Notes under the pieces: model-generated
The model's database searches: none
Seen by the model: the letters and a program-made list of their open reading frames with translations, nothing else
Told to the model about the DNA's origin: nothing
Assembly: GCA_023897205.1 (NCBI GenBank)
Contig: JAHWDD010000006.1
Location: forward strand, 1,860,001 to 1,924,000
Origin: Exophiala sp. HKRS030
Taxonomy: Eukaryota; Ascomycota; Eurotiomycetes; Chaetothyriales; Herpotrichiellaceae
DNA: 64,000 nt
Direction: 5' to 3'
Shown here: in pieces, positions 1 through 64,000 of the stretch
Layout of the letters: every line of letters starts with the position of its first letter
Numbering within the stretch: position 1 is the stretch's first letter
Program-made: the position numbers and the translations under genes

Positions 1-896
1 TGACTTTTACCCTTTCGGGTGCGCGCCCTCCTAAAGCTCATCAAATATGGCTGGAAATTCATCAGACTTGCTTGTGCCGGAGATGGTTGAGGATTGTTCA
101 TCCACTCTAGCCCCGGGCTATTCACCACTCCCAGCATGGCCCCCGCATTTAATCTTGACGCTGCAGGAGTATTGAGGATGGCATCATCGATATCGCGATC
201 GATGGCCATATCGTCTGAGTTGGAGTCACTGTCCGACTCTGAATCCGACCCAAACATATTAATACTACTGACAGAACTGGACAAGTTTGTCCTCTCATGT
301 GTCAACGACCACAAGCCGTTCTGATTGCTGGGTGAATCCAGCACGTTGCTTGCCAAACTTCTCCTTGGAGGGATTTGAATTCCCCGGCCGACATTCGGAG
401 AAGCGTCGGGTGATGATTCGGCCAGGGTGGTCTGATGTAGACTTGTGCATGCTCTTGTGTAATCCAACCCTCTAGATCTCCTGGGAAGCATGGACGATGG
501 CGAACCATATATCTGGGAGGAATCTAGCTTTGGCGACAGAGGTACGCGAGGTATATTTGGGCCAGGACTGTCACCGGATCCATCTTTTGCAGGCATGTGC
601 AGGCTCAGCCCCCGGGGCTGCATCGAAGACTTTGAAGGTGTGGAGGGACCAGCAATGATGACCGAGTCATCCTTGGAAACTCGTCGGTGAGGTTCTCGGA
701 AAGCGGGTGAAGGTGAGAGAATTGGTTTTGCCGCGTCGGAGAAGGAACGCGGCTTGGGTGAGCCTTTGTAGGACGTTCTCGCTGACCGGGGTGTGATGTC
801 TCCCTCAATCTGCTCGAGCTGCTGGGTCAGAGTTGATCTGTTCGAGGGCGACGCACCCTGGCCACCGAGGGGTGCGTGCATAATAGACGTCGACAT
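1..896 (-). CDS. Conserved Ser/Pro-rich fungal protein, N-terminal part, runs off left edge
   Basis: An open minus-strand frame runs from an ATG at 896 (alternative ATG at 881) to the window edge without a stop, about 298 residues. It begins MSTSIMHAPLGGQG and includes LTQQLEQIEG, a Ser/Pro-rich stretch, the phrase DYTRACTSLHQTTLAESSPD near residues 145 to 165, an acidic DSESDSDSNSDD tract, and near the edge LMSFRRARTRKGKS. An in-frame TGA lies just upstream of the ATG, so this start is natural unless an upstream exon is spliced in. From memory, the DYTRACT-type motif followed by an acidic tract and a basic SLMxFRRARTR segment occurs in a conserved Pezizomycotina protein without a known catalytic domain, probably nuclear. 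I cannot name a function. Base composition, codon use and absence of stops support a real gene; the C-terminus is outside the window. Confidence 0.8.
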   Translation of the reverse strand, partial: MSTSIMHAPLGGQGASPSNRSTLTQQLEQIEGDITPRSARTSYKGSPKPRSFSDAAKPILSPSPAFREPHRRVSKDDSVIIAGPSTPSKSSMQPRGLSLHMPAKDGSGDSPGPNIPRVPLSPKLDSSQIYGSPSSMLPRRSRGLDYTRACTSLHQTTLAESSPDASPNVGRGIQIPPRRSLASNVLDSPSNQNGLWSLTHERTNLSSSVSSINMFGSDSESDSDSNSDDMAIDRDIDDAILNTPAASRLNAGAMLGVVNSPGLEWMNNPQPSPAQASLMNFQPYLMSFRRARTRKGKS

Positions 897-1387
897 GGGT
901 ATATACACGACTGGGGTTCAGGAGGATATTGTCGAAACTATGCTCGCGATAATAACTTCGCTGAGCAATACATGCTGGCAAAAAGGCTGGTATGGACCAC
1001 GGAATCACATAACGCGTCGAATTGAGGTATAGTTGCCGCGGAAGGATGCAGTCTTGAGGATGTCGACGATCCGATTGTCTGATAGTCGTTGTCTCGCTTG
1101 GAACGGCGGTTAGTGATGAGGGCGAATCCAATAATGTGCAGAATCAGCGTCATTCTCCGCAGCTGCTTCATACATACCCACCAGGAATGAGGCTATTCCA
1201 TTTGTAGACAACTGACTATCTCTACCAACGTCAAAGAACTACAAATCTCTACCCACTACATATTCAATTCTATCTTTGTGCCTTTACTGATGTTGCCTTG
1301 CGACGGATTTTCATTCATCGCCATGTGTGACTTCCTGCGACCCTCTTTCTCTGTGCGGTTCCCAGTGTGGAAATTTGTGCTTACTTT
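897..1387. other. Intergenic, 5' flank of the left-edge gene
   Basis: Roughly 490 bp between the left-edge gene and the possible PXA-like gene. Short ORFs on both strands show no protein-like composition. I see no RNA gene or repeat here. Confidence 0.4.
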
Positions 1388-2223
1388 TCACAACGCGAAC
1401 CAAAGAAAGCAGCTGCATAGCGACAACAATACTACAGGTACAAGTACTTTGCTTTCTGCTACACGCTTTCTCTGTTCATCTGCAAACTACCCTTGTACAT
1501 GCAGAGAATACACCAACGTTTTCTACACCAATGACAGCGTACATTCCTTACATACCGCAAGTCGTGAAGCTGCAGGTTCGACCAATCTTCAGTGTGTGCT
1601 TGCATACATGCGTTTCATCTAGGGCCCAAGGCGGGTTGTTTTCAGCTGTCACATTAACCCTCGGTTCAACCCAGCAGATACTGTCTATCAATATCTCGCC
1701 TTCTTTGAGGTAGATATTGATGGCGATTTCTTCCTCCGTCAGCTGGTTCCACAACAATCTGCCATGACGTATTACGTCCTTGATTTGGCCTGCAAGTCGA
1801 TCCCTATGGCCAGTCTCGATACTGCGACGTATGATCTCTACGAGGTCAAGAAGGGGAAGAACAGCATGTAAGATGACCTCCCTCAAACCCCGTTTTGACA
1901 AATCGAGATATAGTTCCCTTGTACCAATTAGTTATAAATTCTACGATCATGCTCGCCAACGCCTCAAAAGCTATTCCTGGGGTAAGATGAAGCATCCAGG
2001 AAAGAAAGTGAAAAGGTTCTTTCAACTTGCCCGTACGGCCTCCTCCGGATTCAGTGCGATCTTGCCAGCGAGTTTTCATGCCGCGTGGTCTGACTTGTGA
2101 TGGATCGATGAACAACTCCGCAGTAATCGTTTCGATGTTTCCCTGAACAGTATACTTCTCGAGGGAGACCGGTGTGTTTAGTATGCAACCTTTACTGTCC
2201 TGGATCCCTTCAGAAAGAGCCAT
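1388..2223 (-). CDS. Possible PXA-domain-like protein, interrupted frame
   Basis: A first segment (2223 down to about 1930) starts MALSEGIQDSKG and contains LASMIVEFITNWYKGTISR, which resembles the conserved start of PX-associated (PXA) domains of sorting nexins and Mdm1-like proteins. The next segment (about 1900 to 1556) lies in another frame and reads REVILHAVLPLLDLVEIIRRSIE, an amphipathic helix as expected for PXA. A 44-nt GTACAA...TTTGAG segment would join them in frame but would remove the YKGTISR residues, so either this is a very short intron or the gene carries a frameshift. A strong GTATGT donor at 1555 with an acceptor at 1480 leads to a short hydrophobic tail (VLVPVVLLSLCSCFLWFAL) ending at 1388. 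The gene may be real, degraded or mis-modelled; start and exon joins are unsure. Confidence 0.4.
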
Positions 2224-2978
2224 AACGAATTGGTGATGGATGGCATTTGATGATTATTGCAATGACAAGGCCGGTGTGGCGGTAAGCTTCGGTAGCTGTG
2301 CCATTCCGCGGTACCAAGTAGTGTAGGAGTGTTCTTATCGATGTTTAGCCAGATCATATGGCTCCAATGGTCCATTCTAGGGGCACATGGAATTCGATCC
2401 CCCAATCGACATTCTTCAATCAATCCCAAACATTGTGCTTTCATATTGTTAACTCTAGTTTACCAGAGTTCTGTATTGTCTCATCCCTACCGAGTCTTTC
2501 TCCCTATCGTCAGAATTTATGGTTGAACCAAAATACAGAGCCTTAGGGAGTGAGTGCAGCCCTTTTCGCCAGCCTGATGATCACGTGCTGTATTTTTGTA
2601 GGTCGGAGGTTCTACGGTACTAGAAACTGTATGTGAACTACACATGGTAACTTTGCCGAGTATGAGTACCTCCAAACTATCATGATCTCGAGGTTCGACC
2701 AACGATAAATACCAACGATAAAATTTATTCGATTCGTCTCTGAGTTTTCTTTCAGTCTCGAATCTTACACTCTGATTGTACCTTCAGGGATGAAGTGACA
2801 TCTGAGAGTTGCTCACATTACGCCAGCCAAATCATCACCGCCACATCACTGTGCCCCTCCGCATCGACGACGAAGGTCCATCCTTGTTCAGCCCGGTCAG
2901 ATCTTGGGCTAGAAACAGGATCCTGGCGCTGGTCGAGGAGTCCACAATCTTCTCTTTGTACACTGCTGTCCATTCAGC
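2224..2978. other. Intergenic, promoter side of HBS1
   Basis: About 750 bp without a convincing ORF, between the divergent PXA-like gene and HBS1. The 200 bp before HBS1 are C/T-rich on the plus strand, as is usual for fungal leaders. Confidence 0.4.
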
Positions 2979-5614
2979 ATGAGCAACCGACGAGTCAAGA
3001 GCCTGGCTCTCGACGATGACGATTATGACGATTACGACGAATACGACGAAAACTACGACGAGGGCGGCGACAATGAACTTTCACCAGAAGACAAGGAGCA
3101 AATGCGGCTGGGCACGATCAAGGTCCGCGAAAGTCTTGGGTCAGCCTTCAAACTGGCGGACAGCGAGATTCAGGATGCTCTTTGGAATTACTACTACGAC
3201 ATCAACAAATCCGTAGCCTACCTCACCAGTAAGAATCTTCGAAGCATTCAGTGGCATAACTTCTGCTAACTTGCGATAAAGGCAAACACAAATCTGCAGC
3301 CACTCCATCAAAGAAGACAGCCACTGAGAACAAGAGTAAGCCTATCTTTTCCGTTGATTCGACTACTCTACGTGCGAGACTTGATTCGGATCGTGATGGC
3401 CATGAATGCTTGAGCTGCGGGTTCGGTGCTGATGGCCAACAAGAGCTTACAAGCCCTACTGTGTGCTCGGAACCTTTCTCTGCCGCAGAGTTCTTCAAGG
3501 ATTGTCCTTGGCTTCGCGTTCCCGAGTGCCGCAAGGCTGTAATCCTCATCGAGCCGGTGTACCCTCGTGGTGGACTCTTGGGCGGCTCATCTGGAAGCGG
3601 GAAACCTTCAAAGCTAGCTGCTCTGGCTGCCAAACGCAGACAAAAGGAAAACGAGCGCTCTTCTTCCAACAATACACCTGCACCATCTTCGGAAAATGAC
3701 TATGCGGCACGTCTCCAGAGTCTTCACATCAATAGCCAATCGAATCAACAAATGCCCTCGACCATTCGCACAAAAGAACCCTGCGAAGATCAAACCATGA
3801 CAGATGATCTGCAGATGCAAGATGCTGACAAAGCCTCTACCCTGGAAACATTGACAGAGCAAGAAAGGGAGCCTGAGGTTTTGATTGTGGCGCAACCGGC
3901 GGTCCGCGCAAAACCATCGGCTTTCGCCAGCATCATGACCAGCCACGATTTCGATACACGTCCACAAGTCCCGCACAATCTTGTTTTTCCTTCCCCTGAT
4001 CCTTCTCGGTTTGCCGCCTTTGCAGAGCCGAGTCCAGACGATGTCATATCGAGGGCTCAAAATGCAAAAGGTCGGAGTTGACATTGCTGTTATCATCTCT
4101 CAACGGTGCACAAGCTGACAAGGTCGCGTCTTGAGCAACAGCATCAACTACAACTACAACTACAACGACACCCAAACCCAAAGTCAAAGAAACACCCAAA
4201 CCCAAGACATCTATAGCCAGCGGTGTTCAATCACTCTCATTACAAGAAACACCCAAAGTCAAGAGCAAAAACATCGATGTCATATCCGAGTTCAAAAAGA
4301 TCAAACGGAAAAATGCCGCCAACTTTGTCGTCATCGGTGAGTATCGCCCTCCCCTCTGGAGTGTCTGGGTGTATCTGACTCCATCCCCGTGTAGGCCACG
4401 TTGACGCCGGCAAGAGCACGCTCATGGGACGACTCTTGTTCGACCTGAAAGCCGTCGACCAGCGGACGATGGACAAGTACCGCAAAGAAGCCGAGACCAT
4501 CGGCAAAGGATCGTTCGCCTTCGCCTGGGTCCTCGACCAGGGCACCGAGGAGAGGGCACGCGGCGTCACCATCGACATCGCCACCAACAAGTTCGAGACG
4601 GAAAAGACCAGCTTCACCATCCTCGACGCCCCCGGGCACCGCGACTTCGTGCCCAACATGATCGCCGGCGCCAGCCAGGCGGACTTTGCGGTGCTCGTCA
4701 TCGACGCGTCGACGGGCAACTTCGAATCCGGCTTGCGAGGCCAGACCAAAGAACATGCCCTCCTCGTCCGGTCGATAGGCGTCCAGCGCATCATCGTGGC
4801 CGTCAACAAGATGGACGTGGCCGACTGGTCGCAGGCTCGGTTCGAGGAGATCCGGCAACAAATGTCCGGGTTCCTGACCAGCACGGGGTTCCAACCCAAA
4901 AACATTTCCTTCGTCCCCTGCTCGGGCCTCGAGGGGGGCAACATCCTCCGCCGCTCCTCCGACCCTCGATCGTCGTGGTACCACCAGGGCCCGACGCTGG
5001 TCGAGGAGCTCGACAAGTCGGAACCGGCGACGCACGCGCTAGACAAGCCGCTGAGGATGACCATCGGCGATGTCTTTCGGGGCGGCGTGCAGAACCCCTT
5101 GTCCGTCTCGGGTCGCCTGGAATCCGGCACGGTGCAGACCGGCGAGCAGGTCTTGGTGATGCCCAGCGGCGAAAAGGCCCAGGTCCGCAGTCTGCAGGTC
5201 GACGACGACGGCGAGCCTCGAGACTGGGCCGTCGCGGGCCAGAACGTCGTCCTCAACCTCACCGACATCGACCCGGTCCACCTCAAGACGGGCGACGTGC
5301 TGTGCAGCGCGTCGTCCTCGCCGATCCGCAACGTCCGAGAGTTCACGGCGAAGGTCCTGGCCTTCGACCACCTCACGCCCATGGCCGTCGACGTGCACAA
5401 GGGGCGGCTCCACGTCCCCGGCCGCATCTCCCAACTCGTCGCCACCCTGGACAAGGCCTCGGGCGCCGTGGTCAAGAAGAGGCCCAAGATCGTCCAGCCC
5501 GGCACCGTCGCGAGGGTGCTCGTGCGGCTCGACGACGCCGTGCCGTTGGAAGCCCCCTCGAGGGTCGTCCTGAGGTCGAACGGAGACACTGTGGCTGCTG
5601 GATTGATCGAATGA
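2979..5614 (+). CDS. HBS1: HBS1, eRF3-like translational GTPase of ribosome rescue
   Basis: Hbs1 works with Dom34/Pelota in the cytosol to split stalled ribosomes in no-go and non-stop decay. Four exons fit: 2979-3228, 3282-4070, 4136-4336 and 4395-5614, giving about 819 residues. The N-terminus has an acidic DDDDYDDYDEYDE stretch and the UBA-like Hbs1 N-terminal fold (LGSAFKLADSEIQDALWNYYYDINKSVAYL). The linker carries PWLRVPE and YPRGGLLGGSSGS...KPSKLAALAAKR, typical of fungal Hbs1, then a KTPKPKVKETPKPK low-complexity stretch. The GTPase domain has GHVDAGKST (from residue 414), RARGVTIDIA, DAPGHRDF and NKMD, followed by the two beta-barrel domains ending AAGLIE. Intron 3 (GTGAGT...GTAG) splits the Gly of G1. 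The intron 2 donor (GTCGGA at 4071) is non-canonical, so that border is the least certain. The last exon is clearly more GC-rich than the rest. Confidence 0.95.
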
Positions 5615-6189
5615 TGATTTTCTTTTGTCTCCTTTCTTTCTTTTTCAGTTACCAGTCATCACACGTCGTTGACCACTCACTCGCTCGATCGAGGAGAAAA
5701 CAAAATAACCATCGAGCAAGCCGTCTACCATTAGCATTCGCATTTAGCAGACGAGAGTAGGTATTTTTACTCTTGGAACGAAGAAACGCACTTCGTTTCA
5801 AGCCACCCAAGTCATGAATATGTTGGATAGAGAGACAAGGAGAGATTTGCACGATTATATACAATCGCAAGTATTCTCAGAAGTACTTCCTTACAATCAT
5901 TGCAGATCAGAACGTAAACGAAACTTCGACGTGGCTTGATATTCACGATGTCCTATGAATTGCTATGAGAGATACAGACAGGCTCAAAGCGCAAATACCC
6001 AAATCCCATTATTCGCTCATCATGGTAATAGGATCGCAAAAGACAATGCATACCTAGGTAGGTCTAGCCAAGTGACCTTGTTGGCCGCGTTTGGTCATCA
6101 CCGCACAGAGGCGATTCATCATCGACGGGAAGGTAGTCGTCATAGGTGTCAAGTCCGTCAATGTCCCAATCCAGGCTATCATCGAGACC
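5615..6189. other. Convergent 3' intergenic region
   Basis: About 575 bp between the 3' ends of HBS1 (plus) and the deubiquitinase (minus). It holds a T/C-rich tract just after HBS1 and an ACCTAGGTAGGT-type short repeat near 6052-6062. No gene is visible. Confidence 0.4.
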
Positions 6190-9100
6190 CTATCTCGCTT
6201 GTGCCCGCTGATAAAACACAATATAAGCCTCCGAATTCTGCAAACGATCCCGGGCAGAGAGCTTGTTTGGGTCCAGGTCAACGTGCCGCTCATCATCAAA
6301 TTTACGCCAACAGCCCCGACCTTGATCTTTGACAATGCTGATATAGTGACCGCCGTCGCCGCTATTTCCGAGATGCCGCAGCACGCCATATGCATCATAA
6401 CTGTACGGCGGGGTGGTCGCCATGTCAATCTGTCCTTCTGCATCCGGAACACTCGGCGGACGCGGAATGACAAAGTCATCCATACTTAGTCCATGGAGCG
6501 GGAATTCGATGGGCGTGTGAATTTTCTTGGCCTTTTCATGCTTACTCGCTGCAAAGCGCTTGAAGTGAATGACAAGGAATTGCGGAAGGCGGGTGAGGAT
6601 TATCTGCTTGGTCGCTTCTCGTTCACATTTGCAATATGGACAGCGCCAAAGCTCTGATAACTTCTCTTCTCTACAGTAGCTGTTCATGCAGTCGTATATA
6701 TGCCCTGTACCGGAGCGAGGAATCTCGATGCTGATACTGTAGAATGCTTCGTATGTGGTTGAGGTTCGTTTGCACGTCAAGCATCTGAGGCGGGAGGCGT
6801 GCTGACCAGCAAATAGTGACGACAAAAAGCTGTGGTCCCGGTGCTCATACCGCTTCCACTCAATCGGACTGGCACGTGCAATTTCCATACGTTCACGTTG
6901 CATCTCTTCAGCCGTAGTCAGTGGACGGAGTGGTGTGCGCTCCCAATTTACATTCAGGTCTTCGTGGAGGCAGTCGACTATAAAGTCGAAGAATTCTTTG
7001 GCATCTTGTTGTCGATCGATTACCCATTCACGGTTCATCCGACCACAGAAGTTTCTGAACGTGGACGGCTTGATGACTTCGTTATCTCCTTGCCATACAG
7101 CTTGGACCAAATTCGCGTAGAGTTTGGGCATTATACCGTTACTGCCTTTCCAGTTCCGCTGGACATACGCTTCATACATCCTGTCGTTGAAAAAGGCCGA
7201 TAATGGAATGGTAGCAGACAAGCACTGTAGAGTCGAATTCATATAGCAAGTGACGCCGAAATTGGTCAGTCCAGTCTTTGGCAGACGCTTGGCTCTGATA
7301 GAGGTTGCTGACGAGTAGAGAGGAGGCCGGCTTGCAGAAGTGACTCTCGCAAGCGCAGGCTGGGGAGCATTGATGTCGGCTTGCCCCGAGTAACTTGGTC
7401 GTGGTATGGCTGGAGGTGGCCTTGTCGGCACTTGAGGTACAGGCGCAACGGCATGAGGAAGGTACGGAGCTGGATGCGACGCTAACGGTCGCCGTGCTGG
7501 CATTATCATTGACTCCTGCTGCCGTATTGACGGGAAACGACGGAGGAATGTCTCGTAGTCAGGCACAAACGGAGACGGAGGTGGCAGTTCTTCGTCAACG
7601 GTGGCATCTTCATCGTCACTCGCGGCTCTTGTTTTCTCGGCTGGCATGACCTCCTCCTGTAGGGCTTGCTGCCGCCACGCTTCTTGTTCACTCTCATCAA
7701 GGAATTTGTGGTCACGAAGACGCCTATTACGCACTTCGTAGCGGGAATTGGCCGACACCAGACGTTGTCGAGCAATGGGTCGGCCAGGACCAACGGCTCG
7801 TCTTCGTTGAATTGTGCCGAGCATGGCGGCAGTTTTAGAACGTGCTAATGATTGAGCTCCCACAAAATCGACCCATGCATCAAGACCACCTGCTAATAAA
7901 GCTGGTGGACGTCCGTCCTTCAGTGGCTTCGTGTCATTAAACTCATAAAGTGTGTCGTAGAGTGCTCGCAGCGCAGGAGCTCTTGTCATTGATGGTGGCC
8001 CTTTCAAGTATGAGATATCGCTTGTATCTTGATCATAATAGACGACGATATCGAATTCATTTCTTCTAGAGAAATGGGTTTGTTCCACGTCCGGAGCGAG
8101 AACAAGCCGATCCTCGAGTTCCTCTGCTGAAACACCTTCTTTGAGAGAGATGGGCTCGATGCATATGATCGAGCTCGACATGATATGTCCGTCATCAAAA
8201 AGCACCCTTTCTCGGATATCAACGACGAGAACATTATATTTCTTCATATACTCGAGCAGAGTTTGTGCATCTATCGAGGGTCTGTGAGGAATTTCGCTAG
8301 AACTACTCTTTGCGACGATAGCTGAATTGATCCCATTCGGAGTGGTCGGCCTGTAGGGAGACAGGATCTCGTCGCGGGTTCTCTGTATGTGCAGAGAATT
8401 CGTAGATGAATTTTGCGATTGATTGTAGTAAGTTTGTTTCCTCTCATGTGGAGGACGGCCACTTTCAGTTGGCAAACGGCTACTGTTAGCATGAGAAGCA
8501 ATAGAAGTTGTCGTTATTGGGCTATACGTCGGGCTCGGGGGCTTCGGCATGACCATGTTGGTGGTCAGTGGCACTTTGGGAGGAAGCGAGGGTCCGTTAC
8601 CAGGTCCTGGCATATCACGAGGTCCGTTCAATCGATGACTGGAAGCACCGTTAACTTTCGAAGTTGCGTAAGGTGCATAAGACTGCGGTCGAGGAGCGTT
8701 GCCGGCAGCTGATTGAAAATCACTCGGGTTCGGCATGGTCAGAATAGGACCAACCTCCTTAGAGCTTCCTGGCCCTCTCAAACGAGCAAAGCGCTGGCTC
8801 AAGTCATTAGGTTGTTCGCTCAGCGGTCGTCCTTGAAGACTTTCTGGCTTCGGCGGTTTGCTTGATGGCCGTGCCCGATTGATGCGCAATGCATCTGGAA
8901 GTTCAGCTGACGGGCGAGAGTCTGTTTGCCACACCTCGGAGCCGTTTGTCCTGCCAGAGGAGGCAGAAGAGGCCGTCGAAGGCACCCCAAAGCCCGTAGA
9001 GTAGACCGGCTTCCTCGAAACCGACCGCTGCTGTGTACCATGGCGTCGGTTGTTCTCTTCAATGACACCTCTCACTTGTGCCATTTGATTCGATAGTTCG

Positions 9101-9495
9101 TTGATCCTTCGTAAACCTGCCTTGTATTTCGAACTCCAAGAGGAGTTATTATCCCAGATTCCATAATCCTTGTGGGTTGGTATACGTTCGACGGCAATCT
9201 CGTATGCGCGAAGGTAGTTCTTGTACGCAACGTCAGGCCGCCGAAAGTCGACCGAACTCTTTGCTGTCGCAATACAGGTTTCAACCTCACTCAGGTAGTG
9301 GGCGAGCGAACCATCGGGTTCGATACCAGTTGTCGCGTCGTGAATGATATCTTTAATGTGTGCGAAGACTCTTTCAGAGGCAGAACCAGGTGTTGTATTC
9401 CTGGTGTCCGACCAACTCGACCGGGTGGATATTGAGTCCGCAGACGGTGCAGTGGCCTGACTCCCAAACGATGAGGGAGACGCATACGCCGCCAT
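6190..9495 (-). CDS. DOA4: Ubiquitin C-terminal hydrolase of the Doa4/USP8 type
   Basis: One uninterrupted frame of 1101 residues starting MAAYASPSS. Residues ~40-120 form the MIT-like/USP8 dimerisation region (ERVFAHIKDIIHDA...YKNYLRAYEIAVERIP). A Ser/Pro-rich linker follows, then a rhodanese-like domain at ~400-545 (YNVLVVDIRERVLFDDGH) in which the usual catalytic Cys loop reads YYDQDTSD, so it is expected to be inactive, as in Doa4 and USP8. The USP domain covers ~735-1097: Cys box GLTNFGVTCYMNS (~748), QQDAKEFFDF, a zinc-ribbon pair (CLTC, CPYC), and His box DGGHYISIV (~1051) ending AYIVFYQRAQAR. In yeast Doa4 removes ubiquitin from cargo before it enters multivesicular bodies. The neighbour transcribed away from it, VPS27, acts in the same pathway. 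No intron is needed. The family call is secure; orthology to Doa4 rather than Ubp5 or Ubp7 is inferred from domain order. Confidence 0.95.
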   Translation of the reverse strand: MAAYASPSSFGSQATAPSADSISTRSSWSDTRNTTPGSASERVFAHIKDIIHDATTGIEPDGSLAHYLSEVETCIATAKSSVDFRRPDVAYKNYLRAYEIAVERIPTHKDYGIWDNNSSWSSKYKAGLRRINELSNQMAQVRGVIEENNRRHGTQQRSVSRKPVYSTGFGVPSTASSASSGRTNGSEVWQTDSRPSAELPDALRINRARPSSKPPKPESLQGRPLSEQPNDLSQRFARLRGPGSSKEVGPILTMPNPSDFQSAAGNAPRPQSYAPYATSKVNGASSHRLNGPRDMPGPGNGPSLPPKVPLTTNMVMPKPPSPTYSPITTTSIASHANSSRLPTESGRPPHERKQTYYNQSQNSSTNSLHIQRTRDEILSPYRPTTPNGINSAIVAKSSSSEIPHRPSIDAQTLLEYMKKYNVLVVDIRERVLFDDGHIMSSSIICIEPISLKEGVSAEELEDRLVLAPDVEQTHFSRRNEFDIVVYYDQDTSDISYLKGPPSMTRAPALRALYDTLYEFNDTKPLKDGRPPALLAGGLDAWVDFVGAQSLARSKTAAMLGTIQRRRAVGPGRPIARQRLVSANSRYEVRNRRLRDHKFLDESEQEAWRQQALQEEVMPAEKTRAASDDEDATVDEELPPPSPFVPDYETFLRRFPSIRQQESMIMPARRPLASHPAPYLPHAVAPVPQVPTRPPPAIPRPSYSGQADINAPQPALARVTSASRPPLYSSATSIRAKRLPKTGLTNFGVTCYMNSTLQCLSATIPLSAFFNDRMYEAYVQRNWKGSNGIMPKLYANLVQAVWQGDNEVIKPSTFRNFCGRMNREWVIDRQQDAKEFFDFIVDCLHEDLNVNWERTPLRPLTTAEEMQRERMEIARASPIEWKRYEHRDHSFLSSLFAGQHASRLRCLTCKRTSTTYEAFYSISIEIPRSGTGHIYDCMNSYCREEKLSELWRCPYCKCEREATKQIILTRLPQFLVIHFKRFAASKHEKAKKIHTPIEFPLHGLSMDDFVIPRPPSVPDAEGQIDMATTPPYSYDAYGVLRHLGNSGDGGHYISIVKDQGRGCWRKFDDERHVDLDPNKLSARDRLQNSEAYIVFYQRAQAR

Positions 9496-10278
9496 GGCGC
9501 TGGTGTGAGTGTATCACCGCAGTATCATTGCGCGACTGGTTCTGAAGATAAAGCCCAGCAAAGCAACGTCGCTTTGTGGTCTCAACTGGAGACGATCGGA
9601 GGATGGCGGTCGTAGCGCTACACAATGAGTGTCAAAGAGGACTAGACAGTCAAGGACGTGCTGCTATGAAGCAAGCAAGAGGATAGACAGGGTATGGATG
9701 GGAGGAATGCGATATTCAGTCAGGTAGTGTGAGTAGGAATACATAGAAGAGGTCGACCAGGTTCCATGTGCTGAGCAAACCGACTACTATGCCTATGGGT
9801 GAGTGAGTTGTGCTGAAGCATGCGCCACCCCAGAATATCACAGTATGACGGCAACGACGGGTACGAACGAAGCAGTAAGAACAGGCCGAGTCTGGGTCGC
9901 CCGCAGCGCGTCACTGGAGTTTGCCGCCCATTGTAAGCACCTCCGTACGTGGCTCCTTTAGGCTGCTAAGCGGCTCTTTGTAAGCCTATCACGCCTAATC
10001 AATTAGGTGCCAGACGATTAGGGTTCCGCGGAGAGCCCACACCCGCAGTTTCAGATGTCATCGCAGCAACCTTCAGGTGCTCATGGTAGGCTGGACAGTG
10101 CAAACTACATTCAACTTCTTCACACTCCATTCTTTGCATTCGACGATCAGAGCACTTCTACAAGGCCTTCTTGTCCTTTTCACCATCATTCTGGCTACTC
10201 TCTCACTGCAACGTTCCTCATAAATTGCCCCATTCTGTCCTATCCTCCCTAACGGCCCGTGGCCACCCACCTACAACC
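9496..10278. promoter_or_regulatory. Shared divergent promoter region of DOA4-like and VPS27 genes
   Basis: A 783-bp head-to-head intergenic region. It contains a near-perfect palindrome around 9991-10008 (GCCTAAT...ATTAGGTGC) and pyrimidine-rich leader sequence upstream of VPS27. No ORF here looks coding. That both genes are driven from here follows from the geometry; no specific factor site can be named. Confidence 0.5.
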
Positions 10279-12188
10279 ATGGCTGGATGGTTCTCCTCTG
10301 GCACGTCTGCCCTCGACGAGCAAATTGAAAAAGCTACTTCAAGTAGTCTCGAAGACATCGCTACAAGTCTCGAAATCTCCGATTTGATCCGATCCAAAAC
10401 AGTGCAGCCTAAAGAGGCTATGCGATCGTTGAAGCGACGGATAGGCAACAGGAATCCCAATGTTCAGCTTTCAGCCTTGAAACTCACAGACACGTGCGTG
10501 AAGAATGGAGGATCTCACTTCCTGACGGAAATCGCATCCCGCGAGTTTATGGACAATCTTGTCTCGTTGCTCAAAGCCTACGGACCTGCAGCTGTAAACG
10601 ACGACGTCAAAGGCAAGATCCTCGAACTGATACAGACTTGGGCCATTGCCACCCAAGCTCGATACGATCTCTCGTATATCAACGAAGTCTACAAGACCCT
10701 CCAAAGAGAAGGATTCGCATTTCCACCAAAGGTTGAGATTGCAAGTACTATGGTGGACAGCAGCGCCCCTCCCGAATGGGCCGACAGTGATGTCTGCATG
10801 CGATGTCGTACAGCTTTCACCTTTACGAATCGCAAGCACCATTGCAGGAATTGCGGCAATGTCTTCGATCAGCAGTGTTCCTCCAAGTCGATTCCTTTAC
10901 CACACCTGGGCATCATGCAGCCTGTGCGCGTCGACGACGGATGCTACGACAAACTGACCAGGAAGTCCGGTGGCTCCGATCGCCGAGTGTCTTTCGCACC
11001 CAAACCTAGCGCCATGCAACCACGAAGTGCCAGGGTAGAGGCTAGCAGCTTTGATGAGGATCTGAAAAGAGCTTTGGAAATGAGTCTGGAGGAGGCCAAG
11101 GGAATATCAAGCTCAGGCTACGTGCCGCAGTCACAGGAACGAAAGAAGGAGCCTCCAAAGACGAACGGTGCGGCAGCAGCCGAGGAAGAGGACGACCCTG
11201 ATCTGAAGGCTGCCATAGCCTTGTCTCTGAAGGAGGCCGAAGAACAGGCCAAGAAGCATGCGGCCTCGATTAAGAAATCTGCAGCCGATGGTGCAACTTC
11301 TACACAACCATTCATCATGCCGAAGAATGACTATGAGCTATCAATCGTGGAAGCGGAGAACATCAACCTATTCTCCACGCTTGTCGACCGTCTACAACAT
11401 CAACCACCGGGCACAATACTACGAGAACCACAGATTCAAGAATTGTATGAAAGCATCGGCAAGCTTCGACCCAAACTGGCCAGAACGTTGGGCGAGACAA
11501 TGTCGAAGAATGATGCTTTGCTTGATCTTCATGCCAAACTGTCGACTGTTGTTCGCTACTACGATAGAATGCTCGAGGATCGACTGAACAATACCTATAA
11601 CCAGCGGAATCCGGGATATCCAGGTTACGGCATGGCCTCACCAGGCATACCTCAAGCTTCTGGAATGTACCCATCAATCGCTTCAGGTCCTCCGCCATCT
11701 ATGAGCACTGCGCCAGGGGGGGCGGAGAACTATTACTTTAGCAATGCACCATCCGCTGAACCTTATGGAGCACCTTCACAACCACCAATGCCCGAACCAC
11801 AACGCTCGTATTCATATTCGAGCGCAAAGCAGGACGCCTCAGTCTCATCGTATTCATATCAAAATTCGGTGCTGCAGCAGCAGCAGCAAGGTGGACAGCT
11901 CAATCAACCACCGTCTCCGCAAATGTATCACCAACAACAATACTCCTCTCAGCCTTCACAAGCTCCTCCTCCATCCGCGTACCCTCAGTTGCCACCTCCC
12001 GATCCTCAGCATACACCTACCCCTTATTCTCAGGGGGCAGATGCTCCTACTCCTCAACCACAGTACGCCTCTCAAGCTCTGCCAGCCTACCAACAACAGC
12101 AACAGGCAGTACCATCAACACCTCAAACCCAATCCCAACCTCTTCCCCCACCTACCCAGACATATCAACAGCTTCCGCCGCCACAACC

Positions 12189-12223
<35 letters not shown>

Positions 12224-12396
12224 ACCCTCCTCCAACACAGCAATCCAACCCACAGTCGTACCCGGCATATCAAACTGGCTACAGTCAAGATCAATTCCCT
12301 TCGGTACCGCAACATACTCCTGGCTACCCACAACAATCCTTACCTCAACACCAACCTAAACCCGTCGCGGTGGAGGAGAGTTTGATTGAGCTTTGA
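10279..12396 (+). CDS. VPS27: Vps27, ESCRT-0 subunit (VHS-FYVE-UIM)
   Basis: Vps27 binds PI3P and ubiquitinated cargo on endosomes and recruits ESCRT-I. The in-frame ATG at 10279 (context ACAACCATGG) gives [23 protein letters not shown], the expected Vps27 start, rather than the ATG at 10171; 705 residues, no intron. Domains: VHS (~1-140), FYVE (~165-230, [10 protein letters not shown]...RKHHCRNCG), and two ubiquitin-interacting motifs ([15 protein letters not shown] ~260-275, [16 protein letters not shown] ~307-322). A Pro/Gln-rich tail with a pure CAA run (12184-12222) follows, and the C-terminus is LIEL, a clathrin box. In the FYVE finger, two usual Cys ligands read as Asp (NVFDQQC and VRVDDGCY). 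I recall the same substitution in other filamentous ascomycetes, so it is probably lineage-wide and not damage. Confidence 0.96.
12184..12222 (+). repeat. CAA trinucleotide run inside VPS27
   Basis: About a dozen CAA codons in a row encode polyglutamine in the disordered C-terminal part of Vps27. It is likely length-variable between strains. Confidence 0.8.
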
Positions 12397-13039
12397 GAAG
12401 CTTTGCACGGGTAGAACGTGGGTCGAGGAGTAGTTTTGGGGGGTCCACTTGCATCCCTTCCGACCTGTATGTACGTACCGGGTGGTCTCGGTCCAGATTG
12501 CTAGCAATGGGGAAGGCCGGCGGTTGTCTTGTTGCGGCTTTCTTTTTCAAGGCGGAGGGAAAACGTCCCAGGAGTAAAAATAGGTAGCGTCCAAACCCAG
12601 AGCCAGCCAGTACTCGAATGAGATTTTCATCCTTATATCCCATAGTTGGCAATTAGCACAGTCCGCATTTTATTGATTACACCCCGAAATGTATTCGACA
12701 TTAAAAAGACTTGTCCTGCAATTTTCCCAAGGAACGAGGAACGAGTTCAACTATCAGATACCGTTTTTTCACTTTTTATATTGACTCTTACTCTGGCTCT
12801 TTACTAGTTCTGAGACAGACTGGCTATTCAAAATCTCGGTGCGTTGACGTTTCCATATCCATTCCATCCATCTCAATTGACAAGGTCGAGTAATGACGTG
12901 ATGTTTGTTTTATTCGGATGCCTGTCTATATTTTCAAAGTCGTATATATATCGTCGGGCTTGCCAGGGTACACCATGACTGATTGATTGATTGACATGTT
13001 CACGCGCCGAGTCATCGCAGTCGACTACCTCGACCCACG
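12397..13039. other. Convergent 3' intergenic region
   Basis: About 640 bp between the 3' ends of VPS27 and the arrestin gene. It holds AT-rich probable untranslated sequence and no convincing ORF or RNA gene. Confidence 0.4.
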
Positions 13040-15047
13040 TCAACCGTCCTGTGACTGTCGAGACGACCTCGAAGCACTGACACATCGACACAAATCTACA
13101 GGCGGTGGAGGTGACGATGGTGGCTGCATCATCATGGTGGTGGTGGTGGTGGTGGTTGTTGTCGTCGTTTCCCCTTCTTGGCCACCACCGTCACTGCCCC
13201 CGACAACCGATGGTGGAGGTGGAGGTGGTGTCATGGTCCCAGGTGGACTTTCCGAATACTCTGGCAAGGTGGCATTACCGTCACACAATTTACAAGTCAA
13301 GATTTGAATTGGCATTCGAATACGAATTTGAAATTGTTTCCGATCGTGTTCGTTGACTTGAACGTGTGCTGCTATCGTTATCTGTCAACACCAAAAAGGT
13401 AAAAAGGTTAGCACTCGCACACTCGCATACACCCAAAACACACCCCGTTCCATTTGCTCGCTTCTCGGAATTGAAACTTACCAAAAGATAGTGTCGAACA
13501 TACAAACATTTGTAAGCCGTATCTGCCTCAATCTTTGAACATGAAGGTATCTTCAAGGTCGTCTTTTCATGTAAATATTGATAATCTCCGTCGGAACCAC
13601 CATCAATATCACCAGCACCACCACGACCGTCATTGTTGTTGTTGTTGTTGTTGTTAACAAACTCAAGATGTTGAGGAGACGACGACAGACGACGACACCA
13701 CAACACATCATCAGCATCCTTCTCCTTTTCAATCACCACACTACTGGCGTAAGAAGGGGCCATTTTTTCTCCCGCGGCACTGATGCGTCTAAAGGCGCGC
13801 TGGTGAAGGGGGTCTCGCTTCGCTCGGTTCGTGTACAACAAGGCCTTTGTGCGTGACTGTTCTCGGTACGCCAGTCCGTTGCGCGTCTGATACTGCACGT
13901 CCTCGACGAGAGAAATATTGATGCTCTGCCACGATCGATCATTGGGGGATGAGATGTTGATGGTCAGGGGTAATTGGCCCCCTACTCGACAAGATTTGGC
14001 AGCCAGGGCGAAATTGTAGTGTAGGCCGTGCAAGAGCCCTCGAACCTCATAGGGTTCCGAGAGTTCCAAAGAACACACGCAAGGGATGCGTACGAGTGTG
14101 ACGAGTTGTGTCAGGGTCGCCGTATTCGCGCTCGAAGAGTAGTGTCCTCCACCAACACCTCCTCCTTCTGTCTCGGTGGTGGCCGTAGCAAGAGCAGTCA
14201 GTGTATAAGACACCTTTCCCAACGGTAGGTCTATCGTCTCGGGAAGCCAACTTTCAAGGGGTCTTTCGAATGGAAAAGTGTATTGCCCAGGTTCGAACCT
14301 TCGCTGCGTGTTGGTTTGTCTCGCGTGACTGCGATATGCGGAAGTGGTCGTCATGTTGTTGTTGATGTCGTCGGCTCCTCCCATTACTCCTGCATCATCC
14401 GTCTGTAAGAAATTCCACGTCTGTTGCACCACCTCCTCTCGAAATACCTTGTGCAGTTTCCGAACGCGCCATGATTCAGGCCAGATGGTTTCTGTTTCTC
14501 CCCGAAAATTCAACTTCAAAGCGTTCAGGGTCGTCGGTTTCAGGACGGTCAGGTTCATCACTCCTCTGAGGACGGCGGAACGGTGTTCGGAATTGTGCGG
14601 ATAGTCGAATCCTTCCAGGTACAAGATTGGCTCAGCGAGCTCAAGAGACAATGTGAACCCGGCGGCGGTGGCGGCAGGGGCGCGCGTCATAACCAACTGG
14701 TCAGCGGCTCCCTGGTCTTTGATCTTTGGTAGACGACTTTTGACGGCGGCACCAGAAGCGCGCGACGATGATCTACCAAGGTGGTGATGGTGGTGTCTGA
14801 CCCGGCTAGAGAGGCTTTGCGACGGCGGCTGCTGCTGCTCTCCATCCTCGACGTCGATCGATTTGCTCTTGTTGCTAGGGAGGACGATCCTGCTGGTGAA
14901 AGGTGACAGCCACGAGTCGACTGTAGGAATTGCCTGAGGTCTCGATTGGAAGTAGACATCATTGTTCTTACTGGCCTCGTGATGTTTTTTGGTGGAAACG
15001 AAAAGACGACCTTCGATCGCCGAAGTGACTTCTTTGTACCCTTCCAT
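13040..15047 (-). CDS. Arrestin-domain (ART-type) trafficking adaptor
   Basis: Alpha-arrestins of fungi bring the Rsp5 ubiquitin ligase to plasma-membrane transporters. Exon 1 is 15047-13482 (522 codons from MEGYKEV) and exon 2 is 13381-13040. The 100-nt intron has a GTAAGT donor, a CTAAC branch site and a GACAG acceptor, giving 635 residues. The arrestin N domain covers FTLSLELAEPILYLEGFDYP, LRGVMNLTVLKPTTLNALKLNFRGETETIWPE and YTFPFERPLESWLPETIDLPLGKVSYTLTA. The C domain covers VRGLLHGLHYNFALAAKSCRVGGQLPLTINI. Exon 2 supplies the last arrestin strands ending TLPEYSE, in which LPEY is a possible variant PY motif for Rsp5. A low-complexity tail follows with runs of Pro, Thr and Met. N-terminal residues 1-120 are divergent. 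Which ART paralogue it is cannot be settled here. Confidence 0.9.
13131..13230 (-). repeat. Trinucleotide-rich tract in arrestin exon 2
   Basis: Reiterated ACC/CCA-type triplets on the coding strand produce a poly-Thr run and a Pro-rich stretch in the tail of the arrestin-like protein. It reads as GGT repeats on the plus strand. Confidence 0.75.
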
Positions 15048-16835
15048 GGCCCTTTTTCCCTCACTTTTATGCTAGGGAACCACTGAACAGTTGGAATGCC
15101 AGTACTGGCAAGTCCTACTGCAGGTACCTTTGGTTGACCAAAGTACTTGGTTTGATGGTGCACTAACTTCCAACCCCTCTACTCCCAAGTCAACCCCGAG
15201 CAAAAAGATAATTGCTCGGGAATTTAGAAGCCATTTTTGTTGTATACCTTCCGCGGTCAAGTCAGAACAAGGCAAAGGACCGTTTGCTGCAGAATCTCCC
15301 AGATTTGACCTGTACCCGGCCTTGACTGGTACCTGGACAGTGGGACACCACAACCGAGTGTCTTAGGAAACAAAAATTACCCAGACCTTGACATGTGAAG
15401 TTGACGAAGCTCTGTCACAAAACACTGTGAACTCGACGAGTACAAAAGAGAGAGATAATACTTCCTTTCAGCAATAAAGGCTGGGCAGAACAGGACAGAA
15501 GCAACTTTTTCCCCAGCAGCCAGCAAGGGTCCAAAGAAAAAGAAGGAACGCTGACAGACCCGTGGGCGTGGGCACGCGCGGGCCACCACGAAAGCGTTGA
15601 ACGGGCTGGGGATAATAAGACTCCTTCTCCCGAAGCTCACTAGGCAATCAACAACCTTTGGTAACTAACTAGACTGGTGAGCCCATGGACACGTTGCAAC
15701 GTGAACGGACCGTTTACATATCTAGGTAGGTATCTAGAGATTGTGTTTGGTCCCTTTCTTCCTTGGGGTCGGAAGCTCCCGAGACCGAGACCACTTTACC
15801 GGGGGGGGGAAGTAGTACTGGTAGTCAGATAAGAGAACGGCAGAAACAGGTCGAGGTCGACCCGTTAGTCACAAGAAATCCCCTACTGTGCCGTAGAGAA
15901 CCGGATAAATTCAATCAATTCGATCGACAAAGTAGAGACGAAGACAAGACTCATAGATGGGAAATTGGGACTATTAGCCTCATAGGACGGGTAGTTGTGA
16001 GAGATATGACAGGTAATGTAAACGAGGTGTGAATAAACCTACAATAAGTAAAGATGGTACGTGATAAGCCCACAGGGTCAGGATTTCATGCATAAAAACT
16101 TTCCATCATGCATCATGTCAGCTTCGGCATAAACTGTGAATTCATCATTACTGACTACTCTGTAGTAACAAGTTACAGTTAGTCATCGTAGATCCCTGAT
16201 CGTACTCCGTATGATCGATGAGTACAGTTACTCAAACCCCTCCCTCGGAGCTACGGATGTCATCAGAGCCATTTGGTGGATGTAACACGAATCCGCCTGT
16301 TACATGTGCCAGGGTCAGAGCAATCAATCACCAGCGAGTACAATCCATTACGGGGAAAAGGACAAAAGAGAGAGAGAGAGACTAAACGACAGCTGACTGG
16401 GTATGCGACCGAACGATTCCACATCGACCGATGTACAGGACAAGAAAGAGTCAGGTTTGGAGTATTTTTATGTTTCAGTGGTGACTTTTTCTGCGCCTCA
16501 CCTCTCTCAACGACCGCCTATATGGACATCTTCCTCGGGGGCGCATTCTCCTCCCTTCCGTCTGTGATCGTCAACAACAAAGTTTACAATGGCGGCCTGA
16601 ATCGTGAAACGCCCCATTTTTTCCTCCATCGAAGTACCTTTGATCAGTTTCCTTAAACCCTCGTCAAAATATTTGTTACCGAGTGTGCGTGGAAGTAACT
16701 GGTCTTTTTTTTTGCTTCATAGTCTCGGAGATGCAGGGGGGCCCTATTGTAGATTGAAAAAGTTAGCGGACTGGAACCAGATACTAGTATGTAGACAAAA
16801 GCTTGGGGCGTCCATTTTGTACATACCGAGCGTAG
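15048..16835. other. Long intergenic region upstream of arrestin gene and downstream of FDH
   Basis: About 1.8 kb with no supported gene. It contains a run of nine G near 15801-15809, a CTAGGTAGGTA short repeat near 15722-15732, one TACTCCGTA nonamer at 16203 and a GA-rich microsatellite near 16365-16380. Small ORFs here have no recognisable composition. Confidence 0.4.
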
Positions 16836-18441
<1,606 letters not shown>

Positions 18442-19149
18442 TTTTGAGCTGTTTGACTGTAAAGGACTTTTGACTGATGAGATTCTAGGAAGTTTTACAG
18501 GAAGAGGAGAAAATGAAGCAACGATTACAAGAAATGAGCAAGACGGCAATATGTCATTCAGAATCTGTTGCCGAAGTGGGGTTGTTGTTTACGGGGACAC
18601 GTTTTCGTGATTGAGGGAGGGCCTCTTGAGGTGGGGGAGAACGTTCTGTGGTGCAAGTCAATCAATCAATCAATCAGTACCAAGATACTCGTAGGGTCTT
18701 CTACTAGCGGTGCCTGGCAAATCATTTTTCCAGAGTCACGAACAAAGTCCGAAGTGTGCATGTTCCGGGAGGGTTGAAGCCACTATCATACTGTACTGTA
18801 CAGCTTCGACAGCCCCGCGCCTGTCTTGGTGCTCGAGCTCTTTCGAGCTTATCGGGAGAATTCGCACCGCAACGATTGCTCGTTACCTCTGACCATCACC
18901 ACCATTTTCTCCCTCTTTTAGCTAAATATGCCGTGGCACAGTCTTGTAGCCTTTCCTCCCCGTCCAGAATCATCCCGGGCCCGGAGAAATTCGCCAGTTG
19001 CGGAAAAACCATACGAGCAAGGCTGCCAATTGCGAGTACCTTATCTACCCCGCCAGCAGTTTGTACTATTCGCTGCACCATAAAGATGCATGATGATAAC
19101 TCCCCACAGTCGACTTGCAGGTGAAACAGTATTTATTGTGTTCATTCCT
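18442..19149. other. Intergenic, FDH promoter side
   Basis: About 700 bp upstream of the formaldehyde dehydrogenase gene. It contains a short CAAT tetranucleotide microsatellite at about 18658-18676. No coding signal is seen. Confidence 0.4.
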
Positions 19150-19656
19150 TCAATTTGTCTTTTCGAAAACCAAAATTATATTGAGTTTAATGCTATTGCA
19201 ATGCTGATCGCAGCCATCGTGACATCCCCGCAATACCATTTTGATAGTGTTGCTGCGCCATGAGCCTCGAGGTGAAGATTCAATAGCGAAGGCGTGTGGC
19301 AAAGCTCCTGCGCCTGTGGCATGCCGCCGTTTTTCCTTGAATGTTACAAACACCGTTTCTTCAAAAACGGACGCCTTATCAGAGCAGAGATTTCTCATGC
19401 GGAAAGTTTGACCTGCGAGCTCCCATGGTTCGTACGCGGTGGAGGCACTTTCGATCCTTCCTATTGCATCCTCTGAAACGCAACTCATGAAAGCGTGTTG
19501 CAGGTTTGAGTTGTCGCCTGCACGGGATATCAACGAAATCTTCATTTGATGCGATTGCTCTTCTTGATAGATATCGGTGAGTTGCAACGAGTCTATCATT
19601 TGATGAGCATAGCAACCTTCTGGCTGCCGGACAAGCTGGACACTTTCCTTCGCCAT
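19150..19656 (-). CDS. Hypothetical ORF, 168 codons
   Basis: An uninterrupted ATG frame starting MAKESVQLVRQPEGCYAHQMIDSLQLTDIYQEE. I recognise no domain, signal peptide or membrane segment. It lies downstream, on the same strand, of two overlapping open frames (20160-19846 starting MTSKHSEAAYTMSTEST; 20062-19706 rich in charged residues), which could be earlier exons of one gene, but I found no convincing splice pair joining them. It may equally be a chance ORF. Confidence 0.3.
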   Translation of the reverse strand: MAKESVQLVRQPEGCYAHQMIDSLQLTDIYQEEQSHQMKISLISRAGDNSNLQHAFMSCVSEDAIGRIESASTAYEPWELAGQTFRMRNLCSDKASVFEETVFVTFKEKRRHATGAGALPHAFAIESSPRGSWRSNTIKMVLRGCHDGCDQHCNSIKLNIILVFEKTN

Positions 19657-21305
19657 TCTAGAGGATTCGGGTCGAGAACGCTTCGATGATCCTTGGAACC
19701 AGATGTTACAGGATATTACTCATCGTCGAAGGTGTAATGACTTCCTGACAGTCGGGATAGCGGTATTCAGAATCTTGCTGTTTTCCCCCTACCTCCAAGC
19801 TGTCTCCTAGGATTTGGGCTTCCTCTTCGCCTTTGTCTTCTGCCACTATGTCGCCCCTCCTCGTCTCCTGTCTTTTGGCTTTTCTTTTTGTTTGGGGCCG
19901 AGCTTTAATGCCAGAATTGGGACCTTGGGATTGTGTATGCCCATCGATGTCCCCATTAGTACAGTACCCGGTGGTGCCGGGCCAGCGCCATGTAACCCTT
20001 TGGCGTTCTTGCCGGGGGAAAGAGCTTGTAGTCTGCCGATGGGCAGACGTGGTTCCGGACAACCAGCTCTACGTCGTGGGAAAGCCGCAGTATTCGCAGC
20101 CATGTTGGTCGTTGACTCCGTGGACATTGTGTATGCGGCTTCCGAGTGCTTAGAGGTCACCCTCGTAGTTACATCCCGGTCTGCCTGGCTCGATCAAGTG
20201 CCAGAAGCATGGGACTTCAGTAACAGCGGCTTCGGCCATCCTTGCTGCCGTATCTGAGCTTCGAAATTGCAAGTAGAGGGTCTCTGGACAAAGAGGCAAG
20301 AGGGTGTCAAATATAGATATACAAAACTGGAGCGATGCCAACGATCGACGCCAGCAAAGCCAAAGGAATAAAAATATCCTGGAAAGTCAACAGAAAGACC
20401 TGTCTATCAACCCATATTTATAGACATAGCAGGCAAGCAGTCACTAGGTCAGTGATGAGTACGTTAACTTCCCTAAGCAGTCAATGAATAGATCAATTGA
20501 CTAAACTGTATTGGACAGTGACATGGCAGTCAAGCTGTTATTCACTATCTGCGCATGTGGGCTCACCACTAGCACAAAGTGAACAAAGAGCCACCCATCG
20601 GATTGGGTGGTGATCCACCAAAGACAATGACGCTTTGAGCAATTGACCATTGTCTGCAAAGTGCAGTCACTGGGGGCAGTGATGGAGACCATTGACTTTG
20701 CATACGAGCAAGTAGTGAACATTAGTGGCACTTTCATTCATGAGAAGAGAAGATCACAAGGTTGAATTGAACGATGCTCGTGGTAGGCTATGAGCATGAG
20801 AAAGCAAAGATGGAGGACGAGAACTGCAGCGCTCATGTTTTGCAAGCACTTCGTTTTTACGCCAAGCTACCTTGCTCACCTGCCCCTGCAACAGCCTCAT
20901 CGGCCCGAGTACAGAGCACCGACTGACTGGTACATACATTGCCTGAAGGTAGGCGAATGGTCTTCCTGCCAAATTGCTTGCCAACCCATGTCTACAAAGT
21001 CGAGCTCTTCGATCAATTGTTTCCGCGAATGCAGTGGCTTCGAACTCAACGTGGCTGATGTATTTGTACTGAGGACCACCTACACAGAAGCCAGGTAGGT
21101 AGTCAATCATGCCCAACCTACTACGGAGTAGGGAGTATGCATTCCATAAACGCTGGAGAGGTATCGACCGAGTAGAAAAAACGCCACAGCCCTGACCTTA
21201 TCCCATCCAAGTCCGGCCAAATCAGCCCAGGGATCAGGAGCTCTTTTTTGGTCTTCGTATTGTACAATTACGTCCGCTTCAACCGAGTTGCAAGCAGTGA
21301 GATTC
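19657..21305. other. Intergenic with weak minus-strand ORFs
   Basis: Contains the weak frames 20160-19846 and 20062-19706 (minus), neither recognisable. A TACGGAGTA nonamer lies at 21122. Otherwise no gene is visible. Confidence 0.35.
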
Positions 21306-21709
21306 TCATCTGCCTCCCAAGTTTCCAGCCTGCATCATTGCCGCATTCTGCTCTTGGAACCGCTCGCCTATTCGCTCGTTGCTTCTCATGTATTTGTCGA
21401 CGCATTTCATGACGCAGGACTCTTCCCGGGAGATGAGAGATTTGGTGGTGAAATCATTGACGCAGTGGTCGAAGCATCTTTGCACCAATTTGGAGTACAT
21501 CTGTGATACGCATACAAGAGTCAGCCTCTGGCTTCCATGCAAATCCCAAAGGACAAAAAGTCGGGGAGTAGATTACAGTCATGAATTCCTTCATCTGCTT
21601 CCTCTCCATCCGAGAGTTCAATTCTCTCTGCTCTGCTGCTGTGAGTCTACATATAAACCGTCAGTTGAGCTGTGTCTGTACATATTAAAGAGTCGCCGTA
21701 CCCGTCCAT
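21306..21709 (-). CDS. TIM9: Tim9, mitochondrial intermembrane-space chaperone
   Basis: Tim9 forms the hexamer with Tim10 that escorts carrier proteins to the TIM22 complex. Three exons join in frame: 21709-21702 (8 nt, ATGGACGG), 21646-21577, and 21500-21306. Together they give 90 residues reading [20 protein letters not shown] at the start. The twin CX3C motif is clear (CFDHC and CVMKC) with the family sequence [22 protein letters not shown] and a tail [15 protein letters not shown]. Intron 1 uses GTACGG...TGTAG with a CTGAC branch. Intron 2 uses GTAATC...CACAG. Length matches known Tim9 (about 87-93). The first exon is too short for ORF finders, so automated models may start wrongly inside the intron. 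Confidence 0.96.
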
Positions 21710-22917
21710 TGCGAATGAATTGAGCTCAGAGTAAGAATGGCAACAGTCTGTGAGAACTAGGAGGAACCAGCGGTCTGTACGATAGCAAATACTCTGGTCG
21801 GATGGGTAATGTCTGCGATGACGATTTAGGAAGTGTTGGGATGAAATTCTACTGTTGTAGGTTGATAAAGTCGCTGATTAGGATGGCCTGGAGAAAACTG
21901 CAAGTCTTCTTCGGGCGCAGCTATAGCGAGCATTCGCGCCAAGATTCGCCTGACTTGCTATGCATGCCTCCGTACTTTCCCTGCAAGTTTCCTAGAGCCG
22001 ACAGTTCCTGGTTAGCAACAACGTTGATGCTGCCATGCAATTTTAAGATATCATTCAGCTTACTTCAGTTTCAAAGACGGTACCGAGTCCCAGAGACTCA
22101 TCTGAATCTTAAAAGCCCACAGGCCAAAGCCCGATTTCGGTATCGCTAAATCTTTCATTTCGACCTCGATCGCCTTTGTTCTACCACTCTCAAAATTGTG
22201 GCAGCGCCTGTTGGGCGTGATCCGAGATGCAGAATACTGTAGGTCTACACGTCTCTACTGATAGCTTGTTTTGAAGACAAGTGCACTCGGAATGGACAGG
22301 CTTTTGGAGGAGGGTGGACAGTGACACCGGAAGCTGCACGAGTTCAAAATGGCCCGCGAAGTTCTATCATATCCGCTGAACACGACCAGAAGAAGTCCAG
22401 CTCGGACGGAAACGCTTACCTTGACTGCTACACGCCATCATGCATTGCACTTGGCGACGAAATCATCGGAGAGATCGCATAATCTGTAGTGAACAGCCTA
22501 TCGAAATGGAATGTCCTCTTAATTTGCTGGACATTGCTACACGAAGCCATTCAGAACAAGGGGTTTAGAAGTGTACTTAGATGACTATAGGTGTCTTCTG
22601 CATTCAGACCATGCAGACATTTGAAGACATCTTAGTCGTTACAAACAAATTATCTCGTTTGAGATGGGAGCATATTGACAAACATTCATTCTTCTAAATC
22701 ACATTCACTTCCTGGGTTGATATTCACTTTTTTGAATGGTATTCACTTTTCTGGAGTATTTCACTTCAAGCTTTAGTATTGTGTTCACTTGTTCTAAATG
22801 ATTTCTACTTCTCATTATCACAAATTCTTTTGAAAAGTAATTTTTGTACGGAGTATTTATAAGTTAATTTCTTAAGACTCAGTAACTAAGAAAATTGAAT
22901 CTAGACCAAAAAACAAG
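21710..22917. other. Intergenic, AT-rich towards the tRNA gene
   Basis: About 1.2 kb upstream of TIM9 and downstream of tRNA-Tyr. No coding signal. The part after 22650 is AT-rich and carries an irregular array of ATTCACTT-like units and a TACGGAGTA at 22847. Confidence 0.4.
22703..22790 (+). repeat. Irregular array of ATTCACTT-like units
   Basis: Units at 22703-22710, 22722-22729 and 22741-22748 are identical (ATTCACTT), spaced 19 bp apart. Looser copies follow at about 22759 (TTTCACTT) and 22783 (GTTCACTT). TTCTAAAT occurs on both sides (22692 and 22792). Function unknown; it may be a remnant of a short tandem repeat. Confidence 0.6.
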
Positions 22918-22924
22918 AAAAAAA
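22918..22924 (-). terminator. Pol III terminator of tRNA-Tyr
   Basis: A run of seven T on the minus strand begins two bases beyond the discriminator base of the tRNA-Tyr gene, the standard RNA polymerase III stop. Confidence 0.8.
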
Positions 22925-22925
22925 T

Positions 22926-23085
22926 TCTCCCGAACCGGAATCGAGCCGGTGACCTTTCGATATATTGAAATTTGATGACAAATTTTGCACAATTACAGTC
23001 GAACGTGATAGCCAACCTGCAGAGGTTAGTCGATGTTGTTTATGAGTCAGGAGTTTTTGGTAATAACTCACTACACCATCGGGAG
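22926..23085 (-). tRNA. tRNA-Tyr (GTA) with a canonical intron and a D-loop insertion
   Basis: Acceptor halves CTCCCGA (23085-23079) and TCGGGAG (22933-22927) pair at all seven positions; discriminator A at 22926. The anticodon stem TTCGA/TCGAA (23003-22999, 22960-22956) pairs fully around loop CT-GTA-A. Variable loop is AGGTC. The T-arm ACCGG-CTCGATT-CCGGT pairs fully. A canonical intron of 31 nt (22992-22962) follows position 37, as in eukaryotic tRNA-Tyr. In addition, 55 nt (23071-23017) interrupt the D-loop between positions 14 and 15. Without them the D-arm reads GTGTAGTTGGCTATCAC with A14, G18G19 and A21 in place, and the mature tRNA is 74 nt. The insert starts GTGAGT, contains CTAAC and ends GCAG. 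The gene has a B-box-like GGCTCGATTCC and a T7 terminator. Position 54 is C instead of T. Standard tRNA finders may miss it or misplace its intron. Confidence 0.9.
23017..23071 (-). other. 55-nt spliceosomal-intron-like insertion in tRNA-Tyr D-loop
   Basis: On the minus strand the segment begins GTGAGT at 23071, has CTGAC and then CTAAC, the latter about ten bases before the end, and ends GCAG at 23017. These match the donor, branch and acceptor signals of introns in neighbouring protein genes (for example GTGAGT in the P450 and HBS1 genes, CTAAC in HBS1 and the arrestin gene). Length is at the short end of introns here. Exact removal restores the tRNA fold. That the spliceosome removes it is inference. 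Confidence 0.75.
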
Positions 23086-23936
23086 TTGTTCGAGACCCAA
23101 TTGTAAGGCAATTGTTGAACAAAAATCTCCTCGCCTCATATATGATATGTCCGTTTTCTGAGACTAACTTCTCACGGAAACGGCGCCGATGGCCGGCCCG
23201 AGAGCCCCTTAAAAGCATTTTACTGGCAGTAGGGTAACTTACGCTTCGCACGTATAAGTACACTTTATCAGAATCTCATAACAACGTATTAGGGCCTCGT
23301 TGATGGATTATAACAAACACAAAAGATTAGAAACTTGGTGCAGAAAAAGCGCTGCGCGAGAAAGTACGTGATCGTAGGCAGTGCTGTCGACGATCACTAG
23401 TCCCAATTCACACAGTGAAGCAGTGAAGCAGTGAGCAGTGAAGTTCCTCACGAAGAGTCGCTTCTTTAAGACAGAACTATAAAAAGCTACATGTACTCGC
23501 ATAGACAACAGTAATGGTAATGGTGACTTGAGCATTTCAAGTTGGGAATGGTCGGAATTTGTTTTCATTTCTTGTAGTTAACTCTTTGGGGAATCTATCA
23601 GGACAATATCGACTACTCTAGAGTGGTCCTCCCCGCGTATCTACCCATAACTGATAGAAGAGGCAACGGGCAAGCCGCCTACGTTACCCAAGAAGGTGCC
23701 TTTTGTGCATGGCGGGCACAAGAAAACCATTTCTTCCTCCTCCCACGCTATCAAAAACCCCGGTGTTGATCCTGGCTTTCTTTTTTCTCACTGATCTTTT
23801 TCGTTTTTTCTATCCGGATATTCTGCTTTGAAGGTAAAAGGTCTTCACAACGTCCTCTCATGTTCATCATCATTGTTTGCTCGAGCTAGCTGAGATTCAG
23901 GCCTTTTTATCGTCATAGACATAAAGACATATAGAC
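23086..23936. other. Intergenic between tRNA-Tyr and GDPD gene
   Basis: About 850 bp. It contains a short imperfect tandem repeat CAGTGAAG (23413-23440) and T-rich stretches. No coding signal is seen. Confidence 0.4.
23413..23441 (+). repeat. CAGTGAAG short tandem repeat
   Basis: Four copies, one shortened, of CAGTGAAG in direct tandem. Confidence 0.7.
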
Positions 23937-25164
23937 CTATAACTGGTCAATTGTCAATGTCGCCTTGGCCCTCAAATCGTGCTCTTGGATATAAGTCTCT
24001 ACCGTTTCCGGGAATTTTCGTCTGAAAGCACCCGAAAAGAGGGTGATCAATATCCAGACCCAGATTGTTCTTAGCCATTGCATGATCGTCGGCCTTGCCT
24101 TCTTTTTTGTCTCCTCATCCCAGTCGTCGCATATCTGCTTGAACAATTCCGGATTATCCGTGACGACGCCGTCGACGTTGCGCTGGATACACCAAGTCAT
24201 CAGGTTGGATTCGTTGACGGTCCAGACAAACAGTTGCCTCTTCTGTTTGCGCACGTCGCGCATGAAGCGAGAGCCGACCGGACCCAAAAGTGAGTAGAGG
24301 AGCATGTTGAAGCCCACGTTGGGCACTTTGAGATACTCCCGAGCCATCGCCGTTGAAAAGCCGATGTGTGCGACCGGGAAGTCGGGCACATATTTGGTAC
24401 AGAGTGAGAGATATTTCGGAACCCAAATACCCATCAGCACTCGCTCCTCCCACGGTCGTCCGCCGGGATTGACGGACGCCAGCGTATGCGCGATCAATCG
24501 CATTACATCGTCCCCATCGTTGTCGATCTTGATGTCGAAGAGGAGCCAGACGTGCTCCAGACCAGGTTGGGCGACGTACTCGAGCAAATCGACAAGTCGC
24601 GGCATCGGCTCATGTGGCTCTTGTATGGTACGAAGATTGGAGAGATAATCCCAGTCGCAATCTATAATCTTCTCCTTTTGTCCAAAGCATCGCTTCAGGT
24701 CAGGATCCTTTACAAAAAAAACAAAAGGTCAGTCAGGTCTCGTCGGATGAGCAGGCCGATTAGTGGTGGTCTTCATACATGTGACAGAACCACAACTCCG
24801 TCCTTTGTCAGGTGAATGTCCGTTTCAATCGCGTGTGTCCCGACCTCGACGGCGCCCCGGAAAGATCTCATGGTATTCTCGGGGTACTTCGCCTTGTAGC
24901 CGCGATGGGCGATGGTTTGAGGCAGCCTCTGCGAGGTTTTGTAAGGCTTTGCCCATGTCCAACTTGCTGCATTTTCTGTCAGGGTACAGGAAATTATGGG
25001 ATTGAAACCCAGCTCAGCAAGCACATACCTTGTGGGAATTGATGCTTGGTTTCTTCCCTATGGCCATTGGAGCCGTAGCCCGTTCTCGTTTCGTCTCCAG
25101 GACCAATGTCCTTTCTCAACAACGGCGTGTCTGCCTCAGTTCTGAGGCTTCTTCCTTGTGTCAT
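23937..25164 (-). CDS. Glycerophosphodiester phosphodiesterase (GDPD) family protein
   Basis: Three exons fit: 25164-25029, 24975-24779 and 24707-23937, giving 367 residues from MTQGRSLRTEAD. The donor of intron 1 is GTATGT and its acceptor GACAG; intron 2 runs GTATGA...AAAG. The GDPD barrel starts with IAHRGYKAKYPENT (catalytic HRG at ~69-71), then AIETDIHLTKDGVVVLSHDPDLKR, and later LLFDIKIDNDGDDV, VDGVVTDNPELF and a C-terminal hydrophobic segment (MQWLRTIWVWILITLFSGAF) followed by a basic and acidic tail. This order and the C-terminal membrane anchor resemble yeast Pgc1, which degrades phosphatidylglycerol at mitochondria and lipid droplets. The family is certain; the substrate is inferred from similarity of layout and not proven. 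Confidence 0.92.
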
Positions 25165-26750
25165 GGTGCGCAAGAACACCTTCGAGGAGGGGCAAACTGA
25201 TTTCCTTCCAGTTTCTGTGGGATGTATGATTAAAGAAGTTGGTCGTTTGGCCGCGCGTCCTAGTCAAAAAGAGTGTGCTGCCATCAAATCCGAGCGAGAC
25301 CGAGCACTTTGTGTCAAGGTACGTTTGTCACAAAAGCCATATTCAGCAAGATCAAATGGACGAAATCTCCATCACGTCCATCTAGATGGAAAGGCACACA
25401 ACACACGCGTACGCACACAAACTCAATATGATATATACAAACAAATAGATGAGAAATATTTAAGTCCGAGCATTTAATTCAAGGCAGCGCACTTCAGGCG
25501 GCCGTAACCAGTGTCAAATACCGGTGAGTGAGATTTGATCGGAAAGGCGGGAAGCAACAGCGTACTAGGGGAGTACGGGAGTAACGAGAATGGTCATGGA
25601 CTATAGGCAGAAGCGACGTTGCGACATCTGTTAGGGGGCCTCATCAGGAGCCGAAGGAGGTGTCCATCTATCACTCGTTGAGCGTGACCGTTTTCGACCA
25701 TTTGTCGGACATGAAACGTGCCGAATAGAAAAGAAAAGCCACTCTGGCCGCACACCAAAAAGAAAGAACTGATGCCCATAGAAGGCTAGAAGGCGCAGAG
25801 GCCCGGGGAGGCGTTTCGGCTATACAAGCATCCGAAGCCTTCTGCAATCGTGGCGCAATCCCTAAAGGCTTGGGGCCTGTGCTTCATCTCCCAAATGCCT
25901 GTCCAGGTGGATTCCTTCGCTCAGTGGCCGCCTGATAAACATGTTCGCTTAGTCGATCGAGGTCGAGAAAGTTCAAATGCTTGTCCTTGATTTGATGCTT
26001 CCTCTTTGGTGATTAGCAACGCCATGCTTGACGACAACATGTACCCTAAGCCAGAGAAGATTGCAGCAGTAACGCTCTTCACCCACGTGGTCGTTTGGAA
26101 AAGAGGCTGTCGTATAACGCTTTATTCTTCCAGCTTTTGAGAAACGCCACAATTTCATGCCGAAGTCGTATCGGCGTCGAAATGTGCTCCGCAAAACTTC
26201 AGGTGAAACCATGGCTGCTCAGCATCGCCCGCGGCTTCACGCAGTCGCAAGTGTTGATCCGAAGATGTACAGTGGCACGGCTGTGGGTTACCGGGAGGAA
26301 TTCAAGTGCTGCAACGCCTGGTGTGGTTAACAAAACAAGTTCACTGCCTTCTACGCGTACAATAATATACTTGGGCCAAGCATGATTTCAATAGACCAAG
26401 ACATCAAGGTACTTCACTCTCCTGTTCGAATGACCTTGGAACTTGTAATCTCTCGTGCAAAAGATGACTCGTGTAGACACCGCTCTACATGGTCACTTCT
26501 TGCTAAAGTCACGATGGAACATTGCACGGCTACCTTATCGAGGAAAGCATGCCAAATCTCCAGCAAATGCCTCGCTCCGTCAAAGCTATGAAGTTTAGTC
26601 CTACTTGAAAGGAAACAGGTTCACTCGTGAAACCAAGCATGCTTCAGATGCTGTTCTCCTGTCGGCACCAAAAAGAAAACCAGCCTGTCAATGACATGGC
26701 GTTGTAGCCATGGGGTGAAAAGAAACCATATTCGTTCTTCACCAGCGGCT
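25165..26750. other. Intergenic, about 1.6 kb
   Basis: Between the 5' end of the GDPD gene and the 3' end of the dynamin-like gene. Several short ORFs on both strands lack protein-like composition. A CA-rich stretch lies near 25395-25420. No RNA gene seen. Confidence 0.4.
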
Positions 26751-29108
26751 TTATTTCAGAATCTTCCGTGCCTCTTCCAAACTAGCGATATCCTTCTTCA
26801 GGTGAAACCTCATTCTCCGAGTTCCTTGATCTTCACCCGCAATGCTCTCTAGCTGCTCGGCACTCAAACTGCTCACGAAGGTGGGAGAGAAGAGAGCTAA
26901 AGGCGTCGTGGGCCCGTTGACGAGGAAATGGTCAGCGGCCTGCATGCAGACACTATCGACAAAGCGTTTCCTCGCTACCTTGTAGTACGAGTACAGAATA
27001 TCATGAATGTCTTCGACGACATGTTCGGCATTACTCATCAGATGGGTATTTTTCGTGTCCCCAAGCCGAACCACCTTGCCATACTTGTTGGTGTGAATTG
27101 CGAAGTCAGACATCCGAGCTTGCATTCTCTTCCGACGGCTAGAAACTGGTCAGCAGAATTCCACCAAACGATCAAAATGGGTTACCGGTTCTGAAGATTG
27201 TCGTTGAAATAGTGATTCATTGTCATTGGAGTGCCTTCCAGCTCAACCCTCAGGAGAAATTGGACATGCTCAATGGCTTCCGTGTAGCGTTCGACAAGAC
27301 TATCCCATAAGACCGAGAGCATTTCAGACTTGAGCGATTTGTCGGGGCAGATAACATCGAGAACCCGGTCAATGAAACGGTGGACCATTGTCACAACATC
27401 ACTGATGTAACCGAGGGCGATGGGTGTCCATTTTCTCGATTGGACCTTCATCGCTGTCGACAGAATCGCAGAGTCGAAGGTCCCCAATTCGAAACCCCGT
27501 GAGCTTCGGTAAACTTCCTCGAGCCATTGGGTGATCCCCGTCGTACTTGCGCCGTCGAGTTCATCCTGGGGACGAAGAAACTCTTCGATATCTTCACACT
27601 CTATTAGTTTTCGAATGCTGAATGTCATCCCACTGTAAGAATTCGAGTTGCTGGAGGATGCCGAGCTGCTGGAGGATGCCGAGTTGCTTGGGGTGGAAAC
27701 TTCCGAATCTCCAGTATCATCTCCTTCCTCGAGGTCCGCCATCTTGCCAGTGGCCTCCGATATCCAGAATTGATATTCATGGCCACCGTAGCTCATGTCA
27801 TGGGAGAATTGCTCATTCCGAGTGCTGATTAGAGTAGCTAACCGGAGATCCATGTTGTCGAAGAGTTCATCACTGCCGTACTTGGCGTCGACGGACAAGG
27901 ACACTTTGCGCTGGAATCGCGAAGACAGATCTATCAGATAGAGTAATTGTTTTTCTCTGGTTTCCCTCTCCACTCCCAACTGGCCGAGCTTGTCTTTGGC
28001 AGAAGTAAGCTTCCGCAACATCTCTTGCTTGACCTAAGAATATGGTCAGAGAGATCATTCCAAAGAAGACAATTCTACTTACCTTGGGAAACTCCTGCCG
28101 CACAAGGTCGTTGAGAATGGCCTGAATCCGCACTCGCAAGGCGTTTATGCCCTTCTTGTCCAGATCGACGTCTTTCCAGTATGGAGAGAATGAGAAGAAC
28201 CCTTGTTCGATACTGCCACGGTCAAGCGACTCGTCAGCCAACTGTATTTGACCCGGATTGCGCACGACGTGCCAGCCGAGCTTCAAAGGGTGGGCTCGGC
28301 CTTCCAGCAGATCAATAACTCTTGACTCAGCGCCGTGGTCGACCAAATCAGGTTTGGTGAGCACACCCAGAGTGCGTTTCCCATCAGGGTCAACGTCGAC
28401 CGCCATCTCGAGAATCTCCTGAGTTGCTACGTCGACATTGGATGGAATGACGGTTAGCATTACCGATCGAGGGTTTTCCATGTAGCCTTGGACCATGCCA
28501 CGGACGAGCGCAATGTCGTTCTTTGTAGTGACTCCCGGAGTGGTATTTTTGAAGATCCCCGGAACATCAATGACACTCAGGTGCTCCTGGGTCGGCCCAC
28601 AGATTTCGAGTCGCAGTACATCACGGGAGAAGGTCGAGCCTTTGCTTGGAGAGTCGTCTTGTCGAGGTGAGACACCCATCGCCTCGTGAACCTGCCAGTC
28701 CGGTCAGATCTACAATCGTCCATCTTAGAAACCGCTTACCTCATCCATGATCAACTTAAACGCCTCGGGATCAAGCACATCCAGCTCTCGTCGAGACCAA
28801 GTTTGAAGACTTGTCTTGTGCTCTTCAGTGGCATCCACGCCAGGGATGATCGACACCGAGATCATGTCCTTGAGGGATCGTTTGAAGATGATCTGCGTTG
28901 CGAACCTAGTACAGAGGCCGCTGTCTCGAGGTAGTGGTTTTCTGATCAATCCTTCCAAGACACTGCTCTTCCCAGACGATTGATCTCCGACCACGACGAT
29001 CTGAGGCAAATTGATAATATCACCGACACCACAAGCGAACAGCTTATCAATTTTCTCAAGGCTGGCTGGATCAGCCAGGCCATATTTCCCGTCCTCTTCG
29101 AGAGCCAT
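26751..29108 (-). CDS. Dynamin/Mx-like large GTPase
   Basis: Four exons join in frame: 29108-28740, 28691-28083, 28033-27186 and 27138-26751, giving 737 residues from MALEEDGKYG. All introns are short (about 47-50 nt) with GTAAG or GTAAC donors. GTPase motifs are GDQSSGKSSVLEGL (G1, residues 41-54), DVPGIF (G3; most dynamins have DLPG), and TKPDLVD (G4). The middle/stalk region is interrupted by a Ser-rich loop (SNSASSSSSASSSNSNS). A GTPase effector region near the C-terminus includes HVVEDIHDILYSYYKVARKRFVDSVCMQAADHFLV and ends EARKILK. There is no PH or Pro-rich domain, so it belongs with the Mx-like fungal dynamin-related proteins rather than Vps1 or Dnm1. The physiological role is unknown. 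An in-frame ATG at 29201 could lengthen the protein. Confidence 0.93.
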
Positions 29109-30428
29109 GGAAGCGGCTGCAATGAGACTGTATGGTGAGTCAAAGCTGTCTGCGGTTAGAAGGAGAATGAGGATCTTCTTCTTTTCGTGGTAGAGGAACA
29201 AGATAGAGTCATATATGCCAAGGCTACAGCCAGAGCTTCACTCGCTAGAGCTTCACTCACCAGACCTTCACTCAGTGGTGGTGAATGTTTGATCAACTAG
29301 GTATGTATGTCCCTATGGCGATACCTGTTGACTCCAGTGATTTGTGCTTCATTTAGGCAACTTGCTTGATATTCACAGTCCCAACAAAGATTGATCGGTA
29401 TTTTCTGCATGCCACCGGTCGGACTGTGTCAACTTCCCGTGGCCAGATGTGCTTCCAAACGAACTTGTCCGTGAAAGGGGTGATCAGTCTCCAAAGGGTC
29501 GGAGATACGCAGCAGCTTCCCGGCGATCGTGATTTCACGCATGGCTGGATGCACGAAGTACCCTCTCTGCTCAGCTGGAGTACTAATGACCCCTGTCAGC
29601 AGTTCAGGGCTATCTTAATGAATAAGAGCAAGGCGATCGGGATGATGCAACTGCGCTGGAAGGAGGCGGGCACTCCATGTTGAGAATCCATGGCGGGAGA
29701 GTGTGCTGCCAGGCGGTCTGCGAATGTTGAAAATACGACTTGGAAGTGATTGAAAGGCATGGAGACGCCCTAGACCCGAAGCCCAGCAGGCATGAGTCCT
29801 CAAGAAATCACACTTACGAAGGCTTCCATGACCTGAGAAGTTCTTTCAAATTTTCCTCACCATTTCTGACACGTCATCTTCATTCCTAGGTGGTTGTCAT
29901 CAGGGGCGAGGAATCTCGGAAGAGAGGAATGTAAAATCGTCGCCAGTGATGGTAATGCGACCTGACATATCGACGATTGACTCGCTGAATAACTCGTCCT
30001 CGTAACTAACCCTTTTCTTCTTGAGTGTATGGAGGGTGACCAACATCTTGGGTCCTCGCCATATTCGCTTTAGCCTCGATACCCCGGCAAATACGGTGTG
30101 ATGTAGTGTGTGACTCGCTACAGACATTCTACGTCTGTCACAGGTGTTTTATATCTCACAAGCTCTCACATCCCATGCCTCGTGTAGCTGTTCAGGTTAC
30201 ACCAGCAATCACTAACCCCCATTGGCCCCCAAAGGCCTGCGTGACCCAGATTCCTAATGCAGGTGATTTCTGTCCGTTTTGGGATTTTCATTGCACAACA
30301 GCCCCAAAACCCCCAACTTCCCCCCACCGAGACGCGTTGAAGGGTCAATCAACGCGCCGTGTTACGCAGTACAGTAAAGTACTGTTGTTTTTTGGGTGTC
30401 TACCGTTTTATCATCACTGTGTGCAAAC
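29109..30428. promoter_or_regulatory. Divergent intergenic region between dynamin-like gene and gamma-tubulin
   Basis: About 1.3 kb between two genes transcribed away from each other. Near the dynamin side is a threefold 15-bp repeat (29231-29273). No convincing coding sequence. Confidence 0.45.
29231..29273 (+). repeat. Threefold 15-bp direct repeat
   Basis: Three adjoining units of the form AGAGCTTCACTCGCT, AGAGCTTCACTCACC and AGACCTTCACTCAG about 120 bp upstream of the dynamin-like ATG. Position in a promoter makes a binding site array possible, but no factor is known to me. Confidence 0.65.
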
Positions 30429-31796
30429 ATGCCTCGAGAGATAATCACCATCCAGGCCGGTCAGTGTGGAAATGCGATAGGGTCGAGGTTTTGGCAGCAA
30501 CTATGTCAAGAACACGGTATCAGCCGCGATGGGAACCTCGAAGAGTTTGCGACCGAGGGCGGTGACCGCAAGGACGTCTTCTTCTACCAGAGCGACGACA
30601 CTCGATATATCCCTCGTGCGATCCTCATAGACCTGGAACCCCGCGTCATCAACAGCATCCAGCAAGGGCCTTACAAGAACATTTACAACCCGGAGAATTT
30701 CTTCGTGGGCGAACATGGCATGGGCGCAGGCAACAACTGGGCGGCGGGCTACGCGGCGGGCGAGAGAGTACAAGAAGAGATATTTGACATGATTGACCGA
30801 GAGGCCGATGGGAGCGACTCGCTCGAGGGTTTCATGCTGCTTCATTCCATTGCTGGTGGCACTGGTTCGGGCTTGGGTTCATATCTGCTGGAACGCATGA
30901 ACGATCGATTCCCCAAGAAGATCATTCAGACGTACTCGGTCTTCCCAGACACGGCCATTGGCGATGTCGTTGTCAACCCTTACAATAGTCTACTCACGAT
31001 GCGCCGCCTGACCCAGAATGCCGACTCAGTGGTGGTGCTGGACAATGGCGCGTTGTCAAGGATAGCATCCGAAAGACTACACGTGCCAGAACCCTCGTTT
31101 CAGCAGACGAACCAACTAGTCTCGACCGTCATGTCGGCCTCAACCACCACGCTGAGATATCCCGGCTACATGCACAACGACCTCGTGGGCATCATTGCCT
31201 CGCTCATCCCCACGCCGCGTTGTCACTTCCTCATGACCGCATACACCCCTTTTACTGGCGACAATGCGGAAGCTGCGGCAACTGTGCGAAAAACTACCGT
31301 CCTCGACGTCATGCGTCGTCTGCTCCAGCCCAAAAATCGAATGGTGTCCATCAACCCGTCCAAGTCGTCCTGCTACATGTCCATTCTCAACATCATTCAG
31401 GGTGAAGCAGACCCCACGGACGTGCACAAGTCTCTGTTGCGGATTCGCGAGCGACGCATGGCAAACTTCATCCCCTGGGGTCCGGCCTCGATTCAAGTCG
31501 CTCTGACCAAGAAATCACCGTATTTGCAAAACACCCATCGTGTTTCGGGGCTTATGCTCGCAAATCACACCAGCGTCTCGACACTGTTCCGACGCATCGT
31601 CGTACAGTACGACAAGATGAGGAAGCGCAACGCCTATCTCGAGCAGTATAAAAAGGAAGCGCCGTTTGCCGAAGGGCTGGGGGAGTTCGACGAGGCCAAA
31701 GAAGTGGTCATGGGCTTAATAGGGGAGTACGAAGCTGCGGAGAAAGACGATTATCTGGACCCCGATGCTGGCGAGAAGAGGGCTGATGGATCGTGA
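30429..31796 (+). CDS. TUB4: Gamma-tubulin
   Basis: Gamma-tubulin nucleates microtubules at spindle pole bodies. The ATG at 30429 (AACATGCC) gives [25 protein letters not shown], the invariant start; the upstream ATG at 30396 is in frame but would add 11 untypical residues. The 455-residue frame has the tubulin signature [16 protein letters not shown], the nucleotide-contact loop region [26 protein letters not shown], and [40 protein letters not shown]. The C-terminal part ends [14 protein letters not shown]. Length fits fungal gamma-tubulins. The whole gene is one uninterrupted frame, which is notable because this gene often carries introns in filamentous ascomycetes. Confidence 0.97.
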
Positions 31797-32732
31797 GGAG
31801 CTGGAATTACCAATGAGTGCGTAGCGATACGGCTACGTAGCATCTCAATACCAGATCACAAATCTCCTCAAACAGCGGAATCGACACCCAACTCATATGA
31901 TTTACGCAATGCTCATACGACGATTACGATATTCATGGACTGGATGTGTAACTGGGGACAGCAGTGCTGCTTCCTCTCTTTCCTGACACTACACGCTTTG
32001 ACCTGAGTGGGCCGCAAGCCTCGGTTCAGGAAACAAAGGCTGACTCGAGGTATATGGCGGCTAAAACACCGCGAATTTCGTATTCATTCGACGACGGGCG
32101 GGTAACGCTGGAGAGGATAACCACGACACCACGACACTTGTTTGAGCGCCGCCACGGTGCATCCAACCAACAAAAAGGAAGACTCGAAGGACAGTGGCCC
32201 AAGAAGGATATTGGAAGCTAGCAGGTGCACATGAAGAGTGCATTTGCACCCGTCCCCCATCGAGGACAAGTATGGCTATGCGAGAAACCACTCGAACAGG
32301 GATCTCGAAGTTCTGTGAACATAACCTCCTGGGTACCGGGTAGCGTGTAAGACAGTCCAGGTTGCCAGAGTCGATGCAAAACATATCGTCAGCCTGAGAG
32401 GATGAGGTCCCTCATGGCCTGCCCTGCATGCTGGCGTCATCTTGTTTGTTCTTTCGATGCAAGCCTGGTAAAGATACTTCACATTATTATCAGCAATGCG
32501 TGTATCTGCAGGGTTTCTGGTCATTCCCGGGTCTGTACGGAGTAACAAAGATGCCTTCATATTTTTTTCCCAAGAATAGTGTCCGTAAGGCTGGCTTGAA
32601 AGGAGAGAATTTCCTTCAGCCTACGTTCTACCGAGTCAACTCTCGAACTGATTTTCAACTTCTACTTCTAAAAACTTCTTCAAGGTCTATACAGAGTCTT
32701 CTTCTAGGTCAATCATCTCGTCTTGTCTCAAA
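31797..32732. other. Intergenic after gamma-tubulin
   Basis: About 940 bp; a TACGGAGTA nonamer lies at 32536. The last 100 bp before the small ORF at 32733 are C/T-rich like a fungal 5' leader. Confidence 0.4.
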
Positions 32733-32900
32733 ATGCCAACAGCACACTGCTGTATGTTTGCCAGTTCCTGCACTTCTTGCTATTCTGCCTTCTTCTCGTG
32801 CTTGTTCAAATGCCGATCTAGAAATTATATGCAATCAATGTCTATCATCGATCACCAACCGCCACGGCGTCCGACTTTCCTTCCAACCGACACCATGTAG
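32733..32900 (+). CDS. Possible small Cys-rich protein, 55 residues
   Basis: ATG in context TCAAAATGCC after a pyrimidine-rich leader opens a 55-codon frame reading MPTAHCCMFASSCTSCYSAF and continuing FSCLFKCRSRN. Seven Cys fall in the first 27 residues, mixed with hydrophobic residues, then a polar tail rich in Pro. This layout resembles small Cys-rich, possibly palmitoylated membrane-attached peptides, but I recognise no family. It overlaps another, longer open frame (32428-32952) with a less protein-like composition. Support comes only from start context and composition. Confidence 0.35.
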   Translation: MPTAHCCMFASSCTSCYSAFFSCLFKCRSRNYMQSMSIIDHQPPRRPTFLPTDTM

Positions 32901-35095
32901 TATCCAATCCACTTGTTGTACTGAGAAGTTGTGTGTTTCGCTTATACCTTAAAGCTTGGGTCTGAAAAGGAAGCGTGGGGTTGGGTTGTCCAGTACAAAG
33001 ACAAGGGACAAGTAAGTGAACGCATCTCGAGACGGGGGTGGCTGGTGATGTTGCACAGCCAAGAGATGCTGTGAGCGATGAAAAGCTGAAAGGGGAGAGT
33101 GAGAATACCTGTTACGGCTGCATGCATCAACTAGATGCAGCTAAACTTCCTCACTCTGACATGGCTGCTCGCTTGCAATTCGCTCAACTTTGACGCTCAC
33201 TGGTTCGGAGTACTACGTCTCTTCCCACGAAGTCACCCTCTTCTTCGAGGCGCTTCTTTGGTCTTTGAAGAGTCGACAATCGGGACTGAGGCAGGTTTGT
33301 CGACGATACGAGTACTCGTACGAGGTGGCTGGAGCTGATGGCCAGGGGGGTTTTGGGTTTTTGTATATATGTACCGGACAGCAGAGCCACCACCATGCCC
33401 TCCGGAGAATTTTAAAAGCGGCAGGGGGTTCCTAGCGTGCACTATACTTGATAAGGAATGCGACTGGGTTCCAGATGAACCAATCAAAGGAGGGCGGATA
33501 TGACGGAGCTGCTACGGCGTACTAAAGATACAGTGAGGCGCCGACTTGCCCCATAAATCAGTCGAGAGACATGCTTTTGTATCAGCACGAGTACTATTGC
33601 TCTACACTTGCGGAGAAATCTCGCGGTGAAAAGATTGATGATCGATGCCCAAGGGTGGACGGCGGCAGATCAAGGTCCACTTAGCCAGCCGTGTGACGGA
33701 GATGTTGGGTTTGTTGGCAAAGGCTGGCTTCGCTGGCCATGCCCAAGCACTAGTAGGCCGCATTGTTGAGCACGGACAAGGCGAAAGCCAAACGACGGTC
33801 CCAGCGGTCTGGACCACTGTTTGGCAAATGTAATGCCTCTACCTCCGTGTCCGTCGCACCATCAAAACAACTAACGGCGGAACCGTATCAAGGCGCCAAT
33901 AATTGTGGCCTGGACAGCAAGACAATAGCTGGTAAGGCATCAACGAAGGATGTCGTTGGGCATGGTTTGCTACTCGTAGATTTCAGACCAGACTCCAGGA
34001 GGAGTGGTGATGATGATGACGACGATGATGGTTGAGTTACAGACGGCCGTTGTTGCATCGCCGGATGCTGAACCGGACCGGAAGAGCAGGTGGCACAGGT
34101 GGCATAGGTGACTGACAAACAAACAACAGAATGCAGGTCTGCGATAATCGAAGAATTATCACATCCCGTCTTCTCGTCAATTTTGGTATGCAACAAGAAG
34201 GAGACCACATCATACGAGGACGGCAAGCCCTTTCTTGGCCTTTGTAGTGGTCGCTTATTGACTTGTTCGGGGTCTCAAAACTGGGCAAACAGGCCCGTGT
34301 GTTCCGGAGGTCACGGAGCATGCCAAAACAATCATTAATTCAGCTCCTGTATGGAGTTATGAAAGAGACGAAGAGAGGTCACTGACCATTACTCCGTATT
34401 CTACGGAGTACAGTAGAGTTATATTGCTCATACTACCATCCGCACGTACTATGTACGGAGTTCCGCAGGCACACGCCTTCTTACGCCTTCTTGTATCGAC
34501 GACGGTGTTCCATTTGGTGGAGTCTCTCCCATTCGCCGCCAACCCAACAAACCCTTTACCGAGACTGCTGCTGAATATGGAGTCCTCATAATAGCCCAGT
34601 CTCGAGACTCTCAATAATCTGCAGGGTCACAAATCCACTTACACGGGCAAGCTGGATCCCCCGTCATCGGTCATCTGTCCCCTGGGTACGGAACGAGTGC
34701 GAATGCTACTGCATGACCCTTCTTCCCTTGTCCGCCTCATCCATTCGCCCTCAGCCACCCTGTCACAATCTCCCTCGATAGGACCTCCCCCGATAGTACA
34801 ACGCATGACACTCTCCTGCGCTTTCTGACCATCGTCTCCAAGTCTCTCCTCTTTCATATCTTGACTCGAACTGCCATACAAACAATTCATTCACATTCCC
34901 GACGTCTCAAGAAAACAATTGTATCCCTCTCACCTACTACATTACAACTACTTGTCGCGCGCTCCTTCTCTTCTCTTACTCCGCACTCCTATCTCCTTCT
35001 CCGATCCGGTCATCAGTCACGAGCACCTCTTTGACCAGCTTCTTATCTACAATTCTCCCACCGACTCATCAACCTCATCCGATCCTAACACAACC
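32901..35095. other. Gene-poor 2.2-kb region
   Basis: No supported gene. It contains a GATGATGATGACGACGATGATG-like triplet tract near 34006-34032 and two TACGGAGTA-type nonamers arranged as an inverted pair at 34390-34410. The last 170 bp before 35096 are C/T-rich leader sequence of the AN1 gene. Confidence 0.4.
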
Positions 35096-35786
35096 ATGTC
35101 TCGCTCTCGTTCCAACTCCTCTACCTCCAACCTCTCCAGCAAGGACCTTCCTGCCGACAGCATGGCGATTCAGGTCACCATCAACGGTGGCAAGAGTACG
35201 TTCGCCCCCCATGAAGAATCAGCAAGAATCAGCAAGATATTGCCTCAGATGACTAACATGTTTCGTCGCAGCCATAAAACTGAATGTCCGACCCGTTCAC
35301 ACCATCTCCAACGTCCTCGAATTCCTCTCGGCCTCTACAAACTTGCCTACAGACAGCCAACTCATGCTCGACGGCAAACCTCTCGAACCATCCACCACGG
35401 TTGCAGACCTCAAGCTGGACGAGTCCTCTACACTCCAACTCTCCTCTCCCTCTCGAAGCACTACCCCCACACAATCGGCACCAGCAACAACCGAGATGGT
35501 CACACAAAAGCCATCGGCGTCCGGTACCTCGACTCCCACCACGTCCGGGACTGCCACTCCGACCAAGAAGAAGTCGAACAGACCTCGGTGCTCCAAAGAC
35601 GGATGCAAAGCACCTGCTCAGCCTATCGTCGGAGACTGTGGTTTTTGCCAAAAGCGCTTCTGTGGGAAACACCGCATGCTGGAATCACACAACTGCGAAG
35701 GTCTCGAAGACGCTCGACGTGCGGACAAGGACAGGAATGCCGCGAAGCTGGAGGGAGAGCGTACCGTCATGCTTCGTGGGTTATAA
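35096..35786 (+). CDS. Ubiquitin-like plus AN1-type zinc-finger protein
   Basis: Two exons: 35096-35195 and 35272-35786, with an intron GTACGT...CGCAG containing a CTAAC branch; 204 residues. Exon 1 starts MSRSRSNSSTSNLSSKDLPAD and runs into AIQVTINGGKTIKLNVRPVHTISNVLEFLSASTNLPTDSQLMLDGKPLEP, a ubiquitin-like fold. A Ser/Thr/Pro linker follows. The AN1 finger is CSKDGCKAPAQPIVGDCGFCQKRFCGKHRMLESHNC, with the expected Cys and His ligands. Fungal proteins of this type (for example yeast Tmc1) are linked to proteasome stress responses; that role here is inferred. Start chosen for its ACAACCATG context and the fit of its frame to the splice site. Confidence 0.92.
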
Positions 35787-36981
35787 GACACGAACAGACA
35801 GGAATCCACTCATCCCTAGACGGGACTTGATGACAGGTCAATCTCGGGATCTTTTTCTTTGGTCTTTGCCTTTTTGTTTCAATACTGCATCGGCGTCAAC
35901 GGTATGCTCAACAGGGCGGTAATCAGGGCCCTATATGGAACAAGGGAAGGGCTGGCTGTAATGGGTGTTGGCCCGCGGAAGTTTGTTCATTTTCGGGCCC
36001 ATCAGCTGGCAGGATCATGGATTTCAAGCGGGGGAAACAAGGGATCAAGTGCAAGTGGATTTCCAGACACTGCTCTTTTGACGCTTCGGGTCTGGTCTAG
36101 ATTCTTGCCAATTACAGCTGAGAAGGCAAAGCATTGATGTTGTCCATATTGACCAAGGATATTCGGATATTGCACATACATATGGCTAGTCTTGGTCCGA
36201 GAGACAAGATATTGATCAATGCATAAGTCATATTCTAGATGAACTCCTTTGTCCCCGAGCTTTCGGCATGCTTCACGGAGACCGGGCCGCATTTTTTAAG
36301 ACGACCTGCTCGAGACTCGCACTCCTCTGGCTCTTACGTTCTTGCGCTGTACCCTCATATGCTGTCGCTCAGTTACTAGCCGCGCTTCTTTTGGCCAAAC
36401 GATCTCATACCCATTGGAGTCTACGAGCTCATGTCGTTGTAATCAATCGTTTCAATCAATCGTTTCGGCCTGGCTGCCATGAACCGGCAACCGCAAATCA
36501 CACGAAGGTCACAAGATATGCGGGAACAATTCCTTATCATAGAGCAGACCTCTGGATCCATAGGTTTTACTTGCTAGCCTCGTAAAAAGTGGTGAAAGAG
36601 GCACCTTTTTTTTTGGTTCGTGATAGACTTCAAGTCTGTGAGAGTGTGCACGGCAGAGGAGAAATTTTTCTTTCAAAAGATGTGGGAAACTGATGGAAAG
36701 GTTTCGGCCATGAAATCGTAAACGGCAGCCAGATAGAAAGTGAGGAAGAATAATGTTTTGTGTAGCTGTCATTTTGATGAGATCAAGGTGGCTCAATGTC
36801 ATTGCACTTCGGCGAGTCATCAGAGGTTGCATCTTTCTATGGCATTATTATTACAAAAACACTTCTCGTTTATCTCGGAGCACTTCGGATGTTCACCCGT
36901 TACCGATCCATCTGTCGAGGGAGCCCCTAGATTTGACATTTATAGATTTGATGCCCCAAGTTTTCCTCAGAAAATACGTCT
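35787..36981. other. Intergenic before tRNA-Leu
   Basis: About 1.2 kb without a supported gene; short ORFs on both strands look random. Confidence 0.4.
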
Positions 36982-37087
36982 GGAGAGATGGCCGAGTTGG
37001 TTATGGCGTCAGGTTAAGGCCTTCTAAGTCTTAACATACGCATCCTGATGGGATTTTCCCGCGTGGGTTCGAATCCCACTCTCTTCA
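36982..37087 (+). tRNA. tRNA-Leu (AAG) with canonical intron
   Basis: Acceptor GGAGAGA pairs with TCTCTTC (one G-T pair); discriminator A at 37087. The anticodon stem TCAGG (37009-37013) pairs with CCTGA (37044-37048) around TT-AAG-G, so the anticodon is AAG. A 23-nt intron (37020-37042) sits after position 37 and begins CCTT, which can pair with the anticodon as expected for an intron-containing pre-tRNA. The long variable arm (GGGA/TCCC) marks a class II tRNA, and the T-arm is GTGGG-TTCGAAT-CCCAC. The D-arm is uninterrupted, in contrast to tRNA-Tyr in this window. Confidence 0.96.
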
Positions 37088-38159
37088 AATCTTTTTTTCC
37101 ACTTTTTTTTCCTCTGGAAGAATGCTTCTTCGCCTCTACGAGGAGTTGTCACGACGAAAGAACAAGCTAAAAGTATTTCAAAAAGAGAACTCGAACATGC
37201 ACATACTGTATAAATTTATTTTACATCGTGTAGAGTTGGCTACTGAGTGTTTTTATTTTACGGAGTAACTATTACCCAAGTACGGGTAGGAGTAGTCTGT
37301 TGTAAGGCGCACAGTCGATGATAATAGGCAGCAAGCCTTTTCCCCAAGGTCGAGGGGCCCATTCCAAGGTCAGACTCAGGTCAAGTACTCTCCCGTGTAT
37401 TCCGTATCTTGGAGTAACAGAACAGAGTACTCCGTAAAACATACTTCCGTACGGAGGCGTCCTTGAGGAAGTAGGTAGATAGGTAGGTACTCGGTAGAAA
37501 GTAGATGAGAATGGAGGGACAGCAACTCTTCAGTCAAACCATGCAAGGCGGTGTGAATCCCTCGGTCGCCTTCCAGACACGAAAGAATATCGCGCAAGCT
37601 TTTTCAAAAGCCCCCGAAAAAGACGTCCTGACTCTTTAATGTCCAGAGGGTCGTTGGTCTCGTGCCAGTAGGATCGAGGTGGGGACGTGCCTGGCTGTTC
37701 CTTTCTTTTTTTTCAACCCTTGTTTTCAACCCTTAGTGTCTTGTTTAGCACGTCCGCAAGTTTTGCAAAAGGTTGTAGGAATGAAGCCAAGGACCGGGGT
37801 CAACTGGTCGAACAGCGAAAATCTTCTGGATATGATTCCGCATTGTGAAGCTTGGAAGGGCGAGGCTGGCGAAGGTAATGAGTATACTCCGTAACGACTG
37901 AGACTTTTGGACCCGGGCACTACGGATTACCGAACCTGGACAGGGTTCTAGCTGATCCAAGGCGCGCGTTTATGCTCTTTCTCCGGATGGACGCGTACCG
38001 TTTGGAGTGGTGGCAGTACCCTGTATTTGGAATATCAAGTAGCTTCCCCGCCTTAGGTCTCAGTCTCGTTTCCTGCCTCGCAGGATTGTAGAGAGGGCCC
38101 AACTTTGGTGCCGCTTTGGTGTTTTTTCGAACTCGACCATGACTCGATTGATATACAAC
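37088..38159. other. Intergenic rich in TACGGAGTA-type nonamers
   Basis: About 1.1 kb with nonamers TACGGAGTA/TACTCCGTA at 37259, 37428 and 37885 and near-matches around 37399-37456, plus a TAGGTAGATAGGTAGGTA stretch near 37472-37488. No coding signal. Confidence 0.5.
37092..37098 (+). terminator. Pol III terminator of tRNA-Leu
   Basis: Seven consecutive T five bases after the discriminator base. Confidence 0.85.
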
Positions 38160-38810
38160 TCATGGAGTCGTTTCTCGATTCTCCCAAAAGTTGAACGTAC
38201 TAATCATTTGAGGATTGAACCTGTTGAGGACGCCGCCGCCGTTGCCGTCGGCATTCTCCTGGAACCGACCTGCGTCTCGTTTGCGCTTGCAGTACTTCCT
38301 CGCGCAGGTCTCGACGGCACTCCAGTCCTCGGACTTGAGGTAACTCTTGACCGACTTGCCATCGTCGAGAAGCTTGACAAATGCCTCGCGGACCCACGTG
38401 AGGCAGTTGAAGGCTGAGTCATCCTCCCGAAGCGCGAGGTCCCGGAGCAAGCTCTGAAGGCGACGTTCGTCCGTGACCTTGGCGACGGTGACGCGGATCA
38501 GGCCGCTTTGGGCCCCCGGGTTCGAGGGGATGTCTTGTTCTTCGTAAAAGAACTTCCTGGCGCCTTGGTCTGCGTGGGCGTCGTGGGCGACGTGGTAGCG
38601 TACGCCCGGGTCTTTTCTGTCGGCCGTCTGGGGTCCGACAATGATGGACCAGTGGTAGGAGTCGCAGTCGAAGTTGTTGCGGAAGGTCGACAGCGTCGAC
38701 GACCCCCCACGTGGGTAGAGGGCGACGTAAAGCCGAGGTTTGTCTTTGGTGGAACTGGAGGAAATGGACCGGATGAATTGCGGTCTCGAGCTCGTCGAAG
38801 CTGATGTCAT
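38160..38810 (-). CDS. Small conserved fungal protein (DUF6914-like)
   Basis: A single 216-codon frame starting MTSASTSSRPQFIRS. The core reads PRLYVALYPRGG, then YHWSIIVGP, VRYHVAHDA, WxxEExDIP-like FFYEEQDIPSNP, IRVTVAKVTDERRLQSLLRDLAL and FNCLTWVREAFVKL. This pattern (LYVALYxRGG, YHWxxxVGPK, NCxxWVxxA) is that of a family found across filamentous fungi, which I believe is catalogued as DUF6914. The family has a conserved His and Cys that suggest a papain-like or PPPDE-like fold, but no function is established to my knowledge. The C-terminus FNFWENRETTP is unremarkable. Codon use and the start after a CA-rich leader support a real gene. Confidence 0.85.
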   Translation of the reverse strand: MTSASTSSRPQFIRSISSSSTKDKPRLYVALYPRGGSSTLSTFRNNFDCDSYHWSIIVGPQTADRKDPGVRYHVAHDAHADQGARKFFYEEQDIPSNPGAQSGLIRVTVAKVTDERRLQSLLRDLALREDDSAFNCLTWVREAFVKLLDDGKSVKSYLKSEDWSAVETCARKYCKRKRDAGRFQENADGNGGGVLNRFNPQMISTFNFWENRETTP

Positions 38811-40461
38811 GGCTAGTGGTGATGGTGCAGATGGGCTTTAACGAGACTTTGTAGAATCAAAAAATATTATTCGACGCTTTTGACGCTGTTGGAAGATTGG
38901 TTTTCCCTTAGATGGCGAAAGCGATTGGCATCGTGCATTCGGCTGAAGATGTATACATTTGTTCGGAGGAGACGAGAACAGCGGCGAAGTTACCTTACAA
39001 ACCCTCTTGACGCTGAATACGAGTTCAAAATGGTCCTCACGATCGGGATTGAAAAGAACGATCGAACGACAAAGAGCCGTTGCCGGCTTAGTTTGTCTTC
39101 CGGCTGCTTGACGCATTATTATTCTCCAATCCCGGATTATCGATTAGCAAAAGGATGCTAAGAAAAGTCCGCGCTGAAGATGGTGAGAGGAAAAGGTGAC
39201 AAAGTGTCTTCGATTTGCTGAGAGGAAATGTATTTTGCTTATGTGGTCTCATCCAAACCAATCAGTGAGTTGTTAGATACAACGTACCACATTCATCGAG
39301 CCCGAGCCTCCGTTCCGGTTCTAGATTCTTTACCTACCACGCAGTCAAATGGGACGAGCCACGAACGTCGGAGGGACAACCTGGTAGGTCACGTGATATG
39401 ACTTTGGCTGGATCTTTGGGATCCGGTTGGAAAACAACCTCCACCCTGGTGCTAAAGGCAGAAAAGACTATGATATTGAAGATATTGGTCGCGCAACAAG
39501 TCAAGGAGTGTGCGGTCTCCGATCAAGGTTCTCCTCGGACGCGCAGGTCGTATAAGTCGGATAAATCGGTCGGACCGAAGTGTGACTCTGCCAAAGCAAT
39601 CATGTTTGCTGAGAGATGATAACAAGGTTCTCTGATCACGCAACAAGGATACACTCCTCCTGAGATCTTCAATAACAAGACACCCTCGTGGACGTCGTAC
39701 TCGTAAAAGTTCATCGTCGTACGGATATTCTCACGATTGATGACTGCGCCACATCGAAAGTTCCCCTCGAAAGTTCCCCCAAGCCGGATGCATCGGACTG
39801 TGGCTTGAACGTGACGAATCATCAAGGGCGATGAACAGCACCAGCCACAGTGATCCTCCCTCTGCCATTCCTTGCGCTGACGACGCACAAAGGCTTGAAA
39901 CCGAAGTCTAAGATTGATTCGTTCATGTGTGGCAGAAGTGTGGCGCACGACAAGGGCAGATGGAGATCATGGCACCAGCGATGACGGAGAGGCAGCGAGA
40001 AGAAATGGAGAAAACCAGGTATAAGCACGTCATTGTGCCAGGGAAACAGCAGCCATTAATCCGCATTGTGTCATGGCAGGATGCAAGAGCAAACTAGTGA
40101 AGCCCCTGACCAGCGCCTGTAATCACGCCTAGTTCGTCCTTGTAAGCCCGTCCTGACGATACCCAGAAGGAGCCAAGATATGCTTCCGTAGGCGCCTATT
40201 GATAGCCTGGGTGACTGGGCCACTAGCAAGCCAGGTCAATCAATAATCCAGCCCGGGAACTGCCCAGCCACAGCATAATAACTCGCTCAACTCATTTTAC
40301 GAGTAGAGTATGTAAGGTCCTCCGCCTGCTCAGATCCGTCTCTGTGCGCAATCTCTCCTCTTCATCCCAATCACTCAATCCCATCCAGATCAAACTCCGT
40401 CACCAGTCGACTTTCATCTTCGTCTACTCTTTTCATCACATAGACACTCAACACCGTCAAC
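38811..40461. other. Intergenic, about 1.65 kb
   Basis: Between the divergent DUF6914-like gene and PMP3. A 141-codon minus frame (39948-39523) has no recognisable composition and is not called. The 120 bp before PMP3 are C/T-rich leader. Confidence 0.4.
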
Positions 40462-40761
40462 ATGCCTTTCACCGCATCGTAAGTATCTCTCTGTCCGCCT
40501 GCTTCCGGTGTGCGAACGCGCAAGGAGCTGACCGATCCCATCTAGCGACATCTGCAAGATCATCCTTGCCATCATCCTCCCACCTCTAGGTGTCTTTCTG
40601 GAGAGAGGATGCAATGCTGATTTCTTCATCAACATCCTGTTGACCATCCTGGGTTACATTCCGGGTATCATCCATGCGCTGTAAGTTCATCATACCCGGA
40701 AATTCTACTGCGACCAGCAATAGCTAACACCCACAACAGGTACATCATTCTCAAGTATTAA
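40462..40761 (+). CDS. PMP3: Pmp3-type plasma membrane proteolipid
   Basis: Pmp3 proteins are tiny two-helix membrane proteins that affect membrane potential and salt tolerance. Three exons fit: 40462-40478 (17 nt), 40546-40680 and 40740-40761, giving 57 residues. The start is MPFTASDICKIILAIILPPL; then come [37 protein letters not shown]. All family hallmarks are present: the CKIILAIILPPLGVFLE helix, the GC motif and the GYIPGIIHA helix. Donors are both GTAAGT; acceptors TCTAG and AACAG, with a CTAAC branch in intron 2. The gene is too fragmented to appear as one frame. Confidence 0.97.
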
Positions 40762-42196
40762 GCGGAAGTCGAGAGACCGTAAACTCCTCATCCGACCGAC
40801 GACCAACTATGACCTTGCGAGGAGCGACATCACCTCGTGTTCCATGCTTGATATCCCACCCCGCCTTTGATTCCCCGAATATTGTACACCAGCCGTTTGC
40901 AATGTGCTATCAAAACATCCCCCTCGAATCGCCCAGATCGATCGAGTACTCGACAACCACAGGGTCAGATGAGAATAGAACACGCAGCTATGTGAACGGA
41001 AGGTGGAATATGTTTATCCATGACTCATTCCTGCTGGACGGATAATACAGCTCCGTTCGACACTCGGCGCACAAGGACCCGGACTGGTGCGCGTGGGCTT
41101 GGATGTGTAAACAGCTTGATAGCAGCATAATGAGACACTACTATTTTCCTAGAGCTTTTGGAATTCTCCCTGATCCGTCTTCCCCGTGTCTCGCCTTGGC
41201 CCTACCAGATCTTAATCTCCTGACAGTGGTTTGCGATTGCGATCTATTCATAAAAGGACCTCTCTTGGTGTAGGTGAAACGAACAGACAAGCTCGGAATT
41301 CGGCCTTCCGAAACCGCTAGATTTGAATTACTATTGTACGTGTGCGAGAACTTGACCACCCCGGCGACACTCCCGATCGCGAAGGTAGATGAGGGCGGAC
41401 GTCATCTAGGCCATGAGTTCGGGGGTTGGAAACAAACTGTGCTGGGGGAATGGAAATTGTACTGATAGCTTCCTACAATGGTCTAAGGGACGCCTTGCAT
41501 GACACGGGCTAATCTCACTATCAGGAGATCACGACCGTGTATCAAGCGAAACGAAGCTGTCTGTGATGAACTTGCAGAAAACACCTCGCGTCAATAGGAG
41601 TCTCTCTCAACCTGCTATGCGATTCGAGACCTGTCCCCTTAGCAACATGACATCTACCAACAGTATATCAGCAATCTCGTCCCAAGCGCCCGTTCGCGGA
41701 CAAGTTGCTATCAACCTGTCATTGGCGGAACGGGGCGGATCACGTGTGGTGCCAGGGTTCTATACGGCCTGAGGGTTTCCATCCCTTAGCGCCCTCATGA
41801 TGCTGCGCTGCAAGTTTCAGGATACACAACCTACGATTGAAGCGGAGGTCGATGTTTCGCGCGCGCCTGAGATGCTATACTGTGGTCCTAATTCCAAGCC
41901 TCTATCGTCATCGCTTGCCGCAGATGCTCTGCTCTGCCACAAAAAAAATGTCATCTCATCCCTCGTCGAGGGGCCAGGTAAAGTCAGTCGACAGCCATGT
42001 TCCTAGACCCCCCCTTGAAGCGTATATCTGTTTCCGGCTGCCCTGAACATTTTGATCTGTGAGATCTCTGTTCGCTTCTGGTGAGCTTTTCTTTCGCGTA
42101 CAGAACATGAAAACACCATCTGCAGACCACATGCCGCAAACGGTTGAACCAACCTCGAGATAACCCGTCAACGATGACAAAGACCAAACCTCCGAC
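40762..42196. other. Intergenic before the CFEM gene
   Basis: About 1.4 kb without a supported gene. If the CFEM protein has an upstream signal-peptide exon it would lie near the right end of this stretch. Confidence 0.4.
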
Positions 42197-44416
42197 ATGC
42201 ATTATCCGCCCTGGACAGCCCTCATTCCGGCCGCAGTCGTCCCCGATGGCGTCTTGTTACGTTCTCGGGCAGAGTCGACATCTACCTGTTTACCTTCATC
42301 CCTCCTCTCGCTCGTTCCTCAGTGTGCCGTTGCCTGCATACAATCCTTCGTGGGATCCAACTACCCAGGAAGTACCTGTTCTGCCACTTCAAACCTTACG
42401 TTTCTTTGCACCGAAGACAACACATCGAGCCTCACGATCGGAGAAGCAGGCCTACAGTGCGTGGTGTCGTTCTGCACAGGACAAGATCAGCTTGAGATCG
42501 GGGTATACAACGTATGCGCTGGTATCTCGGGAGCACAGCCAAAGACAGCCCGTACAATAACAGCAACCCTCCGTGGAACTTCGACAACGGCAGCTTTCTC
42601 AACGTCATCTTCCACAATGGAGACTCTTCCGCCTTCTATAAGTGCTCCGACCTCTACAGAACAGGTCAGCATGATTGTCATGGCTTCCCCCCCTGCGACG
42701 ACAAACTCCCCGGCTTCTTCAACACTCTCTTCTAGTGTCAATTCTCCTTCCTCGTTCGAGACCTCCCCCACCACATCCCCCACTCCCCAGATCACCCCTT
42801 TAAACAGTAACACGCCGGACAGAGTGGCATCTAAACCTGTGCTCAGCACGGGGCAGATCGTCGGCATTGCGGTTGGGGGCGTTGCCATCGCCTTGATTGT
42901 GTTTGCTTTCCTCATGCTTGTGTGCTGGATGCGTCGAAGGCGTCGTGTCAGACGGCGTAGCCAGCGACGATCCCGTCTGGTCGAGGCGACTCCCCCGTCA
43001 GGTTATCAGAGCCCACCAACACAAACCACTCCCACTTTCAGCCATGTAAGCTCAAGCTTGACCGTGCCAATGACAAGTGCCCGGTTCTATGCCCCACAGC
43101 AGCCATTGGAGGAAAAGCGGCGAAGTTTTTGGCGAAGAAGCATCCGGCCTGAAGACATAGGTGTCGCAGTGTCTCCGAAACTTCCTGGACTGGAATCTCC
43201 AATGAGCGCGACTTCGCAGCAGAGTATATCTCGACTTTTGCCGACAGCACCAAAACGCGCTCTTTGGCCTGCCCCTCTCAACCTTGAAGCCATGAAAGAA
43301 CGTCGGACGTACTCTCAAAGGCCTTCAAGCGATGCCACACTGCTTGACGAAGAGGCCGAAGCCAGAGTTGAGCGGTCTGAATCGATCATGGTTGACAACC
43401 AGCCATTTATCCTTGAAAAGCCACCGCTGGTTAAAAGGCAGAGGACTGTTCCGCCGCCACTAAAGCTACCAGTCGTGCCAGAGGACCGAAGCAGAACTCC
43501 CACTCAAGCAGTGCGTATCCCACTTACGCCGACTTATGACAACGGGAACGTCAATTTGATATCACCACCACGCAGTTTTGGATCTCCGCCGTCAAGAGAG
43601 GCGAACTCGGGGGAGGAGCTGCAAAGAATGACGACCCCAGTCTCGATCCCAGAGCGCAAATTGGCCCCTTCTTCGACCTACGCGACCAGGAACGTGTGGA
43701 AGTCACCTCCCACCAGACTATCTCAGGAACCGTACATGATGTCTTCGCGGCTTGCACCAGCCGTAATCGTCCCAATTGAGAGGCAAAGCTCTATTAGTTC
43801 CAACTTCACCGAAATTGATGAGGACACCACTCCAGAAGAGATGAATAGACAAATTGGGCTGAGAGCAAACCCGCCAACGCCCTCAGCTGCCATAGAGAGC
43901 ATAACCAAGTCATACTCTGCTCCGGAGAGTCCAATAAGAGACTTGAGATACCCCTCCATTCCTCGGTCTGCCGCCATTTCTAGGCAAGCCGAAAACCCTG
44001 CAAGGCCTGCGCAGCTTCGAAGCCCGCCTATGAGATTCCGGGGTCCTACGTCGCAGAGGGATCAGCTTGTCCGAGAGGACGCCAGCTTCATGCAGACAGA
44101 TACAACTTCGTCTGATGGCTATATGTCTGACGATACTATCGAATGGCCTGTACCACCCTTGTCTTATTCGGAGTCAAGACGGACTGCCATGACGCCAAAC
44201 AACGTCAGGCCGAGCGTTGCCCGGGGCAGAGGCACTTCCGCGAACGACAGGCGACGGCCACTTTCACAGATGATGAGTCCATCGTTGAATGAGCTGCTGG
44301 TCTCCGGAGATAGACTGACGAAGCTTACCGTTCCTCAAAGATCTCCTTCAAGCAAGGCCCGCCTTACACCAAGCAAGTCGAAGAGCGGAGATCTCTACCT
44401 CACGGTCGATTTGTAG
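42197..44416 (+). CDS. CFEM-domain single-pass membrane protein
   Basis: 739 codons in one frame from MHYPPWTALIP. The CFEM domain (~30-110) has the eight Cys in order: CLPSSLLSLVPQCAVAC, GSTCS, LTFLC, LQC, SFC and NVC, the pattern of fungal surface proteins that bind haem or act in adhesion or sensing. A Thr/Ser/Pro-rich stalk (~120-215) follows, then a transmembrane helix VGIAVGGVAIALIVFAFLMLVCW and a strongly basic stop-transfer MRRRRRVRRRS. About 480 residues of Ser/Pro-rich cytoplasmic tail end in SGDLYLTVDL. The tail layout suits a receptor-like or sensor protein. No clear signal peptide is encoded at this start, so a short upstream exon probably supplies it; the true 5' end is uncertain. 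Confidence 0.88.
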   Translation: MHYPPWTALIPAAVVPDGVLLRSRAESTSTCLPSSLLSLVPQCAVACIQSFVGSNYPGSTCSATSNLTFLCTEDNTSSLTIGEAGLQCVVSFCTGQDQLEIGVYNVCAGISGAQPKTARTITATLRGTSTTAAFSTSSSTMETLPPSISAPTSTEQVSMIVMASPPATTNSPASSTLSSSVNSPSSFETSPTTSPTPQITPLNSNTPDRVASKPVLSTGQIVGIAVGGVAIALIVFAFLMLVCWMRRRRRVRRRSQRRSRLVEATPPSGYQSPPTQTTPTFSHVSSSLTVPMTSARFYAPQQPLEEKRRSFWRRSIRPEDIGVAVSPKLPGLESPMSATSQQSISRLLPTAPKRALWPAPLNLEAMKERRTYSQRPSSDATLLDEEAEARVERSESIMVDNQPFILEKPPLVKRQRTVPPPLKLPVVPEDRSRTPTQAVRIPLTPTYDNGNVNLISPPRSFGSPPSREANSGEELQRMTTPVSIPERKLAPSSTYATRNVWKSPPTRLSQEPYMMSSRLAPAVIVPIERQSSISSNFTEIDEDTTPEEMNRQIGLRANPPTPSAAIESITKSYSAPESPIRDLRYPSIPRSAAISRQAENPARPAQLRSPPMRFRGPTSQRDQLVREDASFMQTDTTSSDGYMSDDTIEWPVPPLSYSESRRTAMTPNNVRPSVARGRGTSANDRRRPLSQMMSPSLNELLVSGDRLTKLTVPQRSPSSKARLTPSKSKSGDLYLTVDL

Positions 44417-45135
44417 TAGCACGTAGGCCGGAGGACCCCTGGGATGGTGAACGGCTGACTCAAGAATTGAAACAAATGTATTAGTAGCTGAGATGATACC
44501 ACGGTTGGATTTATGTTTACCATGACTACCCTGTACGATATTTAGCAGAACACAAAGACCCCAGGAAGATGGAGATGAGGTATTCAGGCAGATAGATCGA
44601 GGCAGATTGACGATTTCGCGATACAATGACAGTAAGATGTTCAAACTTGGTAACACGGTACCACCACCCTCGTGCTCGTGCGAAATCTACTGAGATAGGA
44701 CTAAATCAGGTATATTACACACTTCCTTCTGATAAGACAATGTTGTAAAAGGTTTTGCTCTGTTTGTGTGGAGTAAATGACTTGTTACCAAGTGCTAATA
44801 AGCGGTAGATATTTCATGAACACGAGGTTGTGAACTGGCGAGGCTGAGTAAGTGCTGCAATTGGGTTCGCGGCAAATTAAACTCGGCAGGAAAAGCACCT
44901 TCATCCTTGCAACCAGAACGTATAAATTGTTGTCACCAAAACGCCCTACACTCTGTTATGAAAACTTCAAATCTCAATCATCATCATCTCAATGATCAGC
45001 TATATTGTTAACCTGGTCCCAGAAAGGGCCACTGTCTAGACTGCCCGGATTGCATGAGTTGTTCTTGATGCAAGCTTTCAACCCGATCACGGTTTCGAAC
45101 AGGTTCCTGTTCCTTCTGCCTGGCACTGCAGCGTC
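44417..45135. other. Intergenic
   Basis: About 720 bp, AT-rich towards 44980. No supported gene. Confidence 0.4.
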
Positions 45136-47076
45136 ATGCTCCCATCTGGCGGTGGACCAGCTGTACGGCTCGTTCACTTGAGAAGGGGCGCTGTTCAAAC
45201 AGAGGTTAGGAATATATATCGGTCCAGCCGGGCCTCCTTACCACGAAGGAGGAGTGTCGATCTCAACGCGGAGACCAAGTTTGTGCCAAACCGTAGACGT
45301 TTGACTCAGGATGCACTGAATCGAGATGCCCCGATACGGAATGCAAAGCCTTGGGCGGGCCAACTTCCAAAGCAGACTGCCGGAGGAAAACACCAGGGAA
45401 AGAATGGTCCCTCGATTCGAAGCTCATCGAGTCGAGCAGAGCAAATATCGCAGCAAATCTCAAAGGCAAAGCACGAGGGAAAACACCATGTTCCGGAGGG
45501 TGGTGACACGGCGGCAAATAGGTCTTTGGGTATGACATGGCTGACAGACTCTCCTGAACTTTTGGTACGTAACTATAAATGCTCGAGAAGCAAGAAACTC
45601 TTACTGACGCCTCGTATTGCTCAGAAACCCGAGGATTTATTGCGACAAGTCATGAAGTACTGCCACCGAAACCCGAACTACAGGTCAATCGTACTGTTGG
45701 CCACGCCGGGTCTTGCACATTTCATGGACCGCGATGTCTTCCTTCGACCTCTTCTCGAGAATGTATATAGCAAGAGCATACCTCACTCCGGGACTGCCCG
45801 CATGGGCACAGTCAGAACTTCCGCTGCCATCGTCGATGCTCTCCCAGTACCACAGAGCAAAAAATCGAAATCAGCTGGACAGACCTCAGAAGGCATAGCG
45901 CTGCTCCTTACGGAGGACTTCTCCCAAAATTGGAGAATGTCCGGAAAGGAACAGGATGCCAGCGAGACAGAAGCCAACCATCCAGGCACAATTGCTTTCC
46001 TGTCCGAGGCTTCAAGGACCATCTCGCCACCGTGGAGAAGTAACTGCACATTGACTCTGCCCCTTGCGAACACCTTGTTTCTGAATGGACAACAACACAC
46101 GATGGTCTGCGACCAGTGGGGCGTCCCTACTGGCTATTTGGAGACGAGGCCACTGCTTCAAAGCACGGAAAAGCTGCAGCATCTTTCCGTGCACTTGCAC
46201 TATGAGCCTATGTGGTTTTTCTCGGGCCAAATCCCCCTGCAGGCCTTGACACGAGAGCGAGAAATCACTCAATTTATGGGGAATATCCTGGCGAAGATCG
46301 AGGTCGACGGAGTGTCCGTTCCTGCCTCTCAAGAACTCGAGTCGGCTGTGACAAAATTTGTAGCATCCAACCCGTATCATGGGCCGGTGGCCGTCTATGC
46401 CTTGATTCGACCTCCTAACATTGACGACGAGTCACCCTCCGTACAAAGGCTGGTGGACGACGGGGTCCTCTCGCTGGTCGCTTCAGCACTCTGCCGGGGG
46501 GCAAAGCTTCACAAGGTGACTGGTGGTGGCGGTGGTTGGGGCGAGAAGGCAGGCCTTTTATCAATCGATGCGGCGGACAGTCTGTCGTCTGTTGCAAAGG
46601 TGACGATGCAATTCCCCGTTTTAGAGGACGACGTCCCGGGCCCCGCCACGCCGAAGCCGAATGATATCATTGAAAAAGGCAGCACCGTCGAGTTCTTTGT
46701 GTACATAAGGGAAAGACCATCCGAGGACACTGTAGGTGTTGATGAGCCCGAAGAGACTGCTATGCAACGAGATCGGGCCATCACTTGGGTTCTCGGCACG
46801 ACATCCCACCCAGAAGCTCTCAGTCGGCCGGTAGATGCGGAGACTGAGCTCAATCACCCTCGTGGTGTCACGTTCTTGCCAGACTATTTTGGCATGTTGA
46901 CCTGCGGTAATGCAGCTCTCAAGGTTAGCAAATCCTTGGATATGGACCAAAACCCTCCCTTGGAAATCAGCACCTGGGACACGAGCCACAAAAGGTGGAG
47001 GTCTCGAATTGATGTGCCCGATTCGCGCTTCATTTTCAAGCCTCGACACGGATTTAGGTCTGCTGTCAAAAGATGA
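45136..47076 (+). CDS. Conserved fungal protein of unknown function with GGGGGWG motif
   Basis: 646 codons in one frame. The first ~130 residues are basic and Ser-rich (VRLVHLRRGAVQTEVRNIYRSSRASLPRRR), which could be a mitochondrial presequence. The conserved part includes SIVLLATPGLAHFM, a stretch AIVDALPVPQSKK, the substrate-like strand LTLPLANTLFLNGQQHTM, VTGGGGGWGEKAGLLSIDAADS and FLPDYFGMLTCGNAALKV. I recall a Pezizomycotina family with SGGGGWGxKxGLLxLDP and FGML motifs at the same relative places and a FIST-like N-terminal half, without an assigned function. The hydrophobic strands plus the Gly-rich loop suggest an alpha/beta ligand-binding fold. The gene is intronless in this model; ATG choice rests on the first in-frame Met. 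Confidence 0.82.
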   Translation: MLPSGGGPAVRLVHLRRGAVQTEVRNIYRSSRASLPRRRSVDLNAETKFVPNRRRLTQDALNRDAPIRNAKPWAGQLPKQTAGGKHQGKNGPSIRSSSSRAEQISQQISKAKHEGKHHVPEGGDTAANRSLGMTWLTDSPELLVRNYKCSRSKKLLLTPRIAQKPEDLLRQVMKYCHRNPNYRSIVLLATPGLAHFMDRDVFLRPLLENVYSKSIPHSGTARMGTVRTSAAIVDALPVPQSKKSKSAGQTSEGIALLLTEDFSQNWRMSGKEQDASETEANHPGTIAFLSEASRTISPPWRSNCTLTLPLANTLFLNGQQHTMVCDQWGVPTGYLETRPLLQSTEKLQHLSVHLHYEPMWFFSGQIPLQALTREREITQFMGNILAKIEVDGVSVPASQELESAVTKFVASNPYHGPVAVYALIRPPNIDDESPSVQRLVDDGVLSLVASALCRGAKLHKVTGGGGGWGEKAGLLSIDAADSLSSVAKVTMQFPVLEDDVPGPATPKPNDIIEKGSTVEFFVYIRERPSEDTVGVDEPEETAMQRDRAITWVLGTTSHPEALSRPVDAETELNHPRGVTFLPDYFGMLTCGNAALKVSKSLDMDQNPPLEISTWDTSHKRWRSRIDVPDSRFIFKPRHGFRSAVKR

Positions 47077-48167
47077 TTGATCCAGTCTGCCAATGCCATA
47101 AGTATCTTGTTGCGAAAGATTGTCGGGCTCAATATCAAAAGAGGTTTGGGCTCTCATGTACATTCCAGGATGCGAATATATTGGGACTGGCACATGATTG
47201 TCAGGTAGTTGAAGATTTTATTCCAGATACATCCACATCTAGTTCTTCCATGACTTGTAATACCACCGCGAGGGATTCCATGAAGCCATTCACGGCGACT
47301 CGAAGCATGCGGTTGGTGGTCGCATTGTATTCGGTACGAAGAACGGTCCCACTGTCATTCTCAGACGCAGGGTTACCTTCGGAGTCTGTCAAAGAATATA
47401 TTCGTTGCACAGAGGAAGAAGGCTCTTGGTCAACGTTGAGAGAGCGAAGGGCAGTGGAGGCAAGACGGTGATCCGGGAAGGGGACGTTGATTACTCTGGT
47501 AGACCTGGGTTAGTACTATTTATTTTCTTGGTGACTGGTAAATCACTTACAATGAGCAAGGAAATTCAACTGTTGCCATGGTTGAAGAGGAGGAAAGATG
47601 ATTCACTGCTCTCCAAGGGACCGGTGTTTTCGTGAGTGGGCTGTGTTATTATCGCGATGGACGAGGGGAGGGATTGATGATGCAAATCGGTGACGAAAGG
47701 GCTGGTCTGTGGTTGTTGGTGGTCGGTGGTCGTCGTAGGCAAGAATCTGATACAGTTGCAAATTGTGGTGTGTGGTGGTTGCTTAGCAACGTACGTGGCG
47801 CCATCGACAACATTTGGGCGACTTTGATTGTTGGTTTCCCGCATTCTCGATTCAAATACAGTACTCATTCCTCCACCACCTTTGGCCTCTCCACGATTCC
47901 TCATCTTTACTCTCTGCACACTTACCCTCAGTCTTATCATCTTGTCTTGCTTCGTGTGATCCTCTTTGCGATATGCTACAGCCGTAAAAGACGCAGCCAG
48001 TGCAGTTTCTGTGGCTTGTTGACGACGCCTCGCCGAGGGACCAAAGCTCCCAATACACACACAAACGCCCTCCCTCCCTTCGTCGACAATCCGTTGCGCC
48101 GTGCTGAGACCTGGTCTTGCATCCCAAGCTTGCTTCCACAGCTTCATCGTGTATTTGAACAACAGCG
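47077..48167. other. Intergenic before CDC14
   Basis: About 1.1 kb. Open frames on both strands around 47566-48231 overlap each other and look like promoter and leader sequence of CDC14 rather than protein. No supported gene. Confidence 0.4.
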
Positions 48168-50235
48168 ATGGCGCCCACAATGGCCCATCCGGTCAGCTAT
48201 GGGCAGGTTATTGAATACATCCAAGGTATGAAACAAAGCAATGCCCCCTTCCACAACACAACATCTCACACTTCTGCGCAGATCGCCTCTACCTAGCATC
48301 CTACACACAAGCTCCCAACGAGAACACTCCTTTCCCATATCCTGCTCAAGCCAAGCGATCTCCCCACAAGAAGTCGTCGTCCAGGTCGCAAGCAGGTCCA
48401 ACCAGCGCCACTCTGCGACCTCCACCAGTCTACTTCACGATTGATGATACCCTTCTCTACAATGCTTTTCACGCCGACTTTGGTCCGCTGCACATCGGAC
48501 ACTTGTACAGATTCGCCGTTCAATTCCACGAGATCTTAGGAGATCCGGCAAACAATGACAAGGCCGTGGTGTTTTGGAGTCGAGCAGACGCACGGAGTCG
48601 GGCCAACGCTGCATGTCTGGTCGCGTGCTACATGGTCCTCATACAAGCATGGCCTCCTCATCTTGCTCTTGCACCTATTGCACAGGCGGACCCTCCCTAC
48701 ATGCCCTTCCGAGACGCAGGCTACAGCCAAGCCGATTTTATCCTCAACATTCAGGACGTTGTTTACGGTGTGTGGAAAGCAAAAGAAGAAAATCTGTGCC
48801 AACTTAAGGAGTTCAATCTAGAAGAGTATGTTGTCTTTTCCTGGAGCTTCATAATCTACTGGATCGCTAATGTGTCAACAGATACGAACGATATGAAAGA
48901 GTAGATATGGGAGACTTCAACTGGATCTCACCGCAATTCGTTGCCTTTGCATCACCTCAGTCTGAGCCTACCGCCCCAATACCAACGTCATCCCCAGCCT
49001 ACGCAACGCTGCCAAGTTGCGTACCAGAAATTCCAGACGCCAGAATATCACAACCTTTCAAGAACGTCCTGACTCATTTCGTGCAGCGGGATGTTGGTCT
49101 CGTGGTACGCTTGAACTCGGAGCTCTACTGCCCAACATACTTTACTGCTCTCGGTATTCAACACATTGACATGATTTTTGAAGACGGCACTTGTCCAACG
49201 CTTCCCATCGTTCGCAAGTTCATCAAGCTAGCTCACGACATGATTGTTAAGAACAAATCAATCGCTGTTCATTGCAAAGCTGGCCTTGGAAGAACAGGCT
49301 GCTTAATTGGAGCGTACCTGATCTATCGTCATGGCTTTACTGCCAACGAGGTCATTGCATTCATGCGATTCATGCGACCTGGCATGGTGGTAGGACCACA
49401 GCAGCACTGGCTACACCTCAACCAAGGCAAATTCCGAGAGTGGTATCTGGAGGACCAATGGAAGGTAAAGATGGAAGTTGCGAAGCCTTCTACACCTCGC
49501 ACGATGTCAGCCAAGACACCTATGCGCATCGCCAGTGGTGGAATGCAACAAGCAACGCCTGACCGATCAAGCGCACGACGGTCTGCCCTGGGCGAAATCG
49601 ATGGTAACGATGTCGCAAAGGCGGAACCTTATCAGGATGAGAATCTGCCCGCACCGACACCTGGCCAACCAAGAAAATATGCTCGTATGGACTCGAGGAA
49701 CCATCCCTACGCGCGATCTACCTCGGGCGCCGTCCGCGTCAACGGTGCCAAATCGGAGAGCGATGGTTCTTTCCGGCACAGTGTGAATGGAGCGGACAGC
49801 GAAGAAGAGCTGATTCTGCAGAGAGCCGCATCCCGAAGAAGCCAAAGCAAGAGCCCCATGGGAAGCAAGGGCAAGTCACGAAGTGTCTCATACACAACCA
49901 CCACCACAACGGTGACGAAATCCTTCGACATGGGAGACGAGATGAACATCTATGAGGATGATGGTGATGTCAACTTCCAACTTGAAGACACCAATGCAAT
50001 CTGGGACGAGCTTGCTCAGGAACAAGAAAACCTCAAACTCAGCACCGTGAGTGAGAAGGCTTCCCGACCAAAGACGCCCAGAGCGGCTAGTGGTATGGGT
50101 GCCATGAGCGTCTCAAAGACCCGATCTTTGAGAGAATCTCCTCGTCGAAGTGGCGGTGAGGATAAGACTAAGGTACGCAAGACCAGCGGTCGAGTGGGAA
50201 GTGCGAGTCATGGTCCTGTTGGCGTCAAGCGGTGA
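48168..50235 (+). CDS. CDC14: Cdc14 dual-specificity protein phosphatase
   Basis: Cdc14 removes phosphate from Cdk1 sites at mitotic exit, cytokinesis and septation. Three exons: 48168-48225 (MAPTMAHPVSYGQVIEYIQ), 48282-48825 and 48882-50235, giving 651 residues. Introns have GTATGA...CGCAG and GTATGT...AACAG borders. The N-terminal domain (YFTIDDTLLYNAFHADFGPLHIGHLYRF, YSQADFILNIQDVVYGVWKAK) is followed by DFNWISPQFVAFASP and the catalytic domain with HIDMIFEDGTCP and the P-loop HCKAGLGRTG (catalytic Cys ~332). The C-terminal third is disordered, basic and Ser/Thr-Pro rich, as in other Cdc14 proteins where it holds localisation and regulatory sites, and ends GRVGSASHGPVGVKR. Confidence 0.97.
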
Positions 50236-52007
50236 TGAAAGTTTGAACTTGCTTTGACTTGACTGTTGATCTTCGAATTTCACCCCGCGTCCTCGGTGCT
50301 TGAGTAAGTTGTCGAGGGTCTTGTCTGTCCCAGAGGCGAGACGCTCAGCGACGAGGATAGATACCACCCTGCATCTCAAGAAATGATAAGACGCCACACT
50401 TTTGCGTTGGAAGTACGAGTATTTTGACGACGACGACGACGACGACGATGATGACGACTGACGATGATCATTAATGGACACGGCTATCTGGCCGTCGTCA
50501 CAAGGTCTTTGGATGCTTCTAAGTCTACTACTTTTCTCTCTGAAATCGAATTGTCTCGACATAAATCTTGATCTCTTGTTGAATGGTGGAAGGAAAAAAA
50601 AGTGTGGTTCTCTCTGTGCGTGTCACTTTGATTGGAACGGATCCTGTCCTGAGGCTTTAGAGACCGACCATTGGGGTGGTGAATGGGGGAGGGTGTCGAT
50701 CGCGGCGCTCCGCGTTCAACCCTCCCTTCTTCAACCTTTTTGTTTTTGACGATGGCATGGGGCATGGGCACGGCAGCGGCGTTTTTTTGGTCTTTTGGGG
50801 GGAGAGGCGCGGAGGGGAATGCCTGCAGAGGGTTGTCTTGGTGTGAAACTGCGGACAGTGTGGAATGTGGAATCACCTCTTGTTTTTCTACCTACCTACG
50901 TACAATCGCTGATACAATACATGCGAAAAACGCAGGGCGAGACTTCTCGACAAGGTTTCCTTTTCCCCCAAAAGAACTAGAACTAATTAGGTGCTGAAGA
51001 ATCATTGACAGCCTCGTGAGGTTCCATTTCATCCATTACCGTTTCCGAAGTCCCCCCCCCCCCGGTCGGACATCAGAAAAGGCGAAGGCTCCCGTACTAG
51101 AATGGAAACTTGGTGGCAGAGGAAAAACCCCCTTTTCCGAGCGAGACACAACTTGAACACCGATCGAAACAATTTCGGGGCGAATAAAACGTTCCTCCAT
51201 GAACCCTGGCAAGGAATGTCACCTCGACAACCCTGATCGGTCGGTTTGATCCGACCGAAAAGACTGATCGATGGCAAACAATCCTCAAAGGAATACTACT
51301 ACTCCAAGGCATGAGGCATGCAGGTATGTATGTCTAACGCCTACAGCCAAAAGAAATGTCTTCCCTTAGCTACTGGTAGTATCAGACTGGACTGATAACC
51401 AGCTTCTGATCGACAACACCCTGTCCGTCGAAATATCCCTCATTTCATTCTCCCAAATCCCCGCCCTTTCAAAAATCACCAAGCTCATTCCTTCAACCCT
51501 AGCTTTATGTATCTCAGCTCATACATATGAACATGGCCAAGTCTTCATGTTCGGTGAAAAGTAAAATGATCTTGATCACACACATTGACTGTTCTTTTGC
51601 ATTGTTGTTTGTTGCTGTCAGCATCTTTTCGCATGCGTAGTCCGGGATGCCTTTCGCTCTACACAGCTCATCTTTGAAAACCAAAATGACCAAGCCAGGC
51701 CCAATTGCCGCAAGAATGCAGTCGAGCCCAAGAAGTTTGTAAAAGATTGTGTGCTTGCCTCGGAAGACATGAACGCAATCTGCTCAACGAGTGTTCTTTG
51801 TAAAGAAAAAAAGGTCGAAGAGGTATTTCGGTCGAAGCGCGCATGGCCAACGACCTCCCCTATCGTGAAAATGTCGTAAAAGGTGTGTCCATGAAAATGC
51901 ATGCCATTCAAGTCGTGAGAGCCCCAAAAGCACTTCGCTAAGCTCTGTTCGTAATGCCGTAAGTAAGGATTGCTGTCCTTGATCAACCTTGTTTGTCCCC
52001 GAAAAGA
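50236..52007. other. Convergent 3' intergenic region, 1.8 kb
   Basis: Between the 3' ends of CDC14 and the Pro/Ser-rich gene. It includes a GAC/GAT triplet tract (50428-50468), a CTACCTACCTACGTAC stretch near 50889, and a C12 homopolymer near 51052-51063. The minus frame 51986-51618 is not convincing. Confidence 0.45.
50428..50468 (+). repeat. GAC/GAT trinucleotide tract
   Basis: About eight GAC triplets followed by GAT/GAC triplets downstream of CDC14; non-coding in my model. Confidence 0.7.
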
Positions 52008-54692
52008 TCATTTTTCAGGCTTTTCTTTCGATCGCCAAAAATGTACCAATTTACTGATCCTATTGCTCCTCTTTCGAACCTTGACGTCCTCGACTAGCGG
52101 ATCGGGTACAGTCTCGAATTTAAGCTTGCTGCCGTTCGAAGAACTTGGAATCAGGCGATTGAGACTGGCTAAGCTTGCTCGCTTCCATGCTTGTTGACTT
52201 TGCGATCTTGAGGTCGATGGATCTATCATGGAGCGAGAACGTTGCTCCGTTGAAGAACGGGTACCGGCACTACTCGAAAATCTTGGTAGCACTCCGCTTG
52301 ACAGGCTGTCACTCAGAGAAGGCAAATCATCCATGGAAGCTCGTAGTACATAGTCCGGGCTTGCTTCTCCGATTGCCCGGCTTGGGCGGGCCATGGTGTC
52401 GAAAGAAATATGGTCTGCATCTGGAGAAGAGATCATCGAGGCCGAAGTTGTACGACCCTCAGTGGAAGAAGCGTAGTGGGATTGAGGTGCCGGATATGCC
52501 AGAACCATTGGGGAAGTTGAGGGCTTTGTCGCCTCGTAATCTGGGAAAACTGGCGCTTCGATGGTAGAGTTGGAAGATCTGGCCTCAGCACGAGCAACAT
52601 CTTCCTCGAGATCAGCAATGACAACACCGTCAGCGCGTTGCTTGCCCAAGGATAAGCCAAGGCCTTCGGTTGGTTTCAGAGGAGGAGCAGTATATCGGGC
52701 AGACGGCGATGTATCCAGGGGGTCGATTGACATCGGGTCACTCTGGTTATCTGCAGACGAGCGATTCCCCTGGGACTCAATGTTCTCTCCAGCCAGAAAA
52801 TTATCCTCTTCCTCTTCGTCGAAAACATCCTCAGTGAGAGACGAGTTACTCCCAATACGGTGAACGCCAAAGGTGGTTCGATTGACAGCTGGCATGATTG
52901 GTGCTGATTCAGTCCTCCTATGAACAGTGCCAAAGGCATCCACATTACCTCTACGCTCGCTGCTGTGAAGTTTCGCGATGCGAACTAAAGGTAAGCTTTT
53001 GCCAGGGCTGAGCTTCTCTTCACTTCCGAATGGACCTAAAGCTGCGTCCAAATCAAGCACAGGGCTCGTGACTTGTTCTGCAGGGGCGGTGGCGGCAGAT
53101 GCCTGAACCGGCACTAGTTGCGGAAGCGGAGGACGAACTCTCGTTGCGACTGGGGAAGGCTCACGTAGGACGATCGTATCATCGGTGTCGAAAATGTCAT
53201 TGAGGCGATCGCTTGGTCGTCTAACCAAAGCAGGCACCGGCGGTATTTCCTGTTCTTTAGCTTTACCGGAGCGTTTGCTGTCGGTTTTTCTTGAAAATAT
53301 GCCAGAAGTCCAGGTATGGTATTTCCGCTTTCTCGATGACGAGGAGCCCGGTTCTCCGGCAGAGGTTTTGGGCCGACTTTGATCAGCAAAGGCTCTCAGC
53401 ACGGATGGTCGAGGAGACGCATCAGAGGTGAAGACGTCCATGGGATCACTTTGCTCTGCCCGGGGCGTGGCCAACGGAGAGCTCGTGGTAGACTGGTTGA
53501 ACCAGAAATACTTCTTCTTACTAGGAGGGCTGCTGCAACTCAGTGTTCCAGGCGATCCAGAAGCTGAAAGCGGCCGCTTTGGCAGGTTGATCATCGAAAT
53601 CGGATTTGTCTGAGAAGTCATACCGGGCGACAGAGTGGATTGCGCATCGGCAGTCTGAGGCCGTTCTGGCGAACTCGACAGGTCGCTGGAGGTGATGATC
53701 ACCGCTGGGCGTGGACTGGGACTGGCGATTGAATTGATGCTACCTGATAGTGAGTGGCATCCTCGGATTGTTGAATTGCTGCCTTCGGTTTCAGACGAGA
53801 TCAGAGACAGAGGCCGAGGAATGACATCCACCTGATCAGAGAAACCTACACGCGGTCGAACACCTGGTGCACTGCCTCTACGTCGAGGAGACGATGGTGG
53901 AGTTCGGACGATGTTTGACATTGACTGCCGCGATGAAGGCCCAGCACGAGGATATGGGAAGGCCAGTGCACAATCGGATGGGGTGGTTGGTGAAGAGCCG
54001 GCCCGTGCTTTGGACAAAGCGTTTGCCTTGATCAACTCAGACGTGTCAATGTCAGAGATGGACACGGCTTGTGACCGGCGATGAGCATGTCCCCTGGCTC
54101 CTGTGACGGGAGGATGTGGGCGGTACTCTGACTTTTCCGGACTCGTACTGACCATTTGAGGGCCGTTGTTTCCACCACCCACGAACTCGCTGACGCCTCT
54201 TCGATGACCAGAACGATGTGGTGGAGGCTGGACATCGCCAAGACTCAATTTCGTCGGACTTGGTGATGCCTGTGCCGGATTTGCGCTGGGGTTGAAGGTG
54301 AACGCGGGTAACGGAGCAGGTCTAGCAGATCGAACCGCACGTTGTTGATTCATAGCCATCTCTTGTAGTACCGGGTGAGTTGGGCTCGGACTCCTCTCAG
54401 GAGGTAAATCGGCTCCAGGATTGAACTTGAACTCTGGCAACGCTGGTCGCGAGGGACGTCGGCTGGCTTCCACCATTGTAGCGCCCGTGGGCGGATTCCT
54501 CCCTCCCATTTCTCCTGCTTTCATGGTAGCCTCATCCGCACCTGGATTGAAGGAAAAGATCGGAAGAGGCGCAGCATTCGGGTTGCGTGACGACCGTCTT
54601 CTGTGCGCGGCAGGAGAGCGAGTTGGACTTTCAGGAGCCGAGTCGAATGGCGATAAGCCGGGTACTACAGGAGGCAGTGAAATTGAAGTCAT
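52008..54692 (-). CDS. Pro/Ser-rich protein with FNPGA repeats (cell wall proline-rich-like)
   Basis: 894 codons in one frame from MTSISLPPVVPGLSPFDSAPESPTRSP. Near the N-terminus one motif recurs three times: LPIFSFNPGAD, LPEFKFNPGAD and LPAFTFNPSAN. Then come SGHRRGVSEFVGG and ARGHAHRRSQAVSISDIDTSELIKANAL. The middle is disordered, Ser/Pro-rich, with basic patches (RKRKYHTWTSGIFSRKTDSKRSGK). The C-terminus is conserved-looking (VRKRSNRISKLVHFWRSKEKPEK). From memory, orthologues in Aspergillus are labelled cell wall proline-rich protein. However, no signal peptide, GPI signal or membrane helix is encoded, so a cytoplasmic or nuclear location fits the sequence better. Function unknown. Confidence 0.9.
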   Translation of the reverse strand: MTSISLPPVVPGLSPFDSAPESPTRSPAAHRRRSSRNPNAAPLPIFSFNPGADEATMKAGEMGGRNPPTGATMVEASRRPSRPALPEFKFNPGADLPPERSPSPTHPVLQEMAMNQQRAVRSARPAPLPAFTFNPSANPAQASPSPTKLSLGDVQPPPHRSGHRRGVSEFVGGGNNGPQMVSTSPEKSEYRPHPPVTGARGHAHRRSQAVSISDIDTSELIKANALSKARAGSSPTTPSDCALAFPYPRAGPSSRQSMSNIVRTPPSSPRRRGSAPGVRPRVGFSDQVDVIPRPLSLISSETEGSNSTIRGCHSLSGSINSIASPSPRPAVIITSSDLSSSPERPQTADAQSTLSPGMTSQTNPISMINLPKRPLSASGSPGTLSCSSPPSKKKYFWFNQSTTSSPLATPRAEQSDPMDVFTSDASPRPSVLRAFADQSRPKTSAGEPGSSSSRKRKYHTWTSGIFSRKTDSKRSGKAKEQEIPPVPALVRRPSDRLNDIFDTDDTIVLREPSPVATRVRPPLPQLVPVQASAATAPAEQVTSPVLDLDAALGPFGSEEKLSPGKSLPLVRIAKLHSSERRGNVDAFGTVHRRTESAPIMPAVNRTTFGVHRIGSNSSLTEDVFDEEEEDNFLAGENIESQGNRSSADNQSDPMSIDPLDTSPSARYTAPPLKPTEGLGLSLGKQRADGVVIADLEEDVARAEARSSNSTIEAPVFPDYEATKPSTSPMVLAYPAPQSHYASSTEGRTTSASMISSPDADHISFDTMARPSRAIGEASPDYVLRASMDDLPSLSDSLSSGVLPRFSSSAGTRSSTEQRSRSMIDPSTSRSQSQQAWKRASLASLNRLIPSSSNGSKLKFETVPDPLVEDVKVRKRSNRISKLVHFWRSKEKPEK

Positions 54693-57321
54693 AGTTCAAC
54701 AATAGCAGCCAGCCGAAGACTAGTGTCGGCGCTTGTTCTGACCAGCAGGCAGGTTCATTAGATATTGTTCAGAAAGGTGTTCCTGCACCTGATCAAGTCG
54801 AATTGTTTATGCTGCTTTTTGCGAAGAAACGACTGCCACCATTAGAGGTTGAGGAGGGCGAGATTGCGCTGCAATGTCTTGGTAAAGAAGGACTGGTATA
54901 ACGGTCTGGAGACGTGTCAGCGTGTAATCTGTCGAGAGCTCACAGCGAGCAATACCTAAGGGCAAGACTCTTTGCTCGGTGAAGCTGCGAGGATTTGAGG
55001 TCGGCTAAAGCGGAAAGAGTTGATGGTGTTGATCTGAATGATTGAGCAAGGTGGTTTTGAAGGAGTGGACAGCAACCTGGAAGAAAGACGAGAATGCGTC
55101 TTCCTTCGATCAGGAGCCAAAGGCTTGTCAAGGCCGTGAGGTCTGAGAGGGACTGGATTGCAGGTGGTGGAGAGGAGGGAGTGTGGTGAGATGGATGTGT
55201 GTGGTTTGAACGGGAAAAAGCTGAAGGAAGACGGAGGTGCAGGAAGCCAGGAAGCCCCCGGGCAAGAGGGCGCAGTGCAGGTGCAGGGTGCGAGGAACCG
55301 GCAGCAGGCGACTCCACTGCACCTGGCAACCACCAGGCACTCATTCTCCAGGGATCAGGTCACAGGCCAGAGATGCAGCTGCAGCTTATTTCTTAGGCGG
55401 TCGCCCAGCCAGGTTAGGCGCCATTCTACGGGTGAGGGGCTACGTCTTTAGGTATCCCTAGCGGCTGCTGCGGCATTGGCCCCAATCCTCTTTCGGTCCA
55501 TGCAGATGGTTGGAGTTGGCACGATGCCTGCTTTTGCGATGAACTGGTGCCATCCGCCTCCGTATGCGAGACGACGATGACGAACAATTGCATTTCTGGC
55601 GAGGCCACCTTACGAGTACGAATGCCACGACAACAGACCCGTCGAGACACCTCCGGAGTAATTCAATTAAAGGTTGCCATCAGAGCCACAGTACAGTCCC
55701 AGGCTACGCTTTGACGTGCGCCTTGAACACTGCTTCAATCCTCCGCGCCTGAACCCTGCATGGGGCCTTTCTCCACGTTACCATGGACAATTTTCCCCCA
55801 AAGGAGGCGCCAGCGACTCATGGTTACTGATTGACATTGTCAATCAACATAGTCTGACCCAAGAGACGGCCGGTTGATGTGTTGGCAGGCAAAAAAGGGC
55901 AAGGAGATGACCATCCTGGCCTGGCGGCCTTCCAATCTCCATCACCTGAATTCCACTTTTCCCTGTCTACCCACCGGGCCGTGCTCTTATCTACAGTACA
56001 GTTGGACTACCTTGTGCGACCTCCTCGTCAGCGCGTGCCTTCGGATTCCTGACTGGTTTTGGCGAGAAAAACGTGGATGCAGACCTGCGACGCAGCCATA
56101 TGTCTATCGCTGGCCTCTCTTGTGAGAAGTCTCAATCCATTTGCTGTACTGAGCGGGAGGTCCCTGGACCTTGCAGCTGAACTATTTAGCGGACGGCATC
56201 TGCAGCTTTCGCGGGTCCTCCGAAGCTGCGCTTATGCAGGAACTGCAGGCCTGAAAGAACCAACAGGCGACCAATACGAGGCATTCGATCCCGAGTGCAA
56301 AATCGCTTTCGGTTACATCCAGGCCGCATTTTGCTTGTGAAAGGTGCTTGTGGCTTCAGCCCAAAGAGAAATCTGGTCTTCACTCACGGATACAGCCGTG
56401 AGCTGCCGATCTGTTCGCTCCTGGTTTACGATTGTGAATCTCATATTTTCAAACAAGCCAGAGATACCCGGAACCTCCAAACACCAGAATCAGGTGAAAC
56501 TCGCTTCTTGCTGGTTACCTTGACAACTCTTGGTCGAAATCTCGGTTGTATCGTCTAAGAGATATTGCCAGCCCTAGGGGGAGCCCTGTCTGTTCGCCAA
56601 ATCTCAAACACACCCTTTCCCCGAATCCTTCACATTGACCGGGGCATTGATTGCGGGCTAGCTTGGTAGACTGACCGCCTTGGAACCTGAACTTTTGCGG
56701 ACCCTCCAGACCAATAATGCCATTTGGGGCTTGGGAATTCTTTCACGTCAAAAGAAGGACAGCTTCACTCCAACTTTCTCACTGGGCGGCCCTTGAAGAC
56801 TTTGGTTCGTCCATATGCAAACCACGCATTAGTGCATGCACGTCTTCTCGTGAGAAGAGGGGCCAGCCGTAAGAGGAGGCACACACCTGTTGCGCCCGAT
56901 AAGAAAAATTCTCCTTGGTGGTGTAACCTTTTCCTGAAAGACTGGGTGTGGCTGGAGATAGCTAACCTCGTCACTGGTCTCGAAGCCAACAAAGGCGGGC
57001 TTTAGCTAGTCAACATTTCCATTTGGATTGGGACGATTACGACCTGGTCATCAGCACACATCTACATCACGGCATCAGCTCGACAGGTCAGTTCTTTAGC
57101 GCCTTCGGCTACTGTTGCAGAAGCAACAACTCACGCATTACGCCTCTTTGTGGCATGACATGTTGCTGGGAGGACAAGCAGGCGCTTAATTTTTTTTTCG
57201 GATTTTGTCGTTTACTTGTACCACTGAACCTGGGCTTCCGTGTTACAAACTTGCGCCATTAGGCTTGAGACGCTGACCAGTCCCTTTTGTTCTTGAAAAT
57301 TCCGTCATCGAGAGAAAGCAA
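54693..57321. promoter_or_regulatory. Long divergent intergenic region, 2.6 kb
   Basis: Separates the Pro/Ser-rich gene (minus) from the BMT6-like gene (plus). It is the longest stretch without a supported gene in this window. ORFs such as 55158-55451, 56295-56558 and 56724-57005 look random. A GGAGGGAGTG-type purine-rich segment lies at about 55140-55290, likely in the long leader of the minus-strand gene. Confidence 0.45.
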
Positions 57322-58467
57322 ATGGCGCCGCCTTCAGGGAAAAAGAAAAAGGACTCGAGTAGCACCAAACCCACACATATCTCCCGCGCTCATGTCAACA
57401 ACAGCATTGCACAGAAACGTCCCGAACCCGCGGCTCTTCCGGTAGAGCTACATCAAATGATTTTGGACGTGTTTCGTCGGGCGTTTTTTCCTCCCCACGA
57501 CCAACAACAAGTGGAGGATGTCAAGACGGTGATTCAAGAGGTCAAAGGCCACCTCTACCAACGGGATTTTGTGAGCGCCTTCGCCAAGCAAGAATATCTA
57601 GATGCTTATGCACTGAGGTGGAGTGCTGCCCGCTCACTCGGATATACAGACATTCTCTTACATCGCGACTTGCAGCCGGTGTGGGTTATTACTACTACTC
57701 CTAGCGGAACTGATCCGTCTACTACTACTGCTGCTGCTACTACTACTGCAACTCCGCGTAGAGACACCGAAGGCGGCGCTACGAAAGTCGCTTGCATTGG
57801 AGGTGGCGGAGGGGCGGAAGTGGCTGCATGTGCTGCGGCTATAGCGCATTATTCCAGACAATCCCTCTCGAGTGGTCTGGAAGTACATGCCATCGACGTT
57901 GCAGACTGGTCTGGATGTCTTGACAAGCTAGCAAACAACTTGTGCACTCCTCCACCTCCACTCTCACTCTCGACCTATCCGAGCGAGGGCGCAAAGGTGG
58001 CCGCCAATGATAGGCCCTCCTCCTCCTTGGTCACGAGTGATTTGTTCTCCCACCGCTTTTCTCAATGCGACATCCTCGCCGTCGAGGAAGGGAAGCTACG
58101 TGAGATGCTTGGATCTGTTCGCCTATGCACCATCATGTTCACACTCAACGAGTTCTTTTCGACCTCGATATCACGGACGACCGCATTCTTGCTGGCGCTT
58201 GGCGACATCATGCAGCCCGGCTCGTGGTTCCTCGTCGTCGACAGTCCAGGGTCTTACTCCGAGGTCAAATTGGGCCAGGGTCAGGGTCAGACCAAGAAGT
58301 ACCCAATGAAATGGCTTCTCGATCACGCCTTACAGGACGTCGCACAGGGTAAGTGGAAAAAACGAGTCTCGGATGATTCACGTTGGTTCAGATTGAATTC
58401 TTCCTTGAAATACCCCTTGGAGTTGGAGAACATGAGGTATCAAATCCATCTCTACCAGAGGACATGA
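57322..58467 (+). CDS. BMT6: BMT6-like 25S rRNA uridine-N3 methyltransferase
   Basis: A 381-codon frame from MAPPSGKKKKDSSSTKPTHISRAHVNNSIAQKRPEP, a basic nucleolar-type N-terminus. Then come LHQMILDVFRRAF and VKGHLYQRDFVSAFAKQEYLDAYALRWSAARSLGYTDIL, typical of the family. The SAM-binding motif I is VACIGGGGGAEVAACAAAI (~156-174), the acidic loop EVHAIDVADWSGCLDKL follows, and LCTIMFTLNEFFSTSISRTTAFLLALGDIMQPGSWFLVVDSPGSYSEV matches the post-motifs of Pfam Methyltransf_34, to which yeast Bmt6 belongs. The C-terminus DDSRWFRLNSSLKYPLELENMRYQIHLYQRT is also characteristic. An ACT/GCT triplet run (57719-57750) codes for a Thr/Ala insert. The family is firm; the modified uridine is inferred. Confidence 0.9.
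   Translation: MAPPSGKKKKDSSSTKPTHISRAHVNNSIAQKRPEPAALPVELHQMILDVFRRAFFPPHDQQQVEDVKTVIQEVKGHLYQRDFVSAFAKQEYLDAYALRWSAARSLGYTDILLHRDLQPVWVITTTPSGTDPSTTTAAATTTATPRRDTEGGATKVACIGGGGGAEVAACAAAIAHYSRQSLSSGLEVHAIDVADWSGCLDKLANNLCTPPPPLSLSTYPSEGAKVAANDRPSSSLVTSDLFSHRFSQCDILAVEEGKLREMLGSVRLCTIMFTLNEFFSTSISRTTAFLLALGDIMQPGSWFLVVDSPGSYSEVKLGQGQGQTKKYPMKWLLDHALQDVAQGKWKKRVSDDSRWFRLNSSLKYPLELENMRYQIHLYQRT
57719..57750 (+). repeat. ACT/GCT triplet run inside BMT6-like gene
   Basis: Alternating ACT and GCT codons make a Thr/Ala-rich insert between the N-terminal helices and SAM motif I. Confidence 0.75.
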
Positions 58468-58691
58468 TGGGAAAGAATATGAAAAGGCAGAAACCTGATC
58501 GGATTTGTCTTGTCATGTTATTGAACCTTTTCTTTATTTTTTGGTCTGGACTAGATAAGGTAGTAGTGCAATGTCACGCCAATCAAGTTAATGATGCCAT
58601 GCCGATGCCCTTTTTCTATCCATGCTGTGTCGTGATGAGATTGAACCCCCGAATGCTAGTAGCCCTGGATGTGTCTTGTGACTTTGGTAGT

Positions 58692-59522
58692 CTATTCATC
58701 ATCCTCGTCACCCTCCTCGTTGACGACGTTGAAGAATCTCAACTCGTAGACACCGTTGCTGGTCGACACGACACGAAGCCAATCACGGAGTTGTTGCTTC
58801 TTGAGGAACTTCTTGGTCCTATTGTGTTTTTCTGTTATCAGCCTAGTTCTCGATTTCTTTTTTCTTCTCTGGTAGGGATGTGTAGGGTGTAAGGAAGGCA
58901 AGAGACGTACAAGTACTTCAGGTAGCGACCGGAGAAAGGAATGTGAGTGACGACCTCGATCTTGCCATCGCCGATCTGGGAGATCTGGACGTTGTCGCCG
59001 AGGTTGCTGGTACGGCCCTCGACCTTGATGCGGTCGTGCAGGAACTTTTCGAAAGCCGAGAGGTCAAAGATCTTGTCGCTGACGGGTTGGCTGCAGTTGA
59101 TGGTGTACTGTTTTGAATATGAACGTCAGCACACTCACACCCCTTCTCACACGGTCTCTCTCGCGCGCGCACCCTCCCATCTTGCCTGATGAGAGACACA
59201 GCCGGTGAGCAATGGACGTTGAAATCATACCTTCTTGGTAACCTTTTGGTTCTTTGCGTTCTTGCCACCTCGGCCAGATGCCTATAATCCCAAAAAACCC
59301 TTAGCCTACTGCCTTTACTTTTTCTCTTCTCATGTCTTCACTTGGGGGGAGGGGTTGTGAGGTTCCTCAATGCGTTTTCGCTGCAACATCTCGCGCGAAA
59401 CGGCAGAGAAGAGGTAGGACAACCACACACCCTTGAATGGGACATGGAGGGCAGCAAAGCGGTTCGGTTTCGTTTCACCGGTGAAGTCTTACCTTGGATG
59501 CGACGGGTCGTGTTGGTGCCAT
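58692..59522 (-). CDS. RPL22: 60S ribosomal protein eL22
   Basis: Four exons: 59522-59493 (MAPTRPVASK), 59281-59231 (ASGRGGKNAKNQKVTKK), 59107-58911 and 58818-58692, giving 134 residues. The protein reads through YTINCSQPVSDKIFDLSAFEKFLHDRIKVEGRTSNLGDNVQISQIGDGKIEVVTHIPFSGRYLKYLTKKFLKKQQLRDWLRVVSTSNGVYELRFFNVVNEEGDEDDE-type sequence (given here only as landmarks: SGRYLKYLTKKFLKKQQLRD at the exon 3/4 join). The acidic tail is typical. Introns have GTAAGA, GTATGA and GTACGT donors and TAG or CAG acceptors. The large first intron (about 210 nt) near the start is usual for ribosomal protein genes. A Pro/Leu-like upstream ORF on the same strand is not part of it. Confidence 0.97.
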
Positions 59523-59925
59523 CTTGTATGTGTGTTTGGGAGTGAGAAGTTGTCGGTCGCAAAGAGGTCGATATCCTGCGCCTTTGTTGTTTCGGTTTGT
59601 GGTGAGTGGTTGAGGGAGAATGAAAGAAACTGCGCTCTGTTCTTAAGACCGGTGAACTTTTTGGGATTTGGAGATTAGCGCAGTCTGTGTGCCATTGTGG
59701 GCGGGTCCGAGCCAAGACAAGAAATATCCATCACGTGACGTTGACTAAGCACTCGACCTCCGCAAGGCTGTGAGGGTGCAAGGCTGTCTCGAGTTAGCTA
59801 GTCACTCCGTCGCAGTTTGTGTGCCGCTCCATGATACAGTATATGCGATTCAATCTGTTTTACAAATTCTTTGATCATATGTGTCCTATCGAGTCGTCCT
59901 CTCATGCATTTTGTCATTGCGCACC
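59523..59925. promoter_or_regulatory. eL22 promoter and P450 3' flank
   Basis: About 400 bp. The eL22 leader is T/C-rich on the minus strand. No gene is visible; a specific ribosomal-protein promoter element cannot be named with certainty. Confidence 0.45.
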
Positions 59926-61865
59926 CTAGTTATCAAAGGCAGAAAAAACATCCCTTTTTGCTTCCTCATACTCTCGAAGAATGGTTTCCTTTCTCTTCTC
60001 CGATCGAACCTTGACGTCCAACGCATACGGCTTCGCACAAACTAAGAAGCCTTCACTGTAGCCCGTTCGAGGGTCAACATCCGGCTCGACGATGTTTCCA
60101 TCCTCATCTTTCCCGGGTCCAAACTCGAACGCCCACAAAAGTTTGGCGATGCCGAGGAACAGGTTTCTTTCGGCAAGATGGATTCCAGGACAAAGACGTC
60201 TTCCTGAACCGTACCCGTAATGATCTCTGTCATCGGGGTTGGACGATTGAGCTAGCTCCGACGCCAATGCGGTGATTCCCTTGTAGTGATCCGGATCAAA
60301 GACGTCGGGGTTAGGGAACTTCTTTTCATCGTGGTGCATGCCCCAAGCATTGATAAAGACCACGGATCCCTTAGGGATCTTGTAGCCCTCGATCCAATCA
60401 TCTGAGTTTCGCAGTCAGCCACGTGTGGGTGTGTTCGGGTGGTTCATTGACTTACCTTCGTCTACAGCATGTGGGAAAGCCAAAGGTACCACTACGATTC
60501 ATTAGCAGGGAACATGTTTGCAAACCAAGCAAGTCTGTCGAGAGCGATGATGAACGGTATTGACCAAATAATGACATACCTGGTCGCCATCGCATGGCTT
60601 CTTTCACTGTTGCTGCAATGTAGGGCAAACTCGCATAGTCAGACCAGAGAGGACTTCTGTCCTCACCAATGACGCTGTCGATCTCCTTCTGTGCCTTGCG
60701 CATGACTTCGGGCCACTTGACAAACGCCTGAATGGCAGCGAGTATTATACTCGAAGACGTGTCGCTTGCCCCTTCCATCATGGTGCCCCCAAGGAAGTAC
60801 AACTGATGTCTGGTCAGGTCGAGCTTATCTTTCTGGTCCAGCACCCTGTCCATGAAACTGTACTTGGGTCCTACGGTTTCCCGTCTCTTCTCCAGGCCAG
60901 TGAGCATATCGTTGTATAAATCGTTCATCGCTTTCCCGACGTGACTGGCTCTGGTCCGCCAGTTGCCAAAGACAGCTTCTGGAACGTAATGTAACGCGGG
61001 GAAGATGTCGACCGGTGGCGTATTGCCGGGCTCCATCACGACAGACCAGTCCTCCATCAAGTTATACAAGCGCAGCATATGCTCAGTGTTGACGGTCGGG
61101 CTGCGTACACCCCAGATCGTTCCGCACGCAATGCTATTTGTGAATCGCTTTGGGTGCCACATGTGCTGGTCAGGCTGGATGAGGAAGTCATGCAACAGTT
61201 GGCTGGCTTCAGCTTGTTGCAGAGGAAGATGGTCTTTCATCACGATGCTCTCCATGAAGTGTTGGTGAATGACTTTGCGGTACCGTTGCCATACTTTGCC
61301 ATAGTGTGCGATCAGAACGTGGTCGCCACCTGTGATGAGGTTATGCGAGACGTAGCTGTGAGGGCGGTTACTGTAGATGCCGGACTTCTTGTCGATGAGT
61401 TGTTTCACAAGTCGACGGTCAGTGAGTACGACGGCCGTTGCAGGTCCGAGTTTAAGGGAGAAGATTCCGCCGTAAGTCTGGCAATTGAGTCAATTCCATC
61501 GCGGCAACATAATATCAGAGAGGAGTACCTTTGCCCATTCTGTGAACCTATTGCAATAAACTGTGAGTCCTCTCTTCACATGGTACGGATAGCGGGTGTA
61601 GAAACAGTCTTGACTCACTTGAGATATGATCCTTTGGTGGGTATTTGATGGGCGTTACCTATGATGGCTGTGGTAGGAGGGCCTGCGATGATAAATGTCA
61701 GTCAGTATACCTGGCATGGCTTTTACAGGCTTTCCAGCGGGATGGAAGACAGGACAGCTTACCAGGAGGAAGACCTTTCTCTCGTCGTCCCACAAAGGCG
61801 TATGCATAGAACAAGAAGGCGCACAGCAAGGCGCCTGCGATGGGTAGAACAGTCGTTAGGGCCAT
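59926..61865 (-). CDS. Cytochrome P450 monooxygenase
   Basis: Six exons join in frame: 61865-61763, 61682-61619, 61547-61529 (19 nt), 61477-60580, 60491-60456 (36 nt) and 60401-59926, giving 531 residues. The N-terminus is a membrane anchor, MALTTVLPIAGALLCAFLFYAYAFVGRR, followed by LPPGPP. The I-helix region reads GGTMMEGASDTSSS, the K-helix ExxR is EAMRWRP (~356-361), and the PERF-like region follows. The haem loop YGYGSGRRLCPGIHLAERN holds the ligand Cys at ~444. The layout resembles the CYP family containing O-methylsterigmatocystin oxidoreductase, common in ascomycetes. No polyketide, peptide synthetase or terpene gene lies next to it, so a secondary-metabolite cluster is not supported. 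Substrate unknown. Confidence 0.94.
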
Positions 61866-62668
61866 TTTGATATCTACTCCAGTTGTAATTTGCTTTGACA
61901 GAGTGAAACAGTATCGTAGAAGGGTCAAACAGTCAGCGGAGGTGAGGAGGATTTCGAGATTAATATACTGTCTGATCTGGCAGCGATAGGCGTCTTCGGC
62001 GTCTGCAACGTCGGTTCTGTTGTCTGAAATGTTGTACTCTGGACCCACTCTCCTCTTCTCGGCCTCACATCATCAATCCAGATGGCCTTCGCAAATGAGT
62101 ATAGTTACGGAGACTGAGTCGACGGATCGTACAGTACATGAGTCTGGGGTATTTCCTTTCATCGTCTTCTCCCCGCCCACATTAAGGGCAGGTTTGATGT
62201 GGTGACCCCGCGAAGTGATGCTACACCAAAGTTCCCACATAAGGAGAAGTCGTGGAGATTCTCCCACGACCGTCTGACTAGTCCCACAATGAGCCTTGAA
62301 ATCGTCGCGGACGATCAATGGGCAAGCCCAGGGTAAGCTAAGAACTTAGTCTGGTCAAAGACATCGAGAAGAATTGCTTGCGGGGATATTGATCTTGGTA
62401 TAAATACTCAATGTCATATAATATCCTAGCAAAGCCCAGTCTCCATCTCACTCGAGTTGTCCAGGGTGCCTTACATGACCATCACCGAGTAGCTTGTCCT
62501 CTGGTTGGATGTAAATTAAACGAACTGGCCGAGAAGATAGGGCCACCATGTAAGAATTCGGGGAGTTAAAACGCGGGGACTTAAGGCACGGTTAGACACT
62601 TGTTCAATGTATCTCAAATGTCCACGAGCCTGCCCTTGATGAGCATGAGATCGAACGAGTCCTAGACC
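61866..62668. other. Intergenic, P450 promoter side
   Basis: About 800 bp upstream of the P450 and downstream of the PARG gene; short ORFs only. Confidence 0.4.
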
Positions 62669-63862
62669 CTATGCCGAATCTGTCCCTGAGATTCCGTCGT
62701 CCTCGTCCTCGTCCTCACTGGTTGCCTCATCCGACTCTCCCGCTGGGGTATTGTCCGATCTCTTCCTCTCCAGTTGACTCGTCAGCTGAACACGGATATT
62801 CTCCAGGGTTGTCTTCAGAGAGGGATTCTTGGACTGGTCGATGCGTAAATCAAGCTCCTTGATCTTATCTTCGAGTTCTCTGAGCCCGGCCGTGTCACCA
62901 TCATCGCTCTCTTTAGATGTCTGATTTCCTCCATGCGCCTGCCTCTCAACTTCAAGGCCGTTGCCAAAATGCTTTGCAAAATCCGACGCCAGCTTGTCTT
63001 CTTTGATTGCAAACACGATCTCTTTCAAGCTGGCCCAGTCGGGCACTTTGCTGTCTCTGCCATCACCCAGGATAACTTTGTTGAAGGCTCGTGCAATCTC
63101 GACAACGGGATTCCCATATGCACCACATCCCCATGCGCCGAGCACGCACTTCTCGACGCCCTTTGCTCGTAGAATGTCCATGAGGCACTTGATCTGCCTG
63201 CTGGCAGTGTCGCGATCCTTCTGGCCGGCGTATTTCTTGTCGTTGTCAATGCCTTCCACGTCTGGAAAACGGAGCATGGCTGCACTTATAACATCAACCC
63301 ACCATCGATCGCCTTTGCCCAGATCTTTGCCAGTGTGGTCTCGGAACACCAATACATCCTCGGTCCATATGGCGCCGACTTCAGGCAAGCGGTAGAATTC
63401 GTCCTTCAGTGCCGGGTACAGCGTCGTTCGATTGCAGAGGCTTTCTTCTTGTGCAGTTGCACCGTTGAGAAACCCTCCTCCGGGCAGCAGGGGACTAGCC
63501 ATGTTCAGCACTGCCACGTTACTCTTAAGTCTAGACGACTTTCCATCGTCAATACCCCCTGAAGAAGCTTGACTCAACGCCCTTGCAACGACCAGGGTGT
63601 CCCCCTCAACCACACGAATTTTGACTTTCTCTCTCGCATCTCGCCGGTGTTTTCTGCTCTCTGTGCCTTTTGAGCTAATTCCTGCATCAACTGCAGATGC
63701 GTCCAAGATAAGCTCGCTGCTTTCCACGCCTTTCCTTGCCCTCGCATTACCGACCAAGAGCCCTGGGATGGTCTTGTGTGCCGTCAGCCTTGCAGCTTTG
63801 GCCCGTGCATCCTTACGCCGAGGCGGAGGGGCAAGGCCAAGTGACGGCTGTGATCGTCCCAT
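62669..63862 (-). CDS. Microbial-type poly(ADP-ribose) glycohydrolase-like protein
   Basis: A single frame; the ATG at 63862 gives MGRSQPSLGLAPPPRRKDARAKAARLTAHKTIPG and 397 residues, preferred over the ATG at 63949 because the family motif set starts with ARxKAAxLxAHKTxP. The macrodomain core contains SNVAVLNMASPLLPGGGFLNGATAQEESLCNRTTLYPAL, with the PARG signature GGG...QEE (~127-140), then VFRDHTGKDL, WWVDVISAAMLRFPD, and VLGAWGCGAYGNP near the end of the fold. This is the bacterial/DUF2263 (TIGR02452) type, which removes ADP-ribose chains. A C-terminal ~100-residue coiled-coil-like, acidic tail (LRELEDKIKELDLRIDQSKN, then SDEATSEDEDEDDG) is extra. Presence of this type in filamentous fungi is known; direct transfer cannot be judged here. 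Confidence 0.92.
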   Translation of the reverse strand: MGRSQPSLGLAPPPRRKDARAKAARLTAHKTIPGLLVGNARARKGVESSELILDASAVDAGISSKGTESRKHRRDAREKVKIRVVEGDTLVVARALSQASSGGIDDGKSSRLKSNVAVLNMASPLLPGGGFLNGATAQEESLCNRTTLYPALKDEFYRLPEVGAIWTEDVLVFRDHTGKDLGKGDRWWVDVISAAMLRFPDVEGIDNDKKYAGQKDRDTASRQIKCLMDILRAKGVEKCVLGAWGCGAYGNPVVEIARAFNKVILGDGRDSKVPDWASLKEIVFAIKEDKLASDFAKHFGNGLEVERQAHGGNQTSKESDDGDTAGLRELEDKIKELDLRIDQSKNPSLKTTLENIRVQLTSQLERKRSDNTPAGESDEATSEDEDEDDGISGTDSA

Positions 63863-64000
63863 CGAAAAGCAGAGGAGAGTCCTTGTTTTGGACCGCCTCG
63901 TGGTGATGATGAGAGTCTCAAGATAATCAAGTGGCAAGAGATGCCGCACTCATCGAAATTGAGGACCACACAATGATACGTCATCGAACGACTGTCACAC
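63863..64000. other. Right-edge flank of the PARG-like gene
   Basis: Leader region of the PARG-like gene. An in-frame ATG at 63949 could extend it. Nothing else can be said from 138 bp. Confidence 0.3.

Follow-up and report, generated by a model that had tools for sequence, protein, structure and literature searches.

How could a tRNA gene give a functional product when its D loop is interrupted by 55 nucleotides (nt) that have the look of an intron of a protein-coding gene? The question is raised by a tRNA-Tyr(GTA) gene in the window, by which we mean the whole stretch of 64,000 nt of Exophiala sp. HKRS030 DNA that was analyzed (G000:C6:1860001-1924000), and it was followed through the assembly to which the window belongs (59.8 Mb in 50 contigs). 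The explanation that we favor, with a probability of about three in four, is that the 55-nt insert is removed by the spliceosome, as predicted also for inserts in two tRNA-Arg(TCT) genes and in one U6 snRNA gene.

Anatomy of the window tRNA-Tyr(GTA) gene and its second genomic copy

The window tRNA-Tyr gene is divided by two inserts of different kinds (Table 1). The 55-nt insert lies between tRNA positions 14 and 15 and so is not at 37/38, the canonical position of tRNA introns, which is held by the separate 31-nt intron. It opens with the donor sequence GTGAGT, contains a CTAAC whose putative branch A is 9 nt from the 3' end, and closes with the acceptor sequence GCAG. On rereading of the sequence, the coordinates and letters given in the preliminary description were correct, as were the three signals named there, including a CTAAC about ten bases before the end. 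A14, G18G19, and A21 are regained once the insert is left out, also as claimed. The assertion that all stems are perfect needs slight qualification: the D stem is made up of three pairs and one mismatch, T13.T22, which it has in common with the intact tRNA-Tyr copy L033; the other stems pair.

When the 55-nt insert was left out, the ARAGORN call was tRNA-Tyr(gta), with a product of 74 nt and an intron of 31 nt. This is the mature size proposed earlier, a figure that implies the 31-nt canonical intron even though that intron had been left unstated. With the insert retained, no tRNA was called by ARAGORN at this locus, and Rfam gave no tRNA there, either at the gathering score or at E 0.1. The sole Rfam tRNA in the window at the gathering score is a tRNA-Leu(AAG) with a 23-nt canonical intron. 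After removal of both introns, the window tRNA-Tyr gene has the features expected of a functional gene, namely, the cloverleaf, the GTA anticodon, the C1-G72 pair, and the downstream run of seven T residues. A run of at least five T residues occurs within 40 nt downstream of 41 of the 43 tRNA genes that were parsed in the assembly.

Table 1. Coordinates of the features discussed (plain numbers are window positions; G000 entries are assembly positions)
Feature	Position	Strand	Basis
tRNA-Tyr(GTA) gene, whole; three exons of 14, 24, and 36 nt	23085-22926	-	
tRNA-Tyr exon 1, positions 1-14; includes C1, which pairs with G72, and the 5' part of box A	23072..23085	-	sequence, ARAGORN, cloverleaf parse
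tRNA-Tyr D-loop insert, 55 nt, spliceosomal type (predicted), between positions 14 and 15	23017..23071	-	sequence, motif test
tRNA-Tyr exon 2, G15 to A37, anticodon GTA	22993..23016	-	ARAGORN, cloverleaf parse
tRNA-Tyr canonical 37/38 intron, 31 nt, no GT...AG	22962..22992	-	ARAGORN, parse
tRNA-Tyr exon 3: T arm (box B), acceptor 3' strand, A73	22926..22961	-	ARAGORN, parse
Run of seven T, Pol III terminator-like, one A after exon 3	22918..22924	-	sequence
tRNA-Leu(AAG) gene	36982-37087	+	Rfam
CDC14-like phosphatase gene, yardstick, two introns	48168..50232	+	homology; GT...AG ends set by eye, both introns 56 nt
Cytochrome P450 gene, yardstick, five introns	59929..61865	-	homology; ends by eye as GT...AG, 51-88 nt
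L033, intact tRNA-Tyr(GTA), C1-G72, 14-nt canonical intron	G000:C3:7548618-7548704		cloverleaf parse; ARAGORN label is Asn
L005, tRNA-Arg(TCT), variable-loop insert, no canonical intron	G000:C3:3291191-3291316		
L040, tRNA-Arg(TCT), variable-loop insert and 8-nt canonical intron	G000:C3:1653175-1653312		
L113, U6, 154 nt, with 53-nt insert	G000:C5:2143871-2144024	-	Rfam, over cut-off
L112, U6, 99 nt, without insert	G000:C5:5283494-5283592	-	Rfam, over cut-off

The genes for tRNA-Tyr, a list of which had been proposed as a check, number two as found in this genome, the window gene and L033. Patterns made from the acceptor stem of the window gene, as well as BLAST, gave no other tRNA-Tyr gene, and the resulting idea that the window gene is the sole one is refuted by L033, which has a different acceptor stem. 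A search of the assembly with the Tyr anticodon arm, up to two mismatches being allowed, gave 16 matches, and the backwards control pattern likewise gave 16. Exactly two matches were without mismatch, and these are the window gene and L033; the remaining 14 had no surrounding tRNA, as judged by eye. The mature product of the window gene differs from that of L033, acceptor stem included. Compared with the D loop of the window gene after splicing, that of L033 has one base fewer, and L033 is therefore a close match to a Tyr empty site rather than a letter-for-letter one.

Inserts in tRNA-Arg(TCT) and U6 genes of the same assembly

An Rfam tRNA search of the whole assembly, in which 63 of the 1707 first-look candidates were scored, listed 42 genes. 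Together with the window tRNA-Tyr gene, these form the set of 43 that was cut into cloverleaves. Canonical 37/38 introns of 7 to 53 nt are present in a high share of the set (36/43). An insert outside the anticodon loop is found in three genes, that is, the window tRNA-Tyr gene and the tRNA-Arg(TCT) genes L005 and L040, and both kinds of intron occur together in the Tyr gene and in L040. A further T-arm pattern had four matches. One was previously known, and another (L111) was recognized as a tRNA gene by neither ARAGORN nor Rfam; it was solely through this pattern that a tRNA-Glu(TTC) gene and a tRNA-Ala(CGC) gene surfaced, neither of which has any insert besides a canonical intron.

The two Arg(TCT) inserts are 54 and 58 nt long and follow the scheme GTAAG...CTAAY...AG. 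With them, the variable regions measure 59 and 63 nt, compared with 4 to 5 nt in all other parsed class I genes; without them, the variable loop reads AGGTT and is identical to that of both tRNA-Arg(CCT) genes. The inserts have diverged from each other in length and in letters, and what they have in common is GTAAG, ACTAAY, and AG. Between their host genes, 6 of 21 pairs differ. These differences are confined to the acceptor stem and break no pair, and the unpaired mature positions are identical. Both genes scored above the gathering cut-off in cmscan even with the insert retained.

No insert-free Arg(TCT) gene was found in the assembly by the Rfam listing or by patterns for the Arg T arm and anticodon arm. 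The T-arm pattern (TTGTGGGTTCGAGTCCCA, one mismatch allowed) had six matches: the two Arg(TCT) genes with their inserts, the two Arg(CCT) genes, and two disputed genes (L004 and L020) that are Arg(CCG) by cloverleaf parse and Gly by ARAGORN. The anticodon-arm pattern (GTAGCGCGCCAGACTTCTA, three mismatches allowed) had 8 matches, and its backwards control had 11. The two Arg(TCT) genes, each with its insert, matched exactly; the remaining six matches had three mismatches apiece, and neither ARAGORN nor Rfam (E 0.1) called a tRNA at any of them. The listing of tRNA genes is incomplete, and it could have passed over an insert-free Arg(TCT) gene that has diverged. Searches for Arg(TCT) or Tyr sequences in a viral contig collection and for Arg(TCT) in a genome contig collection gave 0 matches. 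AGA makes up 69 of the 4,989 codons in seven window open reading frames (ORFs), and under standard wobble rules this codon is read solely by the UCU anticodon, so that the fungus should depend on its Arg(TCT) genes and, with them, on removal of the inserts.

U6 snRNA is normally transcribed by RNA polymerase III (Pol III). The Rfam U6 search of the assembly (47 of 3456 candidates scored) gave two matches, and the same search was over the cut-off in none of 14 control genomes, all of which are prokaryotic. One of the two genes, L113, has a 53-nt insert (GTTCGT...AACTAACTTCCAACAG) with the arrangement GT...CTAAC...AG; the other, L112, has none. Without its insert, L113 reads GAGAAG-ATTAGCATGG, which is the local sequence of L112, and runs of T are present at the ends of both genes. 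The donor GTTCGT is a poor fit to the usual consensus and fails the GTRAG part of the motif used for the tRNA inserts. The insert in L113 and its lack in L112 suggest that a gene normally transcribed by Pol III here bears a spliceosomal-type intron and that it is accompanied by an empty-site copy. Introns in U6 genes are known in fungi, as described in the part of a publication available to us (PMC5832005).

Intron signals of the inserts compared with protein-gene introns

Seven introns of two protein-coding genes in the window served as a yardstick. They were placed by homology to Exophiala proteins, and GT...AG ends fitting the protein were chosen by eye. The best named protein relatives of the window come from Exophiala, in agreement with a black yeast close to that genus: the cytochrome P450 is 93% identical to its Exophiala relative over 88% of the query, and a ubiquitin protease is 90% identical to one of E. 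spinifera. The seven introns are 51 to 88 nt long, and their donors are GTAAGC, GTGAGT, GTACTC, GTATGT, GTAAGT, GTATGA, and GTATGT. CTRAY or CTCAC lies 10 to 19 nt before the end in six of the seven; CTRAY itself is present in four and absent near the 3' end in three, two of which have CTCAC. The tRNA inserts, with the donors GTGAGT, GTAAGC, and GTAAGA and lengths of 54 to 58 nt, are in keeping with this protein-intron set, which is a small sample (n = 7), and the range becomes 53 to 58 nt when the U6 insert is included. The likeness in signals to introns of neighboring protein genes that was pointed out in the preliminary description holds, the GTGAGT donor included, and the lengths are alike as well.

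All three tRNA inserts contain GTRAG...CTAAY...AG, with CTAAC, CTAAC, and CTAAT as the candidate branch sequences and the branch A 9, 12, and 13 nt from the 3' end. The motif by which chance was estimated was set after the inserts had been seen, and it consists of a GTRAG start, CTAAY with its A 6 to 25 nt from the end, and an AG end. Of 383,660 pieces of the window (54, 55, or 58 nt, both strands), 2 had the motif, the Tyr insert itself necessarily being one; shuffling the letters of the three tRNA inserts produced it 3 times in 900,000 (1, 2, and 0 per 300,000 for the individual inserts). As an inner control, none of the 36 canonical introns was GT...AG at its called ends, and two became so when the ends were allowed to slide as many as three bases. 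The borders of the four inserts have short repeats, which permit three, two, two, and three equivalent cuts with the same product, and GT...AG is among the equivalent cuts in all four (Tyr, both Arg(TCT) genes, and U6). The cut points can thus be shifted by one or two bases, and GT-AG is compatible with the sequence rather than dictated by it.

Predicted removal of the inserts and alternative explanations

The presence of a spliceosomal intron in a tRNA gene, as put forward in the preliminary description, is supported at the level of sequence, and the case for it is strengthened by the Arg(TCT) inserts, by the U6 insert with its empty copy, and by the seven similar protein-gene introns. In the pathway that we propose, Pol III would make the tRNA precursors from boxes A and B. 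The insert of the Arg genes is situated between the two boxes, and that of the Tyr gene splits box A, the first bases of the intron (GTGAG) carrying box A on as TGGTGTAGTGAG. The textbook form of box A is TRGYNNARNNGG, from which the Tyr version is one base off. No clear shared element was found in the upstream regions. U1 and U2 would recognize the donor and the branch, and the intron would leave as a lariat in the nucleus, while the tRNA splicing endonuclease and ligase would take out the 37/38 intron of those precursors that have one; any sequence of the spliceosomal and endonuclease steps is a guess. We also lean toward the view that the spliceosome is an obligatory tRNA-processing enzyme in this fungus, on which every Arg(UCU) tRNA and all AGA decoding would depend, with the Tyr gene needing both machineries. 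If so, tRNA supply would be coupled to splicing capacity.

It could be argued that the window tRNA-Tyr gene is a pseudogene with captured DNA and that L033 supplies all of the tRNA-Tyr, an explanation that we regard as unlikely. Since an intact tRNA-Tyr gene does exist elsewhere, the window gene might be a pseudogene, and it is not by itself shown to be necessary; moreover, D- and T-arm insertions in eukaryotes are, in the accessible portion of a review, mostly ascribed to one of many synonymous genes and to supposed pseudogenes (PMC4090602). The preliminary description had taken intact tRNA-Tyr genes elsewhere as one mark of a pseudogene, and on that point L033 agrees with it. Decay of the stems, however, is absent: between the window gene and L033, 7 of 21 stem pairs differ, six of them through changes on both sides, and not one of the seven is broken. 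The kept pairing speaks against decay of either gene, although it does not date the insert. The terminator and the canonical intron are present, the insert is a complete intron-like unit, and a pseudogene in the window would leave unexplained the two Arg(TCT) genes, of which no insert-free copy was found.

We consider it rather improbable that the inserts are noncanonical introns cut by the tRNA splicing endonuclease, their GT-AG look being coincidental. Introns in the D arm and T arm are known in Cyanidioschyzon merolae and the Guillardia theta nucleomorph, according to sections of three publications (PMC4090602, PMC3978253, PMC9602550), and substrates of the endonuclease are plentiful here, given 36 canonical introns in 43 parsed genes. 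Yet the endonuclease mechanism requires no GTRAG, CTAAY, or AG, all of which are found in each of the three tRNA inserts, and GT...AG is seen in none of the 36 canonical introns. An insert of the same kind in a U6 gene also argues against it. In the predicted fold of the Tyr precursor, the insert borders lie outside a bulge-helix-bulge, which is weak evidence, as single-sequence folds miss even the mature Tyr cloverleaf. That the inserts are retained, in tRNAs with a long D or variable loop, or that they are chance matches is hardly credible. Some tRNAs do have long variable arms, and both Arg(TCT) genes pass the cmscan cut-off with the insert in place, but a retained 55-nt insert at 14/15 would separate A14 from G15 and G18G19, the Arg variable regions measure 59 and 63 nt against 4 to 5 nt in the other parsed class I genes, and the counts in window pieces and shuffles leave little room for chance.

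Removal by the spliceosome would place these inserts beside the introns of fungal U6 snRNA and U3 snoRNA, with which they share the short GT...branch...AG form in a gene for a small structured RNA; the host here, in contrast, is a nuclear tRNA, already served by a protein-only splicing route. According to the part of the source seen, no small structured RNAs other than U3 and U6 were known at the time to contain an intron frequently (PMC5832005). Canonical eukaryotic tRNA introns are represented in the same Tyr gene, but the inserts occupy 14/15 or the variable loop and carry GT-AG and branch motifs, whereas the canonical introns of this assembly are not GT...AG at their called ends. As in C. 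merolae and G. theta, a D-arm insert stands beside an anticodon-loop intron. The portions available of the publications on these organisms report that endonuclease removal of the ectopic introns is proposed in the red alga C. merolae, where bulge-helix-bulge motifs are held to matter and D- and T-arm introns are inferred to be removed ahead of the anticodon intron, and that the ectopic tRNA introns of the G. theta nucleomorph are 3 to 24 nt long and their enzyme is unknown (PMC4090602, PMC3978253, PMC9602550). Against such bulge-helix-bulge introns and lengths, as far as those portions describe them, the tRNA inserts here are 54 to 58 nt and have spliceosomal motifs.

Both the intron class and a Pol III precedent, that of U6, are thus known, and what appears to be new is the host gene class, nuclear tRNA. 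Among the literature matches listed, there was no report of a spliceosomal intron in a nuclear tRNA gene, subscription journals mostly and preprints wholly being outside the scope of the search. The splicing of nuclear tRNA and that of mRNA are taught as two distinct systems. Spliceosomal introns in tRNA genes, if real, would join the two, would make AGA decoding dependent on the spliceosome, and would suggest that U6 is not the only Pol III gene in which such introns can become established.

Inserts of this kind could also explain tRNA genes that are absent from annotations, as the search for noncanonical introns in tRNAscan-SE 2.0 is described, in the part of the paper available, for archaeal tRNAs and with bulge-helix-bulge models (PMC8450103). 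No gene for tRNA-Lys, -Pro, -Asp, -Trp, or -Phe was among the 42 listed in the present assembly or among the later finds. This is probably a limit of the first-look listing, and these genes might also bear unusual introns. For several of the genes that were found, the ARAGORN label and the cloverleaf parse disagree, with His labeled as Tyr, Tyr as Asn, and Leu as Glu; L009, for example, was a candidate tRNA-Tyr by ARAGORN and is a tRNA-His(GTG) by the parse. The two tRNA-Arg(CCT) genes, L035 and L043 (both in G000:C1), have mature parts that differ only at position 1 and canonical introns of 18 and 45 nt.
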